Positions 1-46,803 of a stretch of DNA of 46,803 nt are shown here, piece by piece. The notes beneath the pieces were generated by a model, which ran no database searches, was not told the DNA's origin, and saw only the letters and a list, made by a program, of their open reading frames with translations. The number at the start of each line of letters is the position of its first letter. Positions within the stretch are counted from its first letter, which is position 1. The position numbers and the translations under genes were made by a program. The DNA is taken from contig CALGMJ010000111.1 of the NCBI GenBank assembly GCA_937958875.1, positions 1 to 46,803 of the forward strand, written 5' to 3'. The DNA is from an uncultured Verrucomicrobiales bacterium (GTDB lineage: Bacteria; Verrucomicrobiota; Verrucomicrobiia; Verrucomicrobiales; Akkermansiaceae).

Positions 1-572
1 ACTTCCGTTCCGCGCGGGATGGGAGTTTCGGAGCTGATGCGACAATTTAGAACAGCAGGAGCTCCTTTATCCCGCTGTTGCTCGACTTGACCGTAGCTCT
101 GGTCGACTTGCTTAGAAATTACGATACCGATACCTCCGACAGCAGGTTCAGCTCTTTCAAGTTCGTTCATCTTTTTAAAGATGGGAACAAGTGGAGTGGT
201 AACGATCTTCGTTAGAAAGATGCTTATTACAAAAGATACCGCCGCGATGCTGAGAATGAGAAGATCACTCAGGCTAGGATTCAGATAATAGTTCCCCATC
301 ATCGAGAGAACCCACATAAAGACGGAAAGAAACGAGAGCACTGCCATCAGTGGTACATCCACTCCATTCACAAACCTTAATAGGACCGCGAATGGCGAAG
401 GAAGGTGATGCCCGTCACTGCTGAGATCTCCGTCTGCATCAAGATCGAGATCGAAGGTATCCACTCCGACAATCCCAATGATGCAGGTCAGCCAGTAAAG
501 CATGCACAGCCCCACTAAGAAGGTCAGCGGCAGATTATGCGACTGGAAGGCGATTTCCCATAGCTCTTTCAC
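1..572 (-). CDS. YqiJ-like (DUF1449/OB-fold) inner membrane protein, partial (runs off left edge)
   Basis: Own reverse-strand translation from GTG at 570-572: VKELWEIAFQSHNLPLTFLVGLCMLYWLTCIIGIVGVDTFDLDLDADGDLSSDG..., open to the window edge; hydrophobic N-terminus plus a D-rich loop as in YqiJ-type proteins. Start codon uncertain. Confidence 0.6.
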   Translation of the reverse strand, partial: MKELWEIAFQSHNLPLTFLVGLCMLYWLTCIIGIVGVDTFDLDLDADGDLSSDGHHLPSPFAVLLRFVNGVDVPLMAVLSFLSVFMWVLSMMGNYYLNPSLSDLLILSIAAVSFVISIFLTKIVTTPLVPIFKKMNELERAEPAVGGIGIVISKQVDQSYGQVEQQRDKGAPAVLNCRISSETPIPRGTE

Positions 573-659
573 GGTGCTATAGAAACCTGTTTGGACGAAT
601 TTACTCCACTACAATTCGTATTAAAAATTGGAGCGCTGTTAGAACAGCTGTTCAGCTTT

Positions 660-1730
660 TTAGATGAAACGTGTAAATTCATCTACAGTGGCTTGATTTA
701 GTCTTGCTACCATCGCGAGACTTAGATCAACCATGGCATGATAGTCACGTGCATTTATGATCCCGTTATGAGAGTGAATATAGCGTGCGGGGGTACCGAG
801 CACAACTGAGGGAATACCATCATTAGCGAGGGAAAATGATCCAGCATCCGTTCCACCAGAAGTTCGTACTGTCACCTGATGAGGGATATTTTCAGCCTTC
901 GCAGTTTCAATGGCAAAGCGTGCTAAGCGTGGATTCATAATGGCACTAGGATCATGCAGACGAATCTGGACTCCACTGCCAAGTGATCCCTGAGACTCCG
1001 ACAGAGGCATTCCAGGAGTGTCATCAGCAGGGGGACCTTCCAGAACGATCGCTACATCAGGTTTAATGAGATTCGCCAGCGTCTTCGCACCACGGAGACC
1101 GAGTTCTTCCTGCACGGTGCCCGCGACATAAAGCTGACAATGATCCGGCAAAGCCTCCTGCCCTACTTGGATGGCACCAGCCATACCGACGCGATTATCG
1201 AAGGCCTTTGTCATATAACAATCCTTCTGCTTCATGGGAGTCCATGGACTAACGGGACAGACTGGATCCCCCAAAGCGACACCCCAGGCCTGTGCTTCAG
1301 AGCGTGAACCCGCGGTGATATCGATAAACATACTCCCCACACCCAGCACACTGTTTCTCTCGGCTTCAGAAAGAAAATGTGGCGGACGGGAACAAATCAC
1401 TCCGGGGATTTTTTCACCTGTAGATGTCTTCACTTCGACTGGCTGGGAAAGAAGAGTGTGCCCCCACCAACCACCGACGGGCACCATTTTCAGAAAACCA
1501 TTCGGCAAGATAGCCTGCACCCGAAAACCGATCTCATCCATATGTCCTGCCACCATCACCCGCGGCCCAGATTGACCTCTTTTACAATAAACTGAGCCTG
1601 AATGATCTGAGCCTAACTCACCTCGTTCCTTGAGCTCGTTAACAAAGATTTCCCGCACCTCATCTTCATAACCTGGGACGCTGTGGGCTTGGGTAAGAGA
1701 CTCGAGAAGTTGAAGGCCTTTTTTCTGCAT
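660..1730 (-). CDS. M42 family metallopeptidase (glutamyl aminopeptidase/endoglucanase-like)
   Basis: 356 aa; VMVAGHMDEIGFRV, FDNRVG, GTVQEELGLRGA and SGGTDAGSF motifs of the M42 family. Confidence 0.9.
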   Translation of the reverse strand: MQKKGLQLLESLTQAHSVPGYEDEVREIFVNELKERGELGSDHSGSVYCKRGQSGPRVMVAGHMDEIGFRVQAILPNGFLKMVPVGGWWGHTLLSQPVEVKTSTGEKIPGVICSRPPHFLSEAERNSVLGVGSMFIDITAGSRSEAQAWGVALGDPVCPVSPWTPMKQKDCYMTKAFDNRVGMAGAIQVGQEALPDHCQLYVAGTVQEELGLRGAKTLANLIKPDVAIVLEGPPADDTPGMPLSESQGSLGSGVQIRLHDPSAIMNPRLARFAIETAKAENIPHQVTVRTSGGTDAGSFSLANDGIPSVVLGTPARYIHSHNGIINARDYHAMVDLSLAMVARLNQATVDEFTRFI

Positions 1731-1793
1731 GGGAGAAGTCGTAACAACCCACGCTTGAAACTTGAACTCGAAAACCCTAGACCAACCGCCTTT

Positions 1794-2834
1794 ATGGCAA
1801 AGGTCACTGACATTCGCGTTCTCAATAACACCCCCCTGCCCTCACCTGCAGTCTTAATGGACGAGGTCGCGCCTAGCGAAAAAGAGGCTCAGCTCGTGGT
1901 CGATTCACGAAAAGAGATCTGTCAGTCGCTCTTTGTGCCTGATTCCCGATTCCTTTTAATCGTAGGCCCCTGCTCGATCCATGATGCTCAAGCTTGCCGC
2001 GAATATGCAGAAAAGTTGGCCACGCTCGCGGAGGAGGTGAAAGATAAAATCCTTATTGTGATGCGGGTTTACTTTGAAAAACCTCGCACCACAGTGGGCT
2101 GGAAAGGCCTCATCATGGATCCAGATCTTGATGGCTCGGATAACATCCCAAAAGGCCTCCTAAATGCACGGGAATTTCTCAAAGAGGTACTCTCGTTCGG
2201 CTTACCGACTGCCACCGAACTGCTCGACCCCATCACCCCGCAGTATATTGCTGATCTCATTTCCTGGTCAGCGATTGGAGCCCGCACGAGCGAGAGTCAG
2301 ACTCACCGCCAAATGGCTTCCGGTCTTTCCATGCCCTTGGGATTCAAAAATACGACATCTGGTGACATCATTGCGGCAATTAATGCGGTGAAAGCAGCAT
2401 CTCGCCCACAAACTTTCCTTGGAGTTTCTGCCGAAGGAGTGGCTTCAGCGGTTTCCACCTCAGGGAATCCAGACTGTCACTTGATTCTTCGAGGCGGTGA
2501 CCAGGGGCCGAATTTCGACGTAGATTCCGTCAAAGCCACGCGTGACACCTTGCTCAAACATGAACTTTCACCCTCGATCATGCTCGATGCTTCCCATGCG
2601 AACTGCGGGAAAGATCAAACACGGATGCCGGGAGTCTTTGAGGAAATCATCCGTCAGCGCACCTCCGGAGATCTCTCCGTCACTGGCGCCATGCTCGAGA
2701 GCCATCTCGTCGCGGGGAATCAGAGTGTTCCAGCAAAACTCAGTGATCTCACCTACGGACAATCAATCACCGACCAGTGTATCGATTGGGAAACCACGGA
2801 ACGCATCGTGAAAAAAGCAGCTGAACAACTTTAA
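1794..2834 (+). CDS. aroG/aroF-like: 3-deoxy-7-phosphoheptulonate synthase (class I DAHP synthase)
   Basis: LLIVGPCSIHD, RVYFEKPRTTVGWKGLIMDPDLDGS, GARTSESQTHRQMASGLSMPLGFKN, DASHANCGKD. ATG 1794 (MAKVTDIRVL) preferred over the track start at 1683, which overlaps the divergent gene. Confidence 0.95.
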   Translation: MAKVTDIRVLNNTPLPSPAVLMDEVAPSEKEAQLVVDSRKEICQSLFVPDSRFLLIVGPCSIHDAQACREYAEKLATLAEEVKDKILIVMRVYFEKPRTTVGWKGLIMDPDLDGSDNIPKGLLNAREFLKEVLSFGLPTATELLDPITPQYIADLISWSAIGARTSESQTHRQMASGLSMPLGFKNTTSGDIIAAINAVKAASRPQTFLGVSAEGVASAVSTSGNPDCHLILRGGDQGPNFDVDSVKATRDTLLKHELSPSIMLDASHANCGKDQTRMPGVFEEIIRQRTSGDLSVTGAMLESHLVAGNQSVPAKLSDLTYGQSITDQCIDWETTERIVKKAAEQL

Positions 2835-2965
2835 TTTCCTCATGACTCCTTCTCCAAAGAGAATCTTGGTATGACCATAATTTCTCTGACGTAAATATCT
2901 TACGAGCTTTCAGGATCAAAGCTTGAGTCTTGCACTTCTTTCTCTCTGAGTAAGACTCTCAGAAT

Positions 2966-3154
2966 ATGCGGTGGTCTGGTGACCAAGCTGACTGAAAACT
3001 CAGAGAATCTCTCTGGGTCCGATGTCTTTTCGGGGTTACCCCGGGAATATCAATGGCTCATCATGACCGCCGAGCAGGCCTCCTGGGGAGAGCTTCGCTC
3101 TCGCCACTAAGCCTGCTCCCAGAATGTTTAGTTGGTTCTGCCAGACCACCGCAT
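2966..3154 (+). ncRNA. Predicted retron msr-msd ncRNA (template for msDNA)
   Basis: a1 ATGCGGTGGTCTGG (2966-2979) is the perfect reverse complement of a2 CCAGACCACCGCAT (3141-3154), with two further G.U pairs inside. AAGC follows a1 with candidate branch G 2987. msr hairpin 1: CTCAGAGA-ATC-TCTCTGGG (2999-3017). msr hairpin 2: TTTTCGGGG-TTA-CCCCGGGAA (3027-3047). msd hairpin: GAGCAGGC (3072-3079)/GCCTGCTC (3111-3118), with inner GAGAGC-TTC-GCTCTC (3088-3102). RT start is 18 nt downstream of a2. Confidence 0.87.
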
Positions 3155-3172
3155 CTTATCCTTCTTCGATCT

Positions 3173-4429
3173 ATGACTCCACTGCGTTCCTTCATCGAGC
3201 ACCTCATCTCCGAAGCTCTAGGCGCTCCAGAGTTCGAAGAAAGAAAGGCACAAGTCCGTCGTCTATTCACCACTACCATTTCCCCAAAAGCAGCCTGGTT
3301 AGAGAAACTTTGCCGAGAAGAACCACTCTCAGACTACCTCCCTTTTCAGCGATGGCTCGACAGGCAACTCTCGAAAAAAGGAACGAGTATTTTGAGGGAT
3401 CAAGCTTGGTTCACCCCCCTACCAGAAGCTTACGACCATCAGAAACTTGGACTTCCGATGTTTTCTGCCCCGCTGGAACTAGCCAGACATCTAGCCCTCA
3501 GTCTCGATGAACTACGATGGTTCTCTGACATTCATGAAATAAATTCGGATGAAGGTCCCCTACACCATTATCGCTATCGCTGGATTCCGAAACGTCGAGG
3601 TGGACAACGGCTTCTAATGGAGCCCAAGGAATCTCTCAAAATCACGCAGCGTAGATTACTGGATTCTCTCATATCTCGCATGCCGCTCCATGAAGCGGCA
3701 CATGGGTTTCGCTCGCGACGCTCGATACGAAGCTTTGCCGAAATCCACACCCAGCAACGAGTTGTCTTGCGTATGGACTTACAGGATTTCTTTCCCTCCA
3801 TCACCTTTGCGAGGATGAGTGGATTTTTTAGATCTTTCGGGTATCCCACGAAGGTCGCTCAACATCTCGCGGGTTTAGTGACCCATGCGCCACCTAAATC
3901 AGTGCTCGCGCAATATTCATCTTGGCAGAAAAGAAAACGCCTCGCTGAGCGTCATCTTCCTCAAGGCTCGCCCACTTCCCCGGCATTGGCCAACGCCCTT
4001 GCCTATCGTCTCGATTCTCGTCTCACCGGATTAGCTACTCATGCAGGACTTTGCTACACTCGGTATGCCGATGACCTCGCCTTCAGTGGCGAAAGAATTA
4101 CTCACGCATTTGCCCAGAAGGTCAGCGAGATCGCGATCGCAGAGGGCTTTCTGATTAACCCCCGGAAAACCCAATTCATGAAATCTGGAGGGCAGCAAAA
4201 GTTGGCCGGAGTGGTCGTCAATGAACACCCAAACATTTCCCGCGCCGACTTTGATCAGCTCAAGGCAACTCTGCATAACTGTACCAAACATGGCCTCTCT
4301 TCACAAAATCATGACGGCGTAGCTCACTTCCGAGAGACGCTCCGCGGTCGAATCGCCATGGTTCAAATGCTGAACCCAGCACGAGGACAGAAGCTGCTAA
4401 AAATATTCGATCAGATCACGGCTCGATAA
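3173..4429 (+). CDS. Retron-type reverse transcriptase (418 aa from ATG 3173)
   Basis: HYRYRWIPKRRGGQRLLMEPK, MPLHEAAHGFRSRRSI, LRMDLQDFFPSITF, HLPQGSPTSPALANALAYRLDSRL, CYTRYADDLAFSG, EGFLINPRKTQFM, QKLAGVVVNEHPNISR. As remembered, this most resembles the myxobacterial retron RTs (e.g. Mx162). Track start 3053 lies inside the msd; in-frame ATG 3173 follows a2. Confidence 0.93.
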   Translation: MTPLRSFIEHLISEALGAPEFEERKAQVRRLFTTTISPKAAWLEKLCREEPLSDYLPFQRWLDRQLSKKGTSILRDQAWFTPLPEAYDHQKLGLPMFSAPLELARHLALSLDELRWFSDIHEINSDEGPLHHYRYRWIPKRRGGQRLLMEPKESLKITQRRLLDSLISRMPLHEAAHGFRSRRSIRSFAEIHTQQRVVLRMDLQDFFPSITFARMSGFFRSFGYPTKVAQHLAGLVTHAPPKSVLAQYSSWQKRKRLAERHLPQGSPTSPALANALAYRLDSRLTGLATHAGLCYTRYADDLAFSGERITHAFAQKVSEIAIAEGFLINPRKTQFMKSGGQQKLAGVVVNEHPNISRADFDQLKATLHNCTKHGLSSQNHDGVAHFRETLRGRIAMVQMLNPARGQKLLKIFDQITAR

Positions 4430-4435
4430 TAGCAG

Positions 4436-4475
4436 AAAAGCCCCCGCCAGAAGATCCAGCGGGGGCTTTTAAAAA
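4436..4475. terminator. Hairpin terminator ending the retron unit (bidirectional-looking)
   Basis: Perfect 12-bp stem AAAAGCCCCCGC (4436-4447)/GCGGGGGCTTTT (4459-4470), 6 nt after the RT stop; also downstream of the opposing gene 4497-6785. Confidence 0.88.
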
Positions 4476-4496
4476 AGAAAATCTACGAGATCTTTC

Positions 4497-6785
4497 TTAC
4501 TTTAAATTAAAATGGAACGAGGCTCGGCTCTCACCATTTTCACGGCGTGAATGCATACTCAGATCCTCCAGCTCTCCAGCGGCAGTAAGGACTCGCTCAA
4601 TGATGGGCAGGTTTTTCACGAAGTCCTCTTGGGCATACTTATCACCATTAAAGACGGCCTCTTGATTATTCTTAACCAGTTCCAGCCAGTCTCCAGTAAA
4701 GGTGAGGAGCTGAGAGAAATCGATTTTTCCAAAAGTTCCCTGACGCTCTACCCCACCGGCTTTGGCAGCCTTTACTAACTCGCCCGCAAACTGAGGAGAG
4801 GTTGAAATGAAGAAAAACTCATCACTGACTGAAGTCGAAGGCATGGCATTCGGCGTAAGCATTGGCAAAGGGAAGAAATAGCTTTTTAAGCCATCGGTCT
4901 CTGTGTCGAAAGGAACTTGCATCGGGATATCCATCCCAAAGGCTTTTCCCTTTTCTAACAACCGAGTGATCGCACCATTGATTCGGTCCCATGACTTTCC
5001 GACTTTTGCCCGATTCACAACTGTGGAAGCCCATGCAATACGAGGAATTTTCCCTTGTTCGACAATCACTCCAGGCAAGACAGGAACTTTCGGGAAAGTC
5101 CCCTTCAGATCGATGATGAAGCTAGACTCATTCCCCAATCCTTCTCCTAGGTCATCAGCCAGGGCTTTCCAGATCTCAAGAGCATCATCCTTAAACATGC
5201 TCTCGAAGAGCTTAAACTTCTGATTGAAATCGGCGATCTCACCAGTGGCATTCTCAAGATTTCCGACACGGTCAATGATTAGCCCCACGATTTCAGCTCC
5301 AATGCCGAACATCTCACCTACTTTTTTGGCGAATTTTTCATCTGTAGCACTGTTGAGAAAAACGGCAACGCCTTCTAGCTGTGAGACAGAGGCGAACTGA
5401 TGCTTTGTCTTAAAATCTACTGATGATAAGTCTGAACCGCCATGAGCCTCGACCTTCAAGCCATCTTCAAGAAAGGCAACTGCTCCAGAAGATGAGAATT
5501 TTTGATTTCCAAAAAGCTCACCATCCAGAGTCACAAAACGCTTTAAGAGCCTCTGCATATCTCGGGTATCTCCTAGAGAGGTGGCTTTAGCGAGTGCATC
5601 ATGCGCACCCTGAGCCATGGAGCCAAAGCCTTCGTGATGGGCTAGAGTCGGCTTAGCTGCAAACTCAGGGAGGTAGCTAAACAAACGAAGATCCTTATCA
5701 TGGTAATTGTCCATGAATTTCATCTCAGGACGAGCCAGGAAGGAGTCAGCGGGCTTCTCTACAAGCTGGAAACCATCGATAGAGCCACCAGCATAAACAA
5801 CGATGTGGTCATCCTTTACTCCGGTAGCCACTACGATTTCTTTCTCCGCGAATTTCTGAATTAGCTTTTCCGCTTTTTCTTTAGATTTGAGAAATTCAGC
5901 GAGCTGCTCACGATCACGCTCGCTGATTTCTGAAACAAGGGACGTTCCCTTAATTTTAAAACCAGTCAGAGATACCCCATCTTTCTCAAGTTCTAATCCC
6001 TCGATCGGCGCATCTTCTTCATTCAGGAGATTTACAAACTGCCCTTTGATCATCCCCGCAATGCCATTACGCATTGTTTCATCACTCACCTTGATCCCCA
6101 CGGTGATTGGAGGAAGTTCAGCTTTCTCTAGGATCGTTACTACCTTTTCATAATCCTTGATTACGACCTCTAAAATCGCTGCCTTTTGAGCATCAGTCGG
6201 CATCCCCACGTCTTTATTGACTGCCGCTTCCGCCATTTTTGTCATGCTATAGCCACTGACGTAATTATAGATCTTAGAAAGTTCGATGATCTGGGCGAGC
6301 TGCTCCCCAGAGCCATTTCCGAAAGAAATAAAGACTTCCTCCCCGAGCACCGCTCGCGCCATCTGGGCCTCTTGCCTCTGAAGATCCCCTTTGATGTCTT
6401 CACCATTTTCCTTGGCGATATCGAGCAGCAGCTTCCCTAGCTTTGTCTCTAGCATACGGTCCAGACTGTCCCCGAGCTTGAGGAAGGAGAGATACCCATT
6501 TGTCTCTGCAGGAAGGTAAGCGGCAAAGCCGAGCTGCTCAGCCAACTTCTCTGGGGTAGCGGCAGTCGCCTTCCCCTTGACCATCTCCGCCACTTTTTCT
6601 GCAACTGGTGCCGCTGCATTCGCCGCTTTTTCAGCTGCCGTTTGAACTTCCTTTGTCGCCGCCGTGACAGCATTTTCCACATCCTCACTCACTGGTGCAG
6701 ACGCCTCTTTTTTCTTTTCTCCGCAGGATAGGATGGACAGCGAAGATCCTACGACCACTGGTAGGACAAGGTGTTTTAATTTCAT
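4497..6785 (-). CDS. Large predicted lipoprotein of unknown function (762 aa)
   Basis: N-terminal MKLKHLVLPVVVGSSLSILSCGEKKKE signal peptide with lipobox-like LSC, Ala/Lys-rich linker, then a long unassigned domain. Confidence 0.8.
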   Translation of the reverse strand: MKLKHLVLPVVVGSSLSILSCGEKKKEASAPVSEDVENAVTAATKEVQTAAEKAANAAAPVAEKVAEMVKGKATAATPEKLAEQLGFAAYLPAETNGYLSFLKLGDSLDRMLETKLGKLLLDIAKENGEDIKGDLQRQEAQMARAVLGEEVFISFGNGSGEQLAQIIELSKIYNYVSGYSMTKMAEAAVNKDVGMPTDAQKAAILEVVIKDYEKVVTILEKAELPPITVGIKVSDETMRNGIAGMIKGQFVNLLNEEDAPIEGLELEKDGVSLTGFKIKGTSLVSEISERDREQLAEFLKSKEKAEKLIQKFAEKEIVVATGVKDDHIVVYAGGSIDGFQLVEKPADSFLARPEMKFMDNYHDKDLRLFSYLPEFAAKPTLAHHEGFGSMAQGAHDALAKATSLGDTRDMQRLLKRFVTLDGELFGNQKFSSSGAVAFLEDGLKVEAHGGSDLSSVDFKTKHQFASVSQLEGVAVFLNSATDEKFAKKVGEMFGIGAEIVGLIIDRVGNLENATGEIADFNQKFKLFESMFKDDALEIWKALADDLGEGLGNESSFIIDLKGTFPKVPVLPGVIVEQGKIPRIAWASTVVNRAKVGKSWDRINGAITRLLEKGKAFGMDIPMQVPFDTETDGLKSYFFPLPMLTPNAMPSTSVSDEFFFISTSPQFAGELVKAAKAGGVERQGTFGKIDFSQLLTFTGDWLELVKNNQEAVFNGDKYAQEDFVKNLPIIERVLTAAGELEDLSMHSRRENGESRASFHFNLK

Positions 6786-7005
6786 ATTGAAAATAGATCT
6801 AAAGATTTTTTGCCTACAGGGCTGTTATAACAATTCGAGTCAATTGCAATCGATAAGCGCTAGGGAGATCTCCTAAATCCACTCAAAAATCAGTGACAAA
6901 AGCGCTGCTACACCAGTTACCTATCCCATTTACCGAGCTTTTTTGCTCATTCCGGTTGAAATTTTCAGTATTTTGTGAAAGTTAGCGGTGTCAGCATTTC
7001 TGATC

Positions 7006-8001
7006 ATGAAAACAGCCACTACTCCATCTGCACAATTTCCCTTCGAGCTTGTTCGCCCTCATCTGGAAAAAGTGGAGTCCCTCATTCTCGAGCAGGTTCG
7101 AGCTTTTGACCCTGGAGTGGAACCCTACATGGAATATATCTGTCAGACCAATGGCAAACGCATTCGCCCAGCACTAGCTGCTCTCGTAGGTGGGGCCACA
7201 GCTGAGCTCAATGATGACCATATTCGTCTTGGAGTTGCCATCGAACTGATTCACATGGCTACCCTAGTCCATGATGACATCATCGATGGCGCTAGCACCC
7301 GCCGTAAAGTCAAGACCGCGAACTCAAAGTGGGGCAACGGCATGGCGGTTCTCCTCGGCGATGCTCTCTTTTCCCACGCGCTGAAGCTTTCTACTGAATT
7401 TAACAGCCTCGAACTCAGCCGCGCCATTAGCCAAGCCTCACGCGAAGTCTGTGAAGGCGAAATCCTTCAGACTCAGCGCCGCTTTGACCTCACCGTCACG
7501 AAGGATGACTACTTCAAGATGATCGAGATGAAGACTGGTGCTCTCTTTGCCATCGCCAGTGGGTTAGCGGCTAAAATTTCGGGCCGGGATGAAATGCTCT
7601 GCCAAGCGATGTATGACTATGGCATGAAGCTAGGAACAGCTTATCAAATCTATGATGACGTAGTCGACCTCATCGGCACCGAGGATGAGAGTGGTAAAAC
7701 GCTAGGCACCGATCTTGAAAAAGGGAAACTCACCCTTCCCATTCTCAATCTCCTTGAGCGGGCCAATCCTGCGCAGAAGGAAAAACTGACAAAGCGGCTC
7801 ATCGAGCAGAAGGAAATCGACCTTCCAGTCCTTGTAGGAATCGCTGAGTATGAAGGGGCTATTGAAGACGCCGTCACCACTGCGACAACACTTGTCGATG
7901 AAGCCCGTGCTACTCTGAACCTACTCGATGATTCAGAATCTCGCACCGCGCTGTTAAATATCACCCACTTTGTGGATCACCTTTTAAAAAGCTGTCAGTA
8001 A
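7006..8001 (+). CDS. Polyprenyl synthetase (long-chain trans-prenyl diphosphate synthase)
   Basis: GKRIRPAL, LVHDDIIDGASTRR, YQIYDDVVDLIG (two Asp-rich motifs). Track start 6988; ATG 7006 (MKTATTPSAQF) equally plausible. Confidence 0.93.
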   Translation: MKTATTPSAQFPFELVRPHLEKVESLILEQVRAFDPGVEPYMEYICQTNGKRIRPALAALVGGATAELNDDHIRLGVAIELIHMATLVHDDIIDGASTRRKVKTANSKWGNGMAVLLGDALFSHALKLSTEFNSLELSRAISQASREVCEGEILQTQRRFDLTVTKDDYFKMIEMKTGALFAIASGLAAKISGRDEMLCQAMYDYGMKLGTAYQIYDDVVDLIGTEDESGKTLGTDLEKGKLTLPILNLLERANPAQKEKLTKRLIEQKEIDLPVLVGIAEYEGAIEDAVTTATTLVDEARATLNLLDDSESRTALLNITHFVDHLLKSCQ

Positions 8002-8046
8002 GTTCCCCCTTTCCTCCCCGGGGATCCGCCTTTAGGCTGCGCGCCT

Positions 8047-8538
8047 ATGGACGATATTAAGATCACCATCAACACGAACAAGGGCGACATCCACATCACC
8101 CTCTTTCCTGACGACGCTCCTGTCACCGTCGCTTCTTTTTTACACCTCGCCTCCCGGGGCTATTATGATGGGCTATCTTTTCACCGGGTCATCCCTAACT
8201 TCATGATTCAGGGTGGCTGTCCACTTGGCACCGGCACCGGAGATCCTGGCTACAAGTTCGAGTGCGAATGTAAGCCTAATCGCCGCCACGACAAAGCTGG
8301 AATCCTCTCCATGGCTAATGCGGGAGCAAACACCAATGGCTCCCAGTTCTTCATCACTCACGGCCCTACTCCTCATCTTGACAATAAGCACACCGTCTTT
8401 GGTGAAACTACTGAGGGACAAGACGTGATCGACTCCATCAAGCAGAATGACCTCATTAATGGGATCACCATTCATGGATCAACAGATGAGCTCTTCGCCG
8501 CACACCAGTCTCGTATCGATGACTGGATGAAAAGCTAA
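8047..8538 (+). CDS. ppiB-like: Cyclophilin-type peptidyl-prolyl cis-trans isomerase
   Basis: SFHRVIPNFMIQGGCPLGTGTGDPGYKFECE, MANAGANTNGSQFFITHGPTPHLDNKHTVFG. Confidence 0.96.
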   Translation: MDDIKITINTNKGDIHITLFPDDAPVTVASFLHLASRGYYDGLSFHRVIPNFMIQGGCPLGTGTGDPGYKFECECKPNRRHDKAGILSMANAGANTNGSQFFITHGPTPHLDNKHTVFGETTEGQDVIDSIKQNDLINGITIHGSTDELFAAHQSRIDDWMKS

Positions 8539-8570
8539 ATCTCTTGCTAGAATTTTTTCTAACTCTCACT

Positions 8571-8607
8571 ACCTCTGTCAGCTCATCCTGGCAGAGGTAT
8601 TTTTTTA
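8571..8607 (+). terminator. Rho-independent terminator after the cyclophilin gene
   Basis: ACCTCTGTCA (8571-8580)/TGGCAGAGGT (8589-8598) followed by a T-tract. Confidence 0.85.
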
Positions 8608-8693
8608 GGAAACCTTTCTCATTTGAGGGCAAACAAAACATCGAGAGAGAAAATTACCCTACCACTCGGCGTATTTTGTGCTCTTATTGAATT

Positions 8694-9233
8694 ATGTCAG
8701 ATACAAGCAAAGTTCCGCCACCGGATATCAAGAAAACAACTCCAGAAAAGCCTCCTGTCACGACCGTAGATGCAGAGGCACCCACAAAAAAAGAAGAGGT
8801 TTCAGTATCCGAAAAAGAAGAATCATCTGAACCTCCCCCCCTCGGCTCAGCAAAAGAGGTTGAAGCAGATCTTATGAAGCGCTTTCTGGGAGCTTTCATT
8901 GATGGCGTGATCATTGCGATCGTTACCAGTATTATCGGAGGGATAATCGGCCTCGCAGTCTTCGCCGTTCTCTGGCTTATCCGTGACAGTCTCCCATTCC
9001 TAGACGGCCAAAGTGTTGGAAAGAAATTAATGAAAACTAAGGCCGTTAAAGAGGATGGATCTTCCCTATCTGGAGACTGGGCTACTGGCGCTACTCGTAA
9101 TATCATCATGGCAATTCCTTTTATAGGGGGAATTGTAGAACTTATCATTTTACTGACCCGTTCCGGTTCGCCTCAAGCTGGACTCCGCCTCGGTGACGGC
9201 TTTGCTAAAACTAAGGTCATCTCCGTAGAGTAA
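8694..9233 (+). CDS. RDD family membrane protein
   Basis: KRFLGAFIDGVIIAIVTSIIGG... GQSVGKKLMKTKAVKEDGSSLSG, RDD-domain-like; charged Pro/Lys/Glu-rich N-terminus. Confidence 0.75.
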   Translation: MSDTSKVPPPDIKKTTPEKPPVTTVDAEAPTKKEEVSVSEKEESSEPPPLGSAKEVEADLMKRFLGAFIDGVIIAIVTSIIGGIIGLAVFAVLWLIRDSLPFLDGQSVGKKLMKTKAVKEDGSSLSGDWATGATRNIIMAIPFIGGIVELIILLTRSGSPQAGLRLGDGFAKTKVISVE

Positions 9234-9281
9234 GAGCACCTGTGGCTTTACTCTCCCCCCCGAGTCGCCTAGTTCTCCCTC

Positions 9282-11267
9282 GTGCTCGCTGTCAAAAATC
9301 TCCGCGTTGAATTCGGACCTCGCGTCATCTTTAAAAACCTCACCTTTTCCATCGGTGAAAAGGAACGCATCGCCTTCGCGGGACACAATGGTGCAGGAAA
9401 ATCCACCTTAATGAAGTGCATCGGTGGTGCTCTTCAGCCCAATGGAGGGGAAATCACGAAACCGAAGCATTTCCGCATTGGTTATCTCCCGCAAGAAGGG
9501 ATCCATATCAAAGGGATCTCACTCTATGATGAAGCCGAGTCGGCCTTCGCCGAAACTAAGGAAATTCAAAATAAGATCGATCGCTACGCCGCGGAGCTGG
9601 AAAAACTCGATCCACGATCCGCGCCATTCTCTGATCTCTTAGAAAAAATTGGTGAACTCGAGCTCCTCCTTGATGGCCATGACCCTGCCCGCATGAAGCC
9701 TCGCATCGAGTCCATCCTCAGCGGACTCGGTTTTAAAAAATCTGACCTCGACCGCGACTGTGGAGAATTTTCCGGTGGTTGGCAGATGCGGATCGCGATG
9801 GCGAAACTCTTCCTCGCAGAACCCGAGATCCTCCTCCTTGATGAACCGACTAACCACCTCGATATTGGGGCGCAGCGTTTCATGGAGAGCTACCTCCATT
9901 CCTATAAAGGAGCCATCATCCTCATCTCGCACGATCGCTCCATGATGGACGGTCTCACCACTCGCACCATCGCCTTTCACCACGGCCGCGCTGAGGAATT
10001 CACCGGAAACTATTCTTCCTACGAAACCCAGCTCAAGGAGCGTCAGGACACCCTGCGAAAACAGAAAGTAGCGCAAGATCGTGAAATCGCGAAAACGGAA
10101 CAATTCATTAATCGCTTCCGCGCTCAGGCAAACAAAGCCTCGCAAGTTCAGAGCCGGATTAAACAACTCGCTAAAATCGAGCGCATCCAGATCGATGCTG
10201 AAGACGCCGTCATGTCGTTCCGCTTCCCCGATCCCCCTGCCTCTACCCACCTCGTTGCTAAGTTAGAAAAAGCAGCGCAACAATATGGTGATCTAACCGT
10301 ATTTCGTGATCTCGATCTCGAAGTGACTCGCGGAGAAAAGATCGCCATCGTCGGCCCCAATGGCGCAGGCAAGTCCACCTTCTGCCGCATGATCACTGGC
10401 GAAGAAGCCCCTAGCTCTGGACAGCACAATCTTGGTCCTAAATCTCTGCCATCATTCTTTAACCAGAACCACGCCGACGAACTCGACCCTGATCTTACTA
10501 TCATCGAAACCGTCGAGCAAATCGCTACCCGTGGAGCAGCCATGTCTGCCCGGGATGTTCTCGGCTGCTTCTTATTCAAAGGAGATGACGTCTTTAAAAA
10601 AATCGGTGTTCTATCTGGAGGAGAGCGCTCCCGTGTCGCTCTCGTGCGCATGCTTGTCCGCCCTGCGAACTTTCTCATTCTCGATGAGCCGACGAACCAC
10701 CTCGATATGCAATCGCAGGACATTCTTCAGCGTGCCCTCATCGACTACCCTGGCACCTTACTCATCGTCTCTCACAACCGCCATTTCCTCGATCCTATCG
10801 TCCAGAAAACCATGGAATTTCGGCCAAACGAAGACCCTCGTACATTCGCCGGAAACCTCACCTACTACCTCGATAAGACCGAAGCTGACGAAAAAGCAGC
10901 AAAAGGACAAACTCGGCAAACAAGCTCTTCTCCCACTGGCCCAAAGCCAAAAACTAAAGGTCCTCAACTAAACGCCAAAGAGCGCCGTAAACGGGAAGCT
11001 GCCATCCGTGAAAAACGCAATAAAGTCCTCAAACCTCTTAAGGCCCAGTTCGAGATCTTAGAAAAGGAAATCGCAGAGCTCGAGGAGACTCAAACAACAA
11101 CCTCTGCTCGTCTCGAAAGCCCCGAAATCATTGCTGATGCAGAAAGACTGCGTGAAGTCACAAACACTTACGATAAAGCAGCAAAAAAACTCGAAACCGC
11201 ATACTCCCAGTGGGAAACCATCAGCGGACAACTTGAGGCGCTAGAAGCAGAACTTGGCGGAGAATAG
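9282..11267 (+). CDS. ABC-F family ATPase (GTG start)
   Basis: Two ABC cassettes: GHNGAGKST/EFSGGWQMRIAMAKLF/LLLDEPTNHLD and GPNGAGKSTF/LSGGERSRVALVRML/LILDEPTNHLD, plus a C-terminal coiled coil. Confidence 0.95.
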   Translation: MLAVKNLRVEFGPRVIFKNLTFSIGEKERIAFAGHNGAGKSTLMKCIGGALQPNGGEITKPKHFRIGYLPQEGIHIKGISLYDEAESAFAETKEIQNKIDRYAAELEKLDPRSAPFSDLLEKIGELELLLDGHDPARMKPRIESILSGLGFKKSDLDRDCGEFSGGWQMRIAMAKLFLAEPEILLLDEPTNHLDIGAQRFMESYLHSYKGAIILISHDRSMMDGLTTRTIAFHHGRAEEFTGNYSSYETQLKERQDTLRKQKVAQDREIAKTEQFINRFRAQANKASQVQSRIKQLAKIERIQIDAEDAVMSFRFPDPPASTHLVAKLEKAAQQYGDLTVFRDLDLEVTRGEKIAIVGPNGAGKSTFCRMITGEEAPSSGQHNLGPKSLPSFFNQNHADELDPDLTIIETVEQIATRGAAMSARDVLGCFLFKGDDVFKKIGVLSGGERSRVALVRMLVRPANFLILDEPTNHLDMQSQDILQRALIDYPGTLLIVSHNRHFLDPIVQKTMEFRPNEDPRTFAGNLTYYLDKTEADEKAAKGQTRQTSSSPTGPKPKTKGPQLNAKERRKREAAIREKRNKVLKPLKAQFEILEKEIAELEETQTTTSARLESPEIIADAERLREVTNTYDKAAKKLETAYSQWETISGQLEALEAELGGE

Positions 11268-11455
11268 AATTCCTCACACTATCCGACCGAAGTGTCTTGA
11301 TGCAGGGCAATCATGGGTGTCCAAAAGTCATGGAGCTGGAAAATGGAGTCGAAAGACCTCGTGAGATCAATACTCTGAGAAGCTCTTTTGGATCCCCATC
11401 ATCTCAAGGCTGACATCTCACCGAATTCGAGAGAGCGATGAAAGAGGCGGCGAAA

Positions 11456-12409
11456 TTATTCGCCGCTCCACTCACCGAACTTACGGAACTTCTGGTAGCG
11501 TTTTGCTAGCAGATCTTCGGTAGAAAGGCCTTTGAGTTCATTGAGGTGCTGTAAAATCACTTCCTTGAAGGACTGGGCAGTCTTTTCTGGATCATGATGT
11601 GCCCCCCCAGCGACTTCCGGGATGACGCCATCGATGAGGTTCAGCTTCATAAGATCTGGCGCTGCGATTTTCATAGCATCGGCCGCTTCTGGGGCATGCT
11701 TCCGGTGCTTCCAGAGAATAGCGGCGCAGCCTTCTGGACTGATCACGGAGTAGTAAGCATTCTCCATCATGAGAACGCGATCAGCCACTCCGATACCAAG
11801 TGCTCCTCCAGATCCTCCTTCACCGAGTACAACGGCGATCACAGGGACCTTTAGCACCATCATCTCACGCAGGTTCCGCGCGATTGATTCAGCAATATTT
11901 CGCTCTTCCGCACCGATGCCAGGAAATGCTCCCGGAGTATCGATAAGAGCAATGATGGGGAGGGAAAATTTTTCAGCAAGCTGCATGAGACGGAGCGCCT
12001 TACGATAACCCTCTGGATGGGCACTGCCGAAATTACGACGAAGATTCTCTTTCAGGTCTCTCCCCTTCTGATGCCCGAGTACAACGCATTTCTGGCCGCC
12101 GATGGTCGCGAAACCGCCCGGCATGGATTCATCATCCCCGATAATGCGATCTCCGTGCAGCTCAGTAAAGCTGTCGAAGGCATGTGCCACGTAATCCAGC
12201 ATGAAAGGTCTCTTCGTATGGCGCGCGATCTGAACACGCTGCCATGGGGTGAGATTATCGTAGATTGCGCTCTTGGTTTCCATCAGTTTCGCCTCCATGG
12301 CGGAAATTTCTCCCGAGAGATCAATGTCCTGGGAACGAGATGCTTCGCGGAGCTTGGAGATTTCATTCTCCAGCTCGACGATGGGTTTTTCGAATTCGAG
12401 GAGTTCCAT
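11456..12409 (-). CDS. accA: Acetyl-CoA carboxylase carboxyltransferase subunit alpha
   Basis: MELLEFEKPIVELENEI, RPFMLDYVAHAFDSFTELHGDR, GFATIGGQKCVVLGHQKGRD, LIDTPGAFPGIGAEERN, GEGGSGGALGIGVAD. Confidence 0.97.
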   Translation of the reverse strand: MELLEFEKPIVELENEISKLREASRSQDIDLSGEISAMEAKLMETKSAIYDNLTPWQRVQIARHTKRPFMLDYVAHAFDSFTELHGDRIIGDDESMPGGFATIGGQKCVVLGHQKGRDLKENLRRNFGSAHPEGYRKALRLMQLAEKFSLPIIALIDTPGAFPGIGAEERNIAESIARNLREMMVLKVPVIAVVLGEGGSGGALGIGVADRVLMMENAYYSVISPEGCAAILWKHRKHAPEAADAMKIAAPDLMKLNLIDGVIPEVAGGAHHDPEKTAQSFKEVILQHLNELKGLSTEDLLAKRYQKFRKFGEWSGE

Positions 12410-12433
12410 CTTGGTGTTGCTGGCGCGGATGTA

Positions 12434-13306
12434 TCAGCCCGCGGGTTTGATTTCCACTTCATTCCCACGCCGAATGAGCATGGAAAGTTCTTCCATGTCG
12501 GAAAAGCTCAGAAAAATGCCTCTTCCAGGGTCTTCTTCGTCCACTTTTGGCACAGGGCGAATCTGAATTTGGGTCGATCTGACCTTAAATCCCAGGACCT
12601 TGATGCCACGACGATAATTCGGGTGTGTGGGACGATAGGGACGGCCTCGGAGCTCGGCCACTTTGAGCGAAATTTTACTTTTAAGGCTTCGTTTGGGAAG
12701 TCTGGGCAGATCCAGCTTTTGTGCGGGATATTCTTTCACTAAGGCTCCATCAAGATGGAGCTCGATTCGCTGACGCGCGCTATCAAAGACGAGTTGGAAA
12801 TTGAGCGGCATCACGATCAGGTCATCCCCTGGATGAAGGCGACTGGTATCGAGTAGCCCGTTGAGAAACATGATATTATCAAGAGTAGTCTCGTAATCGC
12901 GGGCGATTTTAAAAAAAGAATCACCTGATTTGACCAGATGACGCTTTTTGTTCGTCATGTTCTCGATGTTGAGTAACCGGTCCAAATTGATCTCACCGAG
13001 AATGCGCCGCGCTTCAGGCCCATTCTGAGAGTTGGGATGTAATTTCTGGATTAAACTAAGCTTTTCAAGGGCCTGATCCAGCTGCCCTGTCGCAATCAGC
13101 TCCAGAGCGCGGTGAAATTCTTTCTGCCCCGGTTCAAAATCAGGAAGATCGGTAGCATCGATCAATTGCTCTAGCCTTTCCTGTGGCACTGGAGTCTGAG
13201 CCCCAAAGTCTTCCTGAACCTTTATTACGAGGAAATATAAAGCCACAAGCACTACGCCCAATGTAAGGACGCCAAAAAGCTTCAAAATGGATCCAATCCC
13301 CTGCAT
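12434..13306 (-). CDS. LysM-domain protein with L,D-transpeptidase-like C-terminus lacking a recognisable catalytic motif
   Basis: N-terminal TM; LysM HLVKSGDSFFKIARDYETTLDNIMFLNGLLDTSRLHPGDDLIVM; C-terminal region ends GRGIFLSFSDMEELSMLIRRGNEVEI where active enzymes have (S)HGCIRLSN.D...L...V..G..V.I. Confidence 0.7.
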   Translation of the reverse strand: MQGIGSILKLFGVLTLGVVLVALYFLVIKVQEDFGAQTPVPQERLEQLIDATDLPDFEPGQKEFHRALELIATGQLDQALEKLSLIQKLHPNSQNGPEARRILGEINLDRLLNIENMTNKKRHLVKSGDSFFKIARDYETTLDNIMFLNGLLDTSRLHPGDDLIVMPLNFQLVFDSARQRIELHLDGALVKEYPAQKLDLPRLPKRSLKSKISLKVAELRGRPYRPTHPNYRRGIKVLGFKVRSTQIQIRPVPKVDEEDPGRGIFLSFSDMEELSMLIRRGNEVEIKPAG

Positions 13307-13316
13307 GAGCGATTAT

Positions 13317-13844
13317 TTACTCAAGTAGGCCGCGACGTTTAAAATCGAACTGATTGATCTCACTCGATTTCATGATCATTTCCAGAGTGAATTTCATGAT
13401 GCTAACTTCCCAGGAACTGTCGACTCCTTCAATAATTGCAAGAGAGGGATTCCCCGTGCGACGAGCCTCAGCCAGAGCCTTATCCTTTACCGACTCGATG
13501 GAATCGTGAACGAGTTCTTCGGAGACATCGCTGCGCTTAAAGTGGAATCCGTATTGAAGAAAATTCAAGTCTACCCCTTTTTCGCGATAGTGCTCGATCA
13601 CTTGAAGCACCTTGGGATCAAAGCCTTCCAGCTCGATATCATTGAAGCCCTGAGGTTTAATCAAGACTGGTTTTTGAGCTTCCACCTGACCTCGACGGAC
13701 TTTGACCACACCGACCGAATCCATTAATTCACTAAGAATCTCGAACTCGAACTTCGTAGTCCCAAAGGTATCAATCCTCCGGTCTGGCTCGTGGACCATC
13801 CGAGTGGTCTCCATGGCATATTCAAAATCGTCTTGAGAGGGCAT
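13317..13844 (-). CDS. Hypothetical protein (175 aa)
   Basis: Intact ORF tightly packed upstream of the LysM gene on the same strand; no family recognised. Confidence 0.75.
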   Translation of the reverse strand: MPSQDDFEYAMETTRMVHEPDRRIDTFGTTKFEFEILSELMDSVGVVKVRRGQVEAQKPVLIKPQGFNDIELEGFDPKVLQVIEHYREKGVDLNFLQYGFHFKRSDVSEELVHDSIESVKDKALAEARRTGNPSLAIIEGVDSSWEVSIMKFTLEMIMKSSEINQFDFKRRGLLE

Positions 13845-13900
13845 CTTGTTTTGCTGGGGATACTATCGCCCTGATCGGAGGCGGATGCGAATGAAAAGAA

Positions 13901-13934
13901 AAAAGCAGATCCCCGATATGAGGAATCTGCTTTT
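13901..13934 (-). terminator. Hairpin terminator downstream of acpP
   Basis: AAAAGCAGAT (13901-13910)/ATCTGCTTTT (13925-13934). Confidence 0.8.
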
Positions 13935-13958
13935 TATAAAATAGATGAACGTAAGGGA

Positions 13959-14198
13959 TTAGCCCTTCGCTTTTTCCACGTGTGCGATGATGTCGCTTAC
14001 ACTGATGAGCTTCTCGGCCTCTTCATCAGGAACCTCGATCTCGAATTCTTCTTCTACAGCCATGACAAGCTCGACCGCATCGAGAGAGTCAGCACCGAGA
14101 TCTTCGATCATCTTAGCCTCGGGCTTTACTTGATCAGCGCTCACGCCGAGTTGCTCTACGATGATTTCTGCGACTTTTGCTTGGATATCTTCTGCCAT
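13959..14198 (-). CDS. acpP: Acyl carrier protein
   Basis: [18 protein letters not shown]... [31 protein letters not shown] with the DSL phosphopantetheine site; internal Met preferred over track start 14249. Confidence 0.97.
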
Positions 14199-14279
14199 AA
14201 TAGATTTTGGGTCTGCAAAGGATCTAGGTATTTCATCCAAGATTGGCAATGACTAATTTACGATCGATCTGAGAACAAA

Positions 14280-14310
14280 AAAGCTCCCACTTGTTTCCAA
14301 GGGGAGCTTT
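14280..14310 (-). terminator. Hairpin terminator downstream of the DUF1501 gene
   Basis: AAAGCTCCC (14280-14288)/GGGAGCTTT (14302-14310); U-rich tail on the minus strand. Confidence 0.8.
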
Positions 14311-14340
14311 GAAATGAGTATAGCGGCCTAGTCGATCAAC

Positions 14341-15648
14341 TTAGGCAAAAATATCAGTCACTGGACTTCCAAGTTCCGCATCCGCACCCGCCATGCGGAA
14401 GGGGCGTCCACTTGGAGAGGAGACGATTTGCTTATGATCAATTCCAAGCGCATAAGCCATCGTCGCATTGAGATCCTGCATGGTCACCGGATTAGAGGCG
14501 ACTCGATTTCCATCGCGGTCTGACTTTCCGTAGCGCATGCCGCCCTTAATTCCCCCACCTGCTAGAACACAGGAGAAGGCTGCCGGATGGTGATCACGGC
14601 CCATGCTGTGTGCCTCGACAATTTCTGGAGTACGCCCAAATTCAGTTCCAATCACGACAAGTGTCTTTTCCAGTAAGCCACGCTGATCGAGATCGTTGAC
14701 CAAGGCCGAGAAACCTTTGTCGAGCACCTTCGCTTTCCGCCCCACGTTATCAAAGTTATTGTAATGCGTATCCCAGCCATTGAGCCTGACCTCGGTGAAA
14801 CGTACGCCAGCTTCAACGAGCCGGCGTGCTAGAAGACAGCCTTGGGCAAAATTTCCAGACCCATATTTATTTCGAACCGAGCGTGGTTCTTCGTTGATGT
14901 CAAAAGCCTTAAGGTCCTTGCTCTTCATGAGCTTGACGGCTTCCTCATACAGACTTTCGTAAGCTTTGACCTGAGGAGTGCGGTAACGGCTATTGAATTC
15001 CTTATTTAAGGCATCTGCGATAGCGAGACGTTTGTGAAAATCACCTGCTTCCACAGAGTGTGCCATCGTCGAATTCTTAAGCCCTTCATCGGCGCGCCCG
15101 AGAGGAACACCACCAAATTCAGCACCAAAGAAGCCAGGAGAAGCATCACCGCCAACAGAAACAAACCCTGGAAGCGTCGTATTCTTACGCCCCTTCATTC
15201 TTACCACCCATGAGCCCATAGACGGGTGTTGGATGGTGCCTCGAGGCGCGTAACTGCGATGAAGCAGATATTGTCCCTGCCGATGAGCTCCCTGTTTAGA
15301 AGTCATCGAGTTAATGACACACATTTTGTCAGCCACCTTTGCAGTCTCAGGCAGGTATTCAGAAATTTCATAATCCGCGCTGGTTCCGATGTGCTCAACT
15401 GGGCCTTGCACTTCTTTCTTACGCTTCACATCGAAGGTATCGATGTGGCTCATCCCGCCATCCATATTGAGAAAAATGACGTGCTCAGCAGTCTTGCCAG
15501 AGCGAGAATGGGCTTGCGCCGCTGCCGACTGAGTCAGAGAAGCCCCAATCATGGGAACGACCGTAACGCCAAGATATTTGAGCGCTGCATCGGCGAGAAA
15601 CTGGCGACGACCAATTTCGTCGGCTTTGAGAAATTTTGATTGATCCAT
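14341..15648 (-). CDS. DUF1501 domain-containing protein, Tat-like signal
   Basis: GRRQFLADAALKYLGVTVVP; LNMDGGMSHIDTFDVK; LVVIGTEFGRTPEI; GRDHHPAAFSCVLAGGGIKGG. Confidence 0.93.
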   Translation of the reverse strand: MDQSKFLKADEIGRRQFLADAALKYLGVTVVPMIGASLTQSAAAQAHSRSGKTAEHVIFLNMDGGMSHIDTFDVKRKKEVQGPVEHIGTSADYEISEYLPETAKVADKMCVINSMTSKQGAHRQGQYLLHRSYAPRGTIQHPSMGSWVVRMKGRKNTTLPGFVSVGGDASPGFFGAEFGGVPLGRADEGLKNSTMAHSVEAGDFHKRLAIADALNKEFNSRYRTPQVKAYESLYEEAVKLMKSKDLKAFDINEEPRSVRNKYGSGNFAQGCLLARRLVEAGVRFTEVRLNGWDTHYNNFDNVGRKAKVLDKGFSALVNDLDQRGLLEKTLVVIGTEFGRTPEIVEAHSMGRDHHPAAFSCVLAGGGIKGGMRYGKSDRDGNRVASNPVTMQDLNATMAYALGIDHKQIVSSPSGRPFRMAGADAELGSPVTDIFA

Positions 15649-15671
15649 GGGTTTGGTAGGGTGTGAGGTAA

Positions 15672-17597
15672 TTATTGAACGAAGATGAACTCGTGGGTGG
15701 AGACTAAAGCTGAGACTAGATTCTGATAACTCTCGCGGCTGCCATCAATGACATCACGCATGAGCATATTCATTTCCTTCTCGCTCGGTGGGCGACTTAG
15801 GATTGCGTAGTAAATATAGCGTACTTTATCAGCATCGGTAGCTCCAGCTTTGAGAGCATCATAAACGGCTGCTCCCTTATTACTCACTACCATGTCTTCT
15901 ACATGGCCATTCATGATCTGAAGCACTTGAGCGATGTTTGCTTCCGTGGTCGACTCATTAATAAGTTTTCGGCTCGATTGGCCGAACTCACGAATAAGAT
16001 GCCCGGCAGGAGCTGGAGATTCCAGTTCTGATGCTCGTGCCAGTCCTTTTGCCGGACCAGGAACTCCACCGCGGCCCATCATGTTCATTCCCATGCTCAT
16101 ACTCATGCCAGCATTTTTCTCTTTCTCGCTTGAGGCACTCTGGCTGTTAAATCCTTCTAAAAGCTGATCCATATAAGCGACGTATGCTTTGGGGTCAGAC
16201 ATGGAAGCGATGTCCTGACCTACTTGAGACATGGTTTTCTGTCCCACCATACGTGCTTTGCCACGATAGTAGATGATGTCACCGAACTGACGCTTAGCCG
16301 TCTTATCAGGATTTCCTGTAACAAGAGTAACTAGAGAGTCCCAAACCTGCTCCGCACTCATACGCTCGAGTTGACGCCCATTAAATGCCTGAGGCACTCC
16401 TGCATCAAATGCCTTCGCATTTGCCGCAAATTGAAATGTCTTGGTGAGCATGAGCACATTCTGAAATGCCTTGAGATCATACTCGAGTTCCTTGAGGAGG
16501 CGTTTCAGGTAATCCGTCAGCGCCGGAGAAAGCGTAGTCGAAGCCACACGATATTCATCTACTGGAGCAGTGAGAGGACTTCCCATGACCCGTTCCCACA
16601 TGCGATTTACCGTGATGTAATCAAAGTGGTCGTTTTCATTTGTCATCCAGTCAGCGAATTTGAGCCTGGATTTTCCAGCATCGCGCTTTCCAGAGCTTAG
16701 CCTCCGCCCAAACTTAGTCTTTCCACGGATAAGTTCACCGGGTTTTCCATCGCGATATTGATAATCTCTAGGTAGAGCGATCTCGCCTTCTCCACCATTT
16801 CCTACCGTATGGTAGTGCACGTTATCACGGAGCCAAACGAGCATGTCCCCGTATTTTCCACGACGCCAATCAGGGTCATCGATATAGTCGATCACCTTTC
16901 GGTAAATCCCCTGATTCATTTCCTTCTGGCCACTAATGAAGGCTGCCATCTCAAAGAAATCGATTCGTTCCCATTCATTGACAGGACTATCGTGACATTG
17001 CGCGCACTCAAAACGTTCGCCCGTAAAGATCTGAAGCGAAATCGAAAGATTATCGAGCGGCATTCCCTTATCACGCGAATAAAAACCGACGGCTCCATTT
17101 CCGGGAGACCAGGCATTTCCGGTCGCTCCGACCAACTTTCTCACAAAGACATCCCAAGGCATATTGTCCTTCACCGCCTCATAGACGAATTGGATGTATG
17201 GGTAAGCAGTGTAGTAACCCTGACCGCGAGTTTCCTCGAGAATCCGTAGCAGATCGAAAATATAATTCTGCATATGGCTACGGTAGCCATCTGTTCCAAG
17301 TAAGTATGAGACTAGAATAGCGCGCTTATTTTCATCCTGAATCTCGAGAAAATTTTGTGCCTCTTTTAAAGTAGGAATACGCCCTGCCCCAACGAGAAAA
17401 GTCCGACGCAGAAAGGTTCCATCATCGACAACCTGAGGCACCTTCAGTCGCTTACTTTTGAAAATTTCGGCGACATGTTTGTCGACCTGCCAGGCTGCTT
17501 TTTTCAATGCCTCAGGCGATTTAGCCTCAGAAGGCTTTGCATCTGCGCTGAATAGAACCCCCGCCATGGTGAAGACGGAGACGATTAAAGATTTCAT
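15672..17597 (-). CDS. DUF1549/DUF1553 (PSCyt-type) domain-containing protein
   Basis: FTGERFECAQCHDSPVNEW (CxxCH-type motif), NRMWERVMGSPLTAPVDEYR; adjacent to DUF1501 as commonly seen in Planctomycetes/Verrucomicrobia. Confidence 0.9.
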   Translation of the reverse strand: MKSLIVSVFTMAGVLFSADAKPSEAKSPEALKKAAWQVDKHVAEIFKSKRLKVPQVVDDGTFLRRTFLVGAGRIPTLKEAQNFLEIQDENKRAILVSYLLGTDGYRSHMQNYIFDLLRILEETRGQGYYTAYPYIQFVYEAVKDNMPWDVFVRKLVGATGNAWSPGNGAVGFYSRDKGMPLDNLSISLQIFTGERFECAQCHDSPVNEWERIDFFEMAAFISGQKEMNQGIYRKVIDYIDDPDWRRGKYGDMLVWLRDNVHYHTVGNGGEGEIALPRDYQYRDGKPGELIRGKTKFGRRLSSGKRDAGKSRLKFADWMTNENDHFDYITVNRMWERVMGSPLTAPVDEYRVASTTLSPALTDYLKRLLKELEYDLKAFQNVLMLTKTFQFAANAKAFDAGVPQAFNGRQLERMSAEQVWDSLVTLVTGNPDKTAKRQFGDIIYYRGKARMVGQKTMSQVGQDIASMSDPKAYVAYMDQLLEGFNSQSASSEKEKNAGMSMSMGMNMMGRGGVPGPAKGLARASELESPAPAGHLIREFGQSSRKLINESTTEANIAQVLQIMNGHVEDMVVSNKGAAVYDALKAGATDADKVRYIYYAILSRPPSEKEMNMLMRDVIDGSRESYQNLVSALVSTHEFIFVQ

Positions 17598-17780
17598 AGA
17601 TTGAGAATAAGGGTGTGTGACTTAATTTATCATCAAGCCATTGCTAAGATTAACAATTCTCAAACCATGCTGTCAAACCGGCAGGCCTAGTCCTTCGGCC
17701 TAGCGATTATCGAGCAATCGATAGAATATTTCTCGAGACCTTATTTTTCAGAGTGAAATCGACACTTCCGTCTTGCCCCC

Positions 17781-19064
17781 ATGAAAGTGCTCGGCAAGCT
17801 CCCGGGCATGGGACTTGAATTCAATCCACTCGCAATTTCTCTCCTGATCGCCCTGCTGGCGTTCTGGAAGCTAGACTTCATCGCCACCCTGCTAGGGATG
17901 AAACATCTCTCACCAGAGCTCCCGGAAGAATTTCGAGGAGTCTGGGACGATGAAAAATACGCCAAAGCTCAGAAATACGAAATCGCACAAGCTCAGTTTG
18001 GTATTTCCTCTGGAGTCTTTTCCATCGCAACGCTTCTGATCTTCTGGCTCGCCGGAGGATTTGGCTGGCTAGATGGCGTCGTGCGAGGCTTTGGCTACGG
18101 CTCCATCACCTCTGGCCTCATTTTCATGGGCTTACTTTACTTAGGAAGCTGGCTACTCTCACTCCCCTTCGATCTCTACCACACCTTTGTCCTCGAGGAG
18201 CGCTTTGGCTTTAATAAAACCACCGCGAGCACCTACGTCAGTGATCAGATCAAATCTCACCTCATGACCGCAATTTTAGGTGGTGGTATTCTGGCCCTCA
18301 TTCTCTGGATCTTTGATTCGGTAGAAAATGCGTGGCTCTGGGCCTGGCTCGCCTTCACCGTCATCTCCCTCGCCCTCACCTACTTGGCGCCATCTCTCAT
18401 CCTCCCTCTTTTTAACAAATTCTCTCCCCTCGAAGATGAAAAGCTGAATCAGGCAATCCAGAGCATGGCGAAAAAATGCGAATTCCCCCTCACTGAAATT
18501 TCAGTCATGGATGGCTCAAAGCGATCTTCGAAATCAAACGCGTTTTTCACCGGCTTTGGAAAACGAAAAAAAATCGCCCTTTTCGACACCCTGATCGAGA
18601 GCCAAAGCACGGACGAGCTTGTCGCCGTTCTCGCTCACGAAATTGGTCATTTTAAAAAGAAGCACATCGTCCAGCGGCTGGTCCTCTCCATGATCCAGAC
18701 TGCAGTCATTTTCTTCCTCCTCGGCATGGCAACCAATCCTGAAAGTGGGCTCGGAAAACAACTCTTCGCCGCCTTTGGAGCACTCCCCTCACACTACATG
18801 GGACTCGCACTCTTCATGATTCTCTTTAAGCCAGTCTCCCGCATTCTTTCCATCCTGATGAACATTCTCTCTCGCAAGCATGAATTCGAGGCAGATGAAT
18901 ACGCAGCCCGCGCGCAGGACACCCCGGAACATCTCATCACTGCGCTGAAAAAACTTTCCGCCAATAACCTCTCAAACCTCACCCCACACCCTCTCGAGGT
19001 TTTCCTCGATTACTCGCACCCACCCGTACTGGTTCGTATTGAGGCGCTTAAAAAGTTCGCTTAA
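17781..19064 (+). CDS. M48 family metallopeptidase (Ste24/CAAX protease-like)
   Basis: Multiple TM segments, VLAHEIGHFKKKH (HExxH), KHEFEADEYAA. Confidence 0.95.
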   Translation: MKVLGKLPGMGLEFNPLAISLLIALLAFWKLDFIATLLGMKHLSPELPEEFRGVWDDEKYAKAQKYEIAQAQFGISSGVFSIATLLIFWLAGGFGWLDGVVRGFGYGSITSGLIFMGLLYLGSWLLSLPFDLYHTFVLEERFGFNKTTASTYVSDQIKSHLMTAILGGGILALILWIFDSVENAWLWAWLAFTVISLALTYLAPSLILPLFNKFSPLEDEKLNQAIQSMAKKCEFPLTEISVMDGSKRSSKSNAFFTGFGKRKKIALFDTLIESQSTDELVAVLAHEIGHFKKKHIVQRLVLSMIQTAVIFFLLGMATNPESGLGKQLFAAFGALPSHYMGLALFMILFKPVSRILSILMNILSRKHEFEADEYAARAQDTPEHLITALKKLSANNLSNLTPHPLEVFLDYSHPPVLVRIEALKKFA

Positions 19065-19843
19065 GCTTCGATCATGTCATCGAGTCGTTTTCTCACCTTA
19101 AGAAAGCGGCTCGATGGTTCATCTCCCAGTGAGCGCTGCCCCAACGCACCGACCCATTGCACCCTCCTCATCGAACTCACGAGCCAGATCTCGGAAGCTT
19201 CATCCAGCGCTGATAGCGGCCAGCGCCCCTCTTTAATCTCAGGGAGAAATTCTAAAATGATCTCACGCGTCACCCCAGCGAGACATCCCGTCTCTAATGC
19301 AGGCGTTCGAATCTCGCCATTCACGACAAAAAAGAAATTCGAAAGACTCGCCTCGCAGAGATCACCAGCCGTATTTGTCCGAATTGCCTCATCTGCTCCC
19401 TGCGCTTGAGCCATTTCCAGTGCGAGAAAATTTTCTGCATAAGAAGCGCTTTTCGCCTGAGACAAGGGACTTTTCTCATTAATTGGTAAATCCACCACTA
19501 TTGCAGTCGTCGTCATCGGCGCCTCTGCCACAGGCTTTGCCGTCATCAATAGGTTTCCCTCCGCAGTCAACGTGACCCTCACCCGCGCCAGCGCACAACA
19601 CGGCGGATTCGCTAAAATCACCTCACGCATCGCCGACTCAACCTCGGCTAGGTCCGGCATTTTGATCCCTAAAATTTCAGCTGAACGCTCAAAGCGCTTT
19701 CGGTGACGCGGCCATGCAAAAACCTTCCCGCGCACTGCGAGCATCGTTTCAAAAACGCTACGTCCCACCAGAAATCCCGGATCAAAAGGCGAAATACGCA
19801 CCTCCTCCTCAGGAATCAATCGCCCATTTTGCCACACGATCAT
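19061..19843 (-). CDS. Class IV aminotransferase (BCAT/D-amino acid aminotransferase/ADC lyase-like)
   Basis: MIVWQNGRLIPEEEVRISPFDPGFLVGRSVFETM, DEAIRTNTAGDLCEASLSNFFFV, GVTREIILEF. Internal Met 19843 preferred. Confidence 0.9.
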   Translation of the reverse strand: MIVWQNGRLIPEEEVRISPFDPGFLVGRSVFETMLAVRGKVFAWPRHRKRFERSAEILGIKMPDLAEVESAMREVILANPPCCALARVRVTLTAEGNLLMTAKPVAEAPMTTTAIVVDLPINEKSPLSQAKSASYAENFLALEMAQAQGADEAIRTNTAGDLCEASLSNFFFVVNGEIRTPALETGCLAGVTREIILEFLPEIKEGRWPLSALDEASEIWLVSSMRRVQWVGALGQRSLGDEPSSRFLKVRKRLDDMIEA

Positions 19844-19882
19844 CGACACTACGCTAACCAACCGATAGTTAAGGAACAAGCT

Positions 19883-20488
19883 TTGAACTTCCTCGCTCAC
19901 TTCCACCTCGCCCAGCCTACTGATGCCTCCCGTGTCGGGGCACTCTTAGGCGACTTCGTCCGCGGCACCCCAGAAAGCCTGAGTTCACAATTCTCTGATG
20001 ACCTTATCCAAGGCATCATGCTACATCGCGCCGTCGACCGTTTTACCGATAGTCACCCCATCTTTCTCGCCAGTAAAAAATTTCTATCTCCTGAAAGAAA
20101 ACGCTTCGCGGGCATTATCGTAGACGTCTTTTTTGACCATTTTCTCGCTCATAATTGGCAACAGTTTTCCCCCATAAAACTCGACCGATTCATCTCAGAA
20201 ATCCACCTCCTACTCGAGCGCCGGGGAGACTGGCTCACCCCTGAACTCCAAGCCCTCGTTCCTCGCATGGAAGCCGAAAACTGGCTCGGAACCTATGCTA
20301 CTATCGAAGGGCTCGCCCTCACCTTTCGGCGCATCAGCACTCGGCGCGACTTTCTCACCCCTCTCGTCGGGGCAGAAGAAGATCTCACCGCGCACTACCA
20401 GTCTTTCTCCCGGGCATTTCTCGAATTTTATCCTGAGATTATGAGCTACGCTCAAAAATTTTCCGCCCCAACATTGCCGTCGCAATAA
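19883..20488 (+). CDS. acpH-like: Acyl carrier protein phosphodiesterase-like (AcpH/DUF479)
   Basis: LNFLAHFHLAQPTDASRVGALLGDFVRG... GIMLHRAVDRFTDSHP... DVFFDHFLAHNW. TTG 19883 preceded by AAGGAAC is the likely start. Confidence 0.88.
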   Translation: MNFLAHFHLAQPTDASRVGALLGDFVRGTPESLSSQFSDDLIQGIMLHRAVDRFTDSHPIFLASKKFLSPERKRFAGIIVDVFFDHFLAHNWQQFSPIKLDRFISEIHLLLERRGDWLTPELQALVPRMEAENWLGTYATIEGLALTFRRISTRRDFLTPLVGAEEDLTAHYQSFSRAFLEFYPEIMSYAQKFSAPTLPSQ

Positions 20489-21635
20489 CGATTAAGGAAG
20501 CACCAGTCATCGCCACCCACTTCGGCCCGATCGCCGACGCGATTTGAAAGGATACAAACGGAGCCACCACCCCACGGCATCCGGTTAAAAAAGTATGCAC
20601 ACTCATATACTCGGCCACATGCTCGCCCTCAGCGAACTTGGTCACCCAGAGAGCCCATACCACATTGGCTCCTGCCCGAGCGACTCCGTGAAGACCAATC
20701 CCAAGATATAAAGCCCACATCCCATCTCCGAGGTAGTAACAAAGGATTCCAGCAGCGAAGATAAGATTCAAAATCGCTCGTAAAAAATAAAAATTCATCC
20801 GGTCAAAGAATCGCCCCCACACCAGAACAAAAATTAAAAAGACGGACTCAGGAATCACCGTCGTAATAAAGCTCACCTCTCCCTCATTAAGACTAAAGCC
20901 ATACTGCTCATTAGTGATGTATTCTACGAAGAGCGAATAGCTCAGCATATTTCCAAAACCTAGGACCATCCAGGAAATGAGAAGTTTACGGAAATCTCGA
21001 TCCGCAACTGCATGCCGAAAGGCATCAAAAAGTTTCGTTGATTGAGCTCCCGTGAGATCGACGCGTTGAATCATCAAGACGCATCCAGCCATCAGGATAC
21101 TGGCGACAGCGTATGACCTTAGAACGAGCGGGTAGTCTGCTAGTGAGCGAGTCAGAATCCAGCCAAATACCAGAGCAGCTAATACCGCGAATAGCTTCCT
21201 TACAAACGCCGTCATCGCAAACAAGCTCCCCCGCTTTTTTTCAGGATAATGCTGCTGATAAATCTGCGCAAAGAGCGGCGGAGTTAAAGTAATCCCTATA
21301 AGCCCAAATAACATCCCCGCGAGATAAATTTCAAAGCGATCACCCGCAAAAGAAGCCACTCCAAAACCCACTCCAGAAAGACCAAAAATAAATGCTAATA
21401 CCGTGTTCGCAGAAACCCCACTTCGTCGAACAAACTGCACAATAAAGAGGCTCAATAAAAGCCCCACACTAGGAATCGCTACCAGAGAAGCCTTTGCCTG
21501 TGGACCAGCGTCAAAAATTCGATCAGCCAGTAGTATTGCAAAAGTCGTACCTACAGTTTCAGTCACTCCAGTAGGAATGGCACGGGCAGTATCCCACACG
21601 AATGTCCGCTTCTGCACATCAGACACCCTCACCAT
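20439..21635 (-). CDS. MFS transporter
   Basis: About 12 hydrophobic segments, MFS-like layout; overlaps the 3' end of the convergent acpH-like gene. Confidence 0.8.
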   Translation of the reverse strand: MVRVSDVQKRTFVWDTARAIPTGVTETVGTTFAILLADRIFDAGPQAKASLVAIPSVGLLLSLFIVQFVRRSGVSANTVLAFIFGLSGVGFGVASFAGDRFEIYLAGMLFGLIGITLTPPLFAQIYQQHYPEKKRGSLFAMTAFVRKLFAVLAALVFGWILTRSLADYPLVLRSYAVASILMAGCVLMIQRVDLTGAQSTKLFDAFRHAVADRDFRKLLISWMVLGFGNMLSYSLFVEYITNEQYGFSLNEGEVSFITTVIPESVFLIFVLVWGRFFDRMNFYFLRAILNLIFAAGILCYYLGDGMWALYLGIGLHGVARAGANVVWALWVTKFAEGEHVAEYMSVHTFLTGCRGVVAPFVSFQIASAIGPKWVAMTGASLIVIATAMLGRKIFERSS

Positions 21636-22605
21636 CCTTCCTAGCAGCTAACCACCAGTAGAAGACCAGACTAATCAGCACTCCAGCCAAACCGACATGC
21701 AACACCTGCGTCACCTCATGAATTCCTGCATAACTCAGGACTATCCCCATAATCATTAGAATAAAAACCACCGCTAACGTCGCTCTCGGCACCCTTCCCT
21801 GCCAGCCGACTTTCACCCCCAGATAGAGAGCTACTAGAAGAATGGACCAAGAAAAACTCCGGTGCGCCAGAAACCACCACGAATCTTGAATCTGATGAAT
21901 CCACTGCGGGCGTGAAGCCGTCCCATACTCCATCTGCAAATGATCAGTCATCTCTCTTACCTGAGATCCCATAAACCACTCCACCATGACACAAGCTAGT
22001 AGAACAAAAACCGCTTTCCGACCTGGACCACGAATCACTGGCCGCGCGCCCTCTCCTCCTGCCCAGATGATATAAACCAGAAAGAATAAAAGTAAAAAAG
22101 CCAGTGCCATATGCACGGTCACCACCCCTGCCCTCAGCCCGCTCGCCACCACTGCAATGCCAAAAAGAGCATTCAGCACCGTCACCCCCAGTGATGCAAA
22201 GGCTAGTTTTCGAATCCGAAGTGGCGTCTTCTTTTGAAAGTACGAAACTCCCGCAAGAACGAGCACCGAAAGCAACATTGGCAGCGCTAACAAGCGATTG
22301 ATATACTCAATCCAAACATGCTTCGGATTAAACTCCGCCATCAGTGAATCTGCCGAAATTTCATCTGGATCTCGCCCAAAACGCTTTGCTGATTTTTTAA
22401 AACGGGGGATCTTTTCCTCAAGCTGAGCAACATCTACCTGATCCCGATGAGTGGGCGGAATGAGTTTACCCCAGCACGTCGGCCAGTCAGGGCACCCGAG
22501 CCCTGACCCTGTCACCCGCACCACAGCGCCTGCTAAAATCAGCAGTACCAGCATCACCAGAGAAATAAAAGCGAATCGCTGCACTCCAGATTGTTTCACG
22601 GCCAA
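21619..22605 (-). CDS. ctaA: COX15/CtaA family heme A synthase
   Basis: LAGAVVRVTGSGLGCPDWPTCWGKLIPP, multi-TM, conserved His (EYINR, VHMAL, LAHRSFSW). Confidence 0.93.
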   Translation of the reverse strand: MAVKQSGVQRFAFISLVMLVLLILAGAVVRVTGSGLGCPDWPTCWGKLIPPTHRDQVDVAQLEEKIPRFKKSAKRFGRDPDEISADSLMAEFNPKHVWIEYINRLLALPMLLSVLVLAGVSYFQKKTPLRIRKLAFASLGVTVLNALFGIAVVASGLRAGVVTVHMALAFLLLFFLVYIIWAGGEGARPVIRGPGRKAVFVLLACVMVEWFMGSQVREMTDHLQMEYGTASRPQWIHQIQDSWWFLAHRSFSWSILLVALYLGVKVGWQGRVPRATLAVVFILMIMGIVLSYAGIHEVTQVLHVGLAGVLISLVFYWWLAARKDGEGV

Positions 22606-22783
22606 AACCTAGCCAGTCCGGCTCAATAAACAAGACCTGTCCCTGACTGACTTAAACCTGAAGAACTCCTACCGGAGAGCCATATAAAAATTCACCTTCT
22701 CTCATTACATTTCATTTTTGGTTAATTTCTTTGACCTCCTTCCTCTGACTTTCCGCTTCTGAGAGTAACAAGACTTACTCTTC

Positions 22784-25700
22784 ATGAATCGTTATCTTTC
22801 TTACCTAGTCGGTATCGCCCTTACTGGTCTTGCCAGTGCTACCCCACTCTTTTTTCCCAGCCAGCGCTTCGAACGCCCCATCAACTTCAACTCACCTGAC
22901 ACGCCTGAACTTAACGCTTTTGGCTCTTCCTTAGCTCTAGAAAATTCGTTCTTATTGATTGGTTCCGAAGGTGGTCGCGCGGGAAACGACCCTGAGGCAA
23001 ACCATCCTTACTTCGGCGCTGCTTTTACAACCGAAAGAGAAAGCTCAGGATGGAGTTCGCTGACCCGAAGTGTCCTGAGGTTTCCTGATGGTGTTCCAAA
23101 TCAATATGGAAGAGCGATCGCGATCTCTGGAGACACTATCGTCATTGGTGCTCCCGGGCGCGATAACACAGACCTCCCAGGCATTAAAGATAGTGCTGGA
23201 GAAGCCTTTGTTTATCGCCTGGCTAATAACATCTGGACCCTTGAACAAATTTTAACTCCCAGCAATCCGGGAGCCAATGATGCCTTCGGTAGCGCTGTCG
23301 CTATTTCAGGTGACCTCATCGTTATTGGAGCTCCTCTGGAAGATAGTGCAGCTACTCAAATCAATGGAGATGAAAGCGATAATAGCGCCGCAGACACAGG
23401 AGCGGCATACGTCTTCACAAGAGATAACAACACCTGGAGTCAACAAGCCTACCTAAAACCAATCAATGCTGAAACAGGAGACGAATTCGGCCGCACCGTC
23501 GCAGTGAATGGGGATACGGTCATCGTTAGCTCCCCCTTTGAAGACAGCTCTACGAACGGCATTGATGGAGATGACACCGATAATTCACTGAGTAATTCTG
23601 GTGCCCTTTACGCCTTCACACGCTTTGGGACATTCTGGTTTCAGGAAGCCTATCTTAAAGCCTCAAACCCTGGCATCGATGACCACTTTGGCAGCAACAT
23701 CGCCTTTAATGGGATAGATCTGATTGTTGGTGTTCCTCAAGAAGACAGTGCTGCGACCGGCCTCAATGGCGACCAATTCAATAACAACAGCCCAGATGCT
23801 GGAGCTGCTTACCTTTTCCAACGAATCAGCGAAATCTGGAGTCAGTCGCTTTATCTCAAAGCCTCAAACACCAGTGCTGGCGATCGCTTCGGAGAATCTG
23901 TTGCCATCTCAGGAAATCGCCTCTTAGTCGGAGCGACTGGGGAAGACAGTGACAGTCTCGGCCTCAATGGTGACCAAACAAACGATGACCTAAGCAATTC
24001 CGGAGCCGCCTACCTCTTCCTAAAAATCCAGAACATCTGGCAACAAGAAGCTTACCTCAAGGCAAGCGATAGCACATCACCAGCATTCGGCTCGGCAGTC
24101 GCGCTGAGTGGACAAGATGCTGCCATCAGCAACAGCGGAGATCATGTGCAAATATACACCCTCAGTGATAAGCTCTTCGTTCAAGATCAAACACTTGCAA
24201 ACGACCCTCTGACAATAGCCTCAGGAGACAGTACAAGAGATTTTGGAACTCACATTGTCGGCAACCAGAGTGACCGTAAAACGTTCACCATCCGTAACAC
24301 AGGACTCACTCCTCTCACCCAAATCACAGCCACTCTAGCGGGAGATTTCCCCGGTGATTATGAAATCGATATATCAAACTTACCCAGCACTCTGGCCAGC
24401 GGTGAAAGCGCAAGTTTCACCGTAAACTTTCTCCCAACAGACAAGCGCCTACGTCCTGCGGAAATTCAAATTCAGCGAAATAATGATCTCGAAACCCTCC
24501 CCTTCCTGATTCCACTCATCGGGCGAGGAATCGAACTCGCCGAAATCACGCTCTCAGCTCCGGACGGAAGTACGATTACCGATGGAGGTCTAGGACTCGA
24601 CTTCGGATCAGGCTTAATCGGAGAGCATTCGGCTCCTCAAACTTTCACTCTCACAAATAATGACACCGTCCCCCTTACTGGACTCAATCTGAGCAAAAAC
24701 GGCACAAATGCCGCGGACTTCCTGCTCAATCTCACAAATTTCACTCCCGACCTAGACCCTGGAGATAGTACGACTTTCACCGTTTTATTCAACCGAAACG
24801 GTGGCGGCAGACGTGGAGCTACCCTCACCCTTCAGAGTGATGATCCGGAAGAAATCCCTTTCGCCTTCGACACTGTAGGAAATGCGTTCAGTGCTCTCGA
24901 ACTAGCAGAACGCGCTTATCTAAAAGCTAGTAATACAGATGCAGACGATTCATTTGGCTACGCAGTCGCCATTGATGGTAACACCATGATCGTAGGCGCC
25001 CCTGGTGAGGATAGTTCAGGGAATGCCCCTAATACCGATGACAACGGGAATAGCCGAACTGACTCAGGAGCCGCCTACGTCTTCGTTTATGAAAATTCCG
25101 CATGGACTCAACAAGCCTACCTGAAAGCTCGTAACTCAAGTGCCGGCGACCGATTTGGCAGCGCCGTAGCGATCGATGGTGACCGTGTTTTAATCGGCTC
25201 CCCCTTGGAAGATGCTGCCACCACAGGAGTCAATGGAATCGGCGGTGACGACACCGTGCGCGATTCAGGAGCTGCCTATTTATTTATACGAAATGGCACC
25301 ACCTGGACCCAAGAAGCTTATATCAAACAAAGCAACCCAGATCTTGAAGACTACATGGGAACTTCGGTCGCACTTTCTGGTAACACTCTCGTCCTTGGAG
25401 CCCCAGGAGAAGATAGTAATGCTCAAGGGATTAATGAAAATGAGAGTGACAACACATCTGAAGCCAGCGGGGCAGCCTACCTCTTCACCCTAGAGAATGG
25501 GCTCTGGGCTCAGAGCGCTTATTTAAAAAATAGTGCTTCTGCTGCCGGGCATACCTTTGGGACAGCCGTTCAAATTTCAGGTGATATCATCGCCATCGGA
25601 GCACCTAAAAATGGTTCAGGAGCGGTCACAATTTTCACGAAAAATAACAGTAACTGGAGCGAGACGGCCATCATCACTAGCACCACTCCACGCCCTGATG

Positions 25701-27031
25701 AAGATTTCGGGGCCGCCTTGAGCCTGGAAGGAAATAGTATCCTCATTGGAGCACCGGGACACGATGGCTCCAGCTCGGATGTCAATGGAACCAGAGACGA
25801 CGGTGAACTCCCTAACTCTGGTGCAGCCTATCTTTTTAGCAACATCGCTGGCACCTGGAGTGAAGGGACCTTTTTAAAAGCATCCAATCCCGAAAGTGGG
25901 GACCGCTTTGGGCGTAGTGTCTCCCTTTCAGGATCACGTATCCTTGTAGGCAGCGCTCTCGAGGACAGCCTCGCTCAAGGTCAAAATGGAAATGCCCTCG
26001 ATAACGGCTCAGAAAACAGCGGCGCTCTTCATCTTTACACCGAAGAAAACGGAAACTGGCGTCACGAAATTTACCTCAAATCATCAAACTCCGGAACGAA
26101 TGACCTCTTTGGCCATTCGGTCTCTCTCTCAGGTGATTTTTTTATCAGTGGAGCCAGCTCTGAATCAGGCTCAGCCAATGGGATTAATCCTATTCACGAT
26201 GACAATGCACCCAACGCAGGAGCTGTCTATTTTTATGACCTTAACTTCACCAGCCCCGCTGATCTTACCGTCGAAGACTCATCAGGAGTCACCCAGATCT
26301 CCGGAGCCTCCATCATTAACCTACCAGATGAAGTCGTCAGCCTGACTGGACCAGAAACCACCCTCACCCTTCGAAACCTCGGTCAAATACCACTCGATTT
26401 CTCCTTAGTTCGTCTTCAGGGAACGGCCCGGAATGATTTCCTCCTCGACCGGAGTCAACTCCCTAACACACTCGAGGGAGAAAGCTCTGCCACGATCACC
26501 CTCCGCTTCCGCCCGACGCGCGTTGGAAATAGAAATGCTCTTCTCACCATCTTAAGCAGTGATGAGGATACCCCCGTCTTCCAAATCTCCTTAGTCGCTA
26601 CTGGCCTCCCTCAAACTTATGAGACAACTGTTGAAAATGCCGGACTTACTGGAGAAAATGCAGATCCACTAGCAACTCCCTTCCAAGATGGCGTCCCGAA
26701 TTTACTAAAATACGCCTTCAATATGGATCTCTCCGGTTCCTCAAATTTCCGAATGACTCCAGGAAATAATGCAGGTCTCCCAAGTGGAGAACTCATTGAA
26801 GTGAATGAGCAATTCTTCTGGCGTATTCAATATGTTCGCCGTCGGGACGCCAGTGCCATTTATCGTCCTCAGAAATCCACCACACTTTTGCCAGAAACCT
26901 TCGGACCATTTACCGCAACTGAAACGATCGACATCATTGATCAAACGTGGGAGCGAGTCACCATCGAAGAACCCTGCGATCCAGCTACCAGCGACCGTTG
27001 CTTCTACCGAGTAGAAGTGACTCTCCCATGA
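22784..27031 (+). CDS. Large secreted FG-GAP repeat protein with choice-of-anchor D/ASPM-SPD-2-Hydin-like modules (1415 aa)
   Basis: Signal peptide; many 'YLKASN...DxFGxSVAISGxxxxxGAPxEDS...NGD..DN...SGAAYLF' repeats; 'FGTHIVGNQSDRKTFTIRNTGLTPLT' anchor modules; C-terminal FQDGVPNLLKYAFNM module. Confidence 0.92.
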   Translation: MNRYLSYLVGIALTGLASATPLFFPSQRFERPINFNSPDTPELNAFGSSLALENSFLLIGSEGGRAGNDPEANHPYFGAAFTTERESSGWSSLTRSVLRFPDGVPNQYGRAIAISGDTIVIGAPGRDNTDLPGIKDSAGEAFVYRLANNIWTLEQILTPSNPGANDAFGSAVAISGDLIVIGAPLEDSAATQINGDESDNSAADTGAAYVFTRDNNTWSQQAYLKPINAETGDEFGRTVAVNGDTVIVSSPFEDSSTNGIDGDDTDNSLSNSGALYAFTRFGTFWFQEAYLKASNPGIDDHFGSNIAFNGIDLIVGVPQEDSAATGLNGDQFNNNSPDAGAAYLFQRISEIWSQSLYLKASNTSAGDRFGESVAISGNRLLVGATGEDSDSLGLNGDQTNDDLSNSGAAYLFLKIQNIWQQEAYLKASDSTSPAFGSAVALSGQDAAISNSGDHVQIYTLSDKLFVQDQTLANDPLTIASGDSTRDFGTHIVGNQSDRKTFTIRNTGLTPLTQITATLAGDFPGDYEIDISNLPSTLASGESASFTVNFLPTDKRLRPAEIQIQRNNDLETLPFLIPLIGRGIELAEITLSAPDGSTITDGGLGLDFGSGLIGEHSAPQTFTLTNNDTVPLTGLNLSKNGTNAADFLLNLTNFTPDLDPGDSTTFTVLFNRNGGGRRGATLTLQSDDPEEIPFAFDTVGNAFSALELAERAYLKASNTDADDSFGYAVAIDGNTMIVGAPGEDSSGNAPNTDDNGNSRTDSGAAYVFVYENSAWTQQAYLKARNSSAGDRFGSAVAIDGDRVLIGSPLEDAATTGVNGIGGDDTVRDSGAAYLFIRNGTTWTQEAYIKQSNPDLEDYMGTSVALSGNTLVLGAPGEDSNAQGINENESDNTSEASGAAYLFTLENGLWAQSAYLKNSASAAGHTFGTAVQISGDIIAIGAPKNGSGAVTIFTKNNSNWSETAIITSTTPRPDEDFGAALSLEGNSILIGAPGHDGSSSDVNGTRDDGELPNSGAAYLFSNIAGTWSEGTFLKASNPESGDRFGRSVSLSGSRILVGSALEDSLAQGQNGNALDNGSENSGALHLYTEENGNWRHEIYLKSSNSGTNDLFGHSVSLSGDFFISGASSESGSANGINPIHDDNAPNAGAVYFYDLNFTSPADLTVEDSSGVTQISGASIINLPDEVVSLTGPETTLTLRNLGQIPLDFSLVRLQGTARNDFLLDRSQLPNTLEGESSATITLRFRPTRVGNRNALLTILSSDEDTPVFQISLVATGLPQTYETTVENAGLTGENADPLATPFQDGVPNLLKYAFNMDLSGSSNFRMTPGNNAGLPSGELIEVNEQFFWRIQYVRRRDASAIYRPQKSTTLLPETFGPFTATETIDIIDQTWERVTIEEPCDPATSDRCFYRVEVTLP

Positions 27032-27369
27032 TTCTTCTCTCTCAGTTAGGTGAAGACTTTTCCAGACTTATTCGTATCTCGTGGTGGCTTCGTACGAGCC
27101 CTAGACCGAGACGTAGGCTCATCGCCGTCAGCAAGATGCCCCCTAGTTTCAGACCTTTGAGATGTTGCACGCTGCTCACACGGTTCAAGGCCGATTTAAG
27201 AGATAACCGGATTGTCTCTAGTGCTCCGTCAAACCTAAGATTTCGGGTTCCTGCTGGTCTCTCGAAAATCTGGCCGCGTTGTCGATGCTAAGAAAATGCT
27301 CGATTCACTGATCATCTCCGCCTTGCCAGATTTCCGATATCCTTCGCACTTACCTGAAATCTTAGTCCT

Positions 27370-27760
27370 GACAAAACACTAGGCCCGAAAGACGATCTCG
27401 AACTACCACCACTGAGCATAAATTTACAAATTTCTTCAATTCTTTGATACGCTTTCCTTACACTGTCCACATTGAAGTAGCCCTTGTCGCGTAGGATGAG
27501 ATACCCGCTTTTGATGTAGCCAATGATTTCGTCTAGCTCGGTACCGAGCTAGAGACCGGCATGAATGAGGTCTCCAGTGAGTGGGTCGAAGATGAGATCA
27601 GTTTTCGAGCCTGCAGTTTAGCCATGGACATTTCTTTGAGCTGGAAAGTGCTCCGCATTCTTTTTGAGAAGGTTCAGGGATGAATCTTCGGTCAGGATTC
27701 TTTTGAAGGAATTGCGGTGCAGCGTATTCTTCTTATCGGCTTAGAAATCAAGGATATGGA
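27370..27760 (-). pseudogene. Decayed IS4-like transposase remnant
   Basis: Reverse-strand translation HRNSFKRILTEDSSLNLLKKNAEHFPAQRNVHG*TAGSKTDLIFDPLTGDLIHAGL*LGTELDEIIGYIKSGYLILRDKGYFNVDSVRK, interrupted by stops. Boundaries approximate. Confidence 0.6.
27532..27553. repeat. 22-nt perfect palindrome
   Basis: TCTAGCTCGGTACCGAGCTAGA, fully self-reverse-complementary. Confidence 0.9.
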
Positions 27761-27951
27761 TGAGTCTGTTACAGGTTTGTTGGAGAGCAAGGCAGGCGCC
27801 TAAAATCTATTTTGGGCAGAGCACTAGTCCGCTGAGTGAGGAAGGATAGATCAACCAAGAAAGCTATTTTTTCTGTCAGGCTCGTCAGAGAGCAGCAGCG
27901 CCATGGGCAGGTACGTTTGAAATCTAATAAAAATTAGACATCCCAAGCGCA

Positions 27952-28128
27952 TCAACCAAACTCGCCTATCAAGGACTCAATTGATTTATTTTCCATTATT
28001 TTTACAAATATCAAATACTCACCCTCTAATCTAATGCGACTAACATAATCAACATGAGCCTTTCCATCCATAATTCGCCATAGAAATGTTGGCTGCGGTC
28101 GATCAAAAACTGTAAGAGATTCCCACAT
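27952..28128 (-). CDS. Possible small hypothetical protein (58 aa)
   Basis: Own translation: MWESLTVFDRPQPTFLWRIMDGKAHVDYVSRIRLEGEYLIFVKIMENKSIESLIGEFG*. Below the ORF-track cutoff; no clear SD. Confidence 0.35.
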   Translation of the reverse strand: MWESLTVFDRPQPTFLWRIMDGKAHVDYVSRIRLEGEYLIFVKIMENKSIESLIGEFG

Positions 28129-28196
28129 TTCGTGAAAAAAACATTTATTTGGTTAGTATCTGATGAGTTAGCCTACTCACACCCCTCTTTAATTTC

Positions 28197-30188
28197 GTGA
28201 ACAGAACGCCCACCCTCTATCAATTTTTTAAATACTGGCTCTCCATTTTAGCCATACTTTCACCGATATCGGCGCTATATGCGACCCCAACGTTAGCGAA
28301 ACCATCAGCCAAACAACTCCGATTCGCTGACTGGGAAATTGGTGCTTTTTTCCACTACAACCTGACTCCCTTTACCGGTCAGGAAAATGGAGATGGTCAG
28401 GAGCCTCCTTCAAAATTCAATCCCACAGAACTCGATATTGATCAATGGCTTACCACAGCAAAAAGCATGGGAGCACGCTACGCAGTCTTCACAGCCCGCC
28501 ATGAAGGTGGCTTTTGTCTCTGGCCCACTAAGACAACGGACTACAGCATCGCTAACAGCCCCTATCAACGAGGAAAAGGCGACCTCGTCCGTGAATTTAC
28601 CGAAGCTTGCCGCCGACATGGCTTAGCAGTGGGAATTTATCATACTGCGAACTACGATGCTCATCAGGCCCTCCATAATTACAAAGGCCCTATCAATAGC
28701 CCTCTAAAGCGAGGTAGCACCTGGGAATCAACTGTGGAAAAGGCAATGAAAGCTGGAGGTTCCGCACACCGAAAACGCTTCAATGACATTCAGGTCGCTC
28801 AAGTTCGAGAACTTCTCACCCAATATGGAAAAATTGACTTCATGTGGTCAGACCACTGGGATGCATCAAAACCTGAAAATATCTGGCGAGCAGTCACGGA
28901 TCTCGCCCAGGAAATACAGCCCAATATGATTTTGATGGGACCAGACACTTGGACACCTGGAAATCAAAGTGGTCATGTGATTTATCCTATGTGGAACGCC
29001 GTCGATACAGTCGACAGCACTAAATATACGCGCCCCACAAATCGGAAAAAATATTCTGAGTATAGGATAAATGAAAACCTAAGCAATACGAAGATCTATC
29101 AGGGTCACCCTTTTGGTAAATTTTGGCGAGCACGTGAGTGCCCCACTTATAGCGCTTTCCACAAGGGGGGGTGGCTTTGGCATTCAGATAAGGCCAAAGA
29201 AATAGCCCCTAAAAAAACTTGGGAACACATAGACCTCTATCACCGCACCGTCGGACTCGGCGCCAATGTTCTCATTAACTTACCGCTCAATACAAAGGGC
29301 CTCATCCCCGAAGACATCGTAGCGGCAGCGCAAAATTTCGGTGATGAAATTCGTAGCCGCTTTAAGAGTCCTATCGCTAGCATAAACAAGGTTCAAAAGG
29401 GAAACATCGTAGAGCTCAAATGGGACAAAATGCGCAGCATTAATACCATTGTGACGATGGAGAACATCGCCAACGGACAGAAGATCAACAAATACACTCT
29501 TGAAGCTTTCGTCCGAGGCAAATGGATCCCCCTAAAACAGAAAAACCGCATTGTAGCAGCTCTCCCCTATAATAGCTCTCCAGGCTTTCTCACTGTAGGT
29601 CATAAAAAAATTGACAGTATCTCTACTGTAATCACGAACCGTATCCGCTTCCGTTGCCTCGAAGCGGTGGCTGAACCAGTGGAAATTCTCAGCTTTGCCG
29701 CCTATCGTTGCCGTCCCAATAAGCGTGTATTCGACGCCAGCTACCCTTATCTTAGCGGAATAGATACCGCCTTTAACCAATGTCATGGTGGATTGCTGCG
29801 GGATAAGGACTACAGAGGAGGCCCACTCCAAATTAATGGGCGGACATTCAAGCACGGACTGCTAACCTGCCCTGTTAAGGAAAACTCTCGTGGAGTAGCC
29901 GAATTTGACCTGAGGCATTATCGCAAAGTTAAAGGACTCAAAGCGACCATTGGCATTGAAGACATGGTTGGAAATAAAGGATCTTGCGTTTTCCTTGTCG
30001 AAGCGCAAATAAACGGAAAATGGAGTTCAATCTATCAAAGTCCACGTCTAACAGGTCGAGATCTTGGACGAAATATCGAAGTCGATTTTCCAATCAATAC
30101 GAAGCGTATTCGTCTCGTCGCATTTGCTGGCAGAGACGGTATTCATAATGACCATGCCGTCTGGGGGAATGTGCGCTTCGTTGAATGA
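28197..30188 (+). CDS. Secreted alpha-L-fucosidase (GH29) with C-terminal NPCBM-like domain
   Basis: FADWEIGAFFHYNLTPFTGQE, GARYAVFTARHEGGFCLWPTKTTDYSI, YGKIDFMWSDHWD, GANVLINLPLNTKGLIPE; C-terminal LRDKDYRGGPLQINGRTFKHGL... module. GTG start. Confidence 0.88.
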   Translation: MNRTPTLYQFFKYWLSILAILSPISALYATPTLAKPSAKQLRFADWEIGAFFHYNLTPFTGQENGDGQEPPSKFNPTELDIDQWLTTAKSMGARYAVFTARHEGGFCLWPTKTTDYSIANSPYQRGKGDLVREFTEACRRHGLAVGIYHTANYDAHQALHNYKGPINSPLKRGSTWESTVEKAMKAGGSAHRKRFNDIQVAQVRELLTQYGKIDFMWSDHWDASKPENIWRAVTDLAQEIQPNMILMGPDTWTPGNQSGHVIYPMWNAVDTVDSTKYTRPTNRKKYSEYRINENLSNTKIYQGHPFGKFWRARECPTYSAFHKGGWLWHSDKAKEIAPKKTWEHIDLYHRTVGLGANVLINLPLNTKGLIPEDIVAAAQNFGDEIRSRFKSPIASINKVQKGNIVELKWDKMRSINTIVTMENIANGQKINKYTLEAFVRGKWIPLKQKNRIVAALPYNSSPGFLTVGHKKIDSISTVITNRIRFRCLEAVAEPVEILSFAAYRCRPNKRVFDASYPYLSGIDTAFNQCHGGLLRDKDYRGGPLQINGRTFKHGLLTCPVKENSRGVAEFDLRHYRKVKGLKATIGIEDMVGNKGSCVFLVEAQINGKWSSIYQSPRLTGRDLGRNIEVDFPINTKRIRLVAFAGRDGIHNDHAVWGNVRFVE

Positions 30189-30221
30189 ACAGGACGGAAA
30201 AAACGACTTACAGGAAAAAGA

Positions 30222-30258
30222 AAAGACCCTCTGCATTCTCAGCAAAGGGTCTTTCAAA
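30222..30258. terminator. Hairpin terminator between convergent fucosidase and bactofilin genes
   Basis: AAAGACCCT (30222-30230)/AGGGTCTTT (30246-30254) with flanking A/T runs. Confidence 0.8.
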
Positions 30259-30280
30259 AAGAAAGTGGTGACAGGAAAAA

Positions 30281-30601
30281 CTAGTTTCCGATCTTGGTGC
30301 TCCCAGTCAGGCTCGCGCCCTCTTCCATGTTGAGAGTCTTGGTTTTGATGTCACCATTAAGGGTAGATTTATCCTTCAGCTCACAGCGGTCAGACTCAAT
30401 CGTTCCTTCGACGCGGCCATAGAGCTTCACCTCACCAGCTTTGACGTCACCTTTGATGGTAGCATTCTCACCGATGGTGATTTTACCCTTATCAGAACTA
30501 ATCTCACCGTCGATCTTGCCGTCGATGATCATGTCATTGGAAAATTTAATGGATCCGGTAATTTCGATCCCCTGTGCAAGAACATTGGTAGCATTCGCCA
30601 T
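30281..30601 (-). CDS. Bactofilin (polymer-forming cytoskeletal protein)
   Basis: GIEITGSIKFSNDMIIDGKIDGEISSDKGKITIGENATIKGDVKAGEVKLYGRVEGTIES; start MANATN at 30601. Confidence 0.94.
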   Translation of the reverse strand: MANATNVLAQGIEITGSIKFSNDMIIDGKIDGEISSDKGKITIGENATIKGDVKAGEVKLYGRVEGTIESDRCELKDKSTLNGDIKTKTLNMEEGASLTGSTKIGN

Positions 30602-30613
30602 ATCGAGAGGGAC

Positions 30614-31849
30614 TTGACCAGCTTTCAGCGAGAGAGGCAATTTTATTTCCTCTCAATTTTGACCGGAAACACTTTTGACAAAAGCCTTTCTAGCGTCGAC
30701 CACTCCCTCGTGAGTTTTTCCACCCAGTTTGAGGACCTTCTGGCACGCCCGAATCCGCTCCTCAGCCGCTTCCAGGCACTGATCCAGCCCTGCGATGCTA
30801 GCCAGCTAGAAGCCATGGCTAAGCAAAGCCAGACCCTGACCCGGCGCCATTTTGGAAAGACCATGCGCCTTTTCGCCCCTCTCTATCTTTCCAACGAATG
30901 CGTCAATAACTGCAAATACTGTGGATTCTCACGCGATAATCCCATTTTACGCACCACGCTGACTGTCGACCAAGTCGTCACCGAAGCCCGTCACCTTCAC
31001 GCTCTCGGGTATCGCAATATACTCCTCGTAGCAGGCGAACACCCGAAATTCGTCTCCGAAGGCTACCTGCAGGAATGCCTTGATGCGCTCAAGCATTTCA
31101 TCCCCACTCTAGGCATCGAGGTAGGGCCCATGGAAGATGATCAGTATCGCGATCTCGTCGATCACGGCGGTGAAGGCCTAATCGTCTACCAGGAAACTTA
31201 CCATCAGGAAACCTACGAGCAGCTCCATACCGCAGGCCCAAAGAGGAAATTCCGCTGGCGGCTCGACTGCCCAGAGCGTGCTTACGCGGGTGGATTTCGC
31301 CGTATCGGCATCGGCGCACTTTTTGGCCTCGCTGACTGGCAACATGAAGCCCTCTCCCTCGCCGCCCACCTTGACTACCTCCAGAGGCACTGCTGGAAGG
31401 CGAGCTTCACCGTGGCCTTCCCTCGCATGCGCCCTCACGCAGGAAACTACGAATACACGCCAGACCCGAAACTCTCCCTCGACGACCGCACTCTCGTCCA
31501 GCTCATCGCCGCCTTCCGCATCTGCTTTCCACAGGTCGGCATCGTCCTCTCGACTCGTGAGCCCGCACAGCTCCGAGACTCCCTTTTCCCACTCGGAATC
31601 ACACACATTTCTGCGGAATCAAAAACAGACCCTGGTGGTTATACCGGAGCTGGCACCGATGATCTTCACCTCACGGTCAAAGGCCGCCGAGTAGAGCTCG
31701 AAGAAAAAAAATCATCCGCCTGCTCCAGAGCTACGGGACAATTTGAAATAGACGACAAACGCACCACCGCCGAAGTCGCACAGCTCCTCAAGAAAAACGG
31801 ATTTGACCCAGTCTGGAAAGATTGGGACGCAGCCATCCTTACGCCATGA
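30614..31849 (+). CDS. thiH: 2-iminoacetate synthase ThiH (radical SAM)
   Basis: LYLSNECVNNCKYCGFSRDN (CxxxCxxC), YQETYHQETYEQLHTAGPKRKFRWRLDCPERAYAGGFRRIGIGALFGL, SAESKTDPGGY. Exact start uncertain. Confidence 0.94.
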   Translation: MTSFQRERQFYFLSILTGNTFDKSLSSVDHSLVSFSTQFEDLLARPNPLLSRFQALIQPCDASQLEAMAKQSQTLTRRHFGKTMRLFAPLYLSNECVNNCKYCGFSRDNPILRTTLTVDQVVTEARHLHALGYRNILLVAGEHPKFVSEGYLQECLDALKHFIPTLGIEVGPMEDDQYRDLVDHGGEGLIVYQETYHQETYEQLHTAGPKRKFRWRLDCPERAYAGGFRRIGIGALFGLADWQHEALSLAAHLDYLQRHCWKASFTVAFPRMRPHAGNYEYTPDPKLSLDDRTLVQLIAAFRICFPQVGIVLSTREPAQLRDSLFPLGITHISAESKTDPGGYTGAGTDDLHLTVKGRRVELEEKKSSACSRATGQFEIDDKRTTAEVAQLLKKNGFDPVWKDWDAAILTP

Positions 31850-32043
31850 TCATCGTCAACGGAACCACTCAGGAATTCACCACCCCTCGCCCACTGCCCG
31901 AACTTCTTCAAGAACTAGGTTTTGCTGATAAACCCGTCGTTGTGGAACTCAACCGCGAAGCACTTTCCCCCTCAGAATTCTCAAAACGTGTCATTCAAGA
32001 TGGTGACAGCTTAGAGATCATCACAATCGCCGCTGGAGGCTAG
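31846..32043 (+). CDS. thiS: Sulfur carrier protein ThiS
   Basis: MIIVNGTTQEF... ending IITIAAGG (terminal GG); ATGA overlap with the thiH stop. Confidence 0.93.
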   Translation: MIIVNGTTQEFTTPRPLPELLQELGFADKPVVVELNREALSPSEFSKRVIQDGDSLEIITIAAGG

Positions 32044-34523
32044 TGACATTTAGCGTTACGATGCCTCCAGTGCTTCGGAACATCGTCATCTTACTTCTAT
32101 CCCTCAGCATTGCGCAGGGGAAACCTCAGAGCTGGGCTCAGGTCAAAAAAAAGTCTGAGTATCTCGCCGCACGAACTGCCATCGCGGACCACCTGCCCCA
32201 ACTCGCTATTCCGAATCTACTCACGCTGTTAGATTCGGAAAAAATATCAGACGAAGCTCGCTCAGAGTTACGCACCCTCCTCGGGGAGGCATTTTTAAGA
32301 AATGGCCAACCACAAAAGGCTCTCGAGAACTTGAACCACAAGGCGCCAGACTATGCTCCGGAAACAGCCTTCTGGCGCGCGCACGCTCTGCAACAACTTG
32401 GTAGATTAAGTGAAGCGGCCGACACCTTCGCCCTCGTCGATTCGAAGAAACGCCACCTCTCATCCCAGCTCAATGAAGCCACGCTACGCACTCTCCTGAA
32501 TGAACCTGCGAAAGCCATCGCGATCCTCGACCCTCTTTTAAAAACAGAAGACCCCACTCTGCGCGACCAAGTCTTACTCCGTTTAACAACCAATTACCTC
32601 GACCAGAATCAACCAGCCGAAGCTTCAGCTAGCCTCGCAAAAATCTCCAAACAAACACCCCACTCCACTTACCTTCAAGGTCGGCTTCATCTTCTCAAAA
32701 AAGAGCGACAGCCTGCCGTCGAACTCTTCCAGCGGCTCACGAGCAACCCCAGTCCCGACTGGCCTGTCCCTTCAGATCTCTACAACGCCTCTATCCTAGC
32801 TCTCGCTGATAGTCTAGCTCTGGGAGATCAAGCAGAACTCGCAGCTAACTTCCTTCTCGATCTGCTCGAATCAAATCCAGATTCACCTATCGTGCGCCCT
32901 CTTTTTGCCCGCCTCCGGAAATGGCAGAAAGGAACACCCGAAGCCATCACCCGGCTCAAAAGCCTCCTTCCCGCTGCCAGCCCTAGCGAAGAACCCGCTA
33001 CGACAGCCCCACTCCCAGAACTCCTCATCCGCCAACGTCTAGGCCACCTTCTCCTAAAACAAGAAACCCCTGAGGCACAAAAAGAAGGACGTGAGCTGCT
33101 TCTCGCGCTCATAAAACAGACTAAAGACCCCTCCCTACTGAGCAGAGCCCAGCGTGACCTCGGACTGGATGCTCTCCGCCGCGAACAGCTCGATGATGCC
33201 ACCAGCGCCTTCTCCAGCATGGTCGAAAGCGCTCCCTCGAGTGATTGGAAGGCATATGCGCTTGCCCTAAAAGGAGCCACGGCCTTTCAAAAGAAAGACC
33301 CGAAAGCCTCCGCAAACGCCTTTCTGGAAGCAGCGAAAAAGGCACCCGCAGATCAAAAACAAACCCTCGTATTTAATGCAGGCTTAAGCCTCATCGAGTC
33401 TGGTGACTTCTCCCGGCTTAAAAAACTCTCCGAAGATCCCGCTCTCCGTGCCAGCCTCCTACTTGAACAAGGACTCGTCCTCCATGCTAAGAATAATCCA
33501 GCTGCTCGCGCCCCCCTCGAACGCTTCCTTGCAGAAACTCAAAATCACTCCCGCGAAGCCGAAGCACGCCTCACCCTCGCCGAAAGCGCCACCTTTCTGG
33601 AACCCAAGAATGAAGCTCTCGCGAAAGCCCAGCTTCGGCTCTTAAAATTCGACTCACGAAAGCAGACTGATCTAGCCCTGAGACGTATCCTCGCCTCTCT
33701 CGCCCTGAATGAAAACGCTGAGCTTGCGCTGGGGTTCCTTGCGAAAAACCCAAATCATCCCGACCGATCTCAAATCCGCTTCGAACTCGCTCGCTACTAC
33801 CACCGCACTCAGAATGCGGGAGAAGAATACCGCACCCTAGAAGCCCTCATTGTGTCTGACCCTGATCATGAACTGGCAAACTCAGCCCGTATGCTCAGTG
33901 CTCGTGCCGGCCTCAAAATCAACACCCCAGCTGCGTTTGAAAAGAGCTTCAACCACTACCACTACCTTAGAAATAGCAAAAGCCCACTCGCGATCGAAGC
34001 CGCGATCGAACATGCCGCTGCTCTCAACGATAATGTGGAAGAACCAGAAGGAGCGCTTGAAATTCTCACCCCCTTTCTAAAGAAGAAGAATCTCCCCCCG
34101 AGAGACCATCGCCGCATCCTAGCCCTCGCTGCAGCCGCGACCAACAAGCAACAGAACTACAAAAAATCCCTCTCATACTACGACCAGCTCCTCGCCATGC
34201 CTGACCTTCCCCGTTCGTGGCGGAATAAAGCAAGCTACCAGCGTGGACGAGTCCTCGAGGAACTCGGAAAGAGTGACCAAGCTCTCGAATCCTACCTCCA
34301 AGTAATCAATCAGCAACTTGCTGAAAACTCACCTCAAGATAAGGACTGGGAAAGCTTCGACAAGTGCGGCATCAGCGCCATTAAGCTTCTGAGTAAGAAG
34401 GAAAACTGGCGTGCGGCCATCAAAGTCGCCGAGAAAATTGCCAATAGCGGTTCCCCCCAGGCAGATGCTCGCAAGGCGCAAGTCAAACGTCTCCGCCTTG
34501 ATCATATGATCTGGGAAGACTAA
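32043..34523 (+). CDS. Tetratricopeptide-repeat protein, exported (826 aa)
   Basis: N-terminal hydrophobic segment; helical TPR-like repeats throughout. Confidence 0.8.
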   Translation: MTFSVTMPPVLRNIVILLLSLSIAQGKPQSWAQVKKKSEYLAARTAIADHLPQLAIPNLLTLLDSEKISDEARSELRTLLGEAFLRNGQPQKALENLNHKAPDYAPETAFWRAHALQQLGRLSEAADTFALVDSKKRHLSSQLNEATLRTLLNEPAKAIAILDPLLKTEDPTLRDQVLLRLTTNYLDQNQPAEASASLAKISKQTPHSTYLQGRLHLLKKERQPAVELFQRLTSNPSPDWPVPSDLYNASILALADSLALGDQAELAANFLLDLLESNPDSPIVRPLFARLRKWQKGTPEAITRLKSLLPAASPSEEPATTAPLPELLIRQRLGHLLLKQETPEAQKEGRELLLALIKQTKDPSLLSRAQRDLGLDALRREQLDDATSAFSSMVESAPSSDWKAYALALKGATAFQKKDPKASANAFLEAAKKAPADQKQTLVFNAGLSLIESGDFSRLKKLSEDPALRASLLLEQGLVLHAKNNPAARAPLERFLAETQNHSREAEARLTLAESATFLEPKNEALAKAQLRLLKFDSRKQTDLALRRILASLALNENAELALGFLAKNPNHPDRSQIRFELARYYHRTQNAGEEYRTLEALIVSDPDHELANSARMLSARAGLKINTPAAFEKSFNHYHYLRNSKSPLAIEAAIEHAAALNDNVEEPEGALEILTPFLKKKNLPPRDHRRILALAAAATNKQQNYKKSLSYYDQLLAMPDLPRSWRNKASYQRGRVLEELGKSDQALESYLQVINQQLAENSPQDKDWESFDKCGISAIKLLSKKENWRAAIKVAEKIANSGSPQADARKAQVKRLRLDHMIWED

Positions 34524-34552
34524 GCAAATGAAGACGAACTAAGAAAAACCTC

Positions 34553-35464
34553 TTAGTATCCGATCACGGCAGCGGGACACATCGTAGCCGCTTCCTTACA
34601 GATTGGCGCACAAAATTTCCCAAAGCTCTCTTCGCAATTCTCGCAGCAGAGAAACTGGGCATTGCACGGCTGCCAGCCACAGTTTCGATAACGGATCGAA
34701 GGCGTGCCACAGTGCACACAAGAGGAGACCACTTTCGCCCCTTCAGTGCGATTCACCGGCACACTTAGGCGTTCATCAAAGACGTAGCACTCGCCTTCAA
34801 ACCCCTCTCCTTTCGCTTCCTCACTCTTCCCGTAAGTCACAATGCCACCATCGAGCTGGTAGACATCGGTAAAACCTTCCTTTAGGAGAAATCCGCTAAA
34901 TTTTTCACAGCGAATCCCCCCCGTGCAATAGGTCAGAATCTTCTTCCCTTCCAATTCCTCACGATGATCTCGCACCCACTTGGGCAGATCACGAAAACTC
35001 GGCACATCTGGCAGGAGCGCATTTTCAAAGCGTCCAATCTCCCATTCGTAGTCATTTCGCGCATCGATCATAACTACATTTTCCTCCTTCATCGCCTCCT
35101 TCCACTCCTCCGGCTTAAGATGCGTCGCCGTTAGATCTTCAGGAGAAAAATCCTCCTCACCCAGCTCCAGGGTCACGACCTCAGAACGAACCTTGATCGA
35201 AAGCCGCGGAAAGACATGCTCTTCAGAAGGATCAATCTTCCAGGCAATCCCCGCTGTTACTGGATCTTCATCCAATGCAGCACGATAAGCAGCACAGCTC
35301 TCTGCCGTTCCAGAAACCGTCCCATTGATGCCCTCCTGCGCTATCAAAATACGGCCCAGAAGATTCAGCCGCTTACATAAATCCCGATGTTCGGCGGCAT
35401 AGGCTTCTGGGTCTGCAATGCGAGAATACTTGTAGTAAAGGAGAACCTCGTAGGGAGCCGTCAT
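34553..35464 (-). CDS. trhO: Rhodanese-domain tRNA uridine(34) hydroxylase (TrhO/YceA family) with Cys-rich C-terminus
   Basis: YKYSRIADPEAYAAEHRDLCKRLNLLGRILIAQEGINGTVSG, MIDARNDYEWEIGRF, LTYCTGGIRCEK, CVHCGTPSIRYRNCGWQPCNAQFLCC. Internal Met (MTAPYEVLLYYKYSR) preferred. Confidence 0.93.
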   Translation of the reverse strand: MTAPYEVLLYYKYSRIADPEAYAAEHRDLCKRLNLLGRILIAQEGINGTVSGTAESCAAYRAALDEDPVTAGIAWKIDPSEEHVFPRLSIKVRSEVVTLELGEEDFSPEDLTATHLKPEEWKEAMKEENVVMIDARNDYEWEIGRFENALLPDVPSFRDLPKWVRDHREELEGKKILTYCTGGIRCEKFSGFLLKEGFTDVYQLDGGIVTYGKSEEAKGEGFEGECYVFDERLSVPVNRTEGAKVVSSCVHCGTPSIRYRNCGWQPCNAQFLCCENCEESFGKFCAPICKEAATMCPAAVIGY

Positions 35465-35585
35465 GACGCCGAATGACTTGGCAAGACTTGAGCAGAAAAT
35501 CAATCGCTCATTCACAGGCATATTTGTAAATTCACACCCAAAAATCTCAAAAATCCCAAAAAATGATAAAATTTAGATATATATG

Positions 35586-35607
35586 AACCATTTTTGAATA
35601 AATGGTT
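35586..35607. repeat. Short inverted repeat in AT-rich intergenic region
   Basis: AACCATTT (35586-35593)/AAATGGTT (35600-35607), 6-nt spacer. Confidence 0.7.
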
Positions 35608-35739
35608 TAGCAATTTCGCCAAAAAAGAATTATCCCCTAAGAAAACCTAACACTCAGACATTTATAAGGCATACTCATTCACCCAAGTCATTAAAACCTC
35701 CTAAAAAGCATATCTTATGAAACAAAGCCCCCCCTCAGC

Positions 35740-36714
35740 ATGCTCATCTCGGCGTTGATTCTTTCCACTAATTCCTATGCTGCCCTCTCCTTTACTGGCG
35801 GATCAGATACGAGCTGGTCTGGCAGTGGTAATGTCCTCAATGCCAATCCCTCACCAGGCACCTTCACCGGAACCGGGATCAATGTCCCCTTCGTCGAAGA
35901 TACCGCGGGCGGAACACTCTCGATCAGTAACTTCGCCAACTCCGCGCTCAATCCGACCACTCGAGTTTCGAACACCCTTTCAGCCGGAGTGGAGTTTACC
36001 TTCACTGGAGGAACTGCAGATATCAGTCTAGGAAACACCACCGACAGTGACGGCGGACAAGGTGCTAGTTTTTTCAATAGTGCCAGCATCACCGGACTCG
36101 CTGGAGTTTCCTCGATCAAGATGACCGTGACGTATAATGAATTCCTCGCTGGCCGATCACGCGTCCTGGGAAATTCAAATGACCTTCGCGGATTTGCCAC
36201 TCTCGGTGCTGTCGGGGTCGCTGCAGCAGGCACGGGGCTCGATATTAACGACTTCAACACTCTCGCTGTTTTTGGACAATCTTTCGGACTCAATGCCCTG
36301 GGAAATTTCGTTCCTGGGATTCCTAGCGGAGTCCCCTTCACTTCCGCAGGAGGAGGATTTAGCGATCCACCTGTTGTCAATGGCTCCGATGTTACTTTCA
36401 GTGCGGATCGTTTCACGGGCTTAGTTTCCCCCGGTGGAGGTGGGCTCGATGGTGACTTCCTCTTTCTAAGGGCCTTCGATGCTGATGGCTCAGGAGATCT
36501 TACCCCACAGGATGCTGACGATTTTTATGCCAAGGAGCTGACTTTCACCATCACTCCAGATTCTGGAACTTTCGAAGACGATACCATTTTCACCTTCTCA
36601 TTCGACGGTCAGCAGCACGCGAATCTCGCCCTAGTGCCAGAACCAAGCTCTGTCATGAGCCTTTCACTCGCCGCACTTGCCTTCGCCATGAGACGCAAGC
36701 GCTCCGAGAGCTAG
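35740..36714 (+). CDS. PEP-CTERM sorting domain-containing exported protein
   Basis: N-terminal signal-like MLISALILSTNSYAAL, C-terminal VPEPSSVMSLSLAALAFAMRRKRSES. Confidence 0.85.
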   Translation: MLISALILSTNSYAALSFTGGSDTSWSGSGNVLNANPSPGTFTGTGINVPFVEDTAGGTLSISNFANSALNPTTRVSNTLSAGVEFTFTGGTADISLGNTTDSDGGQGASFFNSASITGLAGVSSIKMTVTYNEFLAGRSRVLGNSNDLRGFATLGAVGVAAAGTGLDINDFNTLAVFGQSFGLNALGNFVPGIPSGVPFTSAGGGFSDPPVVNGSDVTFSADRFTGLVSPGGGGLDGDFLFLRAFDADGSGDLTPQDADDFYAKELTFTITPDSGTFEDDTIFTFSFDGQQHANLALVPEPSSVMSLSLAALAFAMRRKRSES

Positions 36715-36716
36715 GA

Positions 36717-38270
36717 TCAGCGCAGCCAATCGAGAATTTTTTCAGCAGAAGCAATTGAGATCCCCGGAAGTTCAGCAATGGCTTCCGGGGTTTCTTTCTG
36801 AATCCGCTTCACTGAGCCAAATTTTTTCAGCAGAAGTTTCTTCTTCGCTTCTGAAACTCCGGGGCAGTCGTCCAGAAGACTTTCCTTCATACGCTTCCTC
36901 AGCAGAAGCTCATTGTAACCATTTGCAAAGCGGTGCGCTTCATCTCGAATTCGCTGCATCAACTTGAGAGCCCCTAATTCATGGGGAATCTCGATCGACT
37001 CACTTTCTCCAGGGGTGAAAATTTCCTCTTTCTGTTTCGCCAGTCCCACGATGGGTAAATCATGGAGCCCGAGCCGCTGGAGCTCCGCATAGGCTGCACT
37101 GAGCTGGCCTTTTCCACCATCAACGATGACAAGATCCGGTAGCGTGATGGGACTCTTTCCCTCCAGCGCCAGCCTACGAAGAACTTCGACCGCCCCTTCT
37201 TGGGTCTCTGCGGCCACATCTGGATTCGCTTCCATATTCTCTTTCAAAATCCGCCCATAACGACGGCGCACCACCTCTGCCATACTGGCAAAATCATCCT
37301 GTCCTTCTACTGTTTTGATGCGATAGCGTCGGTAGTTTTGGTTATCAGGAGCACCATCGGTAAAGCGCACCATGGACGCAACAATGTGAGTCGAAGAAAT
37401 GTTCGAAATGTCGAAGCATTCCATGATTTTTGGCCCTGTCGGAAGCCCGAGCCATTCGCCCAACTCCGCGAGATCCTCGGTCGGCTTCACCGTGGTCGGA
37501 ACTCCCCTTCCACGCGTGAACTGCCGGGTAGGACTGAGCGCCCGCTCCATATTCTGGATGACATCACGCAGACGGGCCGCCTTTTCAAAGTTCAAATCCG
37601 CCGCTGCCTTTTCCATCTCTTCCTTCAGCCCCTTAAGATGCTCACGGCGACCTTTTCCTCCAAGAAGTTCACAGGCTTGCTTGAGTTTCTCGAGATAATC
37701 TTCTCTGGAAATTTTCCCCACACAGGGCGCACTACAATTCCGAATAACATCAGCATTGCAGTGCTTGTAGTCCTGCTCACCAGGCGTTCTCGGGCGACAA
37801 TTCCGCAGCCCAAACTCCCGGTTCAGCCAAGTCACCGTTGCTCGCAGTGCTCCAGAGTGAGCAAAAGGACCAAAATATTTCGCCCCATCCGACTTCTTAA
37901 GCCGCACCGTGGAAAATTTTGGCCATGGGTCTTCGAAATTTACCTTCACCAGGAGGAATCGCTTATCATCACGCAGCGCCACATTATACCGCGGCCGGTA
38001 TTGCTTGATTAGCTTTCCCTCTAAAAGCAGTGCCTCTTGCTCATTTCTCACCTCATGAACCTCAAAATCATAAATAGCATCAATGAGCGCCCTCGTCTTC
38101 CGGTCGGCCTTCGTTTTCCGTGACGGCATGAAGTAGGAACTCAGCCGCTTTTTGAGATCCTTCGCCTTTCCCACATAGATAATGGAGCCTAGCCGATCCT
38201 TATGCAGATAAACCCCAGGACGATGAGAGACTTCCTGAAGGCGTGATCGAAGGTAAGCTTGCTGAGACAT
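36717..38270 (-). CDS. uvrC: Excinuclease ABC subunit C
   Basis: GVYLHKDRLGSIIYVGKAKDLKKRLSSYF (GIY-YIG), MECFDISNISSTHIVASMV, DLVIVDGGKGQLSAA, RDEAHRFA, C-terminal HhH LPGISIASAEKIL. Confidence 0.96.
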   Translation of the reverse strand: MSQQAYLRSRLQEVSHRPGVYLHKDRLGSIIYVGKAKDLKKRLSSYFMPSRKTKADRKTRALIDAIYDFEVHEVRNEQEALLLEGKLIKQYRPRYNVALRDDKRFLLVKVNFEDPWPKFSTVRLKKSDGAKYFGPFAHSGALRATVTWLNREFGLRNCRPRTPGEQDYKHCNADVIRNCSAPCVGKISREDYLEKLKQACELLGGKGRREHLKGLKEEMEKAAADLNFEKAARLRDVIQNMERALSPTRQFTRGRGVPTTVKPTEDLAELGEWLGLPTGPKIMECFDISNISSTHIVASMVRFTDGAPDNQNYRRYRIKTVEGQDDFASMAEVVRRRYGRILKENMEANPDVAAETQEGAVEVLRRLALEGKSPITLPDLVIVDGGKGQLSAAYAELQRLGLHDLPIVGLAKQKEEIFTPGESESIEIPHELGALKLMQRIRDEAHRFANGYNELLLRKRMKESLLDDCPGVSEAKKKLLLKKFGSVKRIQKETPEAIAELPGISIASAEKILDWLR

Positions 38271-38384
38271 GCGCGCCGCACCCTAGCACTCGTTCTGGAA
38301 GAATCCAGTCCCTGCCTCCGTAACCCTCACCGAACGGCCACTCTTGCGCTCTCGCGCCGATCTGTTAAATTTCTAGCAATTCAC

Positions 38385-39128
38385 ATGATTCCTATTCTTC
38401 TCCAAGCAGAACCAGACCTGAATCTGATCACCCTGCTCTCCAAAGGCGGATACACCATGATCGCTCTCGGAGTGCTCTCTGTCTTTACCGTGGTTCTCGT
38501 GTTGCTCTACCTGCTCACCATCCGGCGGGGGAAAATGGTGACCAATAAGTTCATGAACGCCTCTGAGGCGATGATCAAAAAACGAGATTACCTCGGGCTC
38601 GTTGCCTTCTGTCATCGTCGCAATGAAGCCATTGCTCGTGTCACCCAAAAAACGCTCGATTTCCTCACCACCAATCCAAATGCCTCTGCCACCGACCTCC
38701 GCGAAGTCGCTGAAGCGGAAGGCGCCCGCCAAGGCGGAGTGCTTACTCAGCGAATCAGCTACCTAGCTGACATCGGTGGGATCGCGCCCATGGTCGGACT
38801 GCTGGGAACGGTGATAGGTCTTATTAAGTCATTCATGGAACTTGGGGCTAAGCAGTTAGAAAGCATGAATCAAAACCAGCTGGCGGACGGAATTTGGGAA
38901 GCCCTCATCACCACTGCAGTTGGAATGGTCATTTCCATCATCGCGATGATTTTCTACTCCCTCTTTCGTGGACGAGTTCAGCGCCACATCGCGGAACTAG
39001 AGGCCGCAGGAACTCATATTCTAGCAATGCTAAGCGGGCAATTAGAGCCAGCTAACCACAATCAAAACAATGATTTAAGCCGGGAAGATTATCTTGCCAC
39101 TTTGCCACCAACAGCCATGCGCGGCTAA
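38385..39128 (+). CDS. exbB-like: MotA/TolQ/ExbB proton channel family protein
   Basis: QRISYLADIGGIAPMVGLLGTVIGLIKSFMELG, GIWEALITTAVGMVISIIAMIFYSLF; ATG 38385 (MIPILLQAEPD) preferred over 38259. Confidence 0.93.
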   Translation: MIPILLQAEPDLNLITLLSKGGYTMIALGVLSVFTVVLVLLYLLTIRRGKMVTNKFMNASEAMIKKRDYLGLVAFCHRRNEAIARVTQKTLDFLTTNPNASATDLREVAEAEGARQGGVLTQRISYLADIGGIAPMVGLLGTVIGLIKSFMELGAKQLESMNQNQLADGIWEALITTAVGMVISIIAMIFYSLFRGRVQRHIAELEAAGTHILAMLSGQLEPANHNQNNDLSREDYLATLPPTAMRG

Positions 39129-39158
39129 ACGCGAGTATACACCTTTGCTGTCTGGCTT

Positions 39159-39599
39159 ATGAAAATCAGAAATGCCGCCCCACCACCAGCGAGTTTTCAG
39201 CTGGCACCAATGATCGATGTTGTCTTTCTCCTTCTAGTCTTTTTCATCGTAACTTACAAAATCACGGAGCAAGAAAAGGACAAGAGGATCTCTGTCCCGA
39301 CCTCTTCTGAAGGAGTCCAAAGCAACCGCATTGCAAATGAAATCGTTATCAACATTACTAAAGATGGCGAAATTTCAATCAGCGGAGAGAGCTATACTAA
39401 AGAAAGCCTCCGCAAAAAACTATCTATCATAGTAGAGGCTTCCCGCCTTTCAGGAGAAAAAGCAGATGGCCAGCCAGTACGCCTTCGCACTGATGCTGAG
39501 ACCTCCTCCCAACAGCTTTTCAGCGTCATGGATGAAGTTTTCAAAGCGGGAATAAGCGACATCCGCTTCGCCAGCCGTCAGGCTGCTCCTTCTCCCTGA
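39159..39599 (+). CDS. exbD-like: ExbD/TolR biopolymer transport protein
   Basis: FQLAPMIDVVFLLLVFFIVTYKI, typical ExbD N-terminus; adjacent to exbB-like. Confidence 0.93.
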   Translation: MKIRNAAPPPASFQLAPMIDVVFLLLVFFIVTYKITEQEKDKRISVPTSSEGVQSNRIANEIVINITKDGEISISGESYTKESLRKKLSIIVEASRLSGEKADGQPVRLRTDAETSSQQLFSVMDEVFKAGISDIRFASRQAAPSP

Positions 39600-40795
39600 C
39601 TACCATTCACTGCAGCTCCTCGATACAGACAGGTAAACAGCAGAAAACTTACTGTGGAGATCACAGTAAGTACGAGCCAGTACGCAGGCCACCCTCCACC
39701 TCCTTCGTTCGCGACAAAAATAGCGTAGAGCCATTTCACCACGAAGACGCCTAAGATACTGGCAAACCCGCTCGTAATTAATCCTAACAAGGCCTGTGCT
39801 TGCCCTCGAAGCCCAGCCTCCACTCGTCGATTAATAAAAATTCGGCCAGCCTCATAAAAGAGAGTCCAGCAAACCCCGTGCAACATGATGCCAAACCAAA
39901 GCCAGAAAACCTCATGCGTGGCACAAAAAGCATATCGAAAAATCCCGCAAGCCATCGCGATGAGAAAGATGGTTTTGATCCGAAAGCGCGTCATGATGAT
40001 GCCTAGAAAAATCATCGCCAGCGCTTCTAAGAGCTGTGCACTCGCCATCATGGCACTGATCTTTGTCACCCCAAGCTCCTTCAGCTGCACAGGGGTATGA
40101 AGGTAAAAAGCCGCCAGAGGAATGCTAAAGAGAAAGGCGGCGCTAAAGTAAACGAGCTGATCTCGATCTTTCAGAAGCCGCAGTGCGCCAAAGCCGAGCG
40201 CCTCGGGAAGAGATTTAGCCGGCTTTCCGCCCGGTGGCGTCGGCGGCAGGAGTAGACAGAGTCCACCTGCAACGAGACGAATCCCCGCTGCGATCTGCCC
40301 CGTGAGAGGAGAAGTATCGAGCGCCCACAGACTCACCAAGACTCCAGCCACCATCCAGCCAACCGTCCCCCAGAGTCGAAAGAGACCAAACTGACGTCCT
40401 CTGTCCGGTAAGTTATTGAGCGTAATCATGGTCAGCAGAGACCAGGACGGAGCTGAGATCAGCGCATTGATAGCAAACAAGGTAAGAAACCACCCTCCAC
40501 CCCACCCTTTTTCAAGCCCGAGAAAGGCCAAATAAAGAAAGACGGCCCCGATCACTAAGATCGCTCCCAGAACCTTTTCAGCATGAAAGCGCTGGTCCAC
40601 CTGGGCCGCAAAGATGAGGGGCGAGATCATCGTCGCCAAACCGGGAATCATAAAGGCTATTGCCACCAGAGCTTCCAGCCCACAGGCATGCATGACATTG
40701 CTCAGTGCGGGCAACCAGAACCCAGGCGCACTAGCCAATAAAAAGAAAACTACCGAGAGCCAGTAGCGGTGACCTACGATGCGAATCGTACTCAC
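39578..40795 (-). CDS. MFS transporter (nucleoside/sugar:H+ symporter-like)
   Basis: 12 hydrophobic segments; LWGTVGWMVAGV, HGVCWTLFYEAGRIFINRRV. Confidence 0.82.
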   Translation of the reverse strand: MSTIRIVGHRYWLSVVFFLLASAPGFWLPALSNVMHACGLEALVAIAFMIPGLATMISPLIFAAQVDQRFHAEKVLGAILVIGAVFLYLAFLGLEKGWGGGWFLTLFAINALISAPSWSLLTMITLNNLPDRGRQFGLFRLWGTVGWMVAGVLVSLWALDTSPLTGQIAAGIRLVAGGLCLLLPPTPPGGKPAKSLPEALGFGALRLLKDRDQLVYFSAAFLFSIPLAAFYLHTPVQLKELGVTKISAMMASAQLLEALAMIFLGIIMTRFRIKTIFLIAMACGIFRYAFCATHEVFWLWFGIMLHGVCWTLFYEAGRIFINRRVEAGLRGQAQALLGLITSGFASILGVFVVKWLYAIFVANEGGGGWPAYWLVLTVISTVSFLLFTCLYRGAAVNGSQGEGAA

Positions 40796-42498
40796 TTCCG
40801 CACCAGCTCGATCGTCCGCTTGACGTGTGCTGCCTCAGCTTTTTTCCCTAAGCGCTCAAGCACTTCCTGATAGGCTGTAAGAGTGCCGAGATGACCAGGA
40901 CGACGTTTGAATCCCTGAATCAAAATTTCCTCCGCTTCCTTCTTCTTCCCTCCGTATATGTAAAACCACCCCAGTCGCATTTCCATAGGGTAACTTAATG
41001 AGGGAGGTAAAAGACTCGCGGAAAAACTCTGCTGTTCAATCGCTGATTGATACCAGTTCACCGCCGCTAGTTTCATCGCGCCTGACGCTTTCTCAGCAAT
41101 CATTCCTTGAAGCTCAGAGACGAGCACACTCAGAGTAGACATCGCCCGAAACCACTCGGAATACGAACTGGTCTCACGCGCTAGATTTCGCTCACGCGCC
41201 ATCACCTCGGCACGCTTCATAAGCTGGCCTAGAAGATTTTTTGCGCCTTTGAGATCGTTTGCCACCAGAGCTTTTCTCGCTCCTAGATAAAGCACGAGCC
41301 CGTCTCGATAATTATTCACTAAGGACTCACTTTCGTACCACTGTTGTTTTGAAAGAAGACTGAGCGATTTGATTCCAGCATCGAAAGAACTCGTCGTAGA
41401 ACGACTCGCGTAAAGACGTGCGCCGAGAGTTCGCCCTTCCCACAGTAAGAGTGAATTCCCCTTCGAAAATACCCGCTCTTTTTGGATTTCAATTTGAGCC
41501 AGCTCATTCGCAATTGTCACCGCCTTTTCAAACTCTCCCTTCACCGCAAAAAGGTGACCGAGATAAATCTGAGCACGCACCCAGCCGCCGCAATCCGCCA
41601 GCTCGACTCCTTGCTCCTTCATGTAACTCGCGTAAAGGTCACGCGCTTTTTCAGCATAAGAGATCGCCAACTTAGCATTCCCACAACGTGACTCGAGATG
41701 AGCTGCAAGAAGCTGGAAAGGAGGAAATTCAGGAGCATTTTTTGCGAGCTTCCGCGCTGCCGGAAGCGCCTCTGTTTTGAGCCTTACCGTTTCCATGGGA
41801 GCCTCGGAAATCCCAGTCACCCAGAAGGAAAGCAGCGCTGGATGATCACCATGCTTTCTCATCAGTTCATTCATCGCGGCATTAACCTGCTCCTGACGGG
41901 CTCGTGGTTTCCCATTGGCATCGTAACCATCGCGCATCAGGAAATGCCCTAAGAGCTGAGATTGAAGATCATTGGGAAACTCCTTTGCAATACTGTGGTA
42001 AATTTGCCCTGCCTGCGTCGCATTTTCCAACATCAGAGCCACCGCTGCCAAGGCATAGCCTCGCTCGAGCGGTACCCCAATCTCTGGTTTCACCTCTAAG
42101 AGAGCCCCCAATCGATTTAGTGCCGCAGTTCGCTCTTTAAAAAATTCAGTCTGATTCCCCGCCAACGACATCACGATTCCCCAGTAAGCCATGAGGCAAT
42201 CAGGGTCCGCCTGAGCGGCTGCACAAAAATGACGATACGCCTCAAAGTCCCAGGGAGCATTAAAGAGCGCCATCCCTTGCTTAACATGCTTGGCTGCCTT
42301 CTCATTCCCTGTCGAAATAGCGAACATCTTGGGCTCCTCGAGATAAAAGGCAGGAGGTCCCAACTTTGCGACCACAGGATGAATCACCTGATCCACCTGA
42401 AACTCCGCCGCTTTCAGCCAAGCCGTGAGCATCATCAAAATGAACGCTAGCCGTTTCCCAAATCTCATGTGGGATTTCTCCTCGAAAACCCTCGCCAA
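40792..42498 (-). CDS. Exported TPR-repeat protein
   Basis: Signal-like N-terminus, helical repeat composition; 4-bp ATGA overlap with the MFS gene. Confidence 0.75.
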   Translation of the reverse strand: MARVFEEKSHMRFGKRLAFILMMLTAWLKAAEFQVDQVIHPVVAKLGPPAFYLEEPKMFAISTGNEKAAKHVKQGMALFNAPWDFEAYRHFCAAAQADPDCLMAYWGIVMSLAGNQTEFFKERTAALNRLGALLEVKPEIGVPLERGYALAAVALMLENATQAGQIYHSIAKEFPNDLQSQLLGHFLMRDGYDANGKPRARQEQVNAAMNELMRKHGDHPALLSFWVTGISEAPMETVRLKTEALPAARKLAKNAPEFPPFQLLAAHLESRCGNAKLAISYAEKARDLYASYMKEQGVELADCGGWVRAQIYLGHLFAVKGEFEKAVTIANELAQIEIQKERVFSKGNSLLLWEGRTLGARLYASRSTTSSFDAGIKSLSLLSKQQWYESESLVNNYRDGLVLYLGARKALVANDLKGAKNLLGQLMKRAEVMARERNLARETSSYSEWFRAMSTLSVLVSELQGMIAEKASGAMKLAAVNWYQSAIEQQSFSASLLPPSLSYPMEMRLGWFYIYGGKKKEAEEILIQGFKRRPGHLGTLTAYQEVLERLGKKAEAAHVKRTIELVRK

Positions 42499-42527
42499 CG
42501 CAATGCCTTTCCCTGCACTCTTCCTCC

Positions 42528-43337
42528 ATGACGACTGGAATCATTGGCTGCGGTAAAATGGCTCAGGCTCTCGCCATGGGTGCATACCGATCCGGAGCCT
42601 TCGCAGACACGCAGTTGATCCTCTTTGATCCAGTGGCTAAAGCCATGGAAACTCTCGCCCAGGATGTCGCTGGCCGCACCGCACCGGATTTAAAATCCAT
42701 CATCGCCCAGAGTGATACCATTCTCCTCTGTGTCAAACCGGATACCGTCGGCGAAATTATGTCCGCAGTGAGTGAAAGCTCTCACACCCCAGAGGACCTG
42801 CTCATCATCTCCATCGCGGCAGGGGTCACCCTTACCAGTATGAAAGAAGGTGCGGGAGCATCCGCCCGCTTCGCCCGCGTGATGCCGAACACCCCAGCCC
42901 TTGTTGGCGAAGGAGCTGCAGCCTACTCACTAGGGCCAAAAGCCACCCTTGCCGATGGTGAACTTGTCGAAAGACTACTTGGCGCAGTTGGCTCCGTGGT
43001 CCACGTGAAGGAAAACCTCATGAATGCCGTCACGGGGCTTTCCGGGAGCGGCCCAGCCTACGTTTACACCTTTATCGAAGCCCTCGCCGATGGCGGCCTA
43101 CTCAAAGGACTTCCACGTGAGCAAGCTCTCGAACTCGCCACCCAGACCGTGCTAGGAGCCGCCACCATGGTGAAGGAATCCGGTCTCCATCCTGCCGTCC
43201 TTCGGGACCGAGTCACCTCTCCAGGTGGGACCACCATTGCCGGGCTCGCCGCACTCGAAGAGGGAGCCCTCCGCTCCACCCTTATCAAGGCTGTCAGCCA
43301 GGCAACCGACCGCGGCGAAGAACTCGGTGCATCCTAA
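42528..43337 (+). CDS. proC: Pyrroline-5-carboxylate reductase
   Basis: TTGIIGCGKMAQALA, ARVMPNTPALVGEGA, NAVTGLSGSGPAYVYTFIEALADGG, LRDRVTSPGGTTIAGLAALEEG. Confidence 0.97.
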   Translation: MTTGIIGCGKMAQALAMGAYRSGAFADTQLILFDPVAKAMETLAQDVAGRTAPDLKSIIAQSDTILLCVKPDTVGEIMSAVSESSHTPEDLLIISIAAGVTLTSMKEGAGASARFARVMPNTPALVGEGAAAYSLGPKATLADGELVERLLGAVGSVVHVKENLMNAVTGLSGSGPAYVYTFIEALADGGLLKGLPREQALELATQTVLGAATMVKESGLHPAVLRDRVTSPGGTTIAGLAALEEGALRSTLIKAVSQATDRGEELGAS

Positions 43338-43421
43338 GCTTCTGCCTTATAAATTCAGAAATCTAAGAATTTTGCTTTTTCTAAATAATCACCCTGCCAC
43401 CTTTCTTACCGCTATCTAGCC

Positions 43422-44186
43422 ATGAAAATCATCGCGATCGGGAACCAAAAAGGCGGAGTCGGTAAAACGACCACTGCGATCAACTTCGCAGCTGGCCTAG
43501 CTGAACGGGGAAAGAGCGTCCTCTTATTGGATCTCGATCCTCAGGCAAATGCCACCAGTGGAATCGGCATTGAAGCCACCAGCGAGGGCTGCATGTATCT
43601 CCCCCTGCTCAAAGAAGCCAAAATCGAGGATAAAATCATCGAAACACGCATTGAGAACCTCTTCTTCGTCCCCGGAGACATGGATCTCGCAGGGGTCGAA
43701 ATCGAACTAGCCCAAGAAGCAGACCATCTCACCCGCCTCCGCACCCTGCTCGAAGAAGTCGCTGAGAAATTCAACTTCGACTACTGCATCATGGACACCC
43801 CGCCATCGCTCGGCGTGCTCATGACATCGGCCATCGCTGCCGCTGACGAGATTATCATCCCCCTTCAGTGCGAGTGGTTCGGCCTCGAGGGATTAGCGAA
43901 AATCGTCCACGTCCTCTCACAAATCCGTGAATCTGGAGCTTCGAAAGTCAAACTCTCCGGTATTCTCATGACGATGTACGATGGTCGCACGAATCTCTCC
44001 CGTAACGTCGTCTCTGAAGTTCAAAAATTCTTTCCAGACGAAATCTATGAAGCCGTCATCCCCCGGACGATCCGCATTGGTGAAGCTCCCAGCCATGGAC
44101 TCACCATCTACGAGCACGATAGTTCAGGCACCGGTTCAAAGGCTTACGCCGCTTTCGTAGAAGAATTTCTCGCCCGCCAAAAGTAG
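43422..44186 (+). CDS. parA: ParA/Soj family ATPase
   Basis: IAIGNQKGGVGKTTTAINFAAGLA, LLDLDPQANATSGIG, YCIMDTPPSLGVLMTSAI. Confidence 0.95.
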   Translation: MKIIAIGNQKGGVGKTTTAINFAAGLAERGKSVLLLDLDPQANATSGIGIEATSEGCMYLPLLKEAKIEDKIIETRIENLFFVPGDMDLAGVEIELAQEADHLTRLRTLLEEVAEKFNFDYCIMDTPPSLGVLMTSAIAAADEIIIPLQCEWFGLEGLAKIVHVLSQIRESGASKVKLSGILMTMYDGRTNLSRNVVSEVQKFFPDEIYEAVIPRTIRIGEAPSHGLTIYEHDSSGTGSKAYAAFVEEFLARQK

Positions 44187-44199
44187 GTTCCTCAGCTCC

Positions 44200-44901
44200 A
44201 TGTCCGATCACTCCCAGCGCATCAATGATCTTCCCAGCGAAGAGCGCCCACGGGAAAGGATGCAACGGCTTGGAGCAGCCGCTCTAAGCGGAGCCGAACT
44301 TCTTGCGATCTTCCTCCGCACCGGAACTGCCGGAGCCAGTGCCATCGAGATCGGCCGCCAGCTCATTCACAAATACGGCAGTCTCTCCGCCCTCGGAAGA
44401 CTCTCGATCGAAGACCTCCGCCAAGAACATGGGCTCGGCCTCGCTAAAGCTTGCCAGCTCAAAGCCGCCTTCGAACTGGGACTCCGTGCAAGCCGAGAGA
44501 ATCTTCAATCAAAACCACTCGATTCCCCAGAAGCCATCTATGACTACTTCCGCCGTGATCTCGAATTCCGAAATACCGAAACCGTCATCGTAGCCACACT
44601 CAACACCCGCTTCCAACTGCGCCGCTGGGTCGAAATTTCAAAAGGCACCGCAAACTCCACCACGGCAGTGATTCGCGATGTCATCCGCCCCGCCCTCATC
44701 GATCAAGCGCCCTCCTTTCTAGTCATTCACAATCATCCTTCTGGGAATCCCACTCCCAGCTCGGCAGATGATCGTTTCACCCGGGAACTCGTCAAGGCCG
44801 CAGATCTTTTCAGACTCACTCTGGCTGACCACCTGATCATTGGCCGCCCGCTAGATGGAAGAAAAGGTTACTTCTCCTACCAGGAAAGCCATTTCATCTA
44901 G
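44200..44901 (+). CDS. radC: RadC family JAB-domain protein
   Basis: RPRERMQRLGAAALSGAELLAIFLRTG, FLVIHNHPSGNPTPSSADDRFT, LADHLIIG. Confidence 0.95.
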   Translation: MSDHSQRINDLPSEERPRERMQRLGAAALSGAELLAIFLRTGTAGASAIEIGRQLIHKYGSLSALGRLSIEDLRQEHGLGLAKACQLKAAFELGLRASRENLQSKPLDSPEAIYDYFRRDLEFRNTETVIVATLNTRFQLRRWVEISKGTANSTTAVIRDVIRPALIDQAPSFLVIHNHPSGNPTPSSADDRFTRELVKAADLFRLTLADHLIIGRPLDGRKGYFSYQESHFI

Positions 44902-44930
44902 GAAACTCACCGTACGATGAGTTTCTATTT
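44902..44930. terminator. Hairpin terminator between radC and the convergent DUF393 gene
   Basis: GAAACTCA (44902-44909)/TGAGTTTC (44918-44925), then T-rich. Confidence 0.8.
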
Positions 44931-45316
44931 TAAGATAAAATCTTATCTCTTAACTCCTCATCAGGAATCTTACAGACACTCCCGGCTTTAAAAAGACGGT
45001 ACCTGCGAGCAGCAATAAAGTCGTAACAGCGATCACGAAAATTCACTGAAATCAGCGCCATTAACCACGCAAGAGGTGGCCAGATCTCTGCGACAGCCAT
45101 CCGAACCGCCTCACTCTTTTCATAGCACTCACCCTGCTTTAACAGCACCATCGTCTCTCCATTCTCTATGCCTAAGCGCGTAGCGGTCTCTCCACCAAGA
45201 GGCGCAAAAAAGAAACGATCCTCTTCATCGACACGATGAAAAAAACGCATCGCGCCCTGACACATCAGGCAGTCGCCATCGAAAAAAATGATCGTTCGTT
45301 TTTCCACCTTCCTCAC
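44930..45316 (-). CDS. DUF393 / thiol-disulfide oxidoreductase DCC family protein
   Basis: IIFFDGDCLMCQGAMRFFHRVDEEDRFFFAPLGG, ADAR/AAARYRLFK; GTG start overlapping the preceding stop. Confidence 0.88.
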   Translation of the reverse strand: MRKVEKRTIIFFDGDCLMCQGAMRFFHRVDEEDRFFFAPLGGETATRLGIENGETMVLLKQGECYEKSEAVRMAVAEIWPPLAWLMALISVNFRDRCYDFIAARRYRLFKAGSVCKIPDEELRDKILS

Positions 45317-46803
45317 TATCGTGGCGGAATACGGTAAACCAAGCGCAAAGAATCCAGCCGTAACCGCGCCCCACGTAAGACCTTCTCCAGCTCGTCTTTT
45401 CTTGAAATGACAGCTTCAATCTCAGCCTCATTAATCATCGGGTTCACCTCCCGTAAATCCTCCAGCCGAGCCCGTTCCTGGTCCAAGTTTTCACTCATCG
45501 CGAGCACCGCTTTCTCCACCGCTTTCTCACGCCTCTTCTTCGCGAGCGACTCCAGACCTTTCAGCATTTTAGGAAGAATCTCCCCTGTTACCTTAGCTTG
45601 ATCGAGAAGTTTACGATGACCTCCAGGCCTCAGAGAAGCTTTCATCAGAGCCGAATCCGCAGAGAGATCATTTTCCCGATGATCCACTACGACACGCACT
45701 GGTAAGGCAGGTAAAAAATGATCCGTCTGTAACGCAGCCGGCGCGATACATTCGACGACGTAGTAGGCCTCCAGAATAATCGCTTTTCCACCCGGCCCTT
45801 CCCAAACCCCGAAAGCACTGTTTCCCGCTTCTCCGGATAGCAAAAGATCGACCGAAGACCTCACCATGGGATGATCCGCCGTCATGAGACCGATCTCTTC
45901 GCGGCTGAGCGCCTGCTGTCGATCAAAGGTCACCCTCATCCCATCTTCCGGTAAATCTGGAAACGCGTCGGTAATGACATTCCCCGGATGAAGTAGATAG
46001 CCTCGCGAACCCAGCTCCTCCACCTTGAGACCGAAGTGATCATAGAGCCGTAAAATCCAATCCTCAAAATTTCGATCCCCATCCCACGCATCCATGATCT
46101 CTAGTGTTTCCTCGACTTCGTGAGCCCCCTTCGAAGTCAGCGCTAAGAGTCGATCCTGCCCACGCTCCATGAGGGCCTCAGTCTCGGCACGCAGCTTCTT
46201 GGATTCCGCGATAAAATCCGGTAAATTATCAGCCTGAATTTCTTGCAGCTTTTTCACCAAAATCGCCGCTCCTTGCAGATTCTTTTCAAAGGCATTGAGC
46301 CCTTCGTGATACCAACGCGCATATCGCTCACAACGAGCCCCTTTCACATAAGGCACATGGAGATGAATCGTCTCAGTCTGGCCAATCCGGTCCAAACGTC
46401 CGATCCGCTGCTCGAGCAACTCTGGATTCTCTGGTAAATCAAAGAGCACTAAATGGTGCGCAAATTGGAAGTTCCGCCCCTCACTACCAATCTCAGAACA
46501 CAGTAAAAGCTGAGCCCCTTCCTCTTCTGAAAAATACGCTGCCTGACGGTCGCGCTGTAGTAAGGTCAACTCTTCATGAAACTGAGCAATTTTTAGATTT
46601 ACGCGATCCAATAAAGCTTCGTGGATCTCCTCCACCAGCTCAAGTGTCTTACAGATGAGGAGAACTTTCTTTCCACCTAGCTCCTTCAGAAGCTTCACAA
46701 GCCAATCCACCTTAGCCCCGAATTCATCCCCCTCTAGCTCGATCAGCTGAGCCTTTCGCTCAGGAAAACCACTCAGCTGTTTGCGAGTATTCCGAAACAT
46801 GAC
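45316..46803 (-). CDS. rapA-like: RapA-like SNF2 helicase (RNA polymerase-associated), C-terminal part; gene continues past right edge
   Basis: KVLLICKTLELVEEIHEALL, LLLCSEIGSEGRNFQFAHHLVLFDLPENPELLEQRIGRLDRIGQTETIHLHVPY, then a RapA-type C-terminal region. Confidence 0.9.
   Translation of the reverse strand, partial: VMFRNTRKQLSGFPERKAQLIELEGDEFGAKVDWLVKLLKELGGKKVLLICKTLELVEEIHEALLDRVNLKIAQFHEELTLLQRDRQAAYFSEEEGAQLLLCSEIGSEGRNFQFAHHLVLFDLPENPELLEQRIGRLDRIGQTETIHLHVPYVKGARCERYARWYHEGLNAFEKNLQGAAILVKKLQEIQADNLPDFIAESKKLRAETEALMERGQDRLLALTSKGAHEVEETLEIMDAWDGDRNFEDWILRLYDHFGLKVEELGSRGYLLHPGNVITDAFPDLPEDGMRVTFDRQQALSREEIGLMTADHPMVRSSVDLLLSGEAGNSAFGVWEGPGGKAIILEAYYVVECIAPAALQTDHFLPALPVRVVVDHRENDLSADSALMKASLRPGGHRKLLDQAKVTGEILPKMLKGLESLAKKRREKAVEKAVLAMSENLDQERARLEDLREVNPMINEAEIEAVISRKDELEKVLRGARLRLDSLRLVYRIPPR

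Follow-up and report, generated by a model that had tools for sequence, protein, structure and literature searches.

The window analysed here is a 46,803-nucleotide contig from an uncultured Verrucomicrobiales bacterium of the family Akkermansiaceae. Between a gene for DAHP synthase upstream and a gene for a 762-aa protein downstream, the latter having no Pfam match, it carries a structured noncoding RNA (ncRNA) element enclosed by two inverted repeats, a1 and a2, and directly followed by a reverse transcriptase (RT) gene. Coordinates of the different features are given in Table 1.

Table 1. Features of the retron locus (positions in the window)
Feature	Position	Strand	Basis or remark
a1, 5' inverted repeat ATGCGGTGGTCTGG	2966-2979	+	repeat search; covariation across loci
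Inner end of the a1/a2 duplex, CCAA, pairing with TTGG 3132-3135	2983-2986	+	22/22 loci; window fold
Predicted priming (branch) G, in CCAA-G-C	2987	+	same position in 24 anchored loci; branch predicted
msr region: variable first hairpin (about 2998-3018) and conserved hairpin	2988-3054	+	fold; alignment
Lineage-specific msr hairpin TTTCGGGG-TTA-CCCCGGGA; consensus CTCYGGGGNTACCCCRGGG	3028-3046	+	100% of cells paired
CATGACCG block	3062-3069	+	invariant in aligned congeneric copies; between msr hairpin and msd stem
msd hairpin, arms 3072-3093 and 3097-3118	3072-3118	+	fold; helices covary
Predicted msDNA template, copied from 3130 toward about 3055-3062	3055-3130	+	predicted from invariant G3131 and Ec86 geometry
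Invariant G directly 5' of a2 TTGG	3131	+	24/24 loci
a2, 3' inverted repeat CCAGACCACCGCAT	3141-3154	+	repeat search
Retron RT, 418 aa	3173-4429	+	residues 1 to about 90 form an N-terminal extension; motifs FAEIH (X), YADD and LAG (Y)
12-bp hairpin AAAAGCCCCCGC..GCGGGGGCTTTT, probable terminator	4436-4470	+	begins 6 nt past the RT stop

As the original prediction had stated, the two 14-bp arms are exactly complementary. At spacings of 80-300 nt this is the longest perfect inverted repeat in the 46.8-kb window, the next best reaching 11 bp, and in 300 dinucleotide shuffles of 2835-3172 the longest repeat never exceeded 11. The duplex extends inward beyond the repeat by pairing of CCAA with TTGG; unpaired bases separate its outer from its inner part, which is a point against the retron reading. 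The predicted folding energy of the 189-nt ncRNA is -105.4 kcal/mol (z = -6.8), and none of 200 shuffled sequences folded equally well, in agreement with the strong hairpins proposed between the repeats. In the predicted fold, G2987 alone remains unpaired where the a1/a2 duplex meets an inner helix. A small hairpin, TCTGAG..CTCAGA, is also predicted just upstream of a1, at 2945-2963. The a1/a2-flanked ncRNA sits immediately upstream of the RT, as in retrons, and the RT ATG lies 18 nt past the second repeat, where it was predicted. A strong terminator had also been proposed 6 nt past the RT stop: a 12-bp hairpin is indeed present there, with an 11-nt loop that falls outside the limits of the terminator scan. 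In front of the locus, no sigma-70-like promoter was matched in a sigma-70 promoter scan.

Relatives of the RT were gathered from genome contigs, plasmids and congeners. Another 23 aligned loci have the same ncRNA upstream of the RT, with its parts in the same order; the resulting 24 loci, window included, comprise three near-identical Burkholderia copies. Hosts are Acidobacteriota, Planctomycetota, Gamma- and Betaproteobacteria, a Desulfobulbaceae bacterium and relatives of the window's host. In outline, a1 runs to ..CAA and is followed by G; the hairpin CTCYGGGGNTACCCCRGGG comes next, then the msd stem, and finally G and the TTGG.. of a2. Across the 24 loci, a1 ends in (C/T)AA or CGA, followed by G and by a variable hairpin; most loci then have the near-invariant hairpin CTCYGGGGNTACCCCRGGG. 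A linker and a GC-rich msd hairpin follow, and an invariant G precedes the TTG, TTA or TCG that opens a2. The gap between a2 and the RT is 6-25 nt in loci with a readable RT start.

Covariation of the inverted repeats, which the original prediction had put forward as a check, was observed among these loci. The four inner positions of a1/a2 are paired in 22/22 loci, and at positions 5-12 pairing is found in 127 of 176 cells, compared to 84 ± 7 (maximum 112) when a2 arms were swapped between loci. Conserved msr and msd stem-loops, a retron hallmark, are present: 95.5% of the cells are paired in the conserved hairpin and msd helices, with compensatory changes in 15 of 21 pairs, and the covariation score of these helices is 0.438 compared to 0.169 ± 0.015 after shuffling and at most 0.10 after sliding. 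A covariance search of homologous loci, also proposed initially, gave a concordant result. A model built without the window and its nearest relative (L013) still recovered the window copy, with a score of 36 bits and E = 2e-6 over 149 kb (E-values of this search being rough), and this copy was its sole convincing match within the window. Two congeneric copies that came to light afterwards and entered neither model, in G473 and G470, scored 85 and 94 bits, respectively. Across 97 genomes of the host's family the model gave 11 matches, all of them adjoining a relative of the window RT. No Rfam 15 match was obtained with the window at gathering score, with 2834-3250 at E up to 5, or with 25 related loci.

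Several variants were encountered in the course of this sampling. Three Burkholderia loci (L043, L044 and L045) are lineage members with a GGGGCTACCCC hairpin, on replicons of about 0.9-1.3 Mb; for two of these records the retron region is featureless in the PLSDB table. A Tsukamurella plasmid (L046) carries an altered hairpin, CCAGCGGTAACCGCTGG, with a1/a2 recognisable by eye, and a Dietzia plasmid (L129) gives a partial match to the ncRNA model. A sister RT clade (L022, L023, L024, L027, L028 and L030) has a different ncRNA, longer at 223-233 nt, in which the msd hairpin is very long; these ncRNAs have GGAGTTGA in common near a2 and no match in Rfam. Both kinds of ncRNA occur together in two genomes (G039 and G079).

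The RT frame is uninterrupted over its 418 codons and contains the motifs HGF, DFFPSI, LPQGSPTSP and YADD exactly as initially quoted. Its best PADLOC profiles are RT_other (457 bits, 2e-137), RT_outgroup (437 bits, 2e-131) and RT_XIII (351 bits, 4e-105), the other numbered retron types scoring 235 bits and below; the NCBIfam group II RT profile gives 52 bits for a cut-off of 300, and the Drt2 profile 34 bits for a cut-off of 390. The nearest PDB structure is the Ec86 RT, both by sequence (5e-29) and by fold (1e-14). With a modest AlphaFold model (pLDDT 70), retron RTs take the first 17 Foldseek places, followed by group II and DGR RTs. In a maximum-likelihood tree of 50 RTs, group II RTs stand apart and the window RT falls in a clade of 25 (support 99) which unites all 23 RTs labelled ncRNA-bearing, the other two being the actinobacterial plasmid copies mentioned above. 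Group II RTs are the only non-retron outgroup of this tree, and DGR and AbiA RTs were compared by fold search only. The RT thus groups with retron RTs by profile, fold and tree, apart from the group II, DGR and Abi RTs. Placement in one of the latter groups, a check raised with the original prediction, was rejected by profiles, tree and fold search.

The (Y)xDD active-site motif is intact, with YADD at residues 298-301. Two other motifs depart from the usual retron form: the X motif is FAEIH instead of NAXXH, its H being kept and its N replaced in 12/12 aligned members, and the Y triplet is LAG instead of VTG, the lineage having xxG. Neither motif is strictly defining: of 16 validated retrons, 2 (including Mx65) lack the N of NAXXH and 14 have VTG (PMC6868368). 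These alterations make the RT less textbook and do not lower the retron call. The Pfam RT domain starts near residue 130, and about 90 poorly conserved residues precede the shared region. This N-terminal extension recurs in most aligned members. Pfam gave no second domain above cut-off in the RT, and none in the extension; the first 80 residues of the AlphaFold model (pLDDT about 40-45) are too poor to interpret. In pairs involving the window RT, changes amount to 0.65-0.70 at third codon positions versus 0.23-0.27 at second positions, and the G470 and G094 RTs give a dN of 0.17 and a dS of 0.85. The RT is under purifying selection in close relatives.

In Ec86, the G before the a2 duplex stays uncopied and the cDNA starts one base further 5'; the cDNA extends some 15 nt beyond its stem. 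Retron-Eco1 (Ec86) has the same a1-G and G-a2 geometry as the window. The corresponding invariant G in the window is G3131, so copying should begin at 3130, and the template probably starts one base before G3131. The CATGACCG block is probably the end of the reverse-transcribed part, or RNA-DNA overlap, and its position together with the Ec86 overrun would place the far end at 3055-3062. The predicted msDNA is then about 65-80 nt long and branched at G2987, the far end being less certain; this is shorter than the 80-95 nt originally proposed. A priming G of the AGC type is a known retron feature (PMC6868368), and G2987 occupies, at sequence level, the corresponding place at the inner end of a1 in all 24 loci.

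From these elements the following pathway can be proposed. A single transcript would carry both the ncRNA and the RT, and the RNA would fold on the 14-bp a1/a2 duplex, lengthened by the CCAA/TTGG pairs. The RT would recognise this RNA, probably in part via the conserved GGGGNUACCCC msr hairpin, and prime from the 2'-OH of G2987. It would then copy the msd, starting at about 3130, traversing the 3072-3118 hairpin and stopping at about 3055-3062, and the window locus would in this way produce a branched msDNA of about 65-80 nt.

The two best profiles, RT_other (PDLC02949) and RT_outgroup (PDLC03740), match nearly the whole RT including most of the N-terminal extension, and both are matched by 12/12 aligned members; they are leftovers of classification rather than functional types, without an associated effector or mechanism. 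RT_XIII, the third-best profile, covers residues 89-416 about 100 bits below the best one, and unlike type XIII retrons the window lineage has no recurring neighbour gene. Mx162, Mx65, Sa163 and Ne144 have an extended RT N-terminus and a priming G in CAGC or GAGC (PMC6868368). By these descriptions the window retron resembles them in its extended RT N-terminus, a feature of the Mx162-like myxobacterial retrons, and in its non-TAGC priming context (here AAGC); Mx65 likewise lacks the N of NAXXH. Mx162 is described as a 241-nt transcript with a 162-nt msd (PMC6868368), compared to an ncRNA of 189 nt and a predicted msDNA of 65-80 nt here. The ncRNAs of the sister clade are closer to Mx162 in size. 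Ec86, in contrast, has a linked effector and no N-terminal extension comparable to that of the window RT.

Characterised defence retrons carry a partner gene. Across 28 loci, the RT is the sole recurring gene family, and neighbours recur only in syntenic close relatives and in scattered pairs; the six flanking window proteins gave no PADLOC match. The linked or fused effector that marks the tripartite defence retrons of types I-XIII was not found, and the linked-effector reading was rejected after this neighbourhood comparison and PADLOC search. Since the sampled lineage has no linked effector, the locus should not be filed under the effector-defined types. The host assembly (77% complete) contains a single retron copy. 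Among 27 genomes of the host genus, four copies are intact and one is eroded: G094 and G470 carry theirs at a common site, where that of G086 is eroded, and the window and G473 copies lie elsewhere. A search in congeners with the DAHP synthase and the 762-aa protein showed no clean empty site, because both flanking genes are on different contigs in the congeners that have both. No relative was found in viral contigs by a short-pattern search, and phage records gave only distant RTs (at most 36% identity).

Taken together, the inverted repeat, the fold, the RT profiles and the conserved, covarying ncRNA support the complete retron that was originally proposed: the locus is very probably an intact stand-alone retron, made of an ncRNA and an RT and free of a linked effector. 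Retrons are an already-known kind of element; the effector-less lineage to which this one belongs is widespread but unstudied.

Two other identities for the locus were weighed. A structured RNA upstream of an RT and the weak Drt2 match might suggest an ncRNA-RT system of a different type, DRT2 or DRT9 for example, in which the RNA templates repetitive or homopolymer cDNA. This is highly improbable in view of retron profiles at 350-457 bits, DRT9 structures ranking far below retrons, and an a1/a2 arrangement whose duplex is adjoined by an invariant G at every locus. Decaying, inactive remnants do occur among the relatives: in G086 (L058) the RT is broken and the ncRNA no longer recognisable, and in G073 (L059) one TAA breaks the RT frame, the ncRNA being kept intact. 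That the window copy is itself such a remnant is very improbable, considering its open RT frame, intact YADD, perfect 14-bp arms and terminator-like hairpin, and the selection visible in close relatives.

As for the role of this stand-alone retron, antiphage defence is the likeliest guess, which we make tentatively; the leading candidate function, at somewhat less than even odds, is defence or a related stress sensor, the effector being encoded elsewhere or constituted by the RT N-terminal extension. The locus may belong to a tripartite defence system with a toxic effector acting in trans, away from the locus, or residing in the extension, which recurs in most members and lies within the RT_outgroup and RT_other profile matches; single-gene RT-effector fusions also exist (PADLOC RT-TIR_XII, RT-Protease_XI and RT-Toprim_I-C). 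We regard this as possible, short of probable, given that the extension is poorly conserved, poorly modelled (pLDDT about 40-45) and without a Pfam domain, and that no neighbour gene recurs. To a similar degree it is conceivable that the msDNA is the only product and serves a non-defence role (regulation, DNA metabolism), or that the element is largely selfish. Solitary ncRNA-RT units in several phyla and their sporadic presence in the genus, with four intact copies and one eroded copy in 27 genomes at different sites, are in line with this; the purifying selection seen on the RT speaks against an entirely neutral passenger, and no positive evidence points to any particular role. Somewhat doubtful, finally, is the idea of a widespread retron lineage that functions with no linked effector and puts out nothing beyond msDNA combined with the RT and its N-terminal extension, or with a shared host protein.

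Retrons have been studied almost only as defence units composed of RT, ncRNA and effector. Since the present lineage consists of ncRNA and RT alone in several phyla, the purpose of an effector-less retron becomes testable outside myxobacteria. The lineage is a source of compact ncRNA/RT pairs for DNA-production tools as well, and its structure-based model finds such ncRNAs in genomes. If the effector-less reading is true, the GGGGNUACCCC hairpin and the altered X and Y motifs would be the signs of a separate way of recognising RNA.
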